Source of the DNA: Sphingobacterium sp.
GTDB taxonomy: Bacteria; Bacteroidota; Bacteroidia; Sphingobacteriales; Sphingobacteriaceae
NCBI GenBank assembly: GCA_029239355.1
Contig: JAQZAZ010000007.1
Location: forward strand, 47,562-111,561
Length of the DNA stretch: 64,000 nt
Reading direction: 5' to 3'
Below are positions 1 to 64,000 of the stretch, piece by piece. The position numbers and the translations under genes are program-made. The first letter of the stretch is position 1. Every line of letters starts with the position of its first letter. The notes below the pieces were generated by a model. It did not search any database, was not told the origin of the DNA, and worked only from the letters and a program-made list of their open reading frames with translations.

Positions 1-109
1 CCATGACTTCCTGTAGATCTATTTCCTTTTTTAATTTTTCCTGTGCATATAGCGTTAGAAAACTTCCATGAATAAAAAAGAGTGAAAAAAATAAAAAAGA
101 TCTGTTCAT
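1..109 (-). CDS. N-terminal start of a secreted protein, probably a TonB-dependent receptor (partial)
   Basis: Only the first 36 codons lie in the window; the gene runs off the left edge. It begins with ATG at 109 and encodes a clear signal peptide (hydrophobic stretch rich in Phe/Leu ending near LTLYAQ). After the cleavage site comes EKLKKEIDLQEVM, which resembles the short lead into the plug domain of TonB-dependent receptors, where LQEV-type sequences are common. The promoter region carries a TTGCAA palindrome shared with the downstream metallochaperone operon. A receptor for a metal complex would fit that context, but the family assignment is an inference from a very short stretch. Confidence 0.5.
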   Translation of the reverse strand, partial: MNRSFLFFSLFFIHGSFLTLYAQEKLKKEIDLQEVM

Positions 110-446
110 TAATATTTGTGAGTTGTCAAAAAACCATTTGCAATTTAGTTGCAACAAAAGTAGTGAAAATAATTTATAAAATACACAAAGTTGCAAAAAG
201 AATTAGAGTTTGATTTGATAAGAAGGTCAGTGCCTAAAATCCAAACCCTTAAAATGAAACATTGATTTATGTGCGGGCCTAACCGCATTGAAGTTGAATG
301 TGCATAACTAGCATTTTAAAATCTGCATGGAAGATTTTAAAAATCACTCCAGTATTGGTTTAAATAAGGGGGCAACTGTAAATTTACTTGTGCCCCACCT
401 ACATAATCAACCTATTTACTTAGCTATAAAGGAGGGAAAACGATCG
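110..446. other. Intergenic region upstream of the partial receptor gene
   Basis: No convincing gene. The left half holds the regulatory region of the leftward partial gene, including the palindrome at 138-154. The rest is AT-rich. A short rightward frame that overlaps the 3' end of the CobW gene has no recognisable features and is not called. Confidence 0.5.
138..154. promoter_or_regulatory. TTGCAA-N5-TTGCAA palindrome, putative metal-regulator operator
   Basis: The sequence TTGCAATTTAGTTGCAA is an imperfect dyad (TGCAA, five-base spacer, TTGCA). It lies about 30 bases upstream of the start codon of the partial receptor gene. The inner 14 bases recur exactly at 1928-1941 upstream of the CobW operon. 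A Fur/Zur-type repressor site is the natural reading because of the genes it flanks; the regulator itself is not in the window. Confidence 0.5.
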
Positions 447-1643
447 TTAGAGATTTTTGGGGAATTCGTCCTTCCACCAAGTGAAACGCCAATCGTCAGC
501 CTCATCTTCAGTCAATAAACAAGATTCCAGCTCTTTAAGATATTTTTCTTTCTCTAAGTGTTGCCCTATAAAAACCAATTCATTCTTACGATCCTCCCAC
601 TCGGAATGCCAACGTTTTAATAGATCAGTTCTTATTTCGGGATAAATTGGGTATTGATACCGCATTTCTTCGGGCATGCTACTCCACCATGAACCGGCAC
701 TTTCCAATCGGACGCTTCCTCCAGCTTGGCTAAAACTGATTGCAGTATCTGGTCTAGATGCTAGCCAAAATAGGCCTTTAGCGCGTATGATATTATGAGG
801 ATAATGTTCGTTTAAATAACGGTGCAACCGTTGCGGATGGAAAGGTCGCTGGGAGCGAAAAACAAATGATGAAATCCCATATTCTTCCGTTTCGGGAACA
901 TGATCTACTTCCAGCTCTCTTAACCAACCCGCAGAGGAAGAAGCTTCATCAAAGTCAAATATACCCGTTCCCATAATATCTTTTGGATCAACTTGCCCAA
1001 ATTGGGTACGGATAAGCTTGGCGCCCGGATTAAGTTTACTAATTGCCGCTTCTAGAGTACCTATTGTTTCCTCGGATACAAGGTCTGCTTTGTTTAATAC
1101 AATGACATTAGCAAATTCTATTTGATCGGTTAATAAGTTTACAATAGTTCGATTATCCATTTCATCATCTGCCAGCTTTCTATCTAACAACGTTTCTGAA
1201 CTACCAAAATCTCTTGAAAAATTGAAACAATCTACTACAGTCACCATCGTATCGATATAGCTGAATGATGAAAGATCAATATCATTATTCGGATCAACGT
1301 AACTGAATGTCTGAGCAACAGGAATTGGTTCCGAGATACCTGTACTTTCAATCAAAAGATAATCAAACCGATCTTCTTTAGCCAAACGCTCGACTTCGAT
1401 CATTAGGTCTTCTCTTAACGTGCAACATATACATCCATTACTCATTTCAACAAGTTTCTCCTCGGTCCGCGAAAGAACATTTTCACGTTCAATAGATTGC
1501 GCATCGATATTTACTTCACTCATATCATTAACAATTACGGCAACCTTCTTCCCTTCCTTATTATGCAATACATGGTTCAGCAAGGATGTTTTACCTGCAC
1601 CCAAAAAGCCACTTAACACTGTGACCGGTAGTTTTCTTTTCAT
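447..1643 (-). CDS. CobW/ZNG1-type GTP-dependent metallochaperone
   Basis: G3E-family P-loop GTPase, about 398 residues. Near the N-terminus is a Walker A motif (GFLGAGKTS), followed by the CxCC metal site in [12 protein letters not shown], the ESTG motif, and the guanine-specificity motif NKAD. The C-terminal half is a CobW_C-type domain. Known members (ZigA, YciC, ZNG1) load zinc onto client enzymes during zinc limitation, or support cobalt/nickel insertion. I chose the ATG at 1643 ([10 protein letters not shown]) because it places the P-loop at the usual distance from the N-terminus. A longer frame to 1703 would overlap the upstream gene. The small gene at 1661-1882 precedes it by 17 bases, so the two are probably co-transcribed. 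Its stop faces no close rightward gene. Confidence 0.9.
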
Positions 1644-1660
1644 ATGACCTAAATTAAATT

Positions 1661-1882
1661 CTATTTTTTTCCTTCTCCCAATGTCACTATAGCTTTCATC
1701 CAAATCTTTATATTCTCAAGATGTTCTGTTCCATAATTAGCAGCAAAACGCTGAGTTTCGGCATTTGAATAATCTTCATAAACAGCCAATCGGCTTTTGG
1801 CAAATTCTACGGTTAACGGAATACCACATTTTTTCTCGATACACCATTTCCAGTCTTCAAAGTTTTTAGGAATTGCGCTCAT
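1661..1882 (-). CDS. Small hypothetical protein encoded with the CobW chaperone
   Basis: A 73-residue cytoplasmic protein with no signal peptide, rich in charged residues and with two Cys in the N-terminal third (WCIEKKCG). It ends 17 bases before the CobW start, and a palindromic operator lies about 45 bases upstream, so it heads the operon. I do not recognise a named domain. Small conserved proteins of this kind beside CobW-family genes are plausible partners or clients in metal handling, but that is inference from position only. Confidence 0.65.
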
Positions 1883-1926
1883 TGTCTTTTGATTTAAAAG
1901 CTAAATTAGGAACAATATTTCATAAA

Positions 1927-1941
1927 AGCAATTTAGTTGCA
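1927..1941. promoter_or_regulatory. Second copy of the TGCAA-N5-TTGCA palindrome, upstream of the CobW operon
   Basis: The 14 bases GCAATTTAGTTGCA are identical to 140-153. On the leftward strand the site overlaps the -33 part of a possible promoter (TTGC, 19 bases, TAATTTAG), which ends about 35 bases before the start codon at 1882. That placement suits a repressor blocking RNA polymerase. Confidence 0.5.
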
Positions 1942-2192
1942 TTTATATTTTTATTGTATACTTGAATTACAAAGCAAGCTGCACCATAAAGATTATGTTG
2001 CTTATGCAGCAGTAGAAAAATATTGAATGATGCCAAGCCCATATCTTGTCTTTCCAACAGATTCATTTGGAAGTACAATTCATCAGGTTAGGAAACGGAA
2101 AAGATCCTTTACATCTTAGGGAACTCATATTGCCAAGATGACAATGCGGTAGTAAGCATTTGGTTAGCTAGTGAATTATAGAAATAAATAGG

Positions 2193-2435
2193 TTATACCT
2201 CTGTTAGGTATTGTTGGCTCAAGAAAATCAAGGCATTATTATACACTTCATCAGCAATGCCCTGCTGAGAGATAAGGGGCATATGTTCCGTTAATGCCAA
2301 TATGGCCTTTTCCTCTTCTGAGAAGAACGGTGTTTCTCTCCAATTTGAGACAAATATCCGTCGAGCGTCTTCGCCAAGAGATAGGGCGTCCTGAATATGT
2401 TTACAATTAATGGTTGGATATCTGAATTGGACAAA
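2193..2435 (-). pseudogene. Remnant of a carboxymuconolactone decarboxylase (AhpD-like) gene
   Basis: The leftward reading frame gives a good match to the C-terminal half of CMD-family proteins: after the region that should hold the CxxC-H active site come LSLGEDARR, SNWRETPFFSEEEKAILA and LTEHMPL, then a stop at 2193-2195. The active-site segment appears as INCKHIQDA, so the usual GCxxCxxxH stretch has lost several residues, and no start codon or N-terminal half is present. It is therefore read as a degraded gene. Family recognition is from motif memory. Confidence 0.6.
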
Positions 2436-2552
2436 AACATATTGTTTTTCTATTTAAATGCAAAGAGCAACGTGACCACAAATTCTAGATCCTAATACAA
2501 TTAAATTCAACAAGACTACCACCGATTTGAATATGCATGATAGGTTTTTAAG

Positions 2553-2675
2553 CTTCGGGAAGTTTTTCCCGTCGTACCGCCGAAAGAGGAATACCACCTA
2601 ACAAATTTAAATAAATCGCTGGAAGAAATCCGTTTAGCCTTAGAAAAATGGGAAAAAACATATATTAATCAATAG
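2553..2675 (+). pseudogene. C-terminal fragment of an HxlR-type transcriptional regulator
   Basis: The rightward frame ending with TAG at 2673-2675 reads FPVVPPKEEYHLTN, then KSLEEIRLALEKWEK. This is the wing and final helix of HxlR/MarR-like winged-helix regulators (typical pattern VPPKVEY-LT-GxSL). In-frame stops lie immediately upstream and the helix-turn-helix is missing. HxlR genes often neighbour the NAD(P)H oxidoreductases or CMD proteins they control, which fits the two flanking loci. Confidence 0.6.
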
Positions 2676-2786
2676 TAACCCATTCGTAGGATTCCCAAAC
2701 CTATTTCTGAAAAATAATCGGATACACATTGAGTTGATATCCTTTGGAGTACGGAATCTTATCGCATGGAAATAGACTATTGCCTG

Positions 2787-3392
2787 TTAAAGTGCTTCAT
2801 GTATTACAAGTTTTATATTTTTGACTAATGCGCTAATTTCATTCCTGTGATGTTCTTTCACTTTATCAATTTCTAATGTCCCTCCCAGTACTAGCATTTC
2901 TTTGTGCTGAAAGCGTTTTCCTAATCTATCCTCAAGCATAACTTTCTCCATGCTTTGTGCAATACCTATTTCGTTCAAAAAATTGTTGGGATGACCTGCG
3001 GTACAGATAACGGCTCCATACTTGATGATTTTCATTTTCGGTAAGTCTGGCTTTTGTCCATAAGCATAACCAACGGAGTATACTCTATCAAACCAACCTT
3101 TCATCATTGCTGGGCAGTCACTCCACCAAAGTGGGTAAAGAAAGATAACACAGTCTGCGTTTTCTATCTTTCGATGCTCTTCGAGTACATCTTGGGGGAT
3201 TGGTAAAGTGGTATTTGAATTCCCTTCTCTTTCGTACTCCTCGGCAGTCATTACACTTTGAAAGTTATTCGCATACAAATCAGAGACATCAACGTGCCAA
3301 TTTTGCGCATTACACATATTTTTCAATTGATTCAATATCTCGAAAGTATAGGATTCTCTACTTGGATGACTATAAATAATTAAAATATTCAT
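2787..3392 (-). CDS. NAD(P)H oxidoreductase, flavodoxin-fold NQO/MdaB family
   Basis: 201 residues with a flavodoxin-like fold. It opens with MNILIIYSHPSRES, the phosphate-binding loop for FAD/FMN, and has the family signature FLYPLWWSDCPAMMKGWFDR around residues 105-125. Known members reduce quinones with two electrons from NAD(P)H. The length matches the family, and the start at 3392 places the first strand at the N-terminus. It is cytoplasmic with no signal peptide. Remnants of an HxlR regulator and a CMD gene lie just downstream, suggesting that a former quinone/electrophile-response locus has partly decayed. Confidence 0.85.
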   Translation of the reverse strand: MNILIIYSHPSRESYTFEILNQLKNMCNAQNWHVDVSDLYANNFQSVMTAEEYEREGNSNTTLPIPQDVLEEHRKIENADCVIFLYPLWWSDCPAMMKGWFDRVYSVGYAYGQKPDLPKMKIIKYGAVICTAGHPNNFLNEIGIAQSMEKVMLEDRLGKRFQHKEMLVLGGTLEIDKVKEHHRNEISALVKNIKLVIHEAL

Positions 3393-3679
3393 ATTAAGGA
3401 CTTAAGGTTGATTTTCCTAAATTACTATAAATGATAAACTATTCACTAAAAAAGAACCATGACTTTTTACCTTCATAAACTCTTTTGCCCCCCTTCCTCT
3501 TATTGAAATGTATGCTCCATAGTATCTGTCGACGGTTGTCGCCAAAATGTAAGTATAAGTAAATTGTTTGTATTTATTTTCTAGCCTGTAGCGTCTACAA
3601 ATAATTATTCGTTAATTTAAATAAGATAACAAGCCTGAAGACTTATTTCTTTGAGAAGAAACGTACGATAAACTTAGAT

Positions 3680-4615
3680 ATGAATAACAATATTAAAATT
3701 AAAGAAAATAAGGGCTTTAATGAGGATAGCTATGCACGGCATGCGAAATGGTATAGCACACTCTATCCAGAAAGAACCCAGAAAATAAGAATACTCGAAA
3801 CCTTAAAGAATTACGATGGGAGTATAAACCATTGGCTACAGAACCTTTTCTTTAGATGTTTAGATCCTTTCACCCAAGAAAAGAATACTCACTGGTTGAC
3901 CATTGGTGATGCTTATGGCCATGATGCACGGCATCTGATAGATCAGGGTATTGATAATGTAATGGCAAGCGACCTGGACGATAGTTTTCTCAAAGTATCC
4001 CAAGAAACAGGTTTTATTAAAGCATACTGCGCACAGAATGCAGAATCGTTAACGTTTAAAGACAATAGTATAGACTATATTCTCTGTAAGGAAAGTTACC
4101 ATCATTTTCCGCGCCCCTATGCTGCGCTCTACGAAATGATACGAGTGGCTAGACAAGCCATTGTGATCATTGAACCGCAGGATCCTATTTCTAAAATGCC
4201 AATTTTATTGTTCCTTGCCAATCAATTGGGAAAGATCAATGACAGGGTAATCAATAAAATCTGGAAAAATAGATTTTCTTTTGAGAAGGTCGGGAATTTC
4301 GTATACAAAGTCTCTGAAAGGGAATTTGAAAAACTTGCCGCAGGGCTTAATCTACCTATGATAGCGATCAAGGGAATTAATCCCAACTTTTGGTTTCCCG
4401 GTAGCGAAGAGATCAGCGCAAATAAAAGAACGCGAGCTTTTAGAAACATTCTTTTGAAAAAGAAAATTCGTGATTTTTTGTCTACTCTCGGGATATTGCC
4501 GAGCCAAACACTTGCTATCGCCATTTTTAAGAAAAAACCCGACGATTCACTTAGAAAATCTCTTGTTGAAGAGGGGTACCGATTGATTGAAATCCCTCCA
4601 AATCCCCATCTTTAG
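3680..4615 (+). CDS. Class I SAM-dependent methyltransferase
   Basis: 311 residues. Motif I appears as WLTIGDAYGHDARHL near residue 75, followed by an acidic loop (ASDLDD), then NAESLTFKDNSIDYI and the post-motif helix containing KESYHHFPRPYAAL and EMIRVAR. These are typical of Methyltransf_11-like enzymes. The N-terminus contains a YARHAKWYS segment seen in bacterial SAM methyltransferases that act on small molecules or lipids. The substrate is not predictable. The gene stands alone, with about 290 bases upstream and a 646-base gap downstream. Confidence 0.8.
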   Translation: MNNNIKIKENKGFNEDSYARHAKWYSTLYPERTQKIRILETLKNYDGSINHWLQNLFFRCLDPFTQEKNTHWLTIGDAYGHDARHLIDQGIDNVMASDLDDSFLKVSQETGFIKAYCAQNAESLTFKDNSIDYILCKESYHHFPRPYAALYEMIRVARQAIVIIEPQDPISKMPILLFLANQLGKINDRVINKIWKNRFSFEKVGNFVYKVSEREFEKLAAGLNLPMIAIKGINPNFWFPGSEEISANKRTRAFRNILLKKKIRDFLSTLGILPSQTLAIAIFKKKPDDSLRKSLVEEGYRLIEIPPNPHL

Positions 4616-5261
4616 AGCGAGATAGTCATACTTTAATTTTTATATAATATTAAGTCACAATAATTGGTTATTTGATAACAGCGCTGATGGTCGATACAAC
4701 AACTTTGAAGCATCAGGATCCATTATCTAAGTGTATTAACTTGTAGCTGATCTGAGTTTGGGCAAACAGATCCTTCAGCATGTTTAAACACTGGCAGCGT
4801 GCAAAAAAAGCGAAATTTTATGAAATTAGATTATATCTAATAGTTTCCTTTACAGAGAAAATTTCCCATGGAAATCCAGCCTGTGTTGCCCCTTGAAAAA
4901 GCTGATTGCCGGATGAAATACCCTTAAAAATAGCCCGTGAAAATGAAAATACGATTCACTTGTGATAGTTAACCCCTGAGACTGAAAAGGATCTATGCGA
5001 GCATACTCTCCTTGCAAGGTAAAGTACGAACTTCTTCTCGGGGTCACATTTGGATAGAATAACACTATCCAAATGCCTTACAACTTAACAATTCTAAAGA
5101 CCACGAGTTATTAATAATGAAAACACGGGATTATTATCCAATTTAATACATGATCGGAAATTCTGCGGCTCGCGCTATTGGCAAAGCCTCATCCTCATTA
5201 TGGATTATATGATTGGTGTAAAGTTCAAAATCTTCAATAAAAAAGGTAGTAACCAACGCTA
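4616..5261. other. Gene-free stretch
   Basis: No supported gene. A 71-codon leftward frame at 4850-5065 is open, but it has no recognisable domain and no signal peptide, so I leave it uncalled. A coding remnant there cannot be excluded. Confidence 0.4.
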
Positions 5262-7472
5262 TTAATCCATCCAAATTTCATCGCAGGCAATAGAAATCTT
5301 CCGCGTGGGATGATAGCGCCATTCCGGTAGGGAAGCAAATGGTACGGCATAAACATGAACTATTTTAACATCATCTCTTATTGGGGCTTTAAATTTGACT
5401 TTCTGCACTGTATAATCCTCATCAATTTCTTCAATTTTGGAAAAAAGTAACTCTTTAAAATGTTCTCCATCTTTTGAAGCCATGATACGAATCTCTTTGG
5501 GAGTAAAAATCCAGTGCCGCGCATCCTGAAGGAAACTGAGTTCTAGGGTATCCACTTTTTTTGCCTTTTCGAAGTTAAAAGCAATATCCATAGGTTCGCC
5601 CGTCCATAATAGCCAATTATAGCTATAATCGAGATAGCCAGGTACACTATCAGTTAAAGTACCTGATCCATTAGCAGGGAACGAAGGATCAAAAGGGTAT
5701 TTCATCGTCATTTTTGCCTCAGAGGCTTTATTCGCACGCAGTCCTGCACTAAATATACCTTCCCATTCTGCTGCATATTGATCTGGAGAGACACCGCCTT
5801 CGGCAAGCTCTATCACGCCTAGTTTCTTTGCATCTTCAACAAACTGTCGTAGCTTGCCTTGTACACTTGACCTTACGATCCACTTCCCATTCGCCTCCGT
5901 AAATATCCCATGTTGGCGCGACCCGTAAAACCGCGCCTGCTGTAAATAGGTATAATCCAGCCCTAGTCCCAATCTTCTGACACGTTGTTCCAATAGCGGA
6001 TTACCTTCATTTAATATTTCAGCTTTCTCCAGTAAGTTGCTGTATTGATCCATTTTCTCAGGGCTCAAATAATCTTTCCTGTTATCAATCGGATTCCCAT
6101 AGATTGATAAGGCGGAAGAGACTGCGGGTAAGGCATTTCGCCGGGCATTAAGGTAGGCTTTAATGACCGGACCAGCCTTGCCGTAATACCCATTGACAAA
6201 TTCATCCGTAAGCTGATCTTCAGAGATCGTATTGTTCCATACCAGATGAGCTAAAATATATGCATTTAGTTCTGCCATATCACTATAACTAGCTCCTCCT
6301 CCTTGCAAAAATACCCCCTCTACCTCCTGGCGTTTTAAATAGTCCAGATTTTTCTGCAAAGTTCCTTGAATAGGAAAAGGAGCAAGGTAATTTGTAAACT
6401 GCGTTAAATAGTCCCATACAAAGACATGTGCTGCTTTGGATTTCCAGTCACGCAACTGTCTGCGGAATGTAGCTGCGGATGGTTCATTGCTAATCTCTCC
6501 TTTACGAAACGCATCAATATTACTCAATATGACCGAAACATTGTCAGCCACACGAAGATGGGTGGGGGCATTGGCTGTCTGCAAATAAGCGAGTGTCGTA
6601 AATTCCTTATCCGGAAATTTAGCAGCGACCCTATTTACAAAGTGGATCAATGACCCTTGGGCTCCGCCCTCGCGTTTATCAATAGCCTGGCAGTATTCAC
6701 AGGTACAACTGCCGATATCGTCATTTTGCGCTATCGACCAGTATTTGGCTTGCGGATTTTCAAGCATTTTTTGCCTGAAATATGCAACGGTATGTTCAAA
6801 AACAGCTTCATTGGAAAGACAGAGCTGGGTAGCTTGTCGTTTCCCATTATAGAGGGAGTAATATTCGGGGTGTTCTTTAAAATAAACGGATGGTGGTAAT
6901 ATCTTATTAAAGTTATGTCCCCAATCGCCCCATTTTTCTTCTAAATTATCAAGACCATACCAGTCCAGGTATTCCTGATCCAGCTCGATTGGGAAATATA
7001 CTTCTCGAAACTTGAAATTGGGTTTTGCAAAAACATAAAAATCGGCATCCACTACCAACGAAGATAACTTAGGAATGAAGGTATTCTCCCTCCCGGTATA
7101 CCATTTCCGTGCGCCGATAACATCTCTCACGTAGCGATAAGCGCCATAAAGAACGCCGCGGCCACTACCTTTGATATACATATTATCCCCATTAAACTGT
7201 ATCGAATAACTGTCTTCTGGATATGTTTTGTCTATTGATACCTGCTCCAATATGATCGCTGGCCGATCTTGGTCCTTAGCCTGCAAGTCAAATGCCGTAC
7301 CTGTACTTAATTTTGTAAATTCGTTGATTACCGCGGCTGCTTTTAGCAGAGTTGAATTGTTTTGGTCAGTACGGATCACATAATTGGCAACACCTTCATT
7401 CACCAATGTAATCCGCTCTTTACCCTGAGCTATTGTTGCAACAAAAAGCAGACATAACATATACTTCCACAT
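5262..7472 (-). CDS. DUF4838 glycosidase-like protein with C-terminal discoidin-type domain
   Basis: 736 residues with an N-terminal signal peptide (LCLLFVATIAQG). Residues about 20-125 resemble the N-terminal alpha/beta domain of GH67 alpha-glucuronidases (GRGVLYGAYRYVRDVIGARKW). Residues about 130-415 form the DUF4838 barrel, with the family's Cys-rich NDDIGSCTCEYC segment. A helical region follows, and the last 140 residues look like an F5/8-type carbohydrate-binding domain. It should act in the periplasm or at the surface on a glycan; catalytic residues and substrate are not assigned. It is the last gene of a five-gene operon, one base after the TPR/beta-barrel gene. In the PNAG system a glycan-modifying enzyme occupies the equivalent role (PgaB), so trimming or modifying the exported polymer is a reasonable inference. 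Confidence 0.8.
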   Translation of the reverse strand: MWKYMLCLLFVATIAQGKERITLVNEGVANYVIRTDQNNSTLLKAAAVINEFTKLSTGTAFDLQAKDQDRPAIILEQVSIDKTYPEDSYSIQFNGDNMYIKGSGRGVLYGAYRYVRDVIGARKWYTGRENTFIPKLSSLVVDADFYVFAKPNFKFREVYFPIELDQEYLDWYGLDNLEEKWGDWGHNFNKILPPSVYFKEHPEYYSLYNGKRQATQLCLSNEAVFEHTVAYFRQKMLENPQAKYWSIAQNDDIGSCTCEYCQAIDKREGGAQGSLIHFVNRVAAKFPDKEFTTLAYLQTANAPTHLRVADNVSVILSNIDAFRKGEISNEPSAATFRRQLRDWKSKAAHVFVWDYLTQFTNYLAPFPIQGTLQKNLDYLKRQEVEGVFLQGGGASYSDMAELNAYILAHLVWNNTISEDQLTDEFVNGYYGKAGPVIKAYLNARRNALPAVSSALSIYGNPIDNRKDYLSPEKMDQYSNLLEKAEILNEGNPLLEQRVRRLGLGLDYTYLQQARFYGSRQHGIFTEANGKWIVRSSVQGKLRQFVEDAKKLGVIELAEGGVSPDQYAAEWEGIFSAGLRANKASEAKMTMKYPFDPSFPANGSGTLTDSVPGYLDYSYNWLLWTGEPMDIAFNFEKAKKVDTLELSFLQDARHWIFTPKEIRIMASKDGEHFKELLFSKIEEIDEDYTVQKVKFKAPIRDDVKIVHVYAVPFASLPEWRYHPTRKISIACDEIWMD

Positions 7473-7473
7473 A

Positions 7474-9006
7474 TTAAAAATATTTCCTTAATGAGAGATT
7501 CAGATCATACTGATTCATAAATCTATTTTCAGCAACTTTGTAATAACTCCATCCGCCCATAAGCGTAAATCCCCAGCTTTCGATACGATGTTGCCATCCT
7601 GCATTGACGGATCGCGACAAAAAACCAAATCTGTTGTTTAAAAACTGATACCGAGAAGGATCGTCCGGAGAGGTTCCGATATTGCCAATGATAGTGACAT
7701 AGGAATTAGGCTTTTCGCTATTGTAATAGTGCCTTACTGCCAGCGAGTAAGCCTGATTCCAACGCTGTTCGTCATGCAATAAAAATCCCCTAAGATAGAT
7801 AAAGGTCGGCCCAAAATATCGTCCTGCTGACGCAACCATTCCATAATTGTTCGTATGGTCAGCCGATCGCACATAACGTCCCCCTACATCAAAAAGCCAA
7901 AGGCCGGCCTCCCGATAAAGACTATATGCTGCCCGCCAGGTAGGAAATACGGTTCCATCGGCCCAGGCAAGATGATGATAAGCATATAATTTTGAACTAT
8001 AATTCAACCAAGCATCCAATCCCACCTGATAACCCTTTTCTCCCCTTCTATTTCCGTAGTTGAACTGACCAATAAACATATTTTTTTCGCCCACTTTCTT
8101 CCCATATTCCACTCCAGAAATAAAGAAGTGCCCGTTGGGTCTATCTTGTGCACTTTGTGTATGATTTAATCCGACATAGAAATTATAGGGTAAATTTTCG
8201 CGATATACTTTGGCCAATTGACGATAACGCTCCACTTGTGGTGATTGCTGCTGCAGTTGTTCCATATAGGTCAAAGCAGTCTGATAATCTTTATTTGCAG
8301 CAGCGATATTCGCCAGCTGCTCGCGGATAAATAGGGTACTATCCCCTTTATCCCAAAGCATTTTATACCCACTTTTTGCTTTATTATATTCCTTGACAGA
8401 CATATAAGCATTGGAACGGAGGTATAAATAACGATGATCGTTAGCATCTGCTTGCTGCATACTGTCCGAAAGAGTAATTGCTTTTTGCTGCTCTCCCCGT
8501 TCAATAAATTTTAGGCCTTCTTTGTACCAATTGTCGATGTTACGGTTGACAGAATTTTTCGCACTTCTGGCTTCAAATTCTTGGTATGCTGTTGTCAGCG
8601 CTACATCGTCAGGAAATCGCTTATGTGCCAGCATCCAAATTCGACCCGCTTTGTCTATTTCGCCTTTTGCCTCATATAATGATGCCAGAGGTGAGTAGCT
8701 GTCTTTATATTTCGGATCACTTGACATAACAGCTTCGAAATACGGAATAGCCCAATCCGCCCGTCCCATCTTTTGGTAGCTCAATCCCAAAATATAATTA
8801 AAATCACTGTACTGTGGATATTTAGCCAATACCGTCCTACTCAGCATAACCGACTGGTCCAACTTCCCTTCGCGCAGATAGCCGATTGCCTGCGGCACCA
8901 AACTATCCACATCATATTTTTTGTTTTGCCAGACCACCTGCGCTGAAATGGTTTCAGCGAACAAGAACTGACAGAAAACGACTATTAAAATCAACAATTT
9001 GTTCAT
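7474..9006 (-). CDS. TPR protein with YaiO-type outer-membrane beta-barrel
   Basis: 510 residues with a signal peptide ending near ISAQ. Residues about 28-265 carry several TPR-like helical pairs (for example YILGLSYQKMGRADWAIPYF and LASLYEAKGEIDKAG). From about residue 275 the sequence changes to amphipathic, aromatic-rich strands (GKKVGEKNMFIGQFNYGN) and ends in the C-terminal strand LNLSLRKYF, typical of an outer-membrane barrel. A periplasmic TPR scaffold fused to a barrel is the architecture of polysaccharide exporters such as PgaA and BcsC, and of the N4 receptor NfrA. Four bases separate it from the upstream GT2 gene. The proposed role is conducting a polymer through the outer membrane. 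Confidence 0.8.
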   Translation of the reverse strand: MNKLLILIVVFCQFLFAETISAQVVWQNKKYDVDSLVPQAIGYLREGKLDQSVMLSRTVLAKYPQYSDFNYILGLSYQKMGRADWAIPYFEAVMSSDPKYKDSYSPLASLYEAKGEIDKAGRIWMLAHKRFPDDVALTTAYQEFEARSAKNSVNRNIDNWYKEGLKFIERGEQQKAITLSDSMQQADANDHRYLYLRSNAYMSVKEYNKAKSGYKMLWDKGDSTLFIREQLANIAAANKDYQTALTYMEQLQQQSPQVERYRQLAKVYRENLPYNFYVGLNHTQSAQDRPNGHFFISGVEYGKKVGEKNMFIGQFNYGNRRGEKGYQVGLDAWLNYSSKLYAYHHLAWADGTVFPTWRAAYSLYREAGLWLFDVGGRYVRSADHTNNYGMVASAGRYFGPTFIYLRGFLLHDEQRWNQAYSLAVRHYYNSEKPNSYVTIIGNIGTSPDDPSRYQFLNNRFGFLSRSVNAGWQHRIESWGFTLMGGWSYYKVAENRFMNQYDLNLSLRKYF

Positions 9007-9010
9007 TGCT

Positions 9011-10447
9011 CTATTTTTTTGCCCCGTCCGTTGGTAAGGGCGTTAAGGTACCTTTGCGTTTCATTTCTCCCCAGGCATGTTTTTTACCAAAAAGCTCCTG
9101 TATATATCCTTTGATAGAACTGTACACGATGATCGGATGATATATAAAAGGTTCTAAAAATGCGGTGAGGCACAAGCGAACAATATCCTGCCTGCGTTTA
9201 TAATACTTATACACATAATTGTCCAATAAAATCGAAAAGCTTGTTAAAAAAACCGAAAACATATATACAAAAACCAGTAGCAGAATAGCCATCTGCCAGT
9301 TGATTCCATTTGTCAGGATCAAATAGATATAAAAAAATATGCCCAGAATTTCCATAATTGGAGCAAAGAACTCAAAAATTGCATTATAGGGAAATACGAT
9401 CAGTCCAAACTTTCGATAGCTGGGATTGAAGAAGACCTTGCGATGCGTTCGCATGATCTGCATGAGACCCCTTGCCCATCGGATACGCTGACGTGTTAAC
9501 ATTTTCAAGCTATCTGGCCCCTCTGTCCAACATAATGTCTGCGGGATATATTTAACCTCATATTTTTCATTATTGTCGCACATCTTCATACACATCCTGG
9601 TGACCATTTCCATATCCTCCCCCAACGACTTTGGATCGTATCCGCCAGCCGCAATAAGAATTTCCTTATCAAATAAACCAAGTCCACCAGATACATTGGG
9701 AATACAATTCAGGTAATTCCATCCCATTTTACCAAGAAGGTATGATCGGATGTATTCCATTTCCTGAAATCGGGCGAGGATCGGTTTAGGCAAAGCCGCT
9801 TCAACCAGCATCCCTGAATCCACATAACTCGAGTTGGACATACGTAAAGTCGCTCCTACGGCGATGACACGTTCCTTGGCATCCAATACGGCCTCCATCA
9901 AATACACCAATGTATCATTGGCAAGCACACAATCAACATCTGTATTCAATATATAAGGAAAGGCTGCGACATTTATTCCGGCATTGACTGCATCAGCCTT
10001 ACTTCCGCCGTTTATCTTGTCAACGACAGTCAGGCGTTTATGGGAAATATCACGCGATTTATAAATTGCTTTAATTTCCTTGCAGGGAACCAAATAATCG
10101 ACCATAAAATCGACCGCCACAAGATCGAATTCCTTGATCAGTTTTGCTAAGGTATCATCCTTACTTCCATCATTTACGATCACGACCTCATATCTTGGAT
10201 AAAAAAGGGTCATCAACGAACGAACATTATTTACAATAGTCACCGACTCATTGTAAGCAGGTGCGACAATACTGACTCCCGGCGCAATTTCCGATTCCAT
10301 GAGCGTTTGAGTCCGTCTGGAATTGCGTTTTCGAAGGTTCTTGCGAATCGAAAGCGATGATAGCCGAAACAGCATAACATACACCACTAACAATAAAAGA
10401 CAATATAATCCAAAAACAAATTCTACTGAAGAAATAAAATGTGTCAT
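9011..10447 (-). CDS. Membrane GT2 glycosyltransferase, processive-synthase type
   Basis: 478 residues. One N-terminal membrane helix (FGLYCLLLLVVYVMLF) is followed by a GT-A domain with IVNDGSKDDT, the DxD motif in LNTDVDC, the acceptor-base motif GEDMEM and the product-binding motif RQRIRWARG (QxxRW class). Three to four C-terminal helices follow (residues about 355-450). This set of motifs defines processive inner-membrane synthases such as PgaC, hyaluronan synthase and cellulose synthase. It presumably uses a UDP-sugar to build and translocate a polysaccharide. No PilZ domain is present. It lies between the HEAT-repeat gene (22 bases upstream) and the TPR/barrel gene. Confidence 0.88.
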   Translation of the reverse strand: MTHFISSVEFVFGLYCLLLLVVYVMLFRLSSLSIRKNLRKRNSRRTQTLMESEIAPGVSIVAPAYNESVTIVNNVRSLMTLFYPRYEVVIVNDGSKDDTLAKLIKEFDLVAVDFMVDYLVPCKEIKAIYKSRDISHKRLTVVDKINGGSKADAVNAGINVAAFPYILNTDVDCVLANDTLVYLMEAVLDAKERVIAVGATLRMSNSSYVDSGMLVEAALPKPILARFQEMEYIRSYLLGKMGWNYLNCIPNVSGGLGLFDKEILIAAGGYDPKSLGEDMEMVTRMCMKMCDNNEKYEVKYIPQTLCWTEGPDSLKMLTRQRIRWARGLMQIMRTHRKVFFNPSYRKFGLIVFPYNAIFEFFAPIMEILGIFFYIYLILTNGINWQMAILLLVFVYMFSVFLTSFSILLDNYVYKYYKRRQDIVRLCLTAFLEPFIYHPIIVYSSIKGYIQELFGKKHAWGEMKRKGTLTPLPTDGAKK

Positions 10448-10469
10448 ATAAAAACCTTTCCCCTAATAT

Positions 10470-11585
10470 TTAAATGTAATGGACCATTGGATGATTAACA
10501 GAGCGTATGAGTTTACTTTCTTCGCTATCCAGTTCTCCATCTATTTTTCGCAAAAGCGGTGTACTATAAGGTTTTTGAGCAACCAATGAGCGATAAGCGT
10601 GCTTTCGAAGGCTTAATGGCAAATTGCTGTCTATAAACAATCGGTACAGGAAATCAATCGATTTTCCTTGTCCTATGCGGCCGAGCGCCTTCAGTATTTC
10701 CAATTTAGCTGGCAGGCCGCTTTCCCCCGTATATAGCTCCTGCAATCGCTCTTCGCTATCCTTTGCCAATAGTTTGCCTAATGAGTTAACAGCTTTTAAA
10801 GCAGTTTTTGATTCCTTATTGGCGTTAATTAATTCCCAAAGCCCCGCTTCGTTTAGTTCTTGGTAATAGACCATCAGATCCATGATCAAGCTATTAACTT
10901 CAAAGGATTTCGACACATCCAACCATTGCGAAAATATATAGTCACCAAAATAGTCTCCCTGGACAATTGTCTGAAAGATATCAAGCGCATGAAGTTGACT
11001 GATCCCATACAGTCCATTAAATATCCTGTCAAAAGCTTGCTCTCCGTTCACCTGCAATAGGTATTTAGATGCTGCAACACGGATTTCAACCTGAGGACTT
11101 TTCAGCAGCTGATCGAGGATCTTTTCCTGAATGGACACCTTCATCAAGGCCAGATTGGCCAGGGACCTCACCGTTGTCACCATGTTCGTAGCTGAATGTC
11201 TAATTTCATATTGTGCTTCTTTATCAAAGCCCAGTTCATTGAAAAGGTTTCGCATACTCCGGCCTTTCTCCCCTCCAATTGTGAAGATAAAATCGTGTAA
11301 AATATGGCGTACAACCTTACTCACAAGCTTATTATGCAAATCCAGTCCCAATTTATCAACCGGAAAATGGTTGGTCCGGTTTTCCACAAGAACTTGTTCG
11401 TAGATAAAATCCCTTAATGCCGGATAGATCCTAGAATAGGCTCTCCCATACCGATAATCACGGTAATAAAAGAAGGCGATTCCAATAAGACTTGCTGTCC
11501 AAAACAGCACGCTCAAGACCAGGGCAGCGATAACAAGTATCGGCCAGCCATCACCTTCAAAAAAGGCGCGAATATCATGCATCAT
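10470..11585 (-). CDS. Membrane-anchored HEAT-repeat protein
   Basis: About 371 residues. A single strong transmembrane segment (LVIAALVLSVLFWTASLIGI) sits near the N-terminus, followed by a soluble region of helical pairs. The clearest repeats are around SPQVEIRVAASKYLLQVNGE, SKTALKAVNSLGKLLA and SGLPAKLEILKALGRIGQG, typical HEAT units. Such proteins act as protein-binding scaffolds. Between a receiver gene and a GT2 synthase, it could link phosphorylation state to synthase activity; that is inference. The start is uncertain: ATGs at 11585, 11582 and 11606 are all possible, the last overlapping the receiver stop codon. I prefer 11585, which leaves a short cytoplasmic lead before the helix. 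Confidence 0.75.
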   Translation of the reverse strand: MMHDIRAFFEGDGWPILVIAALVLSVLFWTASLIGIAFFYYRDYRYGRAYSRIYPALRDFIYEQVLVENRTNHFPVDKLGLDLHNKLVSKVVRHILHDFIFTIGGEKGRSMRNLFNELGFDKEAQYEIRHSATNMVTTVRSLANLALMKVSIQEKILDQLLKSPQVEIRVAASKYLLQVNGEQAFDRIFNGLYGISQLHALDIFQTIVQGDYFGDYIFSQWLDVSKSFEVNSLIMDLMVYYQELNEAGLWELINANKESKTALKAVNSLGKLLAKDSEERLQELYTGESGLPAKLEILKALGRIGQGKSIDFLYRLFIDSNLPLSLRKHAYRSLVAQKPYSTPLLRKIDGELDSEESKLIRSVNHPMVHYI

Positions 11586-11598
11586 ATATGTCAATGTC

Positions 11599-11979
11599 CT
11601 AAGCATGCCCAATCCGCAAACGTACACGTGAAATTAACTCAGATGGAGATATTGGTTTTTTGATATAATCATTTGCCCCCACTTCAAAGCCCTCCACAAT
11701 ACTGTTGTCGTCGCGATATCCTGAAATAATAATAACTGGTACCTGATTATTAGTGTTGCTCTTTCTAATACGGTCTATAATTTCAAAACCATTAGCAAAA
11801 GGTAGTGCCAGATCAGTAATAACCAGATCAATTGATTCGTCCGAGACCAGAGAGAGCGCTTCCTTGCCAGATTTGGCAAGCAATAGGTCGTATCCCTCCC
11901 GTAAAAGAACAAATTGCATGGTGCTCAACAGAATCTCATTATCTTCGACAACAAGGATTCTCTTTTTTTTGTCCCACAT
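11599..11979 (-). CDS. Single-domain response regulator (receiver only)
   Basis: 126 residues, one receiver domain and no output domain. Acidic pocket residues are in LVVEDNE, the phospho-acceptor Asp in VITDLALP, the conserved Ser/Thr in IIISGY, and the Lys in YIKKPI. The longer frame to 12012 would start at TTG, so the ATG at 11979 (MWDKKKRIL) is preferred. It is the first gene of the operon, and its stop lies within or just before the HEAT-gene start. A stand-alone receiver at the head of a polysaccharide operon suggests output through protein-protein contact, perhaps with the HEAT scaffold. No histidine kinase is encoded nearby. Confidence 0.85.
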   Translation of the reverse strand: MWDKKKRILVVEDNEILLSTMQFVLLREGYDLLLAKSGKEALSLVSDESIDLVITDLALPFANGFEIIDRIRKSNTNNQVPVIIISGYRDDNSIVEGFEVGANDYIKKPISPSELISRVRLRIGHA

Positions 11980-12107
11980 AGTGTGATTGTTTAGTTTTTC
12001 ATTGTGAAACAAAAGTTGATAAAAAAAAGGAAACTACCTGTAGTACAACCACTACAAGCCTATCAATATCATTTAAACGCAGTTTTTTCTTATAACCATC
12101 AAATAAC

Positions 12108-12144
12108 ATGACAATAAAATGACAATACAAACTTGATTTGTCAT
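12108..12144. promoter_or_regulatory. Direct and inverted ATGACAA repeats, candidate operator
   Basis: ATGACAATA occurs at 12108-12116 and again at 12119-12127 (period 11 bases, one helical turn), and TTGTCAT, the inverse of ATGACAA, occurs at 12138-12144. The cluster is about 130-165 bases upstream of the first gene of the five-gene operon. Helically phased copies suggest binding by a regulator, but the protein is unknown. Confidence 0.35.
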
Positions 12145-12297
12145 AATAAAATACTCGTCTTATTATATAAAAATTAAACTTTTAGGATCAACACATCAAT
12201 GCTGCCGAGTAAAGCTAAGGATAGAGGTCTTTGATTTGGGACTCCAATCATACGTACCGCTATGATGGAAGTCTTTCTAAGGATTTTAATCATAAAT

Positions 12298-12344
12298 TTC
12301 AATAGCAAATAAGGGTGCGCATATCGCACCTTTATTGCTATTGA
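12298..12344. terminator. Terminator-like inverted repeat after the aldo/keto reductase gene
   Basis: The arms TTCAATAGCAAATAAGGGTG and the matching CACCTTTATTGCTATTGAA surround a CGCATATCG centre. It lies just beyond the stop codon of the leftward reductase gene (12350). The stem is long with one small imperfection. Confidence 0.55.
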
Positions 12345-12349
12345 ATATA

Positions 12350-13474
12350 TTAAGCCTTTGGTACCGGCGCATTTTCTTCTATTAGTTTTTCATGCTTCAA
12401 CTCTTCCCAAAAGCTAGCTGCTATCTTAGTCTTGAAGGATTGAGCATTTTGAATTGCCTGCTCGACAGTATGGGCTCCAGGTATAACGCCGGACACTTCG
12501 GCTGGTGCCGCAGCAAATTGCAGGGCTGCTGTACGTAGATCTACTGCATGATTCGCCGCAACCCGTTGTAAAGCATTAAGTTTTTCTTTAACTCCGGCAG
12601 GGAATTTACCATCATACAGATAACGGTTTTTACCGGACAGAAATCCAGCGCATAAAGGAGCTCCCACAACAATCGACACGTCCCGTTCAGCCACCTTTGG
12701 GAATAACTTATTTAGATCATCGTCATGTTTGATCAATGAATATTGACAGGCGGAGAGAAAGATATCGGGATCTGCTACCTCCAATGTCTGCAATATAGGC
12801 TCTACGGTATTGACTCCGAGGCCCCAGCCTTTGATTATGCCCTCCTCTCTCATTTTAGTTAGTTCGGGCATTGCTCCCTTAATCGCTTGTTCGAAATACT
12901 GCGCATAGTTGTCTTTCATATCGCCATTATCTGGTGAAAGATCATGAATAAATACAATGTCTATTGACGACAAGCCTAAGCGCTGTAGGCTATCTTCTAC
13001 ACTTCGTCTCACGCCTGCCGCACTATAATCATATTGATAACCAAAATTTAGCTTCCCTTTCCAAAGTAATTGTTCCTTTGTAAAATTCTCTTCTGGCACT
13101 AAAATTCGTCCTACCTTGGTAGAAAGTGTAAAGCTGTCACGGGGTTGGTCTTTTAAAAATAAGCCCATTCTACGTTCACTAATACCCAGACCATACCAAG
13201 GGGAGGTATCAAATAGACGTATCCCAGCATTCCATGCGGCCTCTACCGTCTGTAGACATTCAAGATCTGAGTTTTGCTGAAATCCGTTACCCAATGCTAC
13301 CCCGCCAAGTCCAGCTTTATTGGTGGGACGAAATCGCTTCTTCTGTGTTAAATTTTGAGGTGTTGTCATCTTATTTTCTTTTGATGTTGTTAACAAAATA
13401 TCAGGTGTAGCTGCACTCAGTGCAAAGCCCGCGCCTGCAAGGCTGGCCTGTACCAAAAATTTTCTTCTTTTCAT
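12350..13474 (-). CDS. Aldo/keto reductase with an export signal
   Basis: 374 residues. The N-terminus MKRRKFLVQASLAGAGFALS looks like a twin-arginine-type or lipoprotein-like signal, so the enzyme is probably exported. Residues about 50-360 form an AKR barrel with catalytic Asp and Tyr in LFDTSPWYGLGISE, Lys in LSTKVGR and His in VFIHDLS. The pattern resembles the D-threo-aldose/L-fucose dehydrogenase-like AKR subgroup, which oxidises or reduces sugars with NAD(P). An exported AKR is unusual because free NAD(P) is not expected in the periplasm. It follows surE by 17 bases and may share its transcript. Confidence 0.85.
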   Translation of the reverse strand: MKRRKFLVQASLAGAGFALSAATPDILLTTSKENKMTTPQNLTQKKRFRPTNKAGLGGVALGNGFQQNSDLECLQTVEAAWNAGIRLFDTSPWYGLGISERRMGLFLKDQPRDSFTLSTKVGRILVPEENFTKEQLLWKGKLNFGYQYDYSAAGVRRSVEDSLQRLGLSSIDIVFIHDLSPDNGDMKDNYAQYFEQAIKGAMPELTKMREEGIIKGWGLGVNTVEPILQTLEVADPDIFLSACQYSLIKHDDDLNKLFPKVAERDVSIVVGAPLCAGFLSGKNRYLYDGKFPAGVKEKLNALQRVAANHAVDLRTAALQFAAAPAEVSGVIPGAHTVEQAIQNAQSFKTKIAASFWEELKHEKLIEENAPVPKA

Positions 13475-13491
13475 ATGCTTTATCCTCTATC

Positions 13492-14226
13492 TCATTTCCC
13501 TTGACTCGCCAGTCTGGCCGAAAGCTCATCATGCGCAGTCAGATCCAGCCGTAAGGGTGTAATTGATACCAGTTTATTTTCTACTGCCCAACGATCTGTC
13601 CCTTCCTCTGCCGGTTCAAGTGGTATTACTGTAATCCAATAGTTCTTTCTTCCCATAGGGTCCTGACCGGGCACTACATTGCCATCGTAAAGCCGTACCG
13701 ATTGCCGCGTCCAGGAGATTCCCTTGGGTTTTGGCGGAAAATTCACATTATAGAGGGCCGGTCCCTTATTGTTAAGCAAGATCTTGAGGACATCAGCTGT
13801 CCATTCAGATAGTGCTTCAAAATCTGGTTCCGACTTGCCAACAGGTGTGCTTAGAGCGATACCGGTAATACCAAGGAGCATAGCTTGTTTTGCCGCTGCA
13901 AGGGTCCCAGAGTGCCACATGGAATTCCCCAAATTCGGTCCCATGTTGATGCCAGAAAGGACCACCTGTGTATCGGGAAACATATGTAGGCCCAATGCCA
14001 CGCAGTCCGCCGGTGTCCCATTAACCCTAAAAGCATCAATTCCCTCAAAGGTAATAGGCGCGCTTCGGTAGCTTAGGGGCCGGGAATGGGTGATAGCATG
14101 TCCCATAGACGACTGTTCTACATCTGGCGCAACAATCCTAACGGTACCAAACTGCCTCGCGGTTTTCGCTAGTGCTGCTATGCCCGGCGAATAGATACCA
14201 TCATCATTTGTAATAAGTATATTCAT
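13492..14226 (-). CDS. surE: 5'/3'-nucleotidase SurE
   Basis: 244 residues starting MNILITNDDGIYSPGI, the exact N-terminal SurE signature with the metal-binding DD pair. Further family motifs are VAPDVEQSSMGHAIT, VNGTPADCVALGLH and SGINMGPNLGNSMWHSGT. The frame is open upstream to 14349, but that would add 41 residues unlike any SurE, so the ATG at 14226 is used. SurE hydrolyses nucleoside monophosphates in the cytoplasm and contributes to stationary-phase survival. The start lies 52 bases from a divergent lipid kinase gene. Confidence 0.95.
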   Translation of the reverse strand: MNILITNDDGIYSPGIAALAKTARQFGTVRIVAPDVEQSSMGHAITHSRPLSYRSAPITFEGIDAFRVNGTPADCVALGLHMFPDTQVVLSGINMGPNLGNSMWHSGTLAAAKQAMLLGITGIALSTPVGKSEPDFEALSEWTADVLKILLNNKGPALYNVNFPPKPKGISWTRQSVRLYDGNVVPGQDPMGRKNYWITVIPLEPAEEGTDRWAVENKLVSITPLRLDLTAHDELSARLASQGK

Positions 14227-14278
14227 AGTTGTACCTTTTATATGAAAACCAATCTCACGTACGCTTTGTTCAGGTGAT

Positions 14279-15184
14279 ATGAAAGAACATGGCAAAAAGG
14301 TAAGGCTAGTGCATAATCCCGCTGCTGGGGATGAAGAAAATGGAAGCAAAGACGAACTATGTCAGCTGATCGAAGACCTTGGGCACCGTTGCACGGTAGT
14401 TACAAAAAAAAATGCTGTCAAAAAGATCCATCCAGAGACGGATCTCATTGCCTTGGCCGGAGGTGACGGTACCATAAAAATGACCATTATGGCACTGTTG
14501 GAAAAAAAGCTACGATTCAAAAGACCGATTGCTATCCTACCTCAAGGCACAGCAAATAATATTGCCAATTCTTTAGGTATCCCTTTGGACTGTAAACAGG
14601 CCATGCATCTGTGGGAAAATTTTCAGCTTAAAAAATTCGATGTCGGCATGATGACAGGTTTAGGCAGAAAGCCACTCCATTTTATAGAATCTATTGGTTT
14701 TGGGGTATTTCCTATACTAATGGAGAAAATGGAAAAAAAAAACACGCACGCTGCCAGTGCCGAGGAAGAGATCAAGATCGCGCTCCAGCAGCTTCGCAAA
14801 ATAGCTTTGACATTTCCAGCAAAAGTGCTTAAACTTACGACCTCTACCGTTAATATTGAAGCGGAATGCATCATGGTTGAAGTCATGAACATTGCTAGCA
14901 TGGGACCTAGACTGGTGCTTGCTGCAAATGCGGACCCCGGAGATGGACAATTTGATATTGTAATTGTGACCACCAATCAGCGTCAGGAACTGGTTGCCTA
15001 TATAGATGGGCTATTGGATAAAAAAAATGTGGAATTTAATATCAAACCCATCAGAGCCAACCGGATGTCCATGGAATGGCAGGGAACAGAACTGCACATT
15101 GATGATGAATGTAAGGAATATAGTGGGCAGCGACTCAAGATTTCATTGCTCGATAGCTTGGTCGAGATCGTTGTAGGAGATTGA
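14279..15184 (+). CDS. Diacylglycerol kinase-family lipid kinase
   Basis: 301 residues. Features of the DAGK/YegS/LCB5 fold: an N-terminal VRLVHNPAAGDEE, the nucleotide-binding ALAGGDGTIK and the glycine-rich ILPQGTANNIANSLGIP. The C-terminal beta-rich domain ends with DECKEYSGQRLKISL. Family members phosphorylate diacylglycerol, sphingosine-type bases or related lipids at the membrane. Sphingobacteria make sphingolipids, so a long-chain-base substrate is possible but not shown. The gene ends about 110 bases before a 17-bp stem terminator. Confidence 0.85.
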   Translation: MKEHGKKVRLVHNPAAGDEENGSKDELCQLIEDLGHRCTVVTKKNAVKKIHPETDLIALAGGDGTIKMTIMALLEKKLRFKRPIAILPQGTANNIANSLGIPLDCKQAMHLWENFQLKKFDVGMMTGLGRKPLHFIESIGFGVFPILMEKMEKKNTHAASAEEEIKIALQQLRKIALTFPAKVLKLTTSTVNIEAECIMVEVMNIASMGPRLVLAANADPGDGQFDIVIVTTNQRQELVAYIDGLLDKKNVEFNIKPIRANRMSMEWQGTELHIDDECKEYSGQRLKISLLDSLVEIVVGD

Positions 15185-15293
15185 TCCCTGAAGGTTAATA
15201 TGAACAATACTGTAGGAATATTTTTTACTAAATTTGCTATTTCAACAAATTTTCATCGGTATTTTGTCCATCACATTGTTAGCTTTAGAAAAC

Positions 15294-15351
15294 AAACATT
15301 GAACTACAAACACATCCGATGCTTATCAGGTCTATTTGTAGTTCAATGTTT
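15294..15351. terminator. Bidirectional terminator between lipid kinase and phosphatase genes
   Basis: A perfect 17-base inverted repeat: AAACATTGAACTACAAA at 15294-15310 and its complement at 15335-15351, with a 24-base loop. It lies between two convergent genes and is flanked by T-rich and A-rich sequence. Confidence 0.65.
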
Positions 15352-15362
15352 TATACTTTTTT

Positions 15363-16187
15363 TTAGCGCGTATACTTTGTCTTAAGTATCCTGATTTCTT
15401 TTGGGCCGATAGCCATTTCATCCAGAAGAAACTTTTCGACTGAACCGTATTTGGTTTTTATTGCTCCAAAAAATGCTTGCAACAGCTCGGGCTTCAATTT
15501 CATTTGATCCTCTATCTGTTCTTTACTGATTCCTGTAGCGGCTACCATCGCATCAGTATAAGCATTCATCTTTTTGTTGCGTGCTAAATAGACATTAGAA
15601 GCCAAATAGTCTGCTTCAATGACTTGATATGGAACTCCAAGTGCATACAAAATCAACGCTGTCTGCATACCGGTACGATCTCTGCCTCCTGTACAGTGGT
15701 ACATGACAGCTTCTCCTTCACCCGCGCCTAATAGTTTGATAAAGGCAGGGCGATACCGATCACCATAATAATTGACCCCTTCGGCATAGAAGGTCAGCAA
15801 AAAGTCTTTTTGTTTTAATGTTTTCACCATATCATTAGCATTAGGCAAGCTATCACTGCCAGCCGGGCTTAGGGTATAATCTGTATTTGCGACAAGCCTA
15901 TCGGGAGCGGATTTGGCTTCGGCAATCCCCCTTAGGTCAACGACCGTACGTATTCCTTTTTTATCCATCAATGCTACATCTGAATCTGTCAGCTTATCAA
16001 TGGCATCACTACGAAATATTTTTCCCCATACAACTTGTTTTCCGTCGTTCGTTTGATATCCGCCGATATCTCTAAAGTTAACTGCTCCCTGAACTGGAAG
16101 TACACGTTTTGTACTATCTGAAAGTTGCCCAAAAGCAAGAGCAGGAATGGTTCCCAAAAGGGCCATCATCAAATTTGAAATTTTCAT
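15363..16187 (-). CDS. Secreted tyrosine-phosphatase-like protein (IphP family)
   Basis: 274 residues with a signal peptide (MALLGTIPALAFGQ). It has the N-terminal family motif VNFRDIGGYQTNDGK and the CX5R active site in YHCTGGRDRTGMQTA, so the cysteine nucleophile and arginine are intact. IphP-type phosphatases dephosphorylate phosphotyrosine, phosphoinositides or other phosphomonoesters. Being exported and only 18 bases downstream of a TonB receptor, it may release phosphate from a compound the receptor handles. That link is inference. Confidence 0.87.
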   Translation of the reverse strand: MKISNLMMALLGTIPALAFGQLSDSTKRVLPVQGAVNFRDIGGYQTNDGKQVVWGKIFRSDAIDKLTDSDVALMDKKGIRTVVDLRGIAEAKSAPDRLVANTDYTLSPAGSDSLPNANDMVKTLKQKDFLLTFYAEGVNYYGDRYRPAFIKLLGAGEGEAVMYHCTGGRDRTGMQTALILYALGVPYQVIEADYLASNVYLARNKKMNAYTDAMVAATGISKEQIEDQMKLKPELLQAFFGAIKTKYGSVEKFLLDEMAIGPKEIRILKTKYTR

Positions 16188-16205
16188 ATGATTGTGTTAA
16201 ACTAA

Positions 16206-19100
16206 TTATTTAATAATATCCCATCTAATTCCAGCCTGTCCCCTACTACCATACACCTCTCGGCTGCTAACCCGACGGCTATCACCCATATATATACTCA
16301 CTTCCGAATTGGTCAAGTTATTTAGTTCTAAAAATGCTTTTACGCGTGCAGACAAGGAAACGGTAGCCGTCGCATCCAGCGTAAAATTGTTGTCTGTCCA
16401 CTTATAAAATTGGGGGCCCAGTTTCTGATCGATGGTTTCGATAGACTTACCTCTGAAGTTGCCAGCAAGCCGCACCATCACGCCTTTGCCTTCGTAGAAT
16501 AGAATGGCATTAAAAAGATGTTTAGATTGATTGGGTAGCGCTGTTTTATCGTAGATAGACTCAGCACCACCAATACGTGGCACTTTGGTCTCCGAATCTA
16601 CATAGGAGTAATTAAATTCGACCCCGAAGTTCTTCCAAAAACCTTGAAAAAAATCGAATCTTCTGTTTATCCCAAACTCTAGCCCAAACAATTTTGCCTT
16701 GTTGAGATTTTTTGCCTGAGATATGCGGTAATCTTTCCCATCTATGGCCTGCATACTGATATCTGTAAAGATCACATCAGAAATATCCTTATAAAATATC
16801 CCGCCAGTGACGATGCCTACATTTTGAAAAAAATATTCTCCCATCAGATCTAAATTGTTACTAAACGTCGGCTTAAGTTCGGGATTGCCCTGACTGATTG
16901 TAACAGGAGTAGTGGAAACGTCAATGGATGTCCCTGGAGTCATATCCCCAAAATTAGGGCGTACAAAGGTTCGGGTATATGCGGCCCGCAGGTTGGCGCG
17001 TTCATTCAGTTTGTACTTGAGGTGTAACATTGGCAGCAAAGCATTATAATTATTTTCTATTTCCGAATCCACCAATTGATTACCTGATGCTGTGGGTTCA
17101 ACACGTTTCCCGATTAATTTGGTTCTCGTATATTCATTGCGCAGACCAGCTACAAGCTTTAACTTCTCGGTGATATCATAGTCCGCCATGACATAACCTG
17201 AGGAGACCCTCTCCTGTCCGGTGTATATGGAAGAACTACTCATCGGATCTGTCTTCTCAATAATTCCATTGGCTCGCATAAACAGTGGACTAAATAAGTC
17301 CAGTATTTGTTCTTTTGTCAAAGGATCAAGCCGAAAGGAGCCATAATTACCGTTCATACTACCAAAAAAGGAAGCTCCGTTTGGAAAGTTTTGTGTCTCA
17401 AACGATGACAGGCTTCTTAGTGGAACTGCATTTTCAACACCGAGAGCAGCCTCGGGCAGAAACACCAGGTTGGAGCCGAAGAAATTCTCCCGATCCTTAT
17501 GCCGATACTTACCGCCAACTTTGAACTTCAGCACGGGCGTGGCTTGAACATGGAAATTGAGTTGGGCTACTCGATCCCGTTCGCTGTTGTCCAACTGGGT
17601 GATTACCAACTGTGTCAACTTGAGTTGACTTGGATCCAAGACTTCTTGAACATCTTTAATCCCGGGGTCGAAATCCAATGGGGATCCACCGATTCCATTG
17701 GGCGAATCGAAACCCCAATATCGTAATCCGTCATCGGACAAATTACCGAATCCACTTTTGATCTGCTGATGGAATGTAGCGATTGGCAATCCTTTGCGAT
17801 CACTCGCAGGTGGTGTCTCCAGATAATATTTGGATTTGTGATCACCGATGCTCCAGTCGACTTTGGTAAGCCCAGAAAGTTGGTGTTCGCCCCCGATTTC
17901 GCCTCCATATATTGCTGTCTGATAATGTGAATACCGGTTGTTGTATTGGAAGCGCTTCTTGTTGTAATCAACATAAGCTTCGTAGACCGGGCGGATATCA
18001 TCAAATTTATTAAACATCGCACGCAGGAAAATTGTATGTCCAGGAGCAATTTTGTAATCCGATCCCAAGTTAATCCCTTTAGTCTGACGCTCGCCAATAT
18101 AGCGCTTGAGCATAACGGAACCGATGGAATTCTTTTGCTGTTCGTTCGTCAATCCTGTATTATACGAAACATCAAATGCATCGGATCCCCATTGTCGGGC
18201 CCAGGTTGCTGCTGACAGGATCACTCCCAGCCTGTTGTCCAAAAAACGATCCCCATAGACTAGGGAGCCGTTGTATGTACCATTTTTGCTGAAAGTATTG
18301 TATCCTCCAGCGCCAGAGGCACTCAGTGTACGTTTTGCAGGCGAAGTACGGGTTACAAAGTTGATCGAACCGCCGATTGCGTCGCCTTCCATATCTGGAG
18401 TTATTGCTTTTGCTACTTGAACATATTGAATAATTTCAGAGGGAATAGCATCCAAGGGCATAGACCTATTCCCCATGACATTAGGGCTTGGAAGACGACT
18501 TCCATTAAAGAGTACCGATGTCCAGGCAAATGGCGTTCCTCTCACTGTTGCAACGTCGGCCTCCCCATGATTCTTGGCCACAGCAACTCCCTGCATACGC
18601 TGTACTGCTTCGGCTGCATTTCGATCCGGTAGTTTGCCGATTGCGTCGGCAGCCAATACATCCATTATTGCCACGGCCTGCTTCTTAATGCTGAAAGCTC
18701 TGGCTTGCGAAGGCGCCATCGTACCCGACACAATTACTTCAGCCAAGGCACTACCATCGCCCACCGCCAACTCAACGGGTGGAAGCTCATTTATGCCCCG
18801 CTTTAAACGGATATTGAGGGTACGCGTCTTATAGCCAATGTAAGATAGCTGCAGCGATACCATCCCCGTATCGGGGGCAGTTAATGTAAAATCACCCTGT
18901 AGATCGGATGACGTATTCCCTTTGAAAGAAATAGCAACTATTGAAGCTCCAGGCAGTTTTCCCGAAGTACTTTGAACAGATGATTTGATCACTTGACCGT
19001 AGGTTGGTTTTAAACATAGAAAAGTGAACAACAGGACAATCATGCCCATTTTTAAACTTAATAAATTCCCATTTTTTAATTTGGTAGACATTGGTGACAT
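16206..19100 (-). CDS. TonB-dependent receptor with carboxypeptidase-like N-terminal domain
   Basis: 964 residues. Signal peptide ending near KPTYGQ; a CarboxypepD_reg-like domain at about 40-110; plug domain from about 135 (AAEAVQRMQGVAVAKNHGEA, GSRLPSP, EGDAIGGSINFVTRTSP); and a long beta-barrel ending in QAGIRWDIIK. The plug sequence resembles the subgroup of Bacteroidota/proteobacterial TonB receptors that import larger organic substrates, rather than classical siderophore receptors. It is followed by the phosphatase gene at 18 bases and is divergent, 203 bases apart, from the membrane AraC regulator at 19304, which is a good candidate regulator. Confidence 0.88.
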   Translation of the reverse strand: MSPMSTKLKNGNLLSLKMGMIVLLFTFLCLKPTYGQVIKSSVQSTSGKLPGASIVAISFKGNTSSDLQGDFTLTAPDTGMVSLQLSYIGYKTRTLNIRLKRGINELPPVELAVGDGSALAEVIVSGTMAPSQARAFSIKKQAVAIMDVLAADAIGKLPDRNAAEAVQRMQGVAVAKNHGEADVATVRGTPFAWTSVLFNGSRLPSPNVMGNRSMPLDAIPSEIIQYVQVAKAITPDMEGDAIGGSINFVTRTSPAKRTLSASGAGGYNTFSKNGTYNGSLVYGDRFLDNRLGVILSAATWARQWGSDAFDVSYNTGLTNEQQKNSIGSVMLKRYIGERQTKGINLGSDYKIAPGHTIFLRAMFNKFDDIRPVYEAYVDYNKKRFQYNNRYSHYQTAIYGGEIGGEHQLSGLTKVDWSIGDHKSKYYLETPPASDRKGLPIATFHQQIKSGFGNLSDDGLRYWGFDSPNGIGGSPLDFDPGIKDVQEVLDPSQLKLTQLVITQLDNSERDRVAQLNFHVQATPVLKFKVGGKYRHKDRENFFGSNLVFLPEAALGVENAVPLRSLSSFETQNFPNGASFFGSMNGNYGSFRLDPLTKEQILDLFSPLFMRANGIIEKTDPMSSSSIYTGQERVSSGYVMADYDITEKLKLVAGLRNEYTRTKLIGKRVEPTASGNQLVDSEIENNYNALLPMLHLKYKLNERANLRAAYTRTFVRPNFGDMTPGTSIDVSTTPVTISQGNPELKPTFSNNLDLMGEYFFQNVGIVTGGIFYKDISDVIFTDISMQAIDGKDYRISQAKNLNKAKLFGLEFGINRRFDFFQGFWKNFGVEFNYSYVDSETKVPRIGGAESIYDKTALPNQSKHLFNAILFYEGKGVMVRLAGNFRGKSIETIDQKLGPQFYKWTDNNFTLDATATVSLSARVKAFLELNNLTNSEVSIYMGDSRRVSSREVYGSRGQAGIRWDIIK

Positions 19101-19303
19101 ATTTTTTTCTACAAAGATTGTGTACTGACCAATGCTTTTCGACTTTTAGATTTTTAGGGACGTCTGCTTTGTTTTTTTGTCGCAAACGCACTAATAATCA
19201 CTGATAATCAAATATTTACAGTAATTACATAATTGTTATCAAATTATTAATATTAAAATAACACAAGGATCTTAGTTTTGAATACAATTGAATTGTTACT
19301 GCC

Positions 19304-20443
19304 ATGATGAATTATATCATTGTATTGGGTCTTTTTCAGGCGATATTGACCGCGCTGTTTCTCTATAGCACCAAACTAAGAAAAAGTACTGACACCTTTC
19401 TGTTTGTATTGGTGCTATGCATCGTCGTACACTTGGCCATTAAATTTGTTATCTACCATTTCGTCGATGAACCTAATGTCCGAAAAGCGATGAATACGTT
19501 TATAGGTTTCTTCTATACCCCTATAATCTATTTTCTCGCGCTCAATGAAGCAAAAAAAAAGAATATCTTTTCCAATTGGTATCTTTTTATTCCCATTATT
19601 GTGGTGACTATAGCTTTCTTCTCGACCGCCACTGTGCTGTACGCCGCCCCAATGGCGGGGATAAGGATTTTACAGCATTACAACCAACTATCTTCGCTCA
19701 CTTTTATGCCATTTGCCATTATCCTAGCCATTAAAACACTGCACTTCTCCTACTTAAACATTGCAGCATCACCTAGTCGGACCTTAATTATACAAATATC
19801 CGTGATCCTCCTCATTTTGAACTGTATAGCCCTGATTTGCTATAGCATCAGCAACAATGACGCCGGTGATTGGGATCCGTTCATTAGAAGTATTGCCTAT
19901 GCTTCCCTTGCAATTATATGTATATTAATTGGGCGTTATAAGTTTACGAGCATTTCACAGGAAAACGCGGTTCAGGAAACGCCAGCCAATCTAAATCCTA
20001 ATGACGAGCATGGAGTACCTGATCAAACCAATCTTCATAAAATAGACTGTAAAGAGCGTAAGGAAATTCTAACAAAAGAGCGGATGAAAGAAATATGGGA
20101 AAAATTGGAATCAGGGATGAAGTCTGAAAAATATTATAAAGATAGTGAGCTTACTTTGGAAAAGCTTTCTCAACTAGTCCATGAAAATAAGTATTATATC
20201 AGCGAAACATTAAACAATTATGCTGGCAAACCATTCTATACGTACATTAATGAATACCGAGTATTGGATATAAAAGGTAAAATAGAGCGCTATGCAACAA
20301 ATGAACTTGACATAAATATGCTTACGGTTGCTTATAGTGCGGGGTTTAATTCAAAATCATCCTTTAATAAATATTTTAAAGAAATGACAGGATTGACTCC
20401 GACGCTCTATTTCAAAAAGCTTTCTCCAAGTAAAAGTCTTTAA
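19304..20443 (+). CDS. Membrane-bound AraC-family transcriptional regulator
   Basis: 379 residues. The first 220 residues hold six to seven hydrophobic helices (for example YIIVLGLFQAILTALFLYST, LFIPIIVVTIAFFSTA). A charged linker follows, then a C-terminal AraC DNA-binding domain at about 275-375, with LSQLVHENKYYISETLNNYA and the second helix-turn-helix ending in FNSKSSFNKYFKEMTGLTPT. Such 7TM-AraC fusions are common in Bacteroidota and are thought to sense signals at the membrane. Position suggests it regulates the divergent TonB receptor/phosphatase pair. Confidence 0.85.
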   Translation: MMNYIIVLGLFQAILTALFLYSTKLRKSTDTFLFVLVLCIVVHLAIKFVIYHFVDEPNVRKAMNTFIGFFYTPIIYFLALNEAKKKNIFSNWYLFIPIIVVTIAFFSTATVLYAAPMAGIRILQHYNQLSSLTFMPFAIILAIKTLHFSYLNIAASPSRTLIIQISVILLILNCIALICYSISNNDAGDWDPFIRSIAYASLAIICILIGRYKFTSISQENAVQETPANLNPNDEHGVPDQTNLHKIDCKERKEILTKERMKEIWEKLESGMKSEKYYKDSELTLEKLSQLVHENKYYISETLNNYAGKPFYTYINEYRVLDIKGKIERYATNELDINMLTVAYSAGFNSKSSFNKYFKEMTGLTPTLYFKKLSPSKSL

Positions 20444-20633
20444 ATAAGCCTGTGGATAATCTCGTCACGGAATAGCGAGGAGGGGGACCTTTCATAAACC
20501 TAACTATCAATGACATATATTGTATGTTTACGGAAGGTAATCTATACTATTTACAATTTTCTTTTTTTTATTTTTGAAAACAACGTCCTAAATTAGCTCT
20601 ACAAACTAGTATCAACTCAACAATCCGGGACAG
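20444..20633. other. AT-rich spacer before the sigma-factor remnant
   Basis: No gene seen. It probably contains the former promoter of the truncated sigma factor that follows. Confidence 0.35.
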
Positions 20634-20861
20634 TACGATTACCACAATTTAAAAGAAGATACTCTCTTCCAACTTGTAAAGGTCAACGATGAGTTAGCCT
20701 ACAGAGAATTGTTCGATCTTTATAAAGAACTCCTGTTTCGCCATGCTTACCGAATCCCCCAAGACAGCGAACTTAGCAAGGATATCGTTCAGGACATCAT
20801 CCTCGTTCTCTGGAATAAAAGAGCATCCATTGAAATCAGCCAGTCGCTCGTAATCACTTAA
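20634..20861 (+). pseudogene. Truncated FecI-type ECF sigma factor (region 2 only)
   Basis: The frame reads YDYHNLKEDTLFQLVK, then NDELAYRELFDLYKELLF, HAYRIPQDSELSKDIVQD and LVLWNKRASIEI, which is sigma region 2 of a FecI-like factor. A stop follows at 20859-20861. Region 4 (the -35-binding helix-turn-helix) is missing, and no ATG is in frame before a TAG at 20607. The break lies 13 bases from the end of the next truncated gene on the opposite strand, pointing to a deletion that joined two former neighbours. Confidence 0.7.
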
Positions 20862-20874
20862 AAGTAGGCGGAGA

Positions 20875-21645
20875 TCAAAATATAGTCTCCCTATTACCCA
20901 AGCCTCTTAAACGCGTATTTCTAACAAAACCAGCTCCCTTAAATCGATACTGTACACCTACTATCTTGGTAGGTGCATTTTTGATCAAGGTGCTGTATAC
21001 TAGTTTATGATTAATCCAAAATCTGATTTGTCGATTTTTACAGTCTATTTTCAATTTATTCCATGACAAGAGATTACAACCAAATCCGCTAAGGTCATCC
21101 CGTTTGCTGTCGGTATAAAAACTGCCCGCAGTAAGGGCAATGTCCCCAATGCATGCAGTATTCACAAGTAGAACAATAATAATATCGTTCTTAGACTGCA
21201 ACAGTATTTCTACTCGCTGACACATATCGCCGGCGGTACTTGGCCCCGTCTTTACATCGGTTTCAAAACTAAAATTATTGGTCATAATTCCCGTTTTATC
21301 CTTTTGGTTGTAAAGTCTTATCGGAAGAGCACCATGTAAGAAATCCATCTTATAGCTTTTTAACAGACTCTCACTAACCGCGATCTCATCGGACTTCATG
21401 ATATCAGACTTCCTGAAATACAAAGGTTCTTTGCCTCCATCGCCCTCTACCAAGCCCAACCATCCATCTGTTTTAATTTGTATATCATGTTCACGGACAA
21501 TTTTATTTCCAATCATCAATTTTGCCCGAAAATAACCTGGATAATAGTATATGGCAGAGTGATGTTTACCATCCCTGTCCACCTGTATTTTGCGACTCGT
21601 ATCCCAACTGGCATGTGATAGCTTTCCTGTTACGCATAGTATGAT
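20875..21645 (-). pseudogene. 5'-truncated hypothetical protein, C-terminal part
   Basis: The open leftward frame begins right after a TAG at 21646-21648. It has no ATG before residues that already look mid-protein (LSHASWDTSRKIQVDRDGKH). The first Met-like codon at 21582 is GTG, inside this continuous stretch. The remaining part reads as a soluble beta-rich domain (YYYPGYFRAKLMIG, HDIQIKTDGWLGLVE, GVQYRFKGAGFVRN). It resembles the extracytoplasmic part of uncharacterised Bacteroidota proteins often found beside ECF sigma genes. The N-terminal portion, where a membrane anchor would be expected, is gone. Function unknown. Confidence 0.5.
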
Positions 21646-21749
21646 CTAGAAAGCTGTTAGTATCATGGCCTATATCGATCTCACATTTTTACATTAAGTG
21701 ATCATATTACTATAAATGTAGAATTTGCTCGGACTGTAACCGTACTAAT

Positions 21750-23588
21750 TTAGCGCTCTACCAAAGTTTTTACCGATTCGCCATTTTGGTCGATACATGT
21801 GGTCTCCGTTTTAAATAACTGATACCACTTTCGGAATGTACCCATAAAAACAAGCAGCATCAATAGCATGGCCAATATTGCCAGTGAAGCTAATAGCAGC
21901 TGCTCCTTGGGTAAATAAATATTCACTACCTGCAGATATCCGGCCCAAAAGGTAATCCCAGCCATAAATACTCCCGGTATGGCCGTAAATAAAGCATATC
22001 TCTTCCTATTCATCCGGATAAGCATCGTCGTACAGACAATAAGACCACAGGCAGCCAATAATTGGTTGCTAATGCCAAACAAGGGCCAGATACTGCTTAC
22101 ATTACCAGTAAAAACAAGATAACCCCAGGAAAAAGTGAAAAGAGCACTACATAGCCAAACGCCGGGTTTCCAATCTTTGTCTCTAAAAGCTGGAAAGACA
22201 TTGCCCAGCATTTCCTGCAAAAAGAATCGTCCGACCCGCGTCCCAGCATCGATAGCCGTAAGGATAAACACGGCTTCAAACATAATGGCGAAATTGTACC
22301 AGTAAGCCATCACATCGTCCATAAAGGGAACTTTATCAAAGATATGGGCCATCCCCACGGCAAGGGAAACAGCTCCGCCTGTACGGCCATGGAGGTCTAC
22401 CCCTATCCGATCTGAAAAATGCTGTAAATCCACGGCTTTTAATTCGGGATGCCGTGCCAGAAAATTTGCATAATCACTGACTGGTGTATTGATCGCAAAA
22501 TAGTCACCCGGTAGCAAGGTGCAGGCTGCGATCAAGGCCATTAAGGCCACAAATCCTTCGACCAACATTGCGCCATAGCCTACAAAAAGGATCTCTTTTT
22601 CAGTGCCCAACATCTTAGGTGTCGTACCTGTGGCAATAATCGCGTGGAAACCCGAAATTGCCCCACAGGCGATCACGATAAAAATAAATGGCAGCACAGG
22701 CCCTCCGATCACGGGGCCGCCGCCATGAATAAAATTGGTCAGCGCAGGCATTTGTATTATCGGATGCACCAAGACAATGCCCACGGCCAACATCAGAATC
22801 GTGCCAATCTTGAGATAGGTGGAAAGGTAATCCCTGGGAACAAGAAGCAGCCAAATAGGAAGTACAGAAGCAAAAAATCCATAGATAGCAATCGCGATCG
22901 AAATGGTCTTGACATCCCAATTAAAAAGGTTGTGAATGACTGGGATCTCCATTAAGCGATGGCCTGCAATGATGCCCACAATCAATAATATACCCCCTAA
23001 TATACTGGCCAAAGTGACTGACCCGGCTTTATACCGCATTAATAGCCCCATAAATATGGCAATCGGCATGGTCAGAATAATGGTAAATAAGGACCAGGGT
23101 GCCTCATGCATGGCGCTGATACAGGCAAGGGAAAGGCCTGCCAAGGTCAGGATCAGGATAAACAGAACGGCTATACCGGCTATACCGCCGACAACGGGAC
23201 CGATCTCCTTGGACGCAATGGTCGCCAGGCTCTGCCCTTTGTGCCGAACTGAAGCAAATAGCACAACCATATCGTGCACGCCCCCTCCCAGAACACAACC
23301 AATCAAAATCCAGAGTGCGCCCGGAAGGTAGCCGAACTGGGCCGCAAGCACTGGCCCTACCAATGGCCCGGCAGCAGCTATGGCAGCAAAATGATGTCCA
23401 AACAACACCTTGCGGTCTGTCTTGACGTAATCATGGCCATCAGCAAACTCGACTGCTGGCGTCATGATGGCATCGTTGAGCCGGAGCACTTTCTGCGCCA
23501 TAAAGACCCCGTAAAAACGGTAGGCGATTGCAAAAATTAAAATTGACGCAAAAACCAGTGTAAGGGCGTTCATATGATCTAAATCCAT
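21750..23588 (-). CDS. cstA: CstA-family carbon starvation transporter
   Basis: 612 residues with about 16 hydrophobic segments. Family hallmarks are VLFGHHFAAIAAAGPLVGPV near residue 65, GGGVHDMVVLFASVRHKG, and later FAIMFEAVFILTAIDAGTR. CstA proteins import pyruvate or peptides under carbon limitation. Either ATG at 23588 or 23573 could start the protein. It is the last gene of the FecI-FecR-SusC-SusD-oxidoreductase series, 19 bases after the second FAD enzyme, an unusual place for cstA. That suggests it takes up a product of the locus. Confidence 0.9.
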   Translation of the reverse strand: MDLDHMNALTLVFASILIFAIAYRFYGVFMAQKVLRLNDAIMTPAVEFADGHDYVKTDRKVLFGHHFAAIAAAGPLVGPVLAAQFGYLPGALWILIGCVLGGGVHDMVVLFASVRHKGQSLATIASKEIGPVVGGIAGIAVLFILILTLAGLSLACISAMHEAPWSLFTIILTMPIAIFMGLLMRYKAGSVTLASILGGILLIVGIIAGHRLMEIPVIHNLFNWDVKTISIAIAIYGFFASVLPIWLLLVPRDYLSTYLKIGTILMLAVGIVLVHPIIQMPALTNFIHGGGPVIGGPVLPFIFIVIACGAISGFHAIIATGTTPKMLGTEKEILFVGYGAMLVEGFVALMALIAACTLLPGDYFAINTPVSDYANFLARHPELKAVDLQHFSDRIGVDLHGRTGGAVSLAVGMAHIFDKVPFMDDVMAYWYNFAIMFEAVFILTAIDAGTRVGRFFLQEMLGNVFPAFRDKDWKPGVWLCSALFTFSWGYLVFTGNVSSIWPLFGISNQLLAACGLIVCTTMLIRMNRKRYALFTAIPGVFMAGITFWAGYLQVVNIYLPKEQLLLASLAILAMLLMLLVFMGTFRKWYQLFKTETTCIDQNGESVKTLVER

Positions 23589-23607
23589 CCTATATCCAGG
23601 TATAATT

Positions 23608-25269
23608 CTATTTCAATATATTATTTTGTTCCAATACTTGCCCCGAATCCAGCAGTTGTTTTTTTAACATGCCGTAATTCACGTGCTGCACAACCCCATC
23701 ATTATCAAGTGCTAATACCGCTGCAGCACCCGCACTCTGCCCCAACACCATAAATACGGGCTCCATACGGATAGAACCAAAGGCAATATGCGAACTGGAA
23801 AGGCAGACCGGAACGAGCAAATTGCTGCATTCATCGCTTTTTGGGATAATAGATCCATAAGAAATGGCGTAAGGTGCTGGCACATGGACACCAATATCAC
23901 CCTCATTCTGGACAAATCCTTCTTTGGTCACATAGCGTTGGGCATTGTGCGAATCCAAGGTATATGAGCCCATGCCAATCGGATCTTCTACTTTGCGCTT
24001 GCCCAGAATATTGTGTTCGGTTGTCACATATTGTCCTAGCATCCGCCTGGCTTCTCGTATATATAATTGTGAGGGCCAATTGTCATTATCTTTAAATTCA
24101 TCTTTTGCCAGCCCCCATTCGGCCATCTTTGTCCTGATTGCCGCTGGGACCGAAGGATCATTGGCCATAAAATAATATAGGCCCTGTTGATACCGGCGAT
24201 GGGCTTCGATAATGGATTGGCGTTCGGCATAGCTTGCTTCGGGATAACCATAGTTCATCCCAATAAAATCTGTGCTGAACGGACCGTGGTTATTGGCATC
24301 GGTCTTATGGTTGGGAACCAGATCAAATTTTTGAAAGGCTTCGTCCCAGCCCGCGCGGAATAAACGCTGCAGCAAGACATAATGCTGCGGATCGTACTCG
24401 ATAGGTTTGGGAAAGGGTTTCCGATTGCGGGCGTCATTGGTCAGACACATCCGAAAGCAATAGGCCTGCAGCTTCTGATCTGCTGCGCCATATTGCCCGG
24501 GATCTTGCGCTGAAACGCCGAATACCAGACCACTGCTAGGATCTCCCTCGCGCTTATAGGGGCTGATCTGCGCGATAAAGTGGTGTCGGTGCTGAAAGAC
24601 TCCGGTCTGAACACCATTCCACTGCTCTCCATAGGTGTGATTGGCCTCCCGCCCGATCGTGTAACTTACTTTGGCCAGCGCCATCAGATCACCTTCATAA
24701 GTGGCATCAATAAATACCTTCGCTGCATAGATCTTTCCGTCTACCGTTTTAATGGTCTTAATGGCTGTGCCTTCTTTAACGATGGCACTTTCTTGACGAT
24801 CTAAATATGCACCACGAACCACATCAATCTGATGATCCCGCACCCAAGAATCAAAAATGTTCTCGGCTACATGGGGTTCAAAAATCCACATCGTCCGATG
24901 CGCACTATCCATCGCAACTGTGCCCTGCCCACGGTTGCCAAACGAGGCCCGGGATTGCCAATTCCAGCTCGATTCCTTAGAGTAATGGTCATATACATCC
25001 TGGTAGAATTTTTTGGCTAGGCCACCAATAACTGCTTTATTGCCGGTATCGGTAAAACCAAGTCCGCCCGAACTCAGACCTCCTAAATGCTGATCTGGTG
25101 ATAAGAGAAGCACAGATTTGCCGGCCTGTTTCACTTGCAATGCAGCGGTGATGGCTGCCGGCGTACCGCCGTAAACGACGACGTCTACCTTCTTGGTCGA
25201 ATGCTGGGCCTCTACCTGCAGAAAAGCTAAGACAAGCACCAATTTTAACCCTATTTTTATCTTTTGCAT
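23608..25269 (-). CDS. FAD-dependent oxidoreductase (FAD_oxidored family), exported
   Basis: About 553 residues. A signal peptide (KLVLVLAFLQVEAQ) is followed by the dinucleotide-binding start VDVVVYGGTPAAITAALQ and the family signature GGLSSGGLGFTDTG. Other shared blocks are DATYEGDLMALA, YIREARRMLGQYV and SSSHIAFGSIRMEPVFM. The ATG at 25269 is chosen because a longer frame would overlap the upstream gene; the gap is then five bases. FAD_oxidored (PF12831-type) proteins are frequent in polysaccharide-utilisation-like loci, but their substrates are largely unknown. It is a close paralogue of the next gene. Confidence 0.85.
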   Translation of the reverse strand: MQKIKIGLKLVLVLAFLQVEAQHSTKKVDVVVYGGTPAAITAALQVKQAGKSVLLLSPDQHLGGLSSGGLGFTDTGNKAVIGGLAKKFYQDVYDHYSKESSWNWQSRASFGNRGQGTVAMDSAHRTMWIFEPHVAENIFDSWVRDHQIDVVRGAYLDRQESAIVKEGTAIKTIKTVDGKIYAAKVFIDATYEGDLMALAKVSYTIGREANHTYGEQWNGVQTGVFQHRHHFIAQISPYKREGDPSSGLVFGVSAQDPGQYGAADQKLQAYCFRMCLTNDARNRKPFPKPIEYDPQHYVLLQRLFRAGWDEAFQKFDLVPNHKTDANNHGPFSTDFIGMNYGYPEASYAERQSIIEAHRRYQQGLYYFMANDPSVPAAIRTKMAEWGLAKDEFKDNDNWPSQLYIREARRMLGQYVTTEHNILGKRKVEDPIGMGSYTLDSHNAQRYVTKEGFVQNEGDIGVHVPAPYAISYGSIIPKSDECSNLLVPVCLSSSHIAFGSIRMEPVFMVLGQSAGAAAVLALDNDGVVQHVNYGMLKKQLLDSGQVLEQNNILK

Positions 25270-25274
25270 ATGTA

Positions 25275-27278
25275 CTAATTTTGGTCTGAAACAGGAACCC
25301 ACAAGATGGCATTTGCTGCCAATATGCCTTTTGCGTCCGACGTAATCTCGACATAGGGTTTGCTGCTTCCCTTTTCAAAAGCATATTCGCCGAGTGCCAC
25401 CCAAGTGCTTGTGGTCTGTCCCAGAATATTCACTTCCTTAAAATTTATTGTTTTTTCGATCCTTGTCTTCCCTGTATGGATAATGAATGTCCCGCTCGCA
25501 GTGCTTTCTGCGGTTTTAGGAAAATAGCTGTACAGCATATATTTCCCACCAGCAAAATCTTTGCCGGCAGTAAAACGGGCCATGGCCCCGGGGCTGCTGT
25601 CGGCTTCCTGATAACTCATACCATAACCTTTTTTTGCGGATTTACGCCAAGTTCCTTTCAACATAACCTGATCTTTATCGTCGACATGAATGATATAATC
25701 GGCCCTACGGCCATCTGCCTTCGGGTTGTCACGCAATATTTGTTGCACGCGTCTTATATCAACATCCTGAACGGCAATTTTGTTGTCAATCGCCTCGCAT
25801 GCTGCCACAGCGGCAGACTGGCCCAGCACCATAAATACGGGCTCCATGCGAATGGAACCAAAGGCGATGTGACTTGCCGACAGGCACACCGGGACCAAAA
25901 GATTATTGATTTCTTCTTTTTTGGGGACGATCGCTCTGTAGGAAATCGGAAAGGGAGAAAATCCGCCAACCTCAACGTTACCTTCATTTTTAACCATGCC
26001 ATTGACGATCACTCGGTCACAATTGTGCGAATCCATGGTATATGCAGCATAGCCTACCCCATCGGACACGACTTCTCGGCCCTGACAGTGGTCTTGGGTC
26101 ATGACGACATCACCAATCATCCTTCTGGCTTCGCGGATATATAATTGTGGTGACCAATGTCCATTGTCAGGATATTCATCTTTGGGGTAGCCCCATTTTT
26201 TGAATTCGCTTCGGATCGGCTCCGGCACCGAACGATCGTTTGCAACAAAATATAATAGGCCTTTGGTGTAATCTTCATGCGCCTTGATAATCTCCTTCCG
26301 CTCGAAATAATCCGCCTCGGGATAACGGCAGTTCATGCCGATCATATCGGTTGAAAATCCATTCCTGTTATTGATATCGGTCTTGCCATTGGGCATCAGG
26401 CTCCAAATAAATACGTCTTGAATGCTCTTCCAGGGTTGAATCTCTTTTTGCCGCTTTAAGAGTTCGTATTTGGATGCGTCATAATTCTCGGGCTGGGTAA
26501 TTGCTATCCTGTTTTCAGGAACATTGGTCAACGTAATCCGGTAGTTATAGGCTTGGACTTTGCTGTCTCCTGTTCCATTTTCTTTTAAAGGCTGAGTGTT
26601 TATACCCCATAAAACGCCGCTCTCGGGATCACCTTTTATCTTATAAGGATCTACGCCATCCGGAAACTGATGACCATCTAGCAATTGTACACCATTGATC
26701 GTCTCGCCGTAGGTGCTATTCGACTCGCGGCCCACGTGGTAGGATACGCCTGCCTTGGCCATAAGGTCGCCCTCATAGCTACAGTCCATAAATACGTTGG
26801 CCGTTACCGTTATATTTTTGCCTTCCCTGCTCTCACTCGGAAGCAGGGTTATGCTTTTGATGGAACGATGCGCTGTCTCTACGCCTGTCAAACGATGCCC
26901 CATCAGTGTTTGTGTTCGGGAATGTGCCAGGTAGGTCTTAAAGATGGATTCGGCTATTTTGGGTTCAAAGATCCATTGCTCGAAACTACCGTAATGCTTA
27001 CCCATTTTACGGTAAAAATCCAGAGCCAAACCTGTCACCACATATTTATTCCCGATATCTGTCTGCCCCAATCCGCCGGAACTAAGTCCGCCTAGCCTTG
27101 TCCCCGGATCAATCAGCAAAACGGATTTGCCCGCCTGTGAAGCGGTATAGGCAGCGATCACGCCGGCAGAGCTGGCGCCATAAATACAGATATCGACCTG
27201 CTTATCGGTTTGCCCCTTGACGAGCGGCCAAAACATCGTCAAAAGCACTATGGTCATTAAAAGTGTTTTTCTCATCAT
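25275..27278 (-). CDS. FAD-dependent oxidoreductase with C-terminal golvesin-like domain
   Basis: 667 residues. The signal peptide and first 500 residues match the neighbouring paralogue: ICIYGASSAGVIAAYTASQ for FAD binding, GGLSSGGLGQTDIG, DCSYEGDLMAKAGVSYHVGR and IREARRMIGDVV. It has an extra C-terminal domain from about residue 535 (GTWRKSAKKGYGMSYQ, KYMLYSYFPKTAES, ANAILWVP), which resembles the golvesin/xanthan-lyase-type beta-sandwich domain thought to bind carbohydrates. It lies eight bases after SusD. The paired paralogues may act in sequence, or on related groups of the imported compound. Confidence 0.85.
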   Translation of the reverse strand: MMRKTLLMTIVLLTMFWPLVKGQTDKQVDICIYGASSAGVIAAYTASQAGKSVLLIDPGTRLGGLSSGGLGQTDIGNKYVVTGLALDFYRKMGKHYGSFEQWIFEPKIAESIFKTYLAHSRTQTLMGHRLTGVETAHRSIKSITLLPSESREGKNITVTANVFMDCSYEGDLMAKAGVSYHVGRESNSTYGETINGVQLLDGHQFPDGVDPYKIKGDPESGVLWGINTQPLKENGTGDSKVQAYNYRITLTNVPENRIAITQPENYDASKYELLKRQKEIQPWKSIQDVFIWSLMPNGKTDINNRNGFSTDMIGMNCRYPEADYFERKEIIKAHEDYTKGLLYFVANDRSVPEPIRSEFKKWGYPKDEYPDNGHWSPQLYIREARRMIGDVVMTQDHCQGREVVSDGVGYAAYTMDSHNCDRVIVNGMVKNEGNVEVGGFSPFPISYRAIVPKKEEINNLLVPVCLSASHIAFGSIRMEPVFMVLGQSAAVAACEAIDNKIAVQDVDIRRVQQILRDNPKADGRRADYIIHVDDKDQVMLKGTWRKSAKKGYGMSYQEADSSPGAMARFTAGKDFAGGKYMLYSYFPKTAESTASGTFIIHTGKTRIEKTINFKEVNILGQTTSTWVALGEYAFEKGSSKPYVEITSDAKGILAANAILWVPVSDQN

Positions 27279-27286
27279 CTTAGGAT

Positions 27287-28978
27287 TTAATAGCCTGGAT
27301 TTTGTTCCAGATTTTTATTGGTTACAATTTCAATATTTGGGATCGGCCAGAGATAATTCTTATTGGCATCGAACTTACGGAGCTCGATAACGCGCATATC
27401 TTTCTGATTAGCGACATTTCCATAATTTACGTAACTATCTGCATCGATCGTCGGCGCACTGGCCAGCAGGCCTTTTGGAATACGACCATAGAGGGTCGAA
27501 TTCATGAATTTATCGGCCAGCTTCCAACGTCTCAAATCGACCAGACGAAAGCCCTCATTGGCCAATTCATAAAGTCTTTCTTTGCGTACGGTCTCGCGCA
27601 GCTCAGCCTGAGTTTTACCGCTAGGGATTGCTGGCATGTCAACGCTAGGACGCTGCCGAATACTGTTGATCGCATCATACACCGTTTGGTCGACCTTATT
27701 ACTCTCGATCATCGCCTCGGCGTAGATCAACAATACCTCGGCATATCGGCTCTGGATGATATTTAGTTCAGATTCCATGGTAAAGTCCTTGTCCTTGATA
27801 TCGACATATTTTTTCCAGCAATAGCCTGAAAAGGTTGCGTAGGCATTGATGGCATCCTGGTTTTGGATGCGAACTGCCGTCGACGTATTGTAGCCATAAT
27901 TCCAGCAAGTGATGCTATCCTTATGGGTCTCAAACTGAAAACCAAAAAACCTGGTTCCGGGAAGTGCGATAGTATACCCCAGGCGTGGGTCCCGATTGGC
28001 AAATGGATTTTTAGGATCAAATTTGGCGGATTTGTCAATGGCAGATCCGTCAGTACAGAGGTAGCTGTCTACAATGGATTGAGATGGAATTTTATTGGAA
28101 GTGCCCTGTGCATTGCGTGACAAAAATCCGCGTGTGGTACTGTGGGTCTTGGTTTTTTGTAAACGTAAATATTGAAAGGCAAAAATAATCTCCTTAGATG
28201 CCTCTCCATCATAGGTAAACAATTGGCCGAAGTCGGGGTGTAAGGCATATACTTTCAGGTCCATGACTTCTTTGGCAGAACGCGCGGCTTCTTCCCACAG
28301 CCCATTATTGAGTGCTGCCCGAGCCCGTATGGCCAAAGCCGCTCCTTTGGTAGCGCGCCCCACATCTGCCGAGCCATAGCTCACCGGCAAGATAGCTGCC
28401 GCTTCAGCAAGTTCTTTGAGGATGAATGCTGCAATTTCGGCCTTAGCTGTTTTGGGGACATTGGCGTCCCCCAGACTCAGGCCCCTCGTTACTAAAGGCA
28501 CTCCGCCAAAATAATCAATCAAATATTGGTAGACATAGGCCCGGATAAACTGTGTCTCCGCTTTATAACGCTGCTGCAGAGTGGCATCCATCTTGCCATC
28601 CAGCTTCTGGATATTATCCAAGATAAAATTACATTTGCCGATGACCTTATAAGAATTGGTCCATATATTCCGGATGTAACCATTGTTGCTATCGTGATCA
28701 CCTCTTCCCACTGCCTGCAGATCAGAGGTATTACGGTCCCAACCGATATCTGTAGCATCATCAAGTGTCAGATTGATGGGCATGTCGTCCGTAGGGTGAA
28801 ATGCCAGTGCACTGTACAGACCATTAACAACCAAAGTCAGCTCATCCTGATTTTTGAAATAATTTTCGTCCGAGGGGCCATCCAAGGGAGATCTGTCCAG
28901 GTATTTTTCGCAGGCCCCCACCAAAAGGAGAACTGCAATCGATAGAATATATAACGCGAGCTTATTGAGAGTTTTCAT
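27287..28978 (-). CDS. SusD/RagB-family substrate-binding lipoprotein
   Basis: 563 residues. A lipoprotein signal with lipobox LVGAC is followed by the SusD N-terminal pattern EKYLDRSPLDGPSDENYFKN. TPR-rich SusD blocks include TQFIRAYVYQYLIDYFGGVP, ATKGAALAIRARAALNNG and the C-terminal RKERLYELANEGFRLVDLRR. It sits on the cell surface as the lid of the SusC porin and binds the ligand. It follows the SusC gene by 11 bases. The partner genes give no hint of a glycan substrate. Confidence 0.95.
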   Translation of the reverse strand: MKTLNKLALYILSIAVLLLVGACEKYLDRSPLDGPSDENYFKNQDELTLVVNGLYSALAFHPTDDMPINLTLDDATDIGWDRNTSDLQAVGRGDHDSNNGYIRNIWTNSYKVIGKCNFILDNIQKLDGKMDATLQQRYKAETQFIRAYVYQYLIDYFGGVPLVTRGLSLGDANVPKTAKAEIAAFILKELAEAAAILPVSYGSADVGRATKGAALAIRARAALNNGLWEEAARSAKEVMDLKVYALHPDFGQLFTYDGEASKEIIFAFQYLRLQKTKTHSTTRGFLSRNAQGTSNKIPSQSIVDSYLCTDGSAIDKSAKFDPKNPFANRDPRLGYTIALPGTRFFGFQFETHKDSITCWNYGYNTSTAVRIQNQDAINAYATFSGYCWKKYVDIKDKDFTMESELNIIQSRYAEVLLIYAEAMIESNKVDQTVYDAINSIRQRPSVDMPAIPSGKTQAELRETVRKERLYELANEGFRLVDLRRWKLADKFMNSTLYGRIPKGLLASAPTIDADSYVNYGNVANQKDMRVIELRKFDANKNYLWPIPNIEIVTNKNLEQNPGY

Positions 28979-28989
28979 AAATGCTAATT

Positions 28990-31900
28990 TTATAATGTAA
29001 TATCCAATCCAAAAGAATACACTTTTACCTGTGGGTAAAAATTACCATAGCCTACTGGTGCTTCGACGTCATAACCGTCCCAAAACTTGTCTACGCTGAA
29101 TAGGTTTGAGCCATTAACAAATACCCGGAGCCTATTCAGTCCGATGGACTTTAGCAGGTCTGTCTGGAACGTATAGCCGAGCTGCAAATTCTTCAGCCGA
29201 AGGTAGGCGGCATTTTTCATCCAAAACTGGGAGGACTGCTGGTTGTTATTCTGTCCGAAAGCCAGGCGCGGATACTTGGCCGTGGTATTGTCAGGCGTCC
29301 ATCGGTCTTTATTGTCCTCACGGATCGTTCCACCAATTGCTCCTGTCGTTGTAAAAGGTTGGATACCGGCACCATAGAGGTAGCCATCTGCTTTCCCAAC
29401 ACCCTGCAACAGAAAACTGAGGTCGAATCCTTTGAAACTGAAGTTGGAATTGAGCGAATAGGTATATCGTGGAATCGTACTCCCGATAATGACCTTATCG
29501 GATTCATTAACCACGCCATCGCCATTTTGATCGCGGTACTTGAGGTCACCTGGAGCCAAAGTACCAAACTGTGTGGCATGTGCTTTCACTTCGTCGGTAG
29601 TCTGGAAAAAGCCTTCCGAAACATAGCCAAAGATCGAGTTAATGGGATAGCCTTCACGATTGACGGTCAGACCGGTCTGATTAATTCCCCGCATATCCAA
29701 CACCTTGTTTTTGACATCAGAGAGGTTAAACGTAAAATTATATTTAAAGGCTTTGTCCGGATCACTCCGATAGCCCATGGAAATTTCCCAGCCTTTATTT
29801 TCGACGACGCCCGCATTTTGATAGGGTTTGTTCAATCCAATAATCAGAGGGATATCCAGCTGGAGTAATATGTCGCTGGTTTTCCGGTTGTATAGATCGG
29901 CCGTAATGGTCCAGCGTTTAAATAAGGTGAGATCAATACCGATATTTTTTTCCTCGGTTGACTCCCAGGTAATGTTGGGATTGGACATATCATTGAGTGC
30001 TGCTGTATTGACGATTCCGTTGCCGAGAGTGTATGATCCGAGGTTCAAGGATGCCACTGCTGGATAGGTCCCGATATTCTGATTTCCCAATTTTCCCCAT
30101 GAGGCCCTAATTTTTCCTTCCGTAAGCCAGCTTTTGGATGTGGCCAGGAATCCCTCTTCGGAAAAGCGCCATCCGGCTGAGGCCGAAGGGAAAAATCCGT
30201 AGCGGTTGCCTTTGGCAAACCGGGAGGACCCATCATAGCGTGCATTAAGTTCCAAAAGATAACGATCTTTAAACACGTAATTGATACGGGAGAATAAGGA
30301 TTGTAATGCCCACTCTGAAGCGCTTCCAGTAGCTGCCTGATTCAGTGCAGACCCTGCATTGAGCACTTCATAGTCTGGGAGCACATAGGTGTCTCTAAAT
30401 CCCTGGGTATAATCAATCTTATAATCTTCCCGCGAACCACCAACCAATGCCTTTAACTGATGTGGACCAAAATCCTTGTTGAGCGTCAGGGTGGCCCGCA
30501 TATTATTAAAAAGTTCCTGACTATTGTATTGGGTAAGTGCCGTGCGGACCGGAACCGAGAAGCTCGGCGTACCGTCAGGGAAATACGACTGCACTGCTTT
30601 TCTGAAATTCTTGTTGACCTGTGTCGCATATTTCGGTGCATAATTGACCTCAGCAATCAACCATTCCTTGGGTTTATAGATCAATGATGCGTTTATACTG
30701 CCAAATGGACTTTTGTTGGTGGCAACACCGCCATCGGCAGCTGCCGAAACGGGATTATTTCCATTCCAGCCCAATCCCCATGTGCCGTTGGAATTTCTAA
30801 AGGATTGATTGGCCGGAATGCTGCTCATCCACTGAAAAAGCTCTTCGATGCTGGCTGATGGAGAGGTCACAATCGGATTGACGTATTGGAAATCAAATTT
30901 GACAGCGAGTTGATCTGAAAACTTAACATCCACGTTGTTACGTATGGTATAACGCTTAAACGAGCTATTCAGTGTCAAACCTTTTTGGTCGAAATAACCG
31001 ACAGAAGTCAGCATTTTCACTTTGTTTGTTCCGGCATTAACCGTCAGAAAATGGCTTTGCTGGAATCCATTTCCCCGCAATGATTCCTTTTGCCAATCGG
31101 TATTGGGATACTCATCCGAACTACCATTGCCTTGGTTGCGATATGCGGCAATGATATCTTCGGGATACAGCGGGCTCGCCCCAACATTGGTATAGGCTTC
31201 ATTTGTCAGGAGCATATGATCCAAGGCATTGACAATCTTGGGCATATTGGTTGCCGACTGCCAGCCAAAATAATTGTTGTACGCTATCGCGACTTTATCG
31301 GAACTTCCTCTTTTGGTCGTTACCAAAATAACACCATTGGCCGCCCGGGAGCCATAGATCGACGAGGATGCCGCATCCTTTAATATCGAGATATTCTCGA
31401 TCAAATTGGGATCGATATTATTGATGGAGCCTTCGATTCCATCTATGAGCACCAAAGGAGCTGCATTACCAAGTGTACCGATACCGCGAATACGGATGTC
31501 GGCGCCATCCGCCCCTGGCTTGCCGGAACGCTGTGTAACGGTTACTCCCGAAGCCATCCCCTGAAGGGCTGAAGAGGTTTGCCCGGCAGGTCTATTGTTC
31601 AAATCATCACCCGATACAGCGGATACTGCACCCGTCAGATTGACTTTTTTCTGTGTCCCGTAACCGACGACAACAACTTCGTCTATCATTCCGCTGTTTG
31701 ATTTCAAGCGGATAAGTACCGTATTTTTGCTGGTCGCCGTTGCCACAAAATGCTTAACCGAATCGGTATCGTATCCGAGATGGTGGGCATAGATCGTGTA
31801 ATTTTCGCCAGCAACGAGCGGGGCCAAAACAAACAACCCGTTGTTATCAGCCAAAAAATGGAGTTTTTTACTGGTCTTTTCATGGATAAGATCAATGGTA

Positions 31901-32031
31901 GCACCTGGCAATGTATTACCTTCGCTGTCCACTATTTTCCCATTTACTTTCAGGTTAGATTGCGCAAATCCCACAGAAAAGTATGGAAATAGCAATCCCA
32001 CGAGCATTAATTTGATTAGAATATGCTTCAT
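28990..32031 (-). CDS. SusC/RagA-family TonB-linked outer-membrane transporter
   Basis: 1013 residues. Signal peptide; carboxypeptidase-regulatory-like domain about 28-110; the SusC TonB-box region DEVVVVGYGTQKKVNLTGAV; plug domain with PLVLIDGIEGSINNIDPN and SSIYGSRAANGVILVTTKRG; and a 22-strand type barrel ending VYSFGLDITL. It imports a ligand captured by SusD. No secretin/TonB short N-terminal (STN) signalling domain is visible before the carboxypeptidase-like domain, although a FecI/FecR pair precedes it. Such a domain would normally contact FecR. The gene begins 66 bases after fecR. Confidence 0.95.
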   Translation of the reverse strand: MKHILIKLMLVGLLFPYFSVGFAQSNLKVNGKIVDSEGNTLPGATIDLIHEKTSKKLHFLADNNGLFVLAPLVAGENYTIYAHHLGYDTDSVKHFVATATSKNTVLIRLKSNSGMIDEVVVVGYGTQKKVNLTGAVSAVSGDDLNNRPAGQTSSALQGMASGVTVTQRSGKPGADGADIRIRGIGTLGNAAPLVLIDGIEGSINNIDPNLIENISILKDAASSSIYGSRAANGVILVTTKRGSSDKVAIAYNNYFGWQSATNMPKIVNALDHMLLTNEAYTNVGASPLYPEDIIAAYRNQGNGSSDEYPNTDWQKESLRGNGFQQSHFLTVNAGTNKVKMLTSVGYFDQKGLTLNSSFKRYTIRNNVDVKFSDQLAVKFDFQYVNPIVTSPSASIEELFQWMSSIPANQSFRNSNGTWGLGWNGNNPVSAAADGGVATNKSPFGSINASLIYKPKEWLIAEVNYAPKYATQVNKNFRKAVQSYFPDGTPSFSVPVRTALTQYNSQELFNNMRATLTLNKDFGPHQLKALVGGSREDYKIDYTQGFRDTYVLPDYEVLNAGSALNQAATGSASEWALQSLFSRINYVFKDRYLLELNARYDGSSRFAKGNRYGFFPSASAGWRFSEEGFLATSKSWLTEGKIRASWGKLGNQNIGTYPAVASLNLGSYTLGNGIVNTAALNDMSNPNITWESTEEKNIGIDLTLFKRWTITADLYNRKTSDILLQLDIPLIIGLNKPYQNAGVVENKGWEISMGYRSDPDKAFKYNFTFNLSDVKNKVLDMRGINQTGLTVNREGYPINSIFGYVSEGFFQTTDEVKAHATQFGTLAPGDLKYRDQNGDGVVNESDKVIIGSTIPRYTYSLNSNFSFKGFDLSFLLQGVGKADGYLYGAGIQPFTTTGAIGGTIREDNKDRWTPDNTTAKYPRLAFGQNNNQQSSQFWMKNAAYLRLKNLQLGYTFQTDLLKSIGLNRLRVFVNGSNLFSVDKFWDGYDVEAPVGYGNFYPQVKVYSFGLDITL

Positions 32032-32097
32032 AATTGTTTACAATTGGTTATTCTGATTTATATATTGGTTTATTTTCCGCGTTGGGTTGATTCTATC

Positions 32098-33180
32098 CTA
32101 CTGTACGTCCTCCTTTCTTCCCGAATTACTGATGTTGACAATGCCATTATCCACTCGGAATGTACAACCGTTCAATTGGCAGAAACTGGTCAGGAAATTG
32201 GTTAGCGATTCCTTACTATTTAAACTTCCCGTAAATGAACTATTGAGTAAGTCAGGACTATCGCATATAATCGAAACATCATAAAGGCTTTCGATTACTC
32301 TTAACAGCTGAACGTTTTTGGTTTGGTTGAATTTGACGGACTGATTGCTCCACTCTACATTGGCGGTTAGATTTGGAATGAGCTTCCTTAACTCCTTATC
32401 CACGCGCGCCGGCTGAGATTTTGTCAATTCGGGCTCAGAGAACTTAACCATCTGCTGTAGATTTAAGTTGACCAATACTTCCTCTTTTGGTTTAAGGTAT
32501 ATTAAGCTTCGGCTATCCGCGGCAACTGGTCCGACAGCGATTTTACCTTCCATTAATTTTATCAGTACATGATCGCTATCCTTGGGATCTATGCTAAATA
32601 TTGTCCCCAAAGCAGTCGTTAAATAACCTTTGTAATTGACCTGAAACGGGGCTTCCTTGTTTTTATGCACCTTGTAGACGACACGTCCTTGCAACTGCTG
32701 CACATTACGGCTGCTTGGTTTATTATAATCAAAACCGATTTTCGCCTGTGGATAAAGGATAACAGTGCTGCTATCCGGGAGCAGCTCATAGACAGCGTAT
32801 GTATTTTTATTTTCATACCAAATTATACGATCATCTGGTAATGTAGAGGATTTTTTTACATAAAGAACCGACAGTACGCAGAGCAGCACGGCGGCGCAGG
32901 AAGCCCAGGTCCAAAAGCGCATTCTTCGTAGGGCTATGCGTTTAGGAGGGTCTATGGTATAGATATTCTCTAATATTTTCAGATGAACACTTTTCAAGTC
33001 AGGCAATAGAATCTGCTGGAGCTGCTGCGTTTCATCCTCGTCTAGTATCTCCGCTATCCATGATTCAAGAAGCACAGTATCCGTCTTCGCCATTTCATCA
33101 AAGAATGACTCGTAATACTGCGCCTCCAATCGGTTGTGGATATACGCAGACAATTGATCTTTAAAGGTATGCTCTTTCAA
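32098..33180 (-). CDS. FecR-family anti-sigma factor
   Basis: About 360 residues. A cytoplasmic N-terminus of about 85 residues is followed by one membrane helix (WTWASCAAVLLCVLSVLYV), a periplasmic FecR domain (residues about 120-220, including VNYKGYLTTALGTIFSI) and a C-terminal DUF4974 domain (LLRVIESLYDVSIIC). It would hold the cognate ECF sigma factor at the membrane until the outer-membrane receptor signals. The start codon seems to be TTG at 33180: a TAG lies three codons upstream and the next internal ATG would remove the sigma-binding region. Confidence 0.88.
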   Translation of the reverse strand: MKEHTFKDQLSAYIHNRLEAQYYESFFDEMAKTDTVLLESWIAEILDEDETQQLQQILLPDLKSVHLKILENIYTIDPPKRIALRRMRFWTWASCAAVLLCVLSVLYVKKSSTLPDDRIIWYENKNTYAVYELLPDSSTVILYPQAKIGFDYNKPSSRNVQQLQGRVVYKVHKNKEAPFQVNYKGYLTTALGTIFSIDPKDSDHVLIKLMEGKIAVGPVAADSRSLIYLKPKEEVLVNLNLQQMVKFSEPELTKSQPARVDKELRKLIPNLTANVEWSNQSVKFNQTKNVQLLRVIESLYDVSIICDSPDLLNSSFTGSLNSKESLTNFLTSFCQLNGCTFRVDNGIVNISNSGRKEDVQ

Positions 33181-33268
33181 AATTATCTATAATTAGTTCA
33201 ATACATTGCTGTATTGTACTTCTCTATACGCTTGGTAGAAAGAATCACACTATTGCTTTTTCTTTTTT

Positions 33269-33862
33269 TTATAAATTGAATAAAAAAGCCGCAAAAAGGC
33301 TGATTATATATTCGTCACGATAATTTTTTTGGATATATTCCTTGATATCTTTGAGTGCGCTGACCAATTGATTGCTGACCGTAGAAACAGAAATACCCAG
33401 CAAATCCGCGATCTCCTTGTAGCTTTTGTCCTCAAATTTATTGAGCATCAGAATCTCTTTTCGCTTAGGGCTCAATGAGTCTATCGCTTTTGAAAGTATC
33501 TGCTGTTTATCTTTTAAGAACAGTTTTTCTTCGGTATGGTAATACAATTCTATCGCTGAAGCCCAAACTTCCAATTGAAGTGCTTTGTCCCGTTGCACTT
33601 TTCGAAAAAAATCCATGGCTAAATTATCGGAAATGTGGTTAAGAAAAGAGACAAATCCTTTGGTGGGATCAATGCTTTCCCGATGAAGCCATATTTTAGT
33701 AAATACGTCCTGAAGAATCTCCTCCGCAATACTCTGATTTTTAACCAACCGGATCAATCTGACATAGATCTTGGGAGAATATTGGAAATAAATTTCATTA
33801 AATGAATCAAGATCTCCATTTTTGAGTTTTTCGAGTTTAGCAATTTCTTTAGGAGATTTCAT
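33269..33862 (-). CDS. FecI-type ECF sigma factor
   Basis: About 197 residues. Sigma region 2 spans about 15-80 (FNEIYFQYSPKIYVRLIRLV, AEEILQDVFTKIWLHRESID) and region 4 about 130-185 (LSPKRKEILMLNKFEDKSYK, LLGISVSTVSNQLVSALK). The frame continues upstream to a TTG at 33889. The first ATG, at 33862 (MKSPKEIAKL), leaves about 30 bases after the predicted transcription start and is preferred. It is the first gene of the FecR-SusC-SusD-FAD-FAD-CstA series and presumably directs its transcription. Confidence 0.9.
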   Translation of the reverse strand: MKSPKEIAKLEKLKNGDLDSFNEIYFQYSPKIYVRLIRLVKNQSIAEEILQDVFTKIWLHRESIDPTKGFVSFLNHISDNLAMDFFRKVQRDKALQLEVWASAIELYYHTEEKLFLKDKQQILSKAIDSLSPKRKEILMLNKFEDKSYKEIADLLGISVSTVSNQLVSALKDIKEYIQKNYRDEYIISLFAAFLFNL

Positions 33863-34219
33863 TTGGTATAATTCATATAATTGATACAAACGACGAACTT
33901 AATGTAAAGATAAATTTTACTAAATCAAAATCATTAATACCCAACTAAAAAATTTTATATCCCCAAAACTCAAGTCCCTTCCAATCTCGCCGTCCATAGG
34001 TAAACTACATCACGACATATAAAAAGACACAGATTTAGGCGTAGATGGCTTTGTCGTCGAAAAGTGGAGTCCTAATCTATTCATAGAAAAAACTGCATAT
34101 ATATATGCATCTGAGAGATGCTATAATGTTTGTTTAAGTTTGGCAAAAGATTTTTTATATGTAACTTACTGTAAACAAAGTCTGGGAAAAGTACTGAACA
34201 TTTAAGTAAAATTTGGGGT
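33863..34219. other. Divergent intergenic region
   Basis: It holds the promoter of the sigma-factor gene on the leftward strand and the upstream region of a small rightward gene. No other gene seen. Confidence 0.4.
33899..33929 (-). promoter_or_regulatory. Possible Bacteroidota promoter for the fecI operon
   Basis: On the leftward strand TTTG (complement of 33926-33929) is followed by 19 bases and TACATTAA (complement of 33899-33906). This compares with the TTTG-N19/20-TAnnTTTG consensus; the -7 element is imperfect at its last two positions. Confidence 0.3.
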
Positions 34220-34549
34220 ATGAAGACTAAACATAACGCATATCTCCCAGTAGCCTGGGAATATAGGGAGAGTATCAACGAACAGATTAACCATAAAAAC
34301 AGTGGCAAAATATTCTATTTTGAAGAGGATAAGAGGCTCAGCGAGGCGCAGGGGACCATTGTTGAATTAAGAGAAGAAAGAGATAGCGGAGCCTTTATCG
34401 TGATGGAAGATGGACTTCAGGTAAGAATAGACCGTATTATCACCCTTTTTGGAAAAATAGGCGCCGCCTATGACGAATACAGCGCATATGCAGATGCATG
34501 TATGGACTGTACAGGAGGTTACACCAAAGAAGAACTGGATGGAATGTAA
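34220..34549 (+). CDS. Hypothetical cytoplasmic protein
   Basis: 109 residues, no signal peptide or membrane segment. The middle (GKIFYFEEDKRLSEAQGTIVE, then MEDGLQVRIDRIITLFGK) looks like a small beta-barrel domain. The C-terminal region has a CMDC pair (DACMDCTGGYT) that could bind a metal or form a disulfide. I do not know its function. The composition and ordered hydrophobic pattern argue that it is a real protein, of a kind conserved in Sphingobacteriaceae. Confidence 0.65.
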   Translation: MKTKHNAYLPVAWEYRESINEQINHKNSGKIFYFEEDKRLSEAQGTIVELREERDSGAFIVMEDGLQVRIDRIITLFGKIGAAYDEYSAYADACMDCTGGYTKEELDGM

Positions 34550-34951
34550 CACCCCCCATATGTCGCACAAACCCGCCAAAGTATCTTATATTTTATAAAA
34601 TCATTTTATTTAGCGCTGCTAATTTCAGTAAAAGAAATTAAATCACTAGAAGTTTCCAAGATTTGTTTTCCCAACAATTGACGAAAAATATCCATGACCA
34701 AAATCTCATACCCAAAGACGGGCAATCGATTTCTCATTTGATTCAATGATCATTGCAAAACAGTTGAATTAGTCGGATAAGCAACGGAATGCCATATTAT
34801 GAGATAGCAATAAACTTCATGACAATAACTTTAAAAACATAGATAAAGTGGCAAGATAATACTGTGTTAAAAAATGCTAAAAAAGATTTTTCGAGAACTA
34901 ATAACCTCCTATTTTTAATTATATTGTATGTTCATTTAATATTTAGAAAAA
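34550..34951. other. Gene-free stretch
   Basis: AT-rich with no supported gene. A leftward frame of about 44 codons near 34606-34739 is open but featureless, and I do not call it. Confidence 0.4.
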
Positions 34952-35263
34952 ATGAAATGTCCAAATTGTAACGAAACACTCTTGATGACTGAACGTCACC
35001 GTATCGAAATAGATTATTGTCCAAGCTGTAGAGGAGTATGGCTCGATAAAGGGGAATTAGATAAACTGTTGGAACAAGCCGGCAACGACAGTGCAAATAC
35101 AAACATTACTCAAAACACATTTGACAGTTACAATAAGAGTGATCGCGAGCGCTACCAACCTCAACAACAGTACCGTGACAGTGACCGATATTCTGATAGT
35201 CACAAATATCAGCATGGGCGAAAGAAAAAATCATTCCTTTCAGACCTCTTTGATTTCGACTAA
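34952..35263 (+). CDS. Zinc-ribbon protein of the zf-TFIIB type
   Basis: 103 residues. The N-terminal domain has the paired cysteines MKCPNCNETLL and YCPSCRGVWLDKGELDKLL, the typical zf-TFIIB fold with the WLD-GEL signature. The C-terminal half is hydrophilic and rich in Ser, Asp, Tyr and Gln, ending with a basic patch and FLSDLFDFD. Such proteins bind one zinc ion and probably contact nucleic acid or a partner protein. The biological role is not known. Confidence 0.85.
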   Translation: MKCPNCNETLLMTERHRIEIDYCPSCRGVWLDKGELDKLLEQAGNDSANTNITQNTFDSYNKSDRERYQPQQQYRDSDRYSDSHKYQHGRKKKSFLSDLFDFD

Positions 35264-35430
35264 AAAATAATTGCTTTGGGTCAGTTCTTCTATAGGATTA
35301 TAAACTGTTGAACGATTTTCTAAGCTCGTGAGACCTGCGGTTTTAGCTGTACTGTTAGAAATAAATATTTTTTTGTTGGGATAACAATCAAACGATAAGT
35401 CTTTAGCTTTTGTTCCAACAAAAAAATATT

Positions 35431-36000
35431 ATGAGCTGTAATTCATCCAAGACGAAAGACAAATTTATTTATACGCTTGCGACTCGTTTAAGCTATATCA
35501 TAATCGTCGGACTTCTGACGTTCTTAGCTTCCTGTCATGATGATAATAGCCCCGCTGCTGAGCAGGCACAATTAAAGATAAAAGTAAAAGATGCCACCAA
35601 TTATTATGATGCACTTTACTTAAATATAGAACAGATATGGACCCGTACGTCATCGGGAGCTGGAAAGATCGCGGCCAATAAAAGGTTAAATATCCTCTCC
35701 ATAGAAAAAGATAATCTCATTGCTACTGGCCATGTACCCCATGGTACTATACACGAAATGATTCTCCAATTAGCAGCAGAAGGAAATGAAATTGTGGTAC
35801 ATGGATCTTCTCATAAGCTAGAAACTCCTGAAGGAAGATATATTCCAATCCTCATCCCTACTAACAATCAACTGATAGCAAATGAAATTCACACTTTGTT
35901 CCTTGAGTTTGATCTATCAAAATTTATCGAAAGAACAGAAAATGGTAAATACTTAATTAATCCGATCATAGATACAGAACTGCGGCATAATACCCAATAA
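35431..36000 (+). CDS. DUF4382-like lipoprotein
   Basis: 189 residues. Signal sequence with lipobox LTFLASC (Cys about residue 36), then a beta-sandwich domain starting LKIKVKDATNYYDALYLNIE, the pattern of DUF4382 proteins. Later strands include GTIHEMILQLAAEGNEIVV and NEIHTLFLEFDLSKFI. The ATG at 35431 is preferred over an in-frame TTG at 35410. It should be anchored in the outer membrane or cell surface. Ligand and function are unknown. Confidence 0.7.
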   Translation: MSCNSSKTKDKFIYTLATRLSYIIIVGLLTFLASCHDDNSPAAEQAQLKIKVKDATNYYDALYLNIEQIWTRTSSGAGKIAANKRLNILSIEKDNLIATGHVPHGTIHEMILQLAAEGNEIVVHGSSHKLETPEGRYIPILIPTNNQLIANEIHTLFLEFDLSKFIERTENGKYLINPIIDTELRHNTQ

Positions 36001-36040
36001 AATGTTATTCCTTGATGCGTTATTCACTAGTGCATAGTTT

Positions 36041-36394
36041 TCAGATTAATATAAGATTATTTATTTTCACCTCGTCTTTAATTAAACTCAAATAAATGTC
36101 AGCACCCGCCTCAATTGCGATTTCTTGTACATCCAGTTTTGCAGACATGCAAATGACCAATATTTTATTTAATAAATCATTGTTTCTAACCTCTTTAATC
36201 AGTCGATCACCTGAAAGTAATGGCCTTGAGAGATCAACGATAAAAATATCGGGACATTCTTCTATTAAGCGTGACAACACTTTTCGGCTGGCCGTTTCAG
36301 TTAATACGGTTACATCAGTAAACTCCCGTAATATCATCGCTAACATATCGACTATATTACTATCATCATCACAAATAAAGATTTTCTTATCCAT
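36041..36394 (-). CDS. Response regulator receiver domain with altered C-terminus
   Basis: 117 residues from ATG 36394 (the longer frame starts at TTG). The acidic residues in IFICDDDSN, the phospho-acceptor Asp in FIVDLSRPLLSG and the Ser in VICMSAK are present. The usual Lys-Pro motif after the fifth strand is changed: the segment reads YLSLIKDEVKI, with Lys displaced and no Pro. The last helix is short, ending INNLILI. It has no output domain and no adjacent kinase. Phosphorylation may still occur, but switching could be impaired. Confidence 0.75.
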   Translation of the reverse strand: MDKKIFICDDDSNIVDMLAMILREFTDVTVLTETASRKVLSRLIEECPDIFIVDLSRPLLSGDRLIKEVRNNDLLNKILVICMSAKLDVQEIAIEAGADIYLSLIKDEVKINNLILI

Positions 36395-36825
36395 ATTTTT
36401 TATTAAACACAAAACAAATTGTCAGTTTGCTTTCCAATTAATCGGATCTCCAGTTATTTAATCAAGCTGACAAAGATGATTTCTTGTTTATTATCAGTAG
36501 AATGAATGTCGACGCAACAACCGTACCCGCGATCAAGCTCGTTTCCGTACACTTAGCTCACACACGAAATTGTTACTAACGCTTAGGAGTAATTTTCAGA
36601 TAATACGCCTCTCAATCCTTTACTGAATCTATTTACTTCTGATAGGTATATGCAGATCAAGTCGTGCGGTATTAAGTGTTAACAGAAGTAAACTAAGAAG
36701 AGAAAGATTACCGGCTCAATCTAAAGGTGTTTCCAGGTCGCAAATTTGGTATAAATCAATGAACCAGAAGAACTCTCTTATAAGGATCTATCGAAAGGTG
36801 AACGTAAAGAAGATAATATGAAAAA
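36395..36825. other. Gene-free stretch
   Basis: No supported gene. The segment from about 36540 is less AT-rich than typical spacers and could hold unrecognised decayed sequence. Confidence 0.35.
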
Positions 36826-38103
36826 CTAATAAGACTTGGTCAGCATAATCTTATCTATGCGTTGCCCATCTTTATCAACAATTTCCAATTCATACTGACC
36901 AATTTGAATCCTGTCCCCCACATTGGGTATATCATTAACATGAAACATAAACATTCCTCCTATAGTAGAATATTGGTTGCTTAATTCATAATTCAATTCA
37001 ATCTCAAAATTTTTGATGAATTCGAATGCTGAATACTGACCATCTATTAACCAGCTGTTTTCATTTCGCTGTACAATTTCTTGATCCTCATCAGAATTTT
37101 CAGATACATCACCTACCAATGCATCCAAAACATCATCCATCGTGACGATCCCCGAAATTACACCATATTCGTCTACTACAAGGCCATAATGCGTGCCTTC
37201 TCGCTTAAAACGTTCAAGCACTTTATATGCATCAGAGTTCTCATTAAAAAATACAGGTTTCTTAATAAATCTCTCTAAGCTAAATTGGTCTGGGTCTGGG
37301 TCAACGAATAGATCTTTGATAAGTACTATTCCAAGAATCTCCTCCAAGCCTTTTTCGCTACACACGGGATAAGCAGAATGCTTTTCAGCATTCAGCTTTG
37401 AACGGACCATCTCCCAACTTTCATTCATTTTAAAATAAACAATGTCCGGCCTATGTGTCATCAAAGATGTAACCTTCCGGTCCCCAAGTTCAAAAACTCT
37501 TTTTACAATTTCCTGTTCAATCTCTTGAATCTCCCCTCCTATAGTACTATCTGCAATTATAGATTTGATTTCCTCCTCGCTTAAAGTATCATCATTTTTT
37601 GCAGAAATTCCAAAAATTTTCAATAACAGATTATTTGATGCACTCAACAACCACACAAAGGGAGCCGTAATCTTTGATAGAATAAACATGGGCTTTGCCA
37701 ACACCATGATAATTGGTTCGGGAAATTTCATCGCAACCCGTTTAGGAAATAACTCTCCCAAAACTATGGAAAGATAAGTGATTAACACAACAATCAGCGT
37801 AGTCGACAAGGTCATTGCGTATGGTTTAAGTAGCTCAAATTGGGTCAAAAAAGCAGCCAAATTTTTCGTAAGGTTTTCGCCACTATATACACCCAATAAA
37901 ATACCTATTAATGTAATACCAATTTGAACAGTCGATAAAAAACGGGTAGGGTTAGCCGACAAATCAAGGGCCGTCTTCGCTGCAGATTTTCCCCTTTTCC
38001 TTAAATTTTCAAGCTTGAATTTCCGGGAGGATACGAGCGACATCTCCGACATGGCAAAGATACCGTTCAATAGAACGAGCCCTATAATTATTATTAATTC
38101 CAT
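36826..38103 (-). CDS. CNNM/CorC-type hemolysin-family transporter
   Basis: 425 residues. Residues 1-190 are a CNNM (DUF21) membrane domain with three to four helices (LIIIIGLVLLNGIFAMSEMS, FLSTVQIGITLIGILLGVYS). They are followed by two CBS motifs at about 205-330 (VTSLMTHRPDIVYFKM, GTHYGLVVDEYGVISGIVTM, LDALVGD) and a C-terminal CorC_HlyC domain (WLIDGQYSAFEFIKNF). Relatives are linked to magnesium or cobalt efflux or ion homeostasis. Length and domain order match full-length members. It is transcribed alone. Confidence 0.9.
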   Translation of the reverse strand: MELIIIIGLVLLNGIFAMSEMSLVSSRKFKLENLRKRGKSAAKTALDLSANPTRFLSTVQIGITLIGILLGVYSGENLTKNLAAFLTQFELLKPYAMTLSTTLIVVLITYLSIVLGELFPKRVAMKFPEPIIMVLAKPMFILSKITAPFVWLLSASNNLLLKIFGISAKNDDTLSEEEIKSIIADSTIGGEIQEIEQEIVKRVFELGDRKVTSLMTHRPDIVYFKMNESWEMVRSKLNAEKHSAYPVCSEKGLEEILGIVLIKDLFVDPDPDQFSLERFIKKPVFFNENSDAYKVLERFKREGTHYGLVVDEYGVISGIVTMDDVLDALVGDVSENSDEDQEIVQRNENSWLIDGQYSAFEFIKNFEIELNYELSNQYSTIGGMFMFHVNDIPNVGDRIQIGQYELEIVDKDGQRIDKIMLTKSY

Positions 38104-38319
38104 ATTATACCATAAAGATAATCATTACTGTAGCATATGGGCAATCTTTAAATCGATTTATAAGTTATCTGCACAGAAGAATATCTTCAATTCCTATTGC
38201 GACAACCTCGCTATTACTTAACGAATTAAAATTATGAATGCAGTATTTACTTGTTTAGATAACAAGAATAGTGCAATCTTAGTTTGTTTCTGATGATATT
38301 CATAAGTGAATTTATTAAA

Positions 38320-39171
38320 TTAACCAGCTGTCCGTTTAAAATACGTAGGGACCGATAGATTCTGATAAATTGCCTTTTTGAGGCTACGGGAGAAAAGCTG
38401 TTTAAAAAAGCTCTTTTGATTGTAGGATACAAGTAATAGATCTATCGATCTAGATCTAACCATATAATCGATACAACTTGGGATAGGCATACGATAATCT
38501 AGCCTATAAACAGCTTTTTTTTCGACGTAATCGATATGGCTCAACGGAAACATTATAGCTGATTTTCGTTTCACCTGAGCTACATCCTCCTGATGAGCGG
38601 ACTTATATCCCTCAGTAACATGCAATAAATCGAGATTAAATTCTAAAGACAGATTGTCTTTAATCCCTTCGAGCAGATCAAATTCAGAGTCCTTAAAATT
38701 TGTCAGCATCCCCACATTTTTCAAACGAAACTTAGGCATTTTTAATGGAACTGCCAAAATACCAATAGGACAGCTTTTTATCAATGCTACTGTATTACTC
38801 CCCAATAGGGTTAATTTTATTTTGCTCCCTCCTTTAGCTCCCATGACGACAAATGAATATTGATCTTGGGATAATAAGTTTGATACGGTCTCTGTTAATT
38901 TTCCGGGCAAACATATGGTCTCATAATTGAGGTCCGTAAACTCTTGTTGTACCTGGCAGCCCAATTCGTTCAATCCAAACTCGGCCTTTTCTTTTTTCGA
39001 AACCGGAGGTACTCCTTCAAAATGATGATCAATTTTATCTTTGAGAGAATCTGAATAGCTATGTAACAATTGTAATGTCCAATTAAAGGTCTGGGCCAAA
39101 TACGCTGCATATCTCGTAGCGGTCCAGGAATTTTCAGAAAAATCAATAAGTACCAGAATTCTTTTTTTCAT
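38320..39171 (-). CDS. Universal stress protein, two UspA-like domains
   Basis: 283 residues. The N-terminal Usp domain begins ILVLIDFSENSWTATRYAAY and contains the ATP-binding loop VVMGAKGGSKIKLTLLGSNT. The second half repeats the fold in degenerate form (VGMLTNFKDSEFDLL, DLLLVSYNQKSFFKQL) and lacks a clear glycine loop. Tandem Usp proteins of about 280 residues are common in Bacteroidota. Soluble; its role is in stress survival or signalling, with no specific partner visible. Confidence 0.85.
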   Translation of the reverse strand: MKKRILVLIDFSENSWTATRYAAYLAQTFNWTLQLLHSYSDSLKDKIDHHFEGVPPVSKKEKAEFGLNELGCQVQQEFTDLNYETICLPGKLTETVSNLLSQDQYSFVVMGAKGGSKIKLTLLGSNTVALIKSCPIGILAVPLKMPKFRLKNVGMLTNFKDSEFDLLEGIKDNLSLEFNLDLLHVTEGYKSAHQEDVAQVKRKSAIMFPLSHIDYVEKKAVYRLDYRMPIPSCIDYMVRSRSIDLLLVSYNQKSFFKQLFSRSLKKAIYQNLSVPTYFKRTAG

Positions 39172-39357
39172 CTGTTTAAATTAGGACATATTATACTAAC
39201 ATGGGAGCGTTGCAAAAGTTTTTGATCACATTACCGATTACTTCGGTATTTATTAGATCAGAGGCAGCAATAAGGATCATTATAATCAAAAGAACCAACT
39301 GTGATTCACAGCATGTCCTTTTTACAAATCAAAGTGACAATATTGCTTAACCTAATA

Positions 39358-40530
39358 TCAATGTAGACCGTACGTTTTTTTCGCTTGTTTTCTTAGAATA
39401 AATTGAACCCTAATAACCAACAGAATAAAAAATAATCCCCAAAGGAGTATTAAATGAATAATTGTCGGTAAGTTATCCTGAAGTGAGCCCCCTGCCTGAA
39501 CTACAGAAATATATGTTTTTAAAAAAGGTGAAGTTGGCAGCAGATCGGAGAGCCATTGCACGGCCCTGGGAAGTGCTTGGTAAGGCATGGAATATCCCGT
39601 AATTAAAAAAATGGGGTATGATGAAAATACCAGCACCTGAAAAGCGAAAAGCTTAGTCTTGAAAAAACTACCGATAAACATCCCGAAGACGATCACAGCC
39701 GAAATAAAGAGCGCAGTAATCAATGCGAGATCCAGAGAACTTCCACGAATCTGTATGCCGAAAACAGAAAAATTAATCGCAATAAAGAAAAGCCCAAAAA
39801 TCATAAAGACAACAAAGTACAACAGGCTTTTTCCAAAAATAAGGTTAGAGACACTTTGTCCCGAAAGTTGGTATAACTTGCCCAGCTGATCATCTTCCCT
39901 CTCCGAGGTAAAACTTGCAGCTACGCCGATCAACAGTGTTTGCTGCAATATGATGGCCAGCAAACCAGGCAAGAGGAAAGCCCCATAGGTCATGCTCGTA
40001 TTGTACAGGGGACGGTAATCCATATTGATCGGATTAGTCATTTTCATGGATTCATCTTCTCCCATTCCCTGCTTGTTAAAATAGGTCTTCCGTACTCCTG
40101 CTCCTACCGTCATGCATACTTTGGTCACCGTACTGAGCAAATCACTGGAGGGTAAAAAACGGGAAGCATTTAACACCAGATTGACATTGGTCTGTTTCAT
40201 GGAAAGCAGATCTTTCTCAAAATCATGCTGAATATAAAAGTATCCTTGTACCTCGCCCTGATACATCTTTTCCTGTGCCTCGGCAATAGTGGCGCTTGAC
40301 ACCATACTAATCATCGGTGTTGAGCGCAGTTGTTCGGTCAATGTCCTCGAAATAGCTGTTCCATCATCGTCAATTAACGCGATCTTTACCTGGTCCTCGC
40401 CCTTATTCAGATAAATGCTTCCGTACATAAAAGCATACAGGATCGGAGCAAGAAGCAAAATAAGAAATAGGCTGGAATCGCCTGACACCTTTCTTAACTC
40501 TCTTTTGAATAGTTGAAATATCTGTTTCAC
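39358..40530 (-). CDS. ABC-2-type exporter permease (second)
   Basis: 390 residues. One N-terminal helix (DSSLFLILLLAPILYAFMYG), a large periplasmic domain of about 150 residues, then five helices (LLPGLLAIILQQTLLIGVAA onward), the YhhJ/YbhR architecture. It begins with GTG at 40530 and overlaps the previous gene by four bases (GTGA), showing tight coupling. It would pair with the next permease and the HlyD/TolC proteins to form a trans-envelope exporter. No nucleotide-binding subunit gene is in the operon. Confidence 0.87.
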   Translation of the reverse strand: MKQIFQLFKRELRKVSGDSSLFLILLLAPILYAFMYGSIYLNKGEDQVKIALIDDDGTAISRTLTEQLRSTPMISMVSSATIAEAQEKMYQGEVQGYFYIQHDFEKDLLSMKQTNVNLVLNASRFLPSSDLLSTVTKVCMTVGAGVRKTYFNKQGMGEDESMKMTNPINMDYRPLYNTSMTYGAFLLPGLLAIILQQTLLIGVAASFTSEREDDQLGKLYQLSGQSVSNLIFGKSLLYFVVFMIFGLFFIAINFSVFGIQIRGSSLDLALITALFISAVIVFGMFIGSFFKTKLFAFQVLVFSSYPIFLITGYSMPYQALPRAVQWLSDLLPTSPFLKTYISVVQAGGSLQDNLPTIIHLILLWGLFFILLVIRVQFILRKQAKKTYGLH

Positions 40531-41693
40531 TGTTGCTGATTTTTAAGGTATTGACTGATTCGTTTCTGAAAAAACAGAGTCGCAACGGGAAATGTGGCAC
40601 CGATAAAAAGCAGCAGCTTAATCATTTCATCCGCAGCGTATACCAAGGGAAGCTCCATAAAATACAATTTGATGAAACCGTCCAAAAAATGCGTATAGGG
40701 CATGATATTGGCATAAAATTGATCATACCAGGGCATTGCCCATCTAGGGAACGTAAACCCGCTGAACACAAAAGCCGGAGATGTAAAAAATAGTGCCACA
40801 TCCGTGACAAAGAGCATATTATTGGAGATTGCCGAAAGCATTATACCGATACCGATACAAGCAAGTGCCATCAACGTAAACAAGATAAAGAAATTGAAAT
40901 CTGTCTGCGGTTTCCCCAATTCAAAAACCGGAAACACTACCCAGGCTACCAATACAAACAGCACCCAGGATATACACAGATGCGCCAGCATTTTTCCGGC
41001 AATGATCTGCGAGGAGGAAGTGGAGATCCGCAGCAGCTCATCCATGGTATTTCGGTTAAATTCCAGATTCAGGATCAGCACAGCGGCCACAATCAGGGCC
41101 ATCTGTATGCCAACCGTAATGAGTCCTGGAGTGAGATAACGCTGGTAATTAAAATCCGGATTGTATAAGACGGTTGTATTGAGTTTGATCGGTTGCACGA
41201 GCATATTGGCTTCTCCGACGGGCATCCCCTGTTTCACTGCTTTTTGTAAGACCACGGCCAGTCCACCTTTGATGATAATCTCCGCCGCTCCCTTATAGAT
41301 CAATTTTGCCGGCACCAAATAAGCGCCATTGGTATATAGCGTAATGTTTGACTGGTGATTTTTCTTGACATCGGCTTCCATATTTTTCGGAAAATGCACA
41401 GCACCAAAAATTTTTCCTTCTTTCATGAGCTTTTCGATTTCAGCATTGCTGAAGACAGTGGCGGTAAAATGTATATTTTCATTTTGCTCCATCATATCGG
41501 TCAGCGTACGTGAAGTGGACGATCGGTCCTCATCCCAGACCGCCATGGGCAATTCTTTCGCAAACTGCTTCTGGTAGATAAAACCATAAAAGAGAAAAAT
41601 AATAGGCGGAATCACCAGCAAGATCACGTAGAAGTTGGGAATCGAAAATATTCGTTTCCATTCCCGGATCATGATAAGGCTTATGGTTTTCAA
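40527..41693 (-). CDS. ABC-2-type exporter permease (first)
   Basis: 388 residues with the same layout as its neighbour: an N-terminal helix (IPNFYVILLVIPPIIFLFYG), a periplasmic domain (about 45-175) and five C-terminal helices (TPGLITVGIQMALIVAAVLI, NNMLFVTDVALFFTSPAFVF). The first in-frame start is TTG at 41693; an ATG at 41672 (MIREWKRIF) is an equally plausible start. It lies 11 bases after the HlyD gene. The two permeases likely form a heterodimer. Confidence 0.87.
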   Translation of the reverse strand: MKTISLIMIREWKRIFSIPNFYVILLVIPPIIFLFYGFIYQKQFAKELPMAVWDEDRSSTSRTLTDMMEQNENIHFTATVFSNAEIEKLMKEGKIFGAVHFPKNMEADVKKNHQSNITLYTNGAYLVPAKLIYKGAAEIIIKGGLAVVLQKAVKQGMPVGEANMLVQPIKLNTTVLYNPDFNYQRYLTPGLITVGIQMALIVAAVLILNLEFNRNTMDELLRISTSSSQIIAGKMLAHLCISWVLFVLVAWVVFPVFELGKPQTDFNFFILFTLMALACIGIGIMLSAISNNMLFVTDVALFFTSPAFVFSGFTFPRWAMPWYDQFYANIMPYTHFLDGFIKLYFMELPLVYAADEMIKLLLFIGATFPVATLFFQKRISQYLKNQQQ

Positions 41694-41704
41694 ATCAAAG
41701 GGAT

Positions 41705-42700
41705 TTAGGGTAATATTAACTGCGCCGTCATTCCCGAACGAAGTCCAGTGATTGCGTTCAAATCTTTCGGTTTCACTTTTATCTGAAAGGTACGTAGTTC
41801 AAATTCGCCATTTTGTTTTTCCGGCACCCAATCCGCATAACCCAGAGCAGGTGCAAGTCCGATTACAGTACCGGCGATATTTTCAGGTTTGCAGCCCGGG
41901 ATATTCATGTGTACCAGCATGCCCTTATCAATCTTATCCATCTGATTTTGACGAAGATTGAATTTCACAAAAAAAGAATTGTCCTTTTGAATAGTCAAAA
42001 TGGGATAACCGGCATTCACCATTTCGCCCGTATTGGAGATCAATGTCGAGATCCTACCTGTAGCCGGCGCCCTAAGACTAGCGTTATCTTTAATTTCCTG
42101 CGCCAGTCTGTCGGCATCCCTGGCCTGTTGTAACACCGTCTGAGCCGAATTCTTCAGTTCATCGTTCGCCCCTCGCTGTAACAGCTGTACATTCAGATTG
42201 GCAGTTTCAAGTTCTTTTTGTGCTGCTTTGTATTTGAAATATACAATATCTCTTTCCTGTCCGGATATCACCCCTTCGCCATACAGGTTCTGAAAGCGGC
42301 TATAGGTTTTGGACATCAGGTTCATTTGTTCTTTGGCTATCTGTTGCAGATTTTTTGCTGAAGCCAACACTTCTGGTTCGACCCCACGGTTGACCTTATC
42401 AAGCTGATTTTGAGCGATCGCAACAGCACCGGCCACCTGCGATTGTATCGTTTCGATTTCCGTTGTTTTCAGCTGAGCGACAAGCTGACCTTCCTCTACC
42501 TTGTCGCCCTCCCTTACCTTCAAGTCGACCAATCGACCGGGCAGAGAAGCAGAAACATCAACAAATTCGGCGTCTACCATGCCAATGATCGTATCGCCCT
42601 GCTCTTTAGGTGATTTACCCTTCAAAAGGTAAATGAGCGCTACTGTCAGGACAATGATGGGAATAAAAACGGCCCAGTAGTTTTTTATAATTTTTTTCAT
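41705..42700 (-). CDS. HlyD-family periplasmic adaptor
   Basis: 331 residues. An N-terminal membrane anchor (NYWAVFIPIIVLTVALIYLL) is followed by a biotinyl-lipoyl-like half domain (ASLPGRLVDLKVREGDKVEEG), a long coiled-coil hairpin at about 85-200, the second lipoyl half (APATGRISTLISNTGEMVNA) and a beta-barrel region. It bridges inner-membrane permeases to TolC. The gene lies between the TolC gene (11 bases upstream) and the first permease (11 bases downstream). Confidence 0.9.
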   Translation of the reverse strand: MKKIIKNYWAVFIPIIVLTVALIYLLKGKSPKEQGDTIIGMVDAEFVDVSASLPGRLVDLKVREGDKVEEGQLVAQLKTTEIETIQSQVAGAVAIAQNQLDKVNRGVEPEVLASAKNLQQIAKEQMNLMSKTYSRFQNLYGEGVISGQERDIVYFKYKAAQKELETANLNVQLLQRGANDELKNSAQTVLQQARDADRLAQEIKDNASLRAPATGRISTLISNTGEMVNAGYPILTIQKDNSFFVKFNLRQNQMDKIDKGMLVHMNIPGCKPENIAGTVIGLAPALGYADWVPEKQNGEFELRTFQIKVKPKDLNAITGLRSGMTAQLILP

Positions 42701-42711
42701 ATTCTTCCAGT

Positions 42712-44163
42712 TTAATGCACAAAACTCGTTATACCCTGCGCATCGCCAATGATATAGAAATAAGTCGCAAGTACCGTATTATAGGTCACCAATGAAGTGT
42801 GGTACAATTTCTCTGTTTCATACTGAAGCTGGAGTGCGTCATTTACATCTTTAACAGATGACAGGCTATTCTGCATTCGTTTTTCAACCATTTCACTTGT
42901 TGTATAGGATTGCTTTCGCGAGGCATTAAATGTTTCACATTGTTCCTTGAGACTGATCAGTTTATTTTGTGTTACCCGCGCAGCAAGATTTACAGCTTGC
43001 TGTTTTTGTTCGATCAACAGGTCTGTTTCCTTAACGAGCGACTCGGCTGCATGATTTCTGGATTTACGTTCCGGATCGAACAGTGTCCACTGAAATTCAA
43101 CCCCAACAAGCCATGGTGGAGTGACTAGGGGCAGGTCTTTCCTAAAAAACTGATAGTTGGCAATCGCAAACACATTTGGTCTGGAGAAAGATTTACTTAC
43201 CTTAAGTCCAATTTTTGCTTCGGATTTTTTACTCTCCAATAATTTCAGGTCCGTGTTGTTTGTCGGATCCAAGAAAGCGGGTACATGCATTTCTTCACTT
43301 ATTTTTTGCGTTATTTCCAAAGGTTCATCCAGCCCGATACCCATTAAGTCTTTTAAGGTTAGCAGTGCATTGTTTTTTTCAAGATTAAGACTCTTCAGAT
43401 TAGTTTCTCCCTGCACTCGGGCAATATCAGCCCAATTTTTCTGATAAGGTGGTATCACATCTGCGCTGAGGAGACTCTGAGCAAATTTTTCATTGCGTTG
43501 CAGCGCCGCCACAATATCTTGTTGTTTCTCAATCATTGCGTTCAGGTACAAGATTTGAATATATTGTAAGGAAATATTGTAAACGGACAGATTTCTGGCC
43601 GATGCCAGATTTGCATTTCCGCTTTCAACCTGTTGGGCAGAAAGTTCCTGCGAAGCTTTGATCTTCCCTCCGGCATAAATAGGCTGACGCAGCACCAGCC
43701 CAGCAAGAAAATAGCTTTGTTTGCTTATTTTGGGGTTATAATTGGGGTAAATAGCATTCACCAGATCTTTGGATGTCTGGTACACAACATCCTGGATCGA
43801 CTGCGGCAACTGATTTCCGGTGATCTGTTGGAAAATGGTATTCGCCGTGTTCAGATTTTGGTTTGCCGTTCCCTCGACGATCCCTTCTTTAACCTGTTGT
43901 AAATTGACTTCGATCGGCTTTCCGATATAATTATAACCACCCAACAGATCTACTTTGGGCAGATAGTTATTTTTATTGGATTCAAGGAGTTTCTCCCTTG
44001 TTTCAAGTGACTGCTTGGCTATTTTAACAAGAGTGTTATTTTGCCCTGCTTTTTCGATACATTCTGATAAGGTAAATTGCTGAGCAGACGTTATCTCGGG
44101 AACCAATACCAAAAAGGCGCTAAAAGGTACACATAGTTTAATTATTGAAAGAATCAGCTTCAT
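42712..44163 (-). CDS. TolC-family outer-membrane efflux protein
   Basis: 483 residues. Signal peptide, then two TolC repeats: FTLSECIEKAGQNNTLVKIA at the mature N-terminus and long amphipathic helices with LQYIQILYLNAMIEKQQDI and YETEKLYHTSLVTYNTVLAT. The ATG at 44163 (MKLILSIIKL) gives a standard signal peptide; another ATG lies at 44178. First gene of the four-gene exporter operon. Substrate unknown. Confidence 0.9.
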   Translation of the reverse strand: MKLILSIIKLCVPFSAFLVLVPEITSAQQFTLSECIEKAGQNNTLVKIAKQSLETREKLLESNKNNYLPKVDLLGGYNYIGKPIEVNLQQVKEGIVEGTANQNLNTANTIFQQITGNQLPQSIQDVVYQTSKDLVNAIYPNYNPKISKQSYFLAGLVLRQPIYAGGKIKASQELSAQQVESGNANLASARNLSVYNISLQYIQILYLNAMIEKQQDIVAALQRNEKFAQSLLSADVIPPYQKNWADIARVQGETNLKSLNLEKNNALLTLKDLMGIGLDEPLEITQKISEEMHVPAFLDPTNNTDLKLLESKKSEAKIGLKVSKSFSRPNVFAIANYQFFRKDLPLVTPPWLVGVEFQWTLFDPERKSRNHAAESLVKETDLLIEQKQQAVNLAARVTQNKLISLKEQCETFNASRKQSYTTSEMVEKRMQNSLSSVKDVNDALQLQYETEKLYHTSLVTYNTVLATYFYIIGDAQGITSFVH

Positions 44164-44792
44164 ATATATTTCTATCATTTTAAAAGAATCCTCTACGGCG
44201 AAGGTAGCCCCAGCATGGTCCCGACGGTTGTTGCGTTGCTATTGCCCAATTCTCTTTCGTACAATTGCTAAAATTATAAATCCTGCTACATAACTTCTGG
44301 TTATAGTATTCGAACAGCGTTTTCACACCAGCGTCAACAACATATTCAGTTACTTCTTCAAAACACCTTACAAACGACGTATTGTCTTTACTTAGTCAAA
44401 AGGTCTCATTTTCGCAAGACCCGATTAAATACATTAACGAAAGCACCATGAGAATCACCAATTTACAATATTGATGCAACGTCGAAAAAATCTTATCCAT
44501 AGTAAGCATAAACGGTTAACAGCCTCAATATCTAAAAAATTGCTTATACTAAAATAACAGGCAACTAACTGGATTGTTTTCTTATTTAATGTTGTAGATT
44601 TATTTTTCCAGCTGTCGACCAATTTCGCGGAGTAACTAAGCAACAACTCACAATAGTTTAATAAAAAATTATAGACAATAGGATTTATAGTGATCCGTTC
44701 TCTTTTATTAAATTTTATTTATCTGATAATCATTGTAGGATACCCAAAAAGTGCATACTTGTCACATGTATAGTTGCATATCACTTTTGTAG
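44164..44792. other. Gene-free stretch upstream of the exporter operon
   Basis: No gene that I can support. In the position where a TetR-type regulator often sits, one leftward frame (about 44180-44390) is open without a start or recognisable motif. A decayed gene is possible. Confidence 0.35.
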
Positions 44793-44996
44793 AAATCTGA
44801 GGCAGCAGGTATCCCGATAGAAGGATCAACAGCGTACTAGGCTCTGGGTGATGTTGCAAAGATCAAAAAGGAGGATCGCATATTGATCCATGCTGCAGCT
44901 GATGGTGTTGGGCATATCGCTGTCCAAATCGCCAAATATTTCGGTGCCCACGTCATCGGAACTTCATCATCAAAAAACAAGGATTTTATTTCTAAA
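44793..44996 (+). pseudogene. Remnant of a quinone-oxidoreductase-like MDR dehydrogenase
   Basis: The rightward frame reads EAAGIPIEGSTAY, a TAG, then ALGDVAKIKKEDRILIHAAA, DGVGHIAVQIAKYFGAHVI and GTSSSKNKDF. This is the NAD(P)-binding start of zinc-type/MDR quinone oxidoreductases (normally LIHAAAGGVGxxAVQ). The TAG replaces what is usually Gln in the TAYQAL motif, the glycine loop has a G-to-D change, and both catalytic halves are missing. It is clearly a dead fragment. Confidence 0.75.
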
Positions 44997-45050
44997 CATC
45001 CTAGTATTTATCATGATTTCTTTTATTTTTACTCACCAAACTAAAGTTAC

Positions 45051-45860
45051 GTGATCAGCAAAAAAATCATTGTAAAAGATAAACTCGAACCTCAAAAATT
45101 ATTAAAGGTTGCGACATTCGACAATTCAAAAGCGGTAACCAAACCACATCGACATAGTGGGTATCTAGAACTGGTATTTTTATCCAAGACATCTGGGAAA
45201 CATGTCATTGATGGTTGGGAAAGTCCGATTAAAACACCTTGTATATTAATCATCAGAAAAGAATGTGTACATCATTGGGAGTTAGTCGCGCCTATTGAAG
45301 GATTCGTCTTGTTGATTAAAAAACTATTTCTAGACCTAAGCTTAGATCTTGAAATTGCGAGGATGGTCGACGAAATAAGTAAGTTTGACGTTATATATAT
45401 AAAAAAAAATGGAATCATACCGACTCTTCTTGAAATGATGTCACAGGAAGAAAATCGAATATGTCAAGAAGGATTGTTCAGATCTTTTTTGGCGAAAATT
45501 CTCGAAGACACGGAAAAAATAGAACAAACTACTTCAATATCCAATGACCTGTATGTCCGATTTATTGAATTATTAAACACAAATGGAAAAATTATAAATC
45601 ATGTCGCATACTACGCAGACCTCCTTCATACCAGCCCTCAAAATTTGAGCGCTGTTTGCAAAAAAATCGCCAATAATACCGCTTCCCAGATATTGGCGAT
45701 TTATATTATAAAAGAAGCTAAAAGGCTTATTTTTTATACGAACAACTCTATTGCTGAAATTGCTTTTTCTTTGGGCTTTTCAGACAAATCGAATTTCTCA
45801 AAATATTTTAAACGATATACGGGTATAACTCCTTCTGAATTTAAGAAACAGCACAACTAA
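45051..45860 (+). CDS. AraC-family regulator with cupin-like N-terminal domain
   Basis: 269 residues starting at GTG 45051, since a TAA lies three codons upstream and no early ATG exists. Residues about 30-110 look like an AraC arm/cupin sensor (KPHRHSGYLELVFLSKTSGK). The C-terminal domain has HTH motifs (YADLLHTSPQNLSAVCKKIA; IAEIAFSLGFSDKSNFSKYF). Its stop TAA (45858-45860) overlaps the stop TAG of the opposing TonB receptor gene. It may regulate that receptor or the exporter upstream; neither is proven. Confidence 0.85.
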   Translation: MISKKIIVKDKLEPQKLLKVATFDNSKAVTKPHRHSGYLELVFLSKTSGKHVIDGWESPIKTPCILIIRKECVHHWELVAPIEGFVLLIKKLFLDLSLDLEIARMVDEISKFDVIYIKKNGIIPTLLEMMSQEENRICQEGLFRSFLAKILEDTEKIEQTTSISNDLYVRFIELLNTNGKIINHVAYYADLLHTSPQNLSAVCKKIANNTASQILAIYIIKEAKRLIFYTNNSIAEIAFSLGFSDKSNFSKYFKRYTGITPSEFKKQHN

Positions 45861-48301
45861 AATTCTTTTTCACCAAATTCGCTCTTAGGTAATTTGGAAA
45901 GTTGATTCAATTTGTGAAAGTTGAAACCAAGGTTGACCATTATGATATTCTTTTCATAAATATAATTGGTGGTCGTAAAAAAATCGCTTGAAGATGTCGT
46001 AATGCGCTGTTCGTTTACACCCCATTTACCAAGCTCTATGAACTGCCACTGCAGCTGTGCCTTTATTGCGCCTTTCAAAAAGTCTTTGCTTAAATTAAAA
46101 TGAGGCGCCACGAATCGAGAATCCTTTCCTTGTACAGTTGGCTTTTCAGAAAGATAGTTCACCTGCATACCTACGCTCCATTCTTTTGGAAGATCGACTT
46201 GGGCTCCGGCATTTAAAGAGTATACCAAGTCGCTATTACTTCTTGTCTCTAAATAATCCAGCACCTTTCCCGAGATTTTATAACGATACAAGTTCAATCC
46301 GCCGTTCAGTTTTAACCAAGAAAATATTTTCCCCTCCCCTCCAATTTCCGTCCCCCAACGGTTGGCATAGTCCGCATTTGTAAATACCCGATTGAGGATG
46401 GTATCTGCATAGACTGAATTTACACGCTGGATTGGGTTTTTCGTGTGCTGGTAATAAGCATTCAGAAAAAGACTACCTCCTTTCAGCCTCTTGACAATAC
46501 CAGTCTCCATATTAAAGGTAAATTCTGGAACAAGGTTAGGATCACCTTGTTCCAATGTTTCCGAGTGTTCACGTTCTGGTATCGGATTTAGCTCGAAATT
46601 ATTGTTTCGCTGAACTCTTCTGGCAGCAGCAATCTTCCAAGACCAACTTTTAGATAACTCATGGATTAAATTGAAAGTTGGGTATAATTGATGGGTAGAG
46701 TAAGGATACTCCTTCCCTGTATTGACCAAAAGGACATCACGCTGATAGTATTCATAACGAAGTCCAAAAGATAATTGTGTCCTTTTCAACTTGTGGTCGT
46801 ACTGGCTAAAAATTGCATGAACAGTATTATTGGCATTTAACTTACCTGTAAATTCGGGAATGAGCACCGGCACACGACTTCCCTCTTTGGTAGCAACATA
46901 TTCAAAGTTTCCCTTTTGTCGATCATTTCTCAATTGATAACCATTTAACAACTCGCCATGTGATAATTTCCAAGTATGCTGTAGTGACAATCTTAAGCCA
47001 CGCAAAGGATTAGTGTAATTATTATTAGTCGATTGAATAGTATCAATCCCTTGTTCGATATTCGCATTTTTGGTGGATCCATATATATTCGCGTATTCGT
47101 AAATTGCACCAAACTGTAAGGAATGGCTTGCACTTAATCTATTTATATAATTGAAGTCGATGAGATAAAATTCCCCCTGTTTATTCTGGAGATTGGAGTT
47201 AAAATAATTTACTGCCGAAAGTTCCCTGCCATCTGAGGATTGTACGGTGCGGTTTGTATAATATATATCGGCAAGGCGATCCTGAAATTTACGCGATGCT
47301 AGGAAGCCTAAACTAACCTGCTGTTTTTGTGATATTTCGTATGCAGCGTTCAGTCTTATTCCAAAATTATATTTATCAAAACTCCGTTCACCCTTGGAAG
47401 GAAAAAAAGTTTGTCGATCACCAACTATGGTATACACATCACCTTCCCTATAACCTGCGTTATCGTTACGTAGGTAATTCGCCGAACCATTCAGTTCTAA
47501 TTTATTCCTTTTGAATTGGAAAGACGCATCTCCACCAAATCGTCTTTGATTTTTAATGTTATTGTAATCCTTGATACTAGGTAATCCCCCTTGAAAATTG
47601 AATACCCAAACGAGTCCGTCTGTTGTCCTTCGTTTAGTTCTGATATTGATAATACCACCTTTACCATCTGGATCATATTGAGCCGAAGGGCTAGTAATAT
47701 ATTCTACTTCAAGAACGTCATTGGCAGCGATCTGGTTTAAAATCGTTGCTGGATCCAGGAAAGAAGGTTTACCATTGATAAGTACAATAATACCACTATT
47801 TCCCCGCATACTAATATTCCCATTCACATCGACAGAAGCTGAAGGCAGATTTTTGATAATATCCAAAGCCGTCCCTCCTACGGCATTTTTATATTGGCTA
47901 GCTTCATAACGTTGTCTATCCCCTGTGTGTTTTGGGGTAATGAGCCCGCCCGTAATCTTTACTTCCTCCAATCTGTTATCCCCTGTTGCAAGTGCAATTT
48001 CATGTAGATCGACGCCGCTGCTACTATCAATATCCACAAACAGGCTCTTCTGGCTGTAACCAATAAATTTGACTACAACAGTATAACTTCCCTTTTTCAG
48101 ATTCAAAAAACGAAAATTACCAGCAGAATCGGCTACTATACCATCCACCACTTCCCCATGGGCATCAATGAGTACAATACTTGCAAATGACACAGGGAAA
48201 TGAGCAATGGAGTCTTTAACAGTTCCGGTTAAGATAGCTTTTTGGGCATGTCCCGTTAGCGTTAAAAATAAAAGGCAGAGTAGGGTAAGATATCTTTTCA
48301 C
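45857..48301 (-). CDS. TonB-dependent receptor with OMP_b-brl_3-type barrel
   Basis: 814 residues. Signal peptide ending TGHAQ, carboxypeptidase-like domain (about 22-105, AILTGTVKDSIAHFPVSFAS), plug domain (ALDIIKNLPSASVDVNGNIS, VLINGKPSFL, YDPDGKGGIINIRTKR) and a long beta-barrel with PEREHSETLEQGDPNLVPEF. This matches the outer-membrane beta-barrel family 3 group, usually near 800 residues, often linked to peptide or metal-complex uptake. It has no SusD partner and no other gene in its operon. Confidence 0.88.
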   Translation of the reverse strand: MKRYLTLLCLLFLTLTGHAQKAILTGTVKDSIAHFPVSFASIVLIDAHGEVVDGIVADSAGNFRFLNLKKGSYTVVVKFIGYSQKSLFVDIDSSSGVDLHEIALATGDNRLEEVKITGGLITPKHTGDRQRYEASQYKNAVGGTALDIIKNLPSASVDVNGNISMRGNSGIIVLINGKPSFLDPATILNQIAANDVLEVEYITSPSAQYDPDGKGGIINIRTKRRTTDGLVWVFNFQGGLPSIKDYNNIKNQRRFGGDASFQFKRNKLELNGSANYLRNDNAGYREGDVYTIVGDRQTFFPSKGERSFDKYNFGIRLNAAYEISQKQQVSLGFLASRKFQDRLADIYYTNRTVQSSDGRELSAVNYFNSNLQNKQGEFYLIDFNYINRLSASHSLQFGAIYEYANIYGSTKNANIEQGIDTIQSTNNNYTNPLRGLRLSLQHTWKLSHGELLNGYQLRNDRQKGNFEYVATKEGSRVPVLIPEFTGKLNANNTVHAIFSQYDHKLKRTQLSFGLRYEYYQRDVLLVNTGKEYPYSTHQLYPTFNLIHELSKSWSWKIAAARRVQRNNNFELNPIPEREHSETLEQGDPNLVPEFTFNMETGIVKRLKGGSLFLNAYYQHTKNPIQRVNSVYADTILNRVFTNADYANRWGTEIGGEGKIFSWLKLNGGLNLYRYKISGKVLDYLETRSNSDLVYSLNAGAQVDLPKEWSVGMQVNYLSEKPTVQGKDSRFVAPHFNLSKDFLKGAIKAQLQWQFIELGKWGVNEQRITTSSSDFFTTTNYIYEKNIIMVNLGFNFHKLNQLSKLPKSEFGEKEF

Positions 48302-48520
48302 TAGGGCTTAAGTTTTCCCAAAAATAGAAAAGTTAAGCTAGACAAAACAATTCCTTTAAAATTATACCACAGTTTTTTCAAATTAACCTCAGGCTGGTAA
48401 ATTAGTTCAATAAATAGCATGATTTAACGAACCTTAAAGCGCTGTGGAACACAATACAATAAGCAGAACTATCCTATTATGAAAAAATCAGACAAGTAAT
48501 ACTTTTTAAGAGAAGTCCAA

Positions 48521-48850
48521 CTAATTTCCGAGTAACATGTTGGATGTAGCTAAATAAAACTCGTCTATTAGCTTTATCACCAACCCATTATTTTTATTGT
48601 TAAGAGCAAGTCCGACCCAATTTTTGGATGGCAGATATTTACTCCGAATCCATTGATTGGACAATTCCAGTTGCTTTTCGACACGCAACCACTCCAATCC
48701 GCTTTCATTAAAATAAATTTTCTCGTTAAGTAAATCCATAACAACAAATGGCCTCCTCTTAAAGTAGAAGATACTCATATCAAGATCTGCAAACTTATTC
48801 ATACGGATATGTTTCTTTAGATGCATATATGCATTTATTTTAATTAACAT
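48521..48850 (-). CDS. Hypothetical protein
   Basis: 109 residues from ATG 48850, or 93 from an internal Met (MNKFADLDMS). No signal peptide, no membrane helix and no motif I recognise. The sequence is regular (SIFYFKRRPFVVMDLLNE, LIDEFYLATSNMLLGN), consistent with a small folded protein, but without homologues in view it is only a probable gene. Confidence 0.4.
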   Translation of the reverse strand: MLIKINAYMHLKKHIRMNKFADLDMSIFYFKRRPFVVMDLLNEKIYFNESGLEWLRVEKQLELSNQWIRSKYLPSKNWVGLALNNKNNGLVIKLIDEFYLATSNMLLGN

Positions 48851-49413
48851 GATTTTATTTGTTTTTATTGGTTTAAAAAAGTTAACATAGCCCTTAAGGT
48901 GATTTTAACGCATTAACTTAAATAGCATATTGACTACCTATTTTCCCTTCTGAAATTTCCTTTAATAATTCGATTATCGAACAAAACTACATGTATACAA
49001 AGGTTAATTGGGGTACATTTTGGCCTAATAGGTGTAAAAATTGTTAATACAAACACTTATGGGGAATTATAAAATTTTCCTCACTATACAAAAACAATAA
49101 AATCAAAAAGCTGATAACGCCAACCTGGTCACCACAGGAAAACTCAACTGTCCGAACAAAAACAGAAAGAACAACTTATTTGCAAGTTTCACAAAAACAA
49201 AATAGTTCTCGTAGTACTATGCGATATAATTTTGATACAATTTGCACATAAAATGATACAACATAGATAATTAGATAATTATAATAGCTGTAATTTGTAG
49301 TAGTGTTACAAAATTTCCCCGATTAGCCTTAAGGTTCAACGGAAGCGCACTTTGATAAAAATAATCTCTATTTCGATAAAGGAAATGGGAAAACCAATAA
49401 AAATAAACTTAGT
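48851..49413. other. Long AT-rich leader region before the enolase-superfamily gene
   Basis: No gene or repeat found. It presumably contains the promoter of the following gene, but no promoter matching the Bacteroidota consensus could be picked with confidence. Confidence 0.4.
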
Positions 49414-50631
49414 ATGAAAAGGAAAGCTTTTTTACAAACCTTAAATTTGGGCATTATATCTGCGACATTATACAGTGGTCGTGGCTACGGAATGTTCCTA
49501 ACAGATTTATTGGATAGGAATAACGATGACAGTGAACTATCCTACCACAGGATACAAGATATTCGGTTCTCCACCGTACAGCTGAAATATCCACGTTTGG
49601 TTGGAAAAAATGCACGGCTTGATCTCCACGGCTATGGCCCAGAAGTCACGATATGCAGTATCAGAACCGATAAGGGGGCAATGGGCTGGGCGTCGCTGCG
49701 CGGATCAAGACAGGAGGCCGAACAAATCGCAAGCAGATTGATAGGTAAGAAGGTTTCTGAACTCTTTGCATCCCAAGTTGGTACGATAAACGATAACCAC
49801 ATTGCCTTTGATATGGCATTCCACGATCTAGCCGGAGTGATATTACAGAAACCGGTATATGAGTTGCTGGGCAACAAAACACCTTTTGTCACAGATTATT
49901 ACAGTGGTATGATCTATTTCGATGACCTGGAACCTAGTGATAAACCTGCAGGAATAGACCGCATTTTGGAAGAATGCCATTACGACTATAATGTCGGTTA
50001 CAGGCAGTTCAAGTTGAAGATAGGCCGCGGCCATAAATGGATGCCTTTTCAGCAAGGCTTACAGCGGGATATTGAGGTCACGAAGGCTGTAGCAGCAGCC
50101 TTTCCAGACTGTGCTATTCTAGTGGACGGCAACAATGGATTTACGATCGACCAATTTATCGACTATCTCAAAGGCATCTCTTCGGTAAATCTTTTCTGGA
50201 TAGAAGAACCTTTTCACGAAACAGTAGCTGATTATCAAAAATTAAAAAACTATATCAAGACAGAAGACATCCATACTTTGTTGGCAGATGGCGAGGCTGA
50301 CCCCAACCCAGCTTTATTGAATGAGCTTTTCACAAAAAAACTGCTGGATGTGCACTTGACCGATATTGAAGGACTCGGATTTACAAATTGGAGAAGGTTA
50401 ATGCCTGAGTTGAAAAACCTGGGAGCCCAGGCATCTCCTCACGCTTGGGGCTCACTCCTCAAAAGCTACTACACAGCCCACTTGGCCGGTGGACTTGGGA
50501 ATACAGTAACTATTGAAGGTATTACAAGTACATCAGAAGACGTCGACTTATCGGGATACAGCATTAAGGCTGGAAAGTTGATCCCACCTTCCAGCCCGGG
50601 CTTCGGAATGACACTGCTGAAAAAGATATAA
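49414..50631 (+). CDS. Enolase-superfamily enzyme (mandelate racemase/muconate-lactonizing type)
   Basis: 405 residues. The N-terminus MKRKAFLQTLNLGIISATLY looks like an export signal. The barrel domain has the catalytic Lys in FKLKIGR, metal ligands in ILVDGNNGF, FWIEEPF and LLADGEAD, and a His in QASPHAWGS, the MR/MLE arrangement. Members abstract a proton alpha to a carboxylate and act as racemases, dehydratases or epimerases. An exported version is not typical. The substrate is probably a sugar acid or similar, but not determined. Confidence 0.8.
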   Translation: MKRKAFLQTLNLGIISATLYSGRGYGMFLTDLLDRNNDDSELSYHRIQDIRFSTVQLKYPRLVGKNARLDLHGYGPEVTICSIRTDKGAMGWASLRGSRQEAEQIASRLIGKKVSELFASQVGTINDNHIAFDMAFHDLAGVILQKPVYELLGNKTPFVTDYYSGMIYFDDLEPSDKPAGIDRILEECHYDYNVGYRQFKLKIGRGHKWMPFQQGLQRDIEVTKAVAAAFPDCAILVDGNNGFTIDQFIDYLKGISSVNLFWIEEPFHETVADYQKLKNYIKTEDIHTLLADGEADPNPALLNELFTKKLLDVHLTDIEGLGFTNWRRLMPELKNLGAQASPHAWGSLLKSYYTAHLAGGLGNTVTIEGITSTSEDVDLSGYSIKAGKLIPPSSPGFGMTLLKKI

Positions 50632-50751
50632 ACAACTACTCGCTACTATTCAATATAAACCGATGATGTGTAAGACAAAGATCAAGTCTCCGTCATCCTC
50701 GTTAATTGTCTCTTGGGGAAACAAAAATCTGTTAAACAAAATCATATAGTT

Positions 50752-51552
50752 TTATTTCCTTGGCTTGGCTAATTCTTTGATCCAGATATTCTTAAAGTCT
50801 ACGGGTTGCCCCTCACTTTGTAATGCGATATATCCACTGGCCAACAACTTACCATCGATTTTAATTTTCGGATCGTACCGATTCGCGACGTCACCTCCGA
50901 TCTGCGGTTTCGAATATTCGAGAACCGTATCGCCATTAATGATGTGTTTTATCAATGAATCCCCCAGTACAATCAATTCACCTCGAACCCATTGATCACC
51001 ATCATAGGTTTTGGAAGTCGAATTTAAACAATGTGAAGAAGCTATCTTGCCTTTATAAACCACATTCGTCCCCGGGGAGCACATATTACCCGTAGGTCGT
51101 GGCTTACCATCGCTCAAGCCTCCCAAAAGTTGCATTTCGACGGAGATTGGCCAATCCTGTTCTTTTAACATTGTTCGGGGATCCTGCGAATGAAACATGA
51201 CTCCACTATTCCGTAACGTATAAGAAGGTGCCCCTTTGTGAAGCTCGCCGACAAATCGATATTCAAACTTTAAGTGATAATAAGAAAATGGTGTTTTATA
51301 ATATAAATGACCAAACTGATCGTTGAAATCTTCATATTGATCATATCGGATCTTAATAATTCCATCCTCAACGCTAAAGGTATTCCCAAAATTTACACCA
51401 AGCTCATGATGATGAATTTTAACAAACCAATCTTTGATGTCTTTTCCATTAAATAATGACCTCCAATCCGTGCTGTCCCGCGGTCCTTTTGTTCCTATGC
51501 AGTCGGAGAAAATAAAGGTAGTAGCTAAAATTATACAGATTAATCTTTTCAT
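50752..51552 (-). CDS. DUF1080 (3-keto-disaccharide hydrolase-like) exported protein
   Basis: About 266 residues from ATG 51552 (a longer frame to 51588 starts poorly). A signal with a possible lipobox (FIFSDC) is followed by the DUF1080 fold: DWRSLFNGKDIKDWFVK, SYYHLKFEYRFVGELHKG, RNSGVMFHSQDP and the C-terminal GYIALQSEGQPVDFKNIWI. DUF1080 proteins from Bacteroidota include periplasmic enzymes that cleave 3-keto-glycosides. The MocA-type oxidoreductase at 57525 could belong to the same pathway, though it is 6 kb away. Confidence 0.87.
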   Translation of the reverse strand: MKRLICIILATTFIFSDCIGTKGPRDSTDWRSLFNGKDIKDWFVKIHHHELGVNFGNTFSVEDGIIKIRYDQYEDFNDQFGHLYYKTPFSYYHLKFEYRFVGELHKGAPSYTLRNSGVMFHSQDPRTMLKEQDWPISVEMQLLGGLSDGKPRPTGNMCSPGTNVVYKGKIASSHCLNSTSKTYDGDQWVRGELIVLGDSLIKHIINGDTVLEYSKPQIGGDVANRYDPKIKIDGKLLASGYIALQSEGQPVDFKNIWIKELAKPRK

Positions 51553-51830
51553 TTGATAACTAATTATTTGGTTTAAATTGACTAGCAATATACGGCATAT
51601 TCTATTAACCTACATCGCGCCAAACCTTTGTATTTCCCACCTATCTCCATTTTGGTAGCACTCAATCTACAAAATGTCGCTATAAACGGGAACATTATTC
51701 ACATTGTCGAGACATCTATCAAGTATCCTTTCGTAGCGAGCTTCCAGCCAGTTGATCAAGAGCACTGGAGATACCTATTGAAAATATTTAGCTCATAATG
51801 TGTCCGATACAAGAAATATGAAAAAGAACA

Positions 51831-51862
51831 TTTGTAAGATATAGGTTTCGTTTCTATATTTG
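51831..51862 (+). promoter_or_regulatory. Promoter of the tRNA-Leu gene
   Basis: TTTG at 51831-51834, 20 bases, then TATATTTG at 51855-51862: an exact match to the Bacteroidota primary-sigma consensus. The transcript would start about 15 bases before the tRNA. Confidence 0.75.
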
Positions 51863-51883
51863 CGGTATCAAAAGCATCCTAAT

Positions 51884-51965
51884 GCGGAAGTGGCGTAATT
51901 GGTAGCCGCACCAGACTTAGGATCTGGCGCCGCAAGGCGTGGGGGTTCGAGTCCCTTCTTCCGCA
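51884..51965 (+). tRNA. tRNA-Leu, anticodon UAG
   Basis: The acceptor stem GCGGAAG pairs with CTTCCGC at 51958-51964, with discriminator A. The anticodon arm is CCAGA-CTTAGGA-TCTGG, giving anticodon TAG, which reads CUA and related Leu codons. A long variable arm (CGCCGCAAGGCG) marks a class II tRNA, and the T arm GGGTTCGAGTCCC is complete. CCA is not encoded. The length, 82 bases, fits tRNA-Leu. Confidence 0.97.
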
Positions 51966-51969
51966 CTTA

Positions 51970-52006
51970 AATCCTCCCTAGGTTAAAATCTCGGGAGGAT
52001 TTTTTA
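51970..52006 (+). terminator. Rho-independent terminator of tRNA-Leu
   Basis: The stem AATCCTCCC (51970-51978) and GGGAGGATT (51993-52001) is followed directly by a T-run, five bases after the tRNA end. Confidence 0.85.
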
Positions 52007-52213
52007 TTACAGAAAAGACCAAAATTAACTGGACTTCATCTTTCGGATTTAGCCTCGAACTATGCCTGTCGTATCAAGGTTTATCAAATAGTACGGTTGC
52101 TTACAATAGTAACTGTAACTACTTTCACCTCTTTTATACGTGAAAGTAGACAAGCGGCAAAAACATTAGACTACACTTCTGAATGGTTTACAAAAGTTTA
52201 TTTTAAGAATATC

Positions 52214-52597
52214 TTAAATAGACCATTCAAACGGTTGTGTGCACGGGTCACACTCAAATTTTAATACTTTACCCAAGCTTTTTGCTTTCTTACCTTTTTT
52301 TACAAAAACATAAGCAAGATCTAAATATTCTTCAACTTCCTTCCCACTTTCATCCCTACCCTTCAATACGACAGAATAATATTTTCCATCAGGATATTTT
52401 TTGTAGAAGACTTCATTAACGGTAATTTTCTTAGGTGTTTCACTATCGCAACAACTGCACCATAAAATGACAATTGGTTCTTTTTTAAGATATCCGACGG
52501 CTTTCTCTGCCTGTGCCTGTGTCAGAGCCTGGAGTTGATCTGCCCTTGAAAAAAAAGCTGTACATAACAGCACAAAAAGTAAAATGGTTTTTTTCAT
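52214..52597 (-). CDS. Secreted hypothetical protein
   Basis: 127 residues with a clear signal peptide (TILLFVLLCTAFFSRA). The mature part has two cysteine clusters, WCSCCDSET and FECDPCTQPFE, which could form disulfides or bind metal. A compact alpha/beta pattern lies between them. No known domain. A lone gene with its own upstream region. Confidence 0.6.
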   Translation of the reverse strand: MKKTILLFVLLCTAFFSRADQLQALTQAQAEKAVGYLKKEPIVILWCSCCDSETPKKITVNEVFYKKYPDGKYYSVVLKGRDESGKEVEEYLDLAYVFVKKGKKAKSLGKVLKFECDPCTQPFEWSI

Positions 52598-52628
52598 CTA
52601 TTTAAATTTAATTTTTTTGTTGAGTTCT

Positions 52629-52750
52629 TTAGTTTTCAAAAAATTGATAAGCAAATACTATGCCCTTTGATACAGGAAAATTAACGCGGTCAAAAGGCAT
52701 CTCTAAACGACCATCCGACTGAGTCATACGCTCCAGTTTTCTTGGCCTTT
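52629..52750 (-). pseudogene. C-terminal fragment of an unidentified gene
   Basis: The leftward frame ending with TAA at 52629-52631 reads RKLERMTQSDG, RLEMPFDRVNFP and VSKGIVFAYQFFEN, which looks like the end of a real protein. Further upstream the coding-like sequence continues in another frame (GKRSYYFSSKTAF). That suggests a frameshift plus truncation. Family not recognised. Confidence 0.35.
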
Positions 52751-52851
52751 ACAAAGGCTGTCTTTGACGAGAAGTAATAAGATCGCTTTCCTATGGGACA
52801 ACTAAGCTGTAATTTATAACCAAAAATTTAATAAACAACATAAATTTTAAC

Positions 52852-52882
52852 TTTGAGAACAAGATTAAAATTCTTAATTTTA
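52852..52882 (+). promoter_or_regulatory. Promoter of the toxin-like lipoprotein gene
   Basis: TTTG at 52852-52855, 19 bases, TAATTTTA at 52875-52882. Seven of eight -7 positions match or are free in TAnnTTTG. The 5' leader would be about 65 bases. Confidence 0.5.
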
Positions 52883-52954
52883 CATCTGAATAAAAGTATT
52901 AAACCAATACCGTAAAAAACCATAAATAAAACAAAAATCAAACTTTCAGTTATT

Positions 52955-53764
52955 ATGCAATCAACTTACATTAAAAAAGGAAGAAAGGTCACCACACACT
53001 TTTTTCAGTGCTTATTCATGCTCTCTTTGATCTCTTCCTCACATTTTATAACCAGCTGTTCTTCCGGTGATGACATTATCAATGAAGAGGTAGAAAATTC
53101 GACAGCTTGGATGAATGATCTAGAATCGTCACTTGGCGCCGGAACGAAAATTAAATTAAATACCTGGATTGAAAAAGGTCTTGATCAGGTGAAGCTTAAA
53201 GAAGCATTTGCAAAAACACCCCAGAAAGCTGAGCTATTCAAAAATTTGGAAACAGCCCAAAGTATCTACCATCAACGCGTATATATTGCAGATTGGGATA
53301 ATATTCCAGGAATTGCTAAATCAGATTATGTAGCCAATGGAGTAACATCGGGTAAAAAACATGCAGCATGGGACGATCCAGCGCTTGAACTCCCGGCGAT
53401 TGAAGCTGCAAACTTTGTCAATGCGGAGGCTAGAGAGCTCCCTGCCGGAACTAAAATATATCGGGTTACTGGGGGCAATCCTGCTGGTGGGTATTGGACA
53501 GAAAAACCACCCAGCTCTATTGGCGCAGTCATTGGAGGAACAGCTGTACAGCCGGCATGGAATAACTTTAGCAAGTTTTATATCTACACCGTACCACAGC
53601 AAAAAGCGTTAAAAGTTTGGTCGGGTGTGACGGCGAGGCAGCCTATCGCTCCAGGTATCATCAATCCGCACCTCCCTGGTGGTGAAATCCAATTGTTCAT
53701 ACCTTTAGTAGTCAGAGATGAAGCGTTTAAAACATTAATCCAAGAAATTCCATTACCATGGTAA
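52955..53764 (+). CDS. Lipoprotein with a toxin-like C-terminal domain
   Basis: 269 residues. Lipoprotein signal with lipobox FITSC (Cys 35). Residues about 45-115 are helical. From about 160 the sequence has the rhythm of ADP-ribosyltransferase/NADase-fold toxin domains: an early Arg in LPAGTKIYRVTGG, an aromatic GGYWTEKPP, a strand FYIYTVP, then KVWSGVTARQP and a terminal LPGGEIQLFIP with a Glu/Gln pair. Polymorphic toxins of Bacteroidota end in similar modules. The next gene overlaps by seven bases, so a toxin/immunity pair is my working interpretation. Enzyme activity is inferred from pattern only; a non-toxic surface lipoprotein is the alternative. Confidence 0.6.
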   Translation: MQSTYIKKGRKVTTHFFQCLFMLSLISSSHFITSCSSGDDIINEEVENSTAWMNDLESSLGAGTKIKLNTWIEKGLDQVKLKEAFAKTPQKAELFKNLETAQSIYHQRVYIADWDNIPGIAKSDYVANGVTSGKKHAAWDDPALELPAIEAANFVNAEARELPAGTKIYRVTGGNPAGGYWTEKPPSSIGAVIGGTAVQPAWNNFSKFYIYTVPQQKALKVWSGVTARQPIAPGIINPHLPGGEIQLFIPLVVRDEAFKTLIQEIPLPW

Positions 53765-54039
53765 ATCCAAAAATAGAAAAAGATTATCTATTATTAGTCC
53801 AACAGATACAATTGGAAACTGCAATGAACACAAGCGTAGAGCCCTTTTTACATTACTTAAAATCTAAGGCGGAAAGTTTTGCCAATTTTGGACAAGATTC
53901 AAACAACAATGATCTGCTAGAATTCCTGAGAAGTGTAAATCGATATGCAGACGAGTTTGTGTTTTCAGAGCAGCGCAATGCACCGATACGTAAGCTGATT
54001 AATACTATGTATGAGAGTTTGGCTCAACAACGCCCGTAA
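53758..54039 (+). CDS. Small helical protein coupled to the toxin-like lipoprotein (possible immunity protein)
   Basis: 93 residues, no signal peptide, predicted almost entirely helical (KIEKDYLLLVQQIQLETAMN, LLEFLRSVNRYADEFVFSEQ). Its ATG lies inside the last codons of the upstream gene (sequence ATGGTAA), implying translational coupling. Small size, coupling and the toxin-like partner suggest an immunity role, but there is no recognised immunity domain. A terminator follows 16 bases after the stop. Confidence 0.55.
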   Translation: MVNPKIEKDYLLLVQQIQLETAMNTSVEPFLHYLKSKAESFANFGQDSNNNDLLEFLRSVNRYADEFVFSEQRNAPIRKLINTMYESLAQQRP

Positions 54040-54055
54040 ACGCTTATCCCATATT

Positions 54056-54096
54056 GTTAGCATAGTCTTAATATTCATAATTAAGGCTATGCTAAC
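54056..54096 (+). terminator. Terminator of the lipoprotein/small protein operon
   Basis: The inverted repeat GTTAGCATAG-CTTAAT with ATTAAG-CTATGCTAAC has one mismatch pair and a seven-base loop. Confidence 0.6.
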
Positions 54097-54291
54097 AGTC
54101 ACTACTCCCCCCCTACAAATGAATACATTGCCCGAATCGTATTGATGATATTTCTAAGCACCTTTATTTCTCTTACTTCATACAGAACTTACCTGCATGC
54201 TAATTATTTCAATTTACTCGCCGACTTACTGTAGATTGAATAAATGGTATCAACAAAATTTGTTAATTTTTTTTAAATAATATCCCACTGA

Positions 54292-55260
54292 TTATTTTTC
54301 CCAAACCAAAGCACTCGCCCCCAGAATCGCGGCATCAGCTTCTGCTAGCTCACTGAAAACCAACTTCACCTTATTTCTAAACAAAGGAAATAGATTCCTT
54401 TCCATATGTAATTTTGCAGGTTTCAAAATAAAGTCTCCGGCTTTAATTACACCGCCAAATAATAGGATAGCTTCGGGTGAAGAAAACATCACAAAATTTG
54501 CCAATGCCTCACCTAATTTTTGACCGGTATATCTAAACACCTCAATCGCTATTGGATCACCTTTCAACGCACACTCATGAACAGTTTTAGAATTGATAGC
54601 GTCTTCAGGATATTGGTTCAACATCGACTCAGGAAACTCAGCCCTCATTTTCTTTGCCGTAATTGTGATTCCCGTTGCGGAAGCATAGGCCTCTAAGCTT
54701 CCTTCTGAACCCGTACTCCAATGTTTTCTACCTCCTGGTTTGACAATCGTATGGCCTAATTCTCCTGCGAATCCATCATGTCCATAAATAAGCTTACCCC
54801 CAGCAACAATACCGCTTCCCACGCCTGTTCCCAAGGTTATCATGATAAAATCTTTCATTCCTCGCGCAGCGCCAAAAAGCATTTCGCCGTATGCGGCGGC
54901 ATTCGCATCGTTGGTGATGATACACGGGATTTTGAATTTGGCAGTTATTAAGTCACTAAGCCGGATCACCCCTTTCCAAGGAAGATTTGGAGCGTGATCT
55001 ATTGTACCTGTGAAATAATTTGCATCGGGAGCTCCAACTCCAATTCCATCGAAATTATTTTCACCTCCAAACATTTCAATAAGAGGTCCGGCTTTTTCAT
55101 ATAAAGCATCGATAAACTCTTCAACATGCTCATAATTGTCCGTTTTTAAGCTTCCCTTTTCAAGTACCTCACCGCGATGATTCACCACTCCAAATTTGGT
55201 ATTAGTACCTCCGATATCTATTCCCAGCGCTACGCGTTTTGATAAATCTATTAATGACAT
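54292..55260 (-). CDS. ROK-family sugar kinase (glucokinase-like) without the zinc cysteines
   Basis: 322 residues. Phosphate-1 motif GIDIGGTNTKFGVV, phosphate-2 GTGVGSGIVAGGKL and the catalytic Asp region ITNDANAAAYGEM are intact, with the ROK His in GELGHTIV. The usual Cys-rich zinc motif (CxCGxxGCxE) reads GGRKHWSTGSEGSLEAYAS, so all three cysteines are replaced while the final Glu remains. The enzyme probably phosphorylates glucose or another hexose with ATP. Loss of the zinc site occurs in some ROK proteins; it may mean a different structural solution. Confidence 0.88.
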   Translation of the reverse strand: MSLIDLSKRVALGIDIGGTNTKFGVVNHRGEVLEKGSLKTDNYEHVEEFIDALYEKAGPLIEMFGGENNFDGIGVGAPDANYFTGTIDHAPNLPWKGVIRLSDLITAKFKIPCIITNDANAAAYGEMLFGAARGMKDFIMITLGTGVGSGIVAGGKLIYGHDGFAGELGHTIVKPGGRKHWSTGSEGSLEAYASATGITITAKKMRAEFPESMLNQYPEDAINSKTVHECALKGDPIAIEVFRYTGQKLGEALANFVMFSSPEAILLFGGVIKAGDFILKPAKLHMERNLFPLFRNKVKLVFSELAEADAAILGASALVWEK

Positions 55261-55809
55261 TGCTATTTCTTCTTTCTAAGTTTTAAAATTATAAAAAAGA
55301 TAATATTTTAGCGCGAATTAAGCAAGAGATTAGTTTATTAGTTTTTCGACTAAACCAAGAATTATCAAAGACTATCCCCTTTTTATATTGTCCTTATTTA
55401 AAAAAGGGGGCTGTAATAACTATATTCTTCTGATTATGTAAGTTTATCTTCCGATGTATATAATACTGATCTGAAATCATAAGACGAATTTAGAAGTCAG
55501 TGTCATAAAACACCGTAAATGGGGAGCTCAATATTGCAAGTTTATTTATTAAAGTTAACATGATTCGTAGTCAATCTACCTTGAAAGCCCTGATTTGTTT
55601 AACACACCAGGACTTGTTTAGTTTACCTTACGGCACGACTTCTACGCCATCTTTCAAGATTGCTGCTTTCAATCTGTTGCCCTCTAACCTGCACCTGCAT
55701 AATTTAATAGACGATATTTAAGCCTGTTGGTCTTTGACCAACAAGCAAGTCTATATTTTTTTGACAAAGCCTCCCGTTATAAATATATAAAACACCAATA
55801 ATCAGTATT
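55261..55809. other. Gene-free stretch
   Basis: No supported gene. A short leftward segment around 55627-55690 (LEGNRLKAAILKDGVEVVP, then a stop) looks like the end of a protein and may be decayed coding sequence. A small hairpin lies at 55726-55742. Confidence 0.35.
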
Positions 55810-56550
55810 TTATTTGAAGTTTTCCCCATAGTACAGATCAGAAAAAATCTTCGAAAGTTTTGCAGGATCCTCTCGCCAAGCATTGTACATGCCTTGCCCC
55901 ATTTCATCGGGGACGATATCAAACTTGCCGTCGCCTACAGATTCCAATATTTTCAGAGCAATGCTTTCTGGATCTGGCATATCCCAATCACTATCTTTGT
56001 TCATGTCTGTATCAATGGCTCCAGGATTGATTGCATACACTTCAACCTCTTCTTTTGCCAACTCGATACGCACAGATTGCGTAGCGGAAAAAAGCGCTGC
56101 CTTCGAGGCAGCATAGCCTGCAATAGATGGTAAGGGCGAGTAAGCAGCAATTGAAACGATGTTGATGATTTTAGATGGATTGTTCTTTTTCAAAATAGGT
56201 GCAAATGCACGCATCATCTTTATCGTTCCGAAATAATTCACGGACATATCATTGTCCATCCCTCCTAGATCGCCTTCCAAAATATTTCCAGCGTTTATCA
56301 CTCCGGCATTATTAATAAGGATCTCAGTGTCTTGAGCAATAGCAGCAATCGTTGTGATTTGCATATCCTTTGTGATATCCAAGGATAGCACCGTTACCCT
56401 ATTATCCTCGAATGACGACATCGTATCCAAGTCTCTGCAAGTAGCATAAACTTTTCTTACTCCTTGATTAAGAAGCGCTTTCACTAACGCTCTGCCTATA
56501 CCTCTGTTCGCTCCGGTAATGAGGACAACTTTATCTTCAAAAATATTCAT
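55810..56550 (-). CDS. Short-chain dehydrogenase/reductase
   Basis: 246 residues, classical SDR. NAD(P)-binding TGANRGIGRAL, the NNAG motif (EILINNAGVINAG), catalytic Ser in NIVSIAAYSPL and YxxxK in YAASKAAL, then NPGAIDTDM. The Arg in the first turn (ANRG) and CRD further on suggest NADPH preference. It oxidises or reduces an unknown alcohol/ketone. A good -7 element, TATCTTTG on the leftward strand (complement of 56574-56581), lies 24 bases before the start. Confidence 0.9.
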   Translation of the reverse strand: MNIFEDKVVLITGANRGIGRALVKALLNQGVRKVYATCRDLDTMSSFEDNRVTVLSLDITKDMQITTIAAIAQDTEILINNAGVINAGNILEGDLGGMDNDMSVNYFGTIKMMRAFAPILKKNNPSKIINIVSIAAYSPLPSIAGYAASKAALFSATQSVRIELAKEEVEVYAINPGAIDTDMNKDSDWDMPDPESIALKILESVGDGKFDIVPDEMGQGMYNAWREDPAKLSKIFSDLYYGENFK

Positions 56551-56990
56551 ATCGTTTTATGTATTTATATTCCCAAAGATATTTTGAAAGATAAGAGAAT
56601 AAAATCCGAAACTTGCTACATTGTTGTTTTTGATAATTATGAGAAACTAATCGACCATAAAATGATTTTACATGTTAATATCGCATCCGCTATTAGAACA
56701 AGAATGGTTGGCAGCATATAACATAGTATCCTTCCAATTACTGTTTTTCATGCAGATAACAACCACGTTAAATAATATAAATTAACTTTCGTAATGGGGA
56801 CTCAATACCAATAAAATTTCAACTACAAAAAACTGTAAAGAGAAAGCTACATCTTGTAAAAGTACCTCTACAATTGAAAAATAACTTACAAATAAAATTA
56901 TGCCCCGTTTAAAAAAAAGATAATATTTGTTAGTAGTAGCTTCTTGATTGGAATACCGCGCACCTAAAAAATCAAATAACAATAATGTGT

Positions 56991-57227
56991 ATGAAAAATT
57001 ATGATAAAAATTCAGCGTCAAAAAAAAATAGAATCCAATTAGCGATTTCTGAAATTATGAATGGTTATTTATTATTGGAAGAGGCTGTAGTAAAATACGA
57101 AGTTCCAGCCTCCAGCATAATCCAAGGTCTAAGAAAAATCCAAAAGTTGAAGAAAGATGCTGCACAATCGAGTCAACAAGGAATCCAGATTACCCCAATT
57201 CAACCAGAGAAACATAAAAACAAATAA
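56991..57227 (+). CDS. Small HTH-like hypothetical protein
   Basis: About 78 residues from ATG 56991 (an in-frame ATG also lies at 56985). The central part, IQLAISEIMNGYLLLEEAVV and KYEVPASSIIQGLRKIQKL, has the spacing of a helix-turn-helix of the transposase-orfA/Psq type, with a basic C-terminal tail. It could be a small DNA-binding protein or a domesticated transposase fragment. No inverted repeats or second transposase gene are present. Confidence 0.5.
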   Translation: MKNYDKNSASKKNRIQLAISEIMNGYLLLEEAVVKYEVPASSIIQGLRKIQKLKKDAAQSSQQGIQITPIQPEKHKNK

Positions 57228-57289
57228 CTAATGGAATAGAGACTAGATAAACCTGCCAATTGCGGATTATTGACAATGTTACCTAATTA

Positions 57290-57360
57290 AATGAAAAAGG
57301 TTTTCAAACGGGGAGAATGAAAACCTTTAAATAACCAATTATAAACCTAAATTATGATGG
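57290..57360 (-). ncRNA. Putative small RNA, copy 1 of a three-copy element
   Basis: On the leftward strand: the AT block CATAATTTAGGTTTATAATT followed by GGTTA (complement of 57332-57356), then a hairpin with an 11-bp stem (57296-57328), loop TTCTCCCCGTT, and a T-run. It is preceded by a promoter with an excellent consensus match (57363-57393), giving a predicted RNA of about 70 bases. The same block-plus-hairpin arrangement recurs at 59143-59203 and 60183-60248. Confidence 0.5.
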
Positions 57361-57362
57361 TA

Positions 57363-57393
57363 CAAATATAAAGATATAAAAGCATAAAACAAA
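57363..57393 (-). promoter_or_regulatory. Promoter of small RNA copy 1
   Basis: Leftward strand: TTTG (complement of 57390-57393), 19 bases, TATATTTG (complement of 57363-57370), a perfect TTTG-N19-TAnnTTTG. The expected start is about 57357, at the edge of the conserved AT block. Confidence 0.6.
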
Positions 57394-57422
57394 AAAAATC
57401 TATAAAATCTATAGATTTTTTT
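57392..57422 (-). terminator. Terminator of the Gfo/Idh/MocA gene
   Basis: A perfect 13-base inverted repeat (57392-57404 with 57410-57422) with a five-base loop, ending in a T-run on the leftward strand. Its T-run overlaps the -33 element of the small-RNA promoter. Confidence 0.6.
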
Positions 57423-57524
57423 AAAAAAATTTGAACAAACCAATATTACAACCTAACTTTCTAAGGAAAATAGCATAAGGCCATCACCTTACGACAAACA
57501 TTAAACCTTATTAAATTCATATTA

Positions 57525-58886
57525 TCACAAATGTGGATGTTGCCAGGGGAAGCGGTAAGACCTTCTTAACAGCTTGGTTGCCTCTAGATCATCGATACAT
57601 ATTTTTTTTACCGGATCGTATACCAATGGTCTGTTTAATTGCATAGAAATATTGGCCAGGATACAACACGCTGTAGATATATAACCTTCTTCAATGTCTG
57701 CTACCGGCAGTCGATCATTTTCGATAGCAGACAAGAGATCCAATAGATGTTGTCTTGTAGCTGGTGCCGTATGCAATTCAATTCGCGGTTCTTCCAGATC
57801 TGCTGGAAATTTTTCGCGTTCATAAACAACATCTTTTCTTATCGGCTCGCCTTTACCGGTTGGAATAAATTCATATTTCATTACACTTCCCTTTAACGTT
57901 CCCTTATCACCATAAATAATAAATGCCCAAGGATATTCGGGATCTACAGGATTACCCCAGGTACGATGTTGCCATACACAATTAAGCTCATCATATTCGA
58001 ATACTGCCGTCTGTGTATCGGATATGGTTGACTTTCCCCCTTTTTGCACATAGATTCCACCAGTTGCGCTAATTTTCTTTGGCCATTTCAGTTGTAATAA
58101 CCAACGGACTGTGTCAAACATATGCATTCCCATATCACCCGTAATACCATTACCATATTCCATAAACGTTCGCCACCAACCTCCATGGGGTAGGCCGTCG
58201 TAGGGACGTAAAGGAGCCGGGCCAGTCCACATGTCATAGTCTAAAAAGTCCGGAATTGGTTCTAGTGCTGGGTTGCCATTCTTTCTCATAGGATAATAAC
58301 AGCACATTTCCACATGCGATATCTTACCGAGTAAACCTTGATCTATCACACGCTGTTTAGCATCAATCAGATGGGCAGTGCTTCGTCGTTGAGTGCCTAC
58401 TTGTACCTTTTTATTATATTCCCGGGCACAACGGAGTATCGCATCGCCCTCAAGCACATCAACACTAATTGGCTTTTGTAAATAAATATGAGCGCCTGAA
58501 TGCATAGCGTCTATTGCCTGTCTCGCATGCCAATGATCAGGTGTAGCGATAAGAATGAGATCGAATTGATGCGCTTCAAGCATTTTCCTGTAATCCTTGT
58601 ACAGTTTGGGTATTTCACCAGAGATCTGGCGTTGCGCTACCAATCGTCCTGCATCCTGCAAATGCCTATTATCTACATCGCAAATGGCGACAACATTGAC
58701 TTCGCAGATCTGGATTAACCTAAATAGATCACTTTTCCCATACCATCCCGCTCCGATCAAACCAACCCTCATATTTTTTTTAGGCATTTCATTCATGGAC
58801 AATCCTTGCGCTTCTAAAGCTGATAGCGTCAAAAAAGCACCCGCCCCCTGAATGAATTTTCTTCGGTTTAATGTGTAATCAATCAT
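57525..58886 (-). CDS. Gfo/Idh/MocA-family oxidoreductase, exported
   Basis: 453 residues. The N-terminus (LNRRKFIQGAGAFLTLSALE) contains a twin-arginine-like motif, so folded export with bound NAD(P) is likely. The Rossmann part has VGLIGAGWYGKSDL and ICDVDNRHLQDAG. The catalytic Lys-Pro is in IYLQKPISV, and DMGMHMFDTVRWLL is the family's C-terminal-domain motif. Exported MocA enzymes in Bacteroidota often oxidise sugars at C3 and act with DUF1080-type lyases. A 13-bp terminator follows the gene. Confidence 0.88.
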   Translation of the reverse strand: MIDYTLNRRKFIQGAGAFLTLSALEAQGLSMNEMPKKNMRVGLIGAGWYGKSDLFRLIQICEVNVVAICDVDNRHLQDAGRLVAQRQISGEIPKLYKDYRKMLEAHQFDLILIATPDHWHARQAIDAMHSGAHIYLQKPISVDVLEGDAILRCAREYNKKVQVGTQRRSTAHLIDAKQRVIDQGLLGKISHVEMCCYYPMRKNGNPALEPIPDFLDYDMWTGPAPLRPYDGLPHGGWWRTFMEYGNGITGDMGMHMFDTVRWLLQLKWPKKISATGGIYVQKGGKSTISDTQTAVFEYDELNCVWQHRTWGNPVDPEYPWAFIIYGDKGTLKGSVMKYEFIPTGKGEPIRKDVVYEREKFPADLEEPRIELHTAPATRQHLLDLLSAIENDRLPVADIEEGYISTACCILANISMQLNRPLVYDPVKKICIDDLEATKLLRRSYRFPWQHPHL

Positions 58887-59142
58887 AATTTTCTGGCGTA
58901 TTGTTTAGTGTAATAAAAAACAATAAACTGAAGATAATGTTTATGTAGGTAGTATTTTTCAATAATTTTCCATTATCGCCACAGGCCTTTATAATCTGTT
59001 GGGTCTTGACCTCTTTCTTTACATTTTGTACACAAGACATCTAAAGAAAATAAATAAGCAATATACCATAGGGTTTTCTTTCTCTAAAGCAGTGAAAAAT
59101 ATTACGGAATGTAAACCTCATTCACAGCCTAAAGTGATGAAC
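58887..59142. other. Spacer upstream of the Gfo/Idh/MocA gene
   Basis: AT-rich, with no gene. It must contain the promoter of the oxidoreductase gene, but I could not identify a convincing one. Confidence 0.3.
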
Positions 59143-59203
59143 ATAAAAAAGCCCTAGAGCGGGGAACTCTAGGGTCTTAGCCATATATTAACCTATTTTA
59201 TGA
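59143..59203 (-). ncRNA. Putative small RNA/terminator element, copy 2
   Basis: Leftward strand: the diverged AT block CATAAAATAGGTTAATATAT followed by GGCT, then the stem CCCTAGAG/CTCTAGGG (59152-59159 with 59167-59174), loop TTCCCCG and a T-run. No promoter of full consensus precedes it; TACTTTTC lies at the expected -7 place. The loop is identical to copy 3. Confidence 0.4.
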
Positions 59204-59276
59204 AAAGTATTTGCATTATTAACGTATTATTTGTGCGACTTATTTTGTTGGATATGAAAAAAAATAATAAACATAA

Positions 59277-59313
59277 AAATATCCCATTTATAATGCTATA
59301 AATGGGATATTTT
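59277..59313 (-). terminator. Terminator of the DsbD-N-domain gene
   Basis: A perfect inverted repeat of about 17 bases (59276-59292 with 59297-59313), four-base loop, T-rich on both sides, 25 bases after the stop codon of the leftward gene. Confidence 0.7.
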
Positions 59314-59338
59314 ATCTCGACAAAAAAATAATATTTTA

Positions 59339-59788
59339 TTATTTGATCGTTACTGCAAAAGCATATTCATCTGGCGGGAGACATTGTGATTTATCACATG
59401 CTTGCCATTCTACTGTACCTTTTACGGTAGCAGTTCCTTTTTTTAAAGCTACTTTTTGTTGAAAGATTACTTCATTCGTAAAATACCCTACATCCATCTT
59501 AAATACTTCTTCATGTTTTACTTTCGGTTTGGGTTCCGCAGTTTTACCCGTCAGTACATAATCGGTTGCTTTAGCAAAGTTAAAAGAGGTCGGAATAGGC
59601 CCACCATCCTTTATATTTTGCGAATAAATATGCCAGCCATTTTGAATGGTAGCTTTTACATAGACGACTGCCTCTTTGCTGTTCAGCTTTTTGCTAGCTA
59701 CAGTCCATTTTACCGGTTTGTGAATCTGAGCAAAAGCGCCAGTTATCATAAAAATAACTGCAGTCATTAACAATACTAATTTTTTCAT
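59339..59788 (-). CDS. Secreted DsbD N-terminal-domain protein
   Basis: 149 residues with a signal peptide ending in GAFAQ. The mature part is the immunoglobulin-like N-terminal domain of DsbD: VYVKATIQNGWHIYSQNIKD, GPIPTSFNF, VGYFTNEVIFQQKV and the cysteine pair in WQACDKSQCLPPDEYAF. In DsbD this domain passes electrons to periplasmic partners. Here it stands alone, without the membrane and thioredoxin domains, which is frequent in Bacteroidota. It is likely involved in periplasmic thiol redox or in protein binding. Confidence 0.85.
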   Translation of the reverse strand: MKKLVLLMTAVIFMITGAFAQIHKPVKWTVASKKLNSKEAVVYVKATIQNGWHIYSQNIKDGGPIPTSFNFAKATDYVLTGKTAEPKPKVKHEEVFKMDVGYFTNEVIFQQKVALKKGTATVKGTVEWQACDKSQCLPPDEYAFAVTIK

Positions 59789-59864
59789 TTTTTTATATTT
59801 ATTTTGGTTTATTACACGCTGCCCATTCTCCTACCTTCATATCCATTTTCTTCTATATGTAAAT

Positions 59865-60197
59865 ATGATGATATGGAAAGACAAAAAACGCTACAACAAT
59901 ATTCGCTATAAACAATATAAAACACAACAACAGGTTGATAAAACAATAAATTTTATTGAAAACAATATAAAAAACAATACGATTTACATTTATACAACAC
60001 GTTTTTCAATATTCTCGCCTTATTTTTTTTGTGTTCTAAAAAATGAAAATAACGACTATATCACACTGGCTATACCACCCAAAGTCTGCTATTATCCATT
60101 TAAAATCAGAGACAACAGATTTGTTACGTTGCAGTACCTGTCAAAAATCATCTTTGGCACAGAAATCGCATTATGTAAAACTCATAATTTAGGTTAA
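59865..60197 (+). CDS. Hypothetical protein of doubtful coding status
   Basis: 110 codons from ATG 59865. The first half is very rich in Asn, Lys, Ile and Tyr, as expected from AT-rich DNA. The second half (YITLAIPPKVCYYPFKIRDN, FVTLQYLSKIIFGTEI) looks more like real protein. The stop codon lies inside the conserved AT block of small-RNA-like copy 3. No domain recognised. Confidence 0.35.
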   Translation: MMIWKDKKRYNNIRYKQYKTQQQVDKTINFIENNIKNNTIYIYTTRFSIFSPYFFCVLKNENNDYITLAIPPKVCYYPFKIRDNRFVTLQYLSKIIFGTEIALCKTHNLG

Positions 60198-60248
60198 TAA
60201 TTGGTTAGGTTAAACCGCTTGAAGTTCCCCGCTTCAAGCGGTTTTTTT
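60183..60248 (+). ncRNA. Putative small RNA/terminator element, copy 3
   Basis: Rightward strand: the AT block CATAATTTAGGTTAATAATT followed by GGTTA, then the hairpin AACCGCTTGAAG/CTTCAAGCGGTT (60213-60224 with 60232-60243), loop TTCCCCG and a run of seven T. This copy could also serve as terminator for the rightward frame ending at 60197. Confidence 0.5.
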
Positions 60249-60417
60249 ATTATAAAAATCTTCATATTCAAATCCATACTGACACATAGCTGTCAATATC
60301 CAAACTTATCTTTGACGTAGGATAAAAAACAGAACGACCTATCATTTGTTCAAAAGGATGGGTAGAAAAACAGGGGCATGTATCAAAAAATATTAAACTA
60401 ATATATTCCAAAACAAG

Positions 60418-60915
60418 ATGAACACACTTCAACAACTAAAATCTGAACTTGAAAATGAGTACCAGATCACTAAAAATTTTATCGAACTTTTTCCAGAAGG
60501 CAAAAATGACTATGCCCCACATGAAAAAAGTATGAAAATCATGCCTCTTGCAACGCATCTCGTGGAGGTATTTGAATGGCCAAGTACAATTTTGAAAACA
60601 TCTGAACTGGATTTTGCCGATGGTGGCTACAAGCCCACCATTCTATCAACGCGGGAAGACTTACTCCAGAAACTAGATCAAGATTATGAAGCAGGAAAAA
60701 TAGCCTTAGAAAATGCTACCGAAGATGATTTAAATCCAGTTTGGACCATCAAAAGTGCTGGTCAAAAACTCGCAAGCTGGACAAAATATGAAGCAATCCG
60801 TCATTCTTTAAATCAGATCACACATCACAGGGCACAATTAGGTGTTTACTATAGACTGAATAATATCCCCTTACCATCAAGTTACGGACCTTCTGCCGAT
60901 TCACAGAACTTTTAG
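60418..60915 (+). CDS. DinB-family metalloenzyme-like protein
   Basis: 165 residues, four-helix-bundle DinB fold. The three metal ligands are visible: His in LATHLVEVFEWP and the HxxxH-like pair in LNQITHHRAQLGVYY. Members include thiol-dependent S-transferases and DNA-damage-induced proteins of unknown activity. Cytoplasmic, own transcription unit. The C-terminal LNNIPLPSSYGPS is a common DinB ending. Confidence 0.88.
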   Translation: MNTLQQLKSELENEYQITKNFIELFPEGKNDYAPHEKSMKIMPLATHLVEVFEWPSTILKTSELDFADGGYKPTILSTREDLLQKLDQDYEAGKIALENATEDDLNPVWTIKSAGQKLASWTKYEAIRHSLNQITHHRAQLGVYYRLNNIPLPSSYGPSADSQNF

Positions 60916-60945
60916 TATAGTCCAACATAACTATCGTTTTTTGAA

Positions 60946-61014
60946 CGAAATGGCATAAAAACAGTCCGCAATCTACCTTCGTTTATGATCTAAGAATGTT
61001 TTTATGCCATTTCG
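60946..61014. repeat. 18-bp perfect inverted repeat with 33-base loop
   Basis: CGAAATGGCATAAAAACA (60946-60963) and its exact complement (60997-61014). Located 31 bases after the DinB stop. It may be a terminator or RNA-stabilising stem, although no T-run follows directly. Confidence 0.6.
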
Positions 61015-61064
61015 CTATGCACCCTATCCCAGCCTACTGCGCCCCTCAGTCGGGACAGCGTCAG

Positions 61065-61108
61065 GATGAATCCGTGATGAATCCGTAATGAGTCCGTGGT
61101 GAGTCCGT
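61065..61108. repeat. Four tandem 11-base units
   Basis: GATGAATCCGT, GATGAATCCGT, AATGAGTCCGT, GGTGAGTCCGT in immediate succession, the first two identical. Similar TGAGTCCGT repeats occur in intergenic DNA of other Bacteroidota from memory. Function unknown. Confidence 0.7.
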
Positions 61109-61415
61109 GTTATACTCGCTAAAACCACGTTCATATGATGGTCAGAATACCCTAACATCTGCTCTCAGGTATGTTTAAAACTCGAATCATGCCGGAATGG
61201 CTCTCGAATAGTTACTGAAAATAGGCCAAACACTCGGACTCACTTGCCGGAAACGCGGTTTTTTGACGTGAAAAACCTCCCTGCATCAATCAATCACACG
61301 AAGAGCCAATATAATGGCATAATTTTTGAAAAAATCAATTAACCAATTAGCGAATTATACTAAGTAAGCTAGAGGTTCAAAGCAAATATAGAAGCAGCAT
61401 ATTTAAACCTTGATT

Positions 61416-62033
61416 ATGATTATTTTCGGAACAAGAACAAAGTTATTACAAAACAGCTCCAATGCAGCTGTTGGAACTTGCAATTATTGCAACACAGTCG
61501 GATCCTTATATGCCTACAAACAGGTAAAATACTTTCATATCTTCTGGATCCCCATTTTTCCATACAGTACAGAGATTATTAGTGTATGTAATCATTGTAA
61601 AAAAGTAAATTACCAACGTGAAATTGATCCCCAAACACTTGCAATAATTCGTTCAAGCGGTATGCCGAAGACACCCGTTGGATATTTTTCTGGATTAATA
61701 CTAATCGGTCTTTTCTTCGGATCTGCGGCCGCAGCGGGAATATCCGGATCAATTAAAACAAAAAAATACCTGGAAAATCCGGCCGCTGGTGATGTATATG
61801 AAATCAAACGGACAGAAAATGGGAAGTCCATGTACACGTTATACCGCGTTGCCAATGTCACAACGGATTCCATTACTTTCGACGTCAACGACTATGAAGC
61901 AGAGGGAACGAAAGGTCTTCGCAAATTGAGGGAACAACGCAGCGATAGTTATTCAGAAAAGGTCACTTTAGCCCGCCCGGAAGTTGTCAAAATGAAAGAT
62001 GATAATCAGATATCGTCAATAGAAAGAAAATAG
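61416..62033 (+). CDS. Zinc-ribbon membrane protein
   Basis: 205 residues from ATG 61416 (MIIFGTRTK; an earlier in-frame start is TTG). The N-terminal zinc-ribbon has TCNYCNT and VCNHCKK cysteine pairs surrounding VKYFHIFWIPIFPYSTE, the pattern of zinc_ribbon_15 proteins. One membrane helix follows (YFSGLILIGLFFGSAAAAG). The remainder (about 115-205) is soluble and beta-rich, of unknown function. Confidence 0.75.
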   Translation: MIIFGTRTKLLQNSSNAAVGTCNYCNTVGSLYAYKQVKYFHIFWIPIFPYSTEIISVCNHCKKVNYQREIDPQTLAIIRSSGMPKTPVGYFSGLILIGLFFGSAAAAGISGSIKTKKYLENPAAGDVYEIKRTENGKSMYTLYRVANVTTDSITFDVNDYEAEGTKGLRKLREQRSDSYSEKVTLARPEVVKMKDDNQISSIERK

Positions 62034-62064
62034 AACTGGAGCTTATGGACAAATCTGTTCCTAA

Positions 62065-63600
62065 ATGAAAAAACATCTTATTCTAGTAGGCTTTATCCTG
62101 CTGAAATTTATCATTCAATATCAATTGATAAGTCCAATATATGATTTACATCGGGATGAGTTCTTACATTTAGATCAGGCCAATCACTTGGCTTGGGGAT
62201 ATTTGTCCGTTCCGCCGTTGACCTCTTGGCTTTCCTACCTCATCAAGATTTTAGGAAACTCCGTGTTTTGGATCAAATTTTTCCCTGCACTGTTCGGAGC
62301 GCTAACCATTCTTATCGTCTGGAAAACCATTGAAGAACTCAAAGGAAGTATTTTTGCCTTGATATTTGGTACAAGTTGTGTTATTTTTTCGGTCTTATTT
62401 CGTTTAAACACGCTGTATCAACCCAATTCTTTTGATGTTCTGTCATGGACATTGATTTATTATTTTATCATAAAATATCTCAACAGCGGACACCATAAAT
62501 GGCTATACTTTATTGCTATCACCTTCGCTTTGGGATTTTTAAACAAATATAATATCGCCTTCCTAATTGTAGGGCTCATACCTGCTATTATAGCTGTTCC
62601 AGAACGTAAAATACTATTCAATAGCAAACTTTATTATAGTATTCTAATTGCTTTTTTAATCATTCTACCTAATTTAATCTGGCAATACATGAATAATTTC
62701 CCTGTTTTATATCATTTCAAAGAACTTGCGGAAACCCAGCTCATCAATGTCAACAAATGGAGTTTTATCCGATCTCAATTTCTGTTTTTTTTCGGAACTT
62801 TTCCTGTTATTGGCTTTGGATTATATGCTTTATTATGTTATCCCGCATTTCGAAAATATCGGCTATTCATTTTGTCTTTTTTTATTACAATTGGTGTTTT
62901 TCTATTTTTAAAAGCTAAAGATTATTATACAATCGGTATCTATCCCATTTATTTTGCTTTTGGTGCAGTCTATATTGCAACACTTTTAGAAAACAAGGCT
63001 GGAAGAATTCTAAAACCTCTTTTAATTGCACTACCTCTTGTTTTCTTTATTCCTGTTTATTTGCTGACATTCCCCAACAAAAGTCCACAATATATTGCGA
63101 ATCATCCCGAAAAATACCGCAAAATTGGTATGTTGACCTGGGAAGACGGTAAGGATCATCAACTACCACAAGATTTTGCGGATATGCTGGGCTGGCGGGA
63201 GCTCGCCAAAAAGGTAGATGACATTTATGGCAAAATTCCCAATCCACAAAATACACTCGTACTTTGTGATAACTATGGTCAGGCGGGCGCTATAAATTAT
63301 TATTCCAAACGAGGGATCCGTGCAGTATCCTTCAACGCAGACTACATCAACTGGTTTGATTTCAGCCATGAGTTCCGCAACTTGATTCGTATAAAAAACT
63401 CATGGGAAAATCAGTCTGAAATGAATGAAACCGCTCCCTATTTTGTACAATCTATGCGCTCAGATTCCATTACCAACAAGTATGCAAGAGAATATGGAAC
63501 TGTGATTTTCACATTCATCAATACAAAAATCAATATCAACCAACGAGTCAAAAACGAAGTCGAACAAGAACAACGACAACGTATGTTGCCTGTTAAATAA
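62065..63600 (+). CDS. GT39/ArnT-like membrane glycosyltransferase
   Basis: 511 residues with about ten hydrophobic helices. The first extracytoplasmic loop has the family motif DLHRDEFLHLDQANHLAWGY (acidic pair DE), then VPPLTSWLSYL, matching PMT_2/ArnT-type enzymes that use polyprenyl-phosphate sugars. The last 150 residues form a soluble periplasmic domain. The acceptor (lipid, protein or lipid A) cannot be told. It follows the zinc-ribbon gene by 31 bases and may be co-transcribed. Confidence 0.85.
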   Translation: MKKHLILVGFILLKFIIQYQLISPIYDLHRDEFLHLDQANHLAWGYLSVPPLTSWLSYLIKILGNSVFWIKFFPALFGALTILIVWKTIEELKGSIFALIFGTSCVIFSVLFRLNTLYQPNSFDVLSWTLIYYFIIKYLNSGHHKWLYFIAITFALGFLNKYNIAFLIVGLIPAIIAVPERKILFNSKLYYSILIAFLIILPNLIWQYMNNFPVLYHFKELAETQLINVNKWSFIRSQFLFFFGTFPVIGFGLYALLCYPAFRKYRLFILSFFITIGVFLFLKAKDYYTIGIYPIYFAFGAVYIATLLENKAGRILKPLLIALPLVFFIPVYLLTFPNKSPQYIANHPEKYRKIGMLTWEDGKDHQLPQDFADMLGWRELAKKVDDIYGKIPNPQNTLVLCDNYGQAGAINYYSKRGIRAVSFNADYINWFDFSHEFRNLIRIKNSWENQSEMNETAPYFVQSMRSDSITNKYAREYGTVIFTFINTKININQRVKNEVEQEQRQRMLPVK

Positions 63601-63620
63601 TTACTTAATATAGCGATCAG

Positions 63621-64000
63621 ATGAAAACAGTATTATGGCAGGGAGTCGCTTTCCATTCCCTGGAGTATTTCAACATACAGGAAAATAATGACCATTATGT
63701 TGTAGTATCAAAAATTATAGGTTCCTATCGGAAAAAAATTTATTCAGTCTCCTATCAACTGATTATAAACAAACAGTGGGAGATCGAGGAATTTCTTATT
63801 GATTCCGAGATCGATATGACCAAAAACACCCTAACTGGAAAAAAAACAGCTACCAACTGGGAAATCAATCATTTCGACAGTCCGGACTTTAAAGGTTTTC
63901 AATATATAGATATCTCTTTAACTCCCTTTACAAACACGCTACCAATAAACAATCTACAGCTTAAAATTGGTGATTCAAAAGAAATAGATATCATCTATAT
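63621..64000 (+). CDS. Putative glycolipid-binding domain protein (partial)
   Basis: 126 codons are visible before the window ends. The frame begins with ATG 63621 and reads TVLWQGVAFHSLEYFNIQEN, VVVSKIIGSYRKKIYSVSYQ and LIINKQWEIEEFLID, the N-terminal pattern of the putative glycolipid-binding (PF06475-like) family. It lies 20 bases after the GT39 gene, so the two may share a transcript. Function of the family is poorly known. Confidence 0.6.
   Translation, partial: MKTVLWQGVAFHSLEYFNIQENNDHYVVVSKIIGSYRKKIYSVSYQLIINKQWEIEEFLIDSEIDMTKNTLTGKKTATNWEINHFDSPDFKGFQYIDISLTPFTNTLPINNLQLKIGDSKEIDIIY

Follow-up and report, generated by a model that had tools for sequence, protein, structure and literature searches.

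Does a compact run of five genes in a Sphingobacterium genome encode a machine for making and secreting a polysaccharide, and how would such a machine be switched? The genes lie in a 64,000-nucleotide stretch of contig JAQZAZ010000007.1, hereafter the window, which belongs to a 6.0-Mb assembly of 316 contigs (91% complete); the GT2 glycosyltransferase of the nearest named relative, also a Sphingobacterium, is 98% identical. According to excerpts of a 2020 survey (PMC7112194), Gram-negative synthase-dependent systems combine a synthase and a periplasmic modifier with a TPR domain and pore, and further include either a c-di-GMP-binding part or a co-polymerase; the survey counts five such polymers and describes their operons with a c-di-GMP-binding part. 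We propose, with a probability of roughly two in three, that the operon encodes a synthase-dependent exopolysaccharide machine in which a DUF4838 protein trims the polymer and a receiver and HEAT protein do the switching in place of c-di-GMP.

The genes occupy positions 5262-12012 of the window, all on the minus strand, where an earlier note made from the sequence alone had placed them, and Pfam supports each one:

11599..11979, minus strand: receiver, stand-alone, with no output domain; 126 aa from the ATG at 11979; Pfam Response_reg, E = 2.9e-28
10470..11627, minus strand: HEAT protein; Pfam HEAT_2, E = 2e-6; one N-terminal transmembrane segment, residues 30-48
9011..10447, minus strand: GT2 glycosyltransferase; Pfam Glyco_tranf_2_3, E = 8e-18; predicted polymer synthase
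7474..9006, minus strand: TPR/YaiO protein; Pfam TPR and YaiO, E = 9e-29; TIGR04390; predicted exporter
5262..7472, minus strand: DUF4838 protein; Pfam DUF4838, E = 3.4e-85; predicted polymer hydrolase

Three of the intergenic gaps measure 1, 4, and 22 bases, as reported before, and the junction between the HEAT and receiver genes is either a short overlap or a 13-base gap. The HEAT start codon is uncertain, between 11627 and 11582; starting from the GTG at 11627 gives a 29-base overlap with the receiver, and the gap of about 13 bases given previously holds only for the ATG at 11585. Receiver residues are numbered here in a 137-aa frame from the TTG at 12012. No terminator-like or sigma-70-like site was found at 4616-5300, and Rfam at gathering thresholds returned nothing at 4500-13500. 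One loose match to the Bacteroidota-type -33/-7 promoter pattern lies in the 381-base stretch preceding the receiver gene, and this match was not used as evidence. Among Pfam matches to E 1, none of the five proteins has a PilZ or other c-di-GMP domain or a BcsB-like domain, in agreement with the earlier note, nor a PgaB-type deacetylase or PgaD; the NCBIfam matches listed (the best 25 for two of the five proteins) likewise include no PgaD, BcsB, or deacetylase model.

Relatives of the GT2 were collected by scanning one genome per species, and the best 80 of 107 were kept. Counts cover 79 of these 80 loci with the window subtracted; L086 was left out, though its reading frames show the same genes. 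All five genes were present in 55 of the 61 other loci with enough flanking sequence on both sides, a conservation far beyond chance that bears out the shared gene order across Bacteroidota which the earlier note had named as its own test. HEAT lay directly upstream of the GT2 in every locus with enough upstream sequence (68/68), preceded by a receiver in all but L056 and L064 (66/68). Downstream, where 67 loci had enough sequence, YaiO followed the GT2 in 65 (missing in L033 and L057) and DUF4838 was found in 62 (missing in L017, L018, L020, L033, and L057). Two tandem GT2 genes were seen in 42 of the 61 loci with both flanks and a single one in 19, and the TPR/YaiO protein is usually about 960 aa outside Sphingobacterium, so that the single GT2 and 510-aa exporter of the window are the Sphingobacterium version. 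The titles of the 80 relatives are all Bacteroidota except for one contig labelled Beijerinckiaceae, which is likely mis-binned since it was placed among Chitinophagaceae rows in the GT2 tree.

Profile searches for HEAT, YaiO, and DUF4838 were run separately on 158 Bacteroidota genomes drawn from the phylum. The HEAT profile gave 28 matches in 22 genomes, two of them pieces of one gene, and all 28, the window included, directly adjoin a GT2 that matches the profile of this family. YaiO gave 45 matches in 42 genomes, again including the window; 43 share a stretch with a GT2 of this type at a distance of 0 to about 5 kb, and in 41 a HEAT gene directly adjoins that GT2. The exceptions are L127 and L138, which have no such GT2 in the stretch (that of L127 stops at a contig edge), and L120 and L132, which have no recognised HEAT. 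Our own YaiO profile missed the YaiO of L123, L124, and L134, which Pfam found with weak scores. GT2s beside HEAT or YaiO scored at least 321 bits against a profile of 36 aligned GT2s, compared to 72 bits for E. coli PgaC and 164 bits for the next-ranking GT2 in the genome that contains the window. DUF4838 gave 16 matches in 15 genomes, 7 in such operons and 9 elsewhere. From these counts we take the core to be HEAT-GT2-YaiO, with DUF4838 marking one subtype. The operon described in the earlier note thus stands as a conserved five-gene order, but its receiver, its DUF4838 gene, and the number of its GT2 genes are variable parts, as are the sulfatase/LTA-synthase-like domains of sister loci. 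Against reading the operon as a machine stand the 9 of 16 DUF4838 places outside it, the absence of DUF4838 downstream in 5 of 67 related loci, and the HEAT-GT2 pairs of L102, L150, and L152, beside which no YaiO was recognised.

The window GT2 carries D93, D170-x-D172, E277-D278, and Q320-R-x-R-W324, and N92-D93-G94 together with the other three motifs is kept in 36 of 36 aligned GT2s. In the alignment, PgaC, BcsA, and NodC share the D, DxD, ED, and QxxRW columns, confirming the earlier assignment to the QxxRW type. Six GT2s were checked by hydropathy, and each shows a single membrane segment at the N-terminus and two or more at the C-terminus; motifs and segments are compatible with a processive synthase but fall short of proving one. 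Membership in the PNAG or cellulose systems was rejected because the curated cut-offs are missed by far: the best NCBIfam model is PgaC_IcaA at 129.5 bits, below its equivalog cut-off of 422.3, and the CelA model scores 57.9 bits against a cut-off of 699.1.

A GT2 tree of 67 rows groups the HEAT-linked GT2s in a single clade of 58 rows (support 95/97) with two alphaproteobacterial GT2s at its base. Outside this clade are PgaC, BcsA, YaiP, NodC, ArnC, and four further GT2s encoded in the window's genome. Near-identical L010 and L011 and a short WcaA match were left out of the tree, and the profile gave no match to OpgH, to WcaE, or to the L007 and L008 GT2s. The reference synthases sit on very long branches, with end branches of up to 10 changes per site. 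Since these long branches meet, only the HEAT-linked clade was used, the order outside it was ignored, and the tree was set aside as proof of processivity. The clustering with non-processive enzymes that the earlier note had named as grounds for rejection was not seen, but neither was clustering with PgaC or BcsA; the GT2s form a clade of their own. The very long branches between this clade and every reference synthase, and a PgaC score so far under the cut-off, count against the machine reading.

The TPR/YaiO protein carries both domains in one chain, each over its Pfam cut-off, with YaiO at 101.2 bits for PF19413 (cut-off 23.9) and 81.7 bits for TIGR04390 (cut-off 32). A hydrophobic, signal-like N-terminal segment is followed by a TPR superhelix at about residues 33-270 and a predicted 14-strand YaiO barrel at 276-509. 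The AlphaFold2 model has a mean pLDDT of 90.1, and E. coli BcsC was its best Foldseek match spanning both TPR and barrel (E = 1.2e-9), which is consistent with a predicted exporter fold. The barrels of PgaA and BcsC have 16 strands, and the count of 14 in our model weighs against the machine reading.

The same evidence bears on a different role for the GT2, which might add single sugars or build a lipid-linked glycan, such as a decorated glycolipid or a teichoic-like chain, with YaiO as an assembly or modifying protein rather than a pore. The separation of the GT2 clade from the reference synthases is in keeping with this, as are the five proteins' want of anything PgaD- or BcsB-like and the LTA-synthase- or phosphoglycerol-transferase-like domains of sister systems, two of those scanned being fused to the GT2. 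Yet QxxRW and the paired aspartates do not vary across the 36 aligned GT2s, membrane segments flank the GT2 domain, TPR and barrel are combined as in BcsC, and no further gene families recur inside the operon, although a lipid-carrier gene may lie elsewhere. On balance we consider such a role unlikely.

The last gene product matches DUF4838 (PF16126) at 286.5 bits against a cut-off of 26.6, has a signal-like N-terminus, and ends in an F5/8-type-C-like domain (F5_F8_type_C, 26.7 bits, below the 28.2 cut-off). Its AlphaFold2 model (pLDDT 88.4) gave Foldseek/VIA fold matches to a mix of hexosaminidases, GH84, and GH115, and the protein is predicted to be a glycosidase of the GH20/GH84/GH115 fold group; H186, D251, and D354 are conserved. 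In sequence searches against solved structures, the one strong match was 6q63 (BT0459, a beta-hexosaminidase), which aligns for the most part with the C-terminal domain. One DUF4838 protein has been labelled GH163 (PMC9870897, Table 3). We did not adopt GH163 as proven for DUF4838, as the listed matches by sequence or fold included no GH163 structure, the fold matches were mixed, and 6q63 aligned mainly at the C-terminus; the lack of a GH163 structure in these listings also counts against the machine reading. A lipoprotein pattern classed 29 of 69 DUF4838 N-termini as lipoproteins but missed evident cysteines, and no lipoprotein claim is made; the N-terminus of the window protein has no lipoprotein cysteine.

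A hexosaminidase-like fold in the DUF4838 model would also suit a diverged pga operon making ordinary PNAG, where DUF4838 would stand in for PgaB and the HEAT protein and receiver for PgaD. PgaC_IcaA is indeed the best NCBIfam match of both this GT2 and that of L089, a second locus in the same genome. The score is under a third of the PgaC_IcaA cut-off, however, the five genes include no PgaB-type deacetylase domain, and the tree does not join PgaC to the clade, though the placement of PgaC is itself unsure, which leaves ordinary PNAG distinctly improbable.

Glycan catabolism is another reading, in which DUF4838 degrades foreign N-acetylhexosamine glycans that the other genes sense or process. 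GH163, the label given to a DUF4838 protein (PMC9870897), has among its members an enzyme that cleaves N-glycans of the host, as described in excerpts of PMC10154615, and outside the operon some DUF4838 genes (L142, L143, and L144) adjoin genes of 1,038-1,116 aa, a size matching SusC-like receptors. The operon itself has no gene of SusC-like size, L017, L018, and L020 keep HEAT-GT2-YaiO without DUF4838, and membrane GT2s are not known to take part in uptake; we judge catabolism very improbable.

Returning to the synthase-dependent machine, its control would start at the receiver, whose phosphorylation site is intact: D24, D67, S97, and K119 are kept in 66 of 66 receivers preceding HEAT, window included. 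The hydropathy profile of the HEAT protein shows one membrane segment and then an arginine-rich stretch. Under the positive-inside rule for the orientation of membrane segments, the HEAT repeats should therefore face the cytoplasm together with the GT2 domain. In 43 more distant loci, a single receiver was found within 4 kb in 29 and none in 14, so the receiver cannot be the only switch; a larger receiver-containing protein (at least 400 aa) was present in 13 of the 43 regions, and the one scanned, in L089, is a hybrid kinase.

PilZ was absent from all 22 HEAT-bearing genomes and positive in 5 of 14 control genomes, GGDEF was found in 2 of the 22 and in 8 of the 14, and neither was found in the window's genome at its 91% completeness. 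Because c-di-GMP is scarce in Bacteroidota and the lack of PilZ is usual there, the absence of PilZ does not single out this operon. These counts show that carrying genomes do not usually rely on c-di-GMP as the switch; a switching role for the receiver does not follow from them. The receiver and HEAT protein likely switch the GT2 by phosphorylation instead of c-di-GMP.

In the machine that we propose, the GT2 would build a chain from an activated sugar and move it across the inner membrane. The DUF4838 glycosidase-like protein would likely cut or trim the chain between the inner and outer membranes, and the TPR-YaiO protein would lead it out through the predicted 14-strand outer-membrane barrel. 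The HEAT protein may hold the receiver at the GT2, and receiver phosphorylation, acting via this membrane protein, would likely switch the synthase. A kinase encoded elsewhere in the genome may feed the receiver, since a kinase gene adjoins the receiver in the sister locus L089. The putative polymer would be a beta-hexosamine (GlcNAc-type) chain, as suggested by the resemblance of the GT2 to PgaC and by the hexosaminidase-like fold predicted for DUF4838.

Measured against the features in the survey excerpts (PMC7112194), the operon has the TPR-domain-plus-outer-membrane-pore feature as domain content, with polymer conduction putative, its GT2 and DUF4838 domains are consistent with a synthase and a modifier, and the c-di-GMP feature is lacking. 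We accordingly do not file it as a member of the class and hold instead that it probably works like one. The interpretation given in the earlier note is partly supported.

Like the PNAG operon pgaABCD of E. coli K-12 (L109), the operon unites a QxxRW membrane GT2, for which PgaC is the closest named model, with a predicted glycosidase-type modifier and a predicted exporter of TPR and outer-membrane barrel, as in PgaA. Unlike it, it has a HEAT protein and a receiver and no PgaB-type deacetylase, PgaD, or c-di-GMP part; its exporter is of the YaiO type with 14 strands in the model, and its GT2 belongs to a separate clade. Cellulose operons (bcsA, B, Z, and C; E. coli K-12, L111) share the predicted set of synthase, hydrolase, and TPR-barrel exporter, and the sister loci of the sulfatase type may offer an equivalent of BcsG-type decoration, but here PilZ and BcsB are missing and the hydrolase is DUF4838 rather than BcsZ, a GH8 enzyme. 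The yaiS-yaiP-(yaiX)-yaiO cluster of E. coli (L110) also clusters a YaiO barrel and a GT2 with a putative modifier, but has no HEAT or receiver gene; in YaiP, R replaces the Q of QxxRW, and the protein lies outside the HEAT-linked clade. With GH163/DUF4838 glycosidases the operon shares a Pfam DUF4838 match over cut-off and a predicted hexosaminidase-like fold, whereas the characterised enzyme acts on host N-glycans (excerpts of PMC10154615) and DUF4838 here sits in a predicted synthesis operon.

DUF4838 operons fall in one subclade of the GT2 tree (42 rows, 100/100); two loci without DUF4838, L091 and L017, belong to it as well. In other loci, a sulfatase-family domain (PF00884) is fused to the GT2 in L089 and in L099, where it stands beside DUF4838, and is separate in L092; in these three scanned loci, of which L089 and L092 were also scanned with NCBIfam, it is weakly similar to lipoteichoic acid synthase. 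L089 (G000:C42) consists of a hybrid kinase, receiver, HEAT, GT2-sulfatase fusion, and convergent YaiO. A Bacteroides finegoldii record encodes HEAT, GT2, DUF4838, and a TPR protein of 988 aa whose YaiO match is weak, and no receiver was found near this locus. Beyond Bacteroidota, Mesorhizobium ciceri pMc1192 encodes an ATP-binding protein, two response regulators, YaiO, HEAT, GT2, and Hpt, and an Erythrobacter aureus plasmid encodes a response regulator, TPR, HEAT, GT2, and a PAS protein. These alphaproteobacterial clusters resemble the operon in joining receiver, HEAT, and GT2 with kinase-type genes near, and differ in having no DUF4838 in the stretch; their records give no system name.

There is perhaps an even chance that HEAT-GT2-YaiO is a sixth, phylum-wide synthase-dependent class, run by a phosphorelay through receiver and HEAT adaptor, and fitted with exchangeable modifiers; it would then be one of the chief means of polymer secretion in Bacteroidota, a phylum that mostly lacks c-di-GMP. 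The exchangeable modules would be the DUF4838 glycosidase, the sulfatase/LTA-synthase-like transferase, and an unnamed family of about 390 aa.

Among the matches listed, the open-licence literature contained no description of the operon, an absence that is not proof but accords with its having been called undescribed; the HEAT passages in excerpts of PMC12419801 and PMC10434189 are unrelated to it. The operon is probably an unnamed, widespread way to make surface or biofilm polysaccharide. If so, about a quarter of the sampled Bacteroidota (YaiO in 42/158) would have a further synthase type, bacteria without PilZ would have a means of regulating such a machine, and genes annotated as HEAT repeat protein, glycosyltransferase, YaiO family, or DUF4838 would gain a role. 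Published expression data may also be open to re-reading. In Polaribacter dokdonensis beside an alga, the GT2 MED152_03905 rose 8.8-fold and the DUF4838 protein MED152_03915 18.5-fold, and both appear with carbohydrate enzymes where PMC9870897 discusses how N-acetylglucosamine is used. As these locus tags fit the operon, the tags suggest that the Polaribacter cells may have been making polymer.

Within the window's own genome lies a second, paralogous system (L089, G000:C42:2000-20000), which comprises the following proteins:

Hybrid kinase, 1304 aa
Receiver, 118 aa
HEAT protein, 355 aa
Fusion protein of 1140 aa, joining GT2 to a sulfatase/LTA-synthase-like domain
YaiO, 420 aa, convergent

In another sampled genome, two HEAT-GT2-YaiO systems were found in tandem (L096, G142:C19:143000-162000). 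One of the pair carries DUF4838, and the other encodes a separate 796-aa protein at the position held by the sulfatase-type protein in the sister locus L092.

The HEAT protein of locus L101 (5395-6969) is 524 aa long, and that of L104 is 520 aa. Because the L101 protein has a signal-like segment at its start and a long stretch ahead of a membrane segment, it may sense something periplasmic. In L023, L045, L051, L053, and further Chitinophagales loci, we observed in the second tandem GT2 a C-x-x-C-G-x-x-H insert, which looks like a metal site; the insert was absent from the first tandem GT2 and from the window.

A protein of ~390 aa recurs adjoining HEAT-GT2 loci (L101 9655-10827, L095 4224-5375, and L107 4843-6030), with 33-41% identity in pairwise comparisons to the L107 copy. 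The L101 and L095 copies had no match in Pfam or NCBIfam, and we consider this protein a candidate new modifier family.

PMC9870897 Table 3 lists strong induction, in Polaribacter next to an alga, of MED152_03905 (GT2) and MED152_03915 (DUF4838), whose locus tags are compatible with a HEAT-GT2-YaiO-DUF4838-type operon. The same table gives a 6-fold rise for MED152_03105, which it labels 'response regulator (GT2)'.

The provenance of two records deserves comment. The L023 contig is labelled Beijerinckiaceae and is placed among Chitinophagaceae rows in the GT2 tree; it is probably a mis-binned metagenome contig. L112 (NZ_OY725906.1), recorded as Bacteroides finegoldii 'plasmid 4', may be chromosomal in origin, since it carries dapB and a DUF2851 gene.
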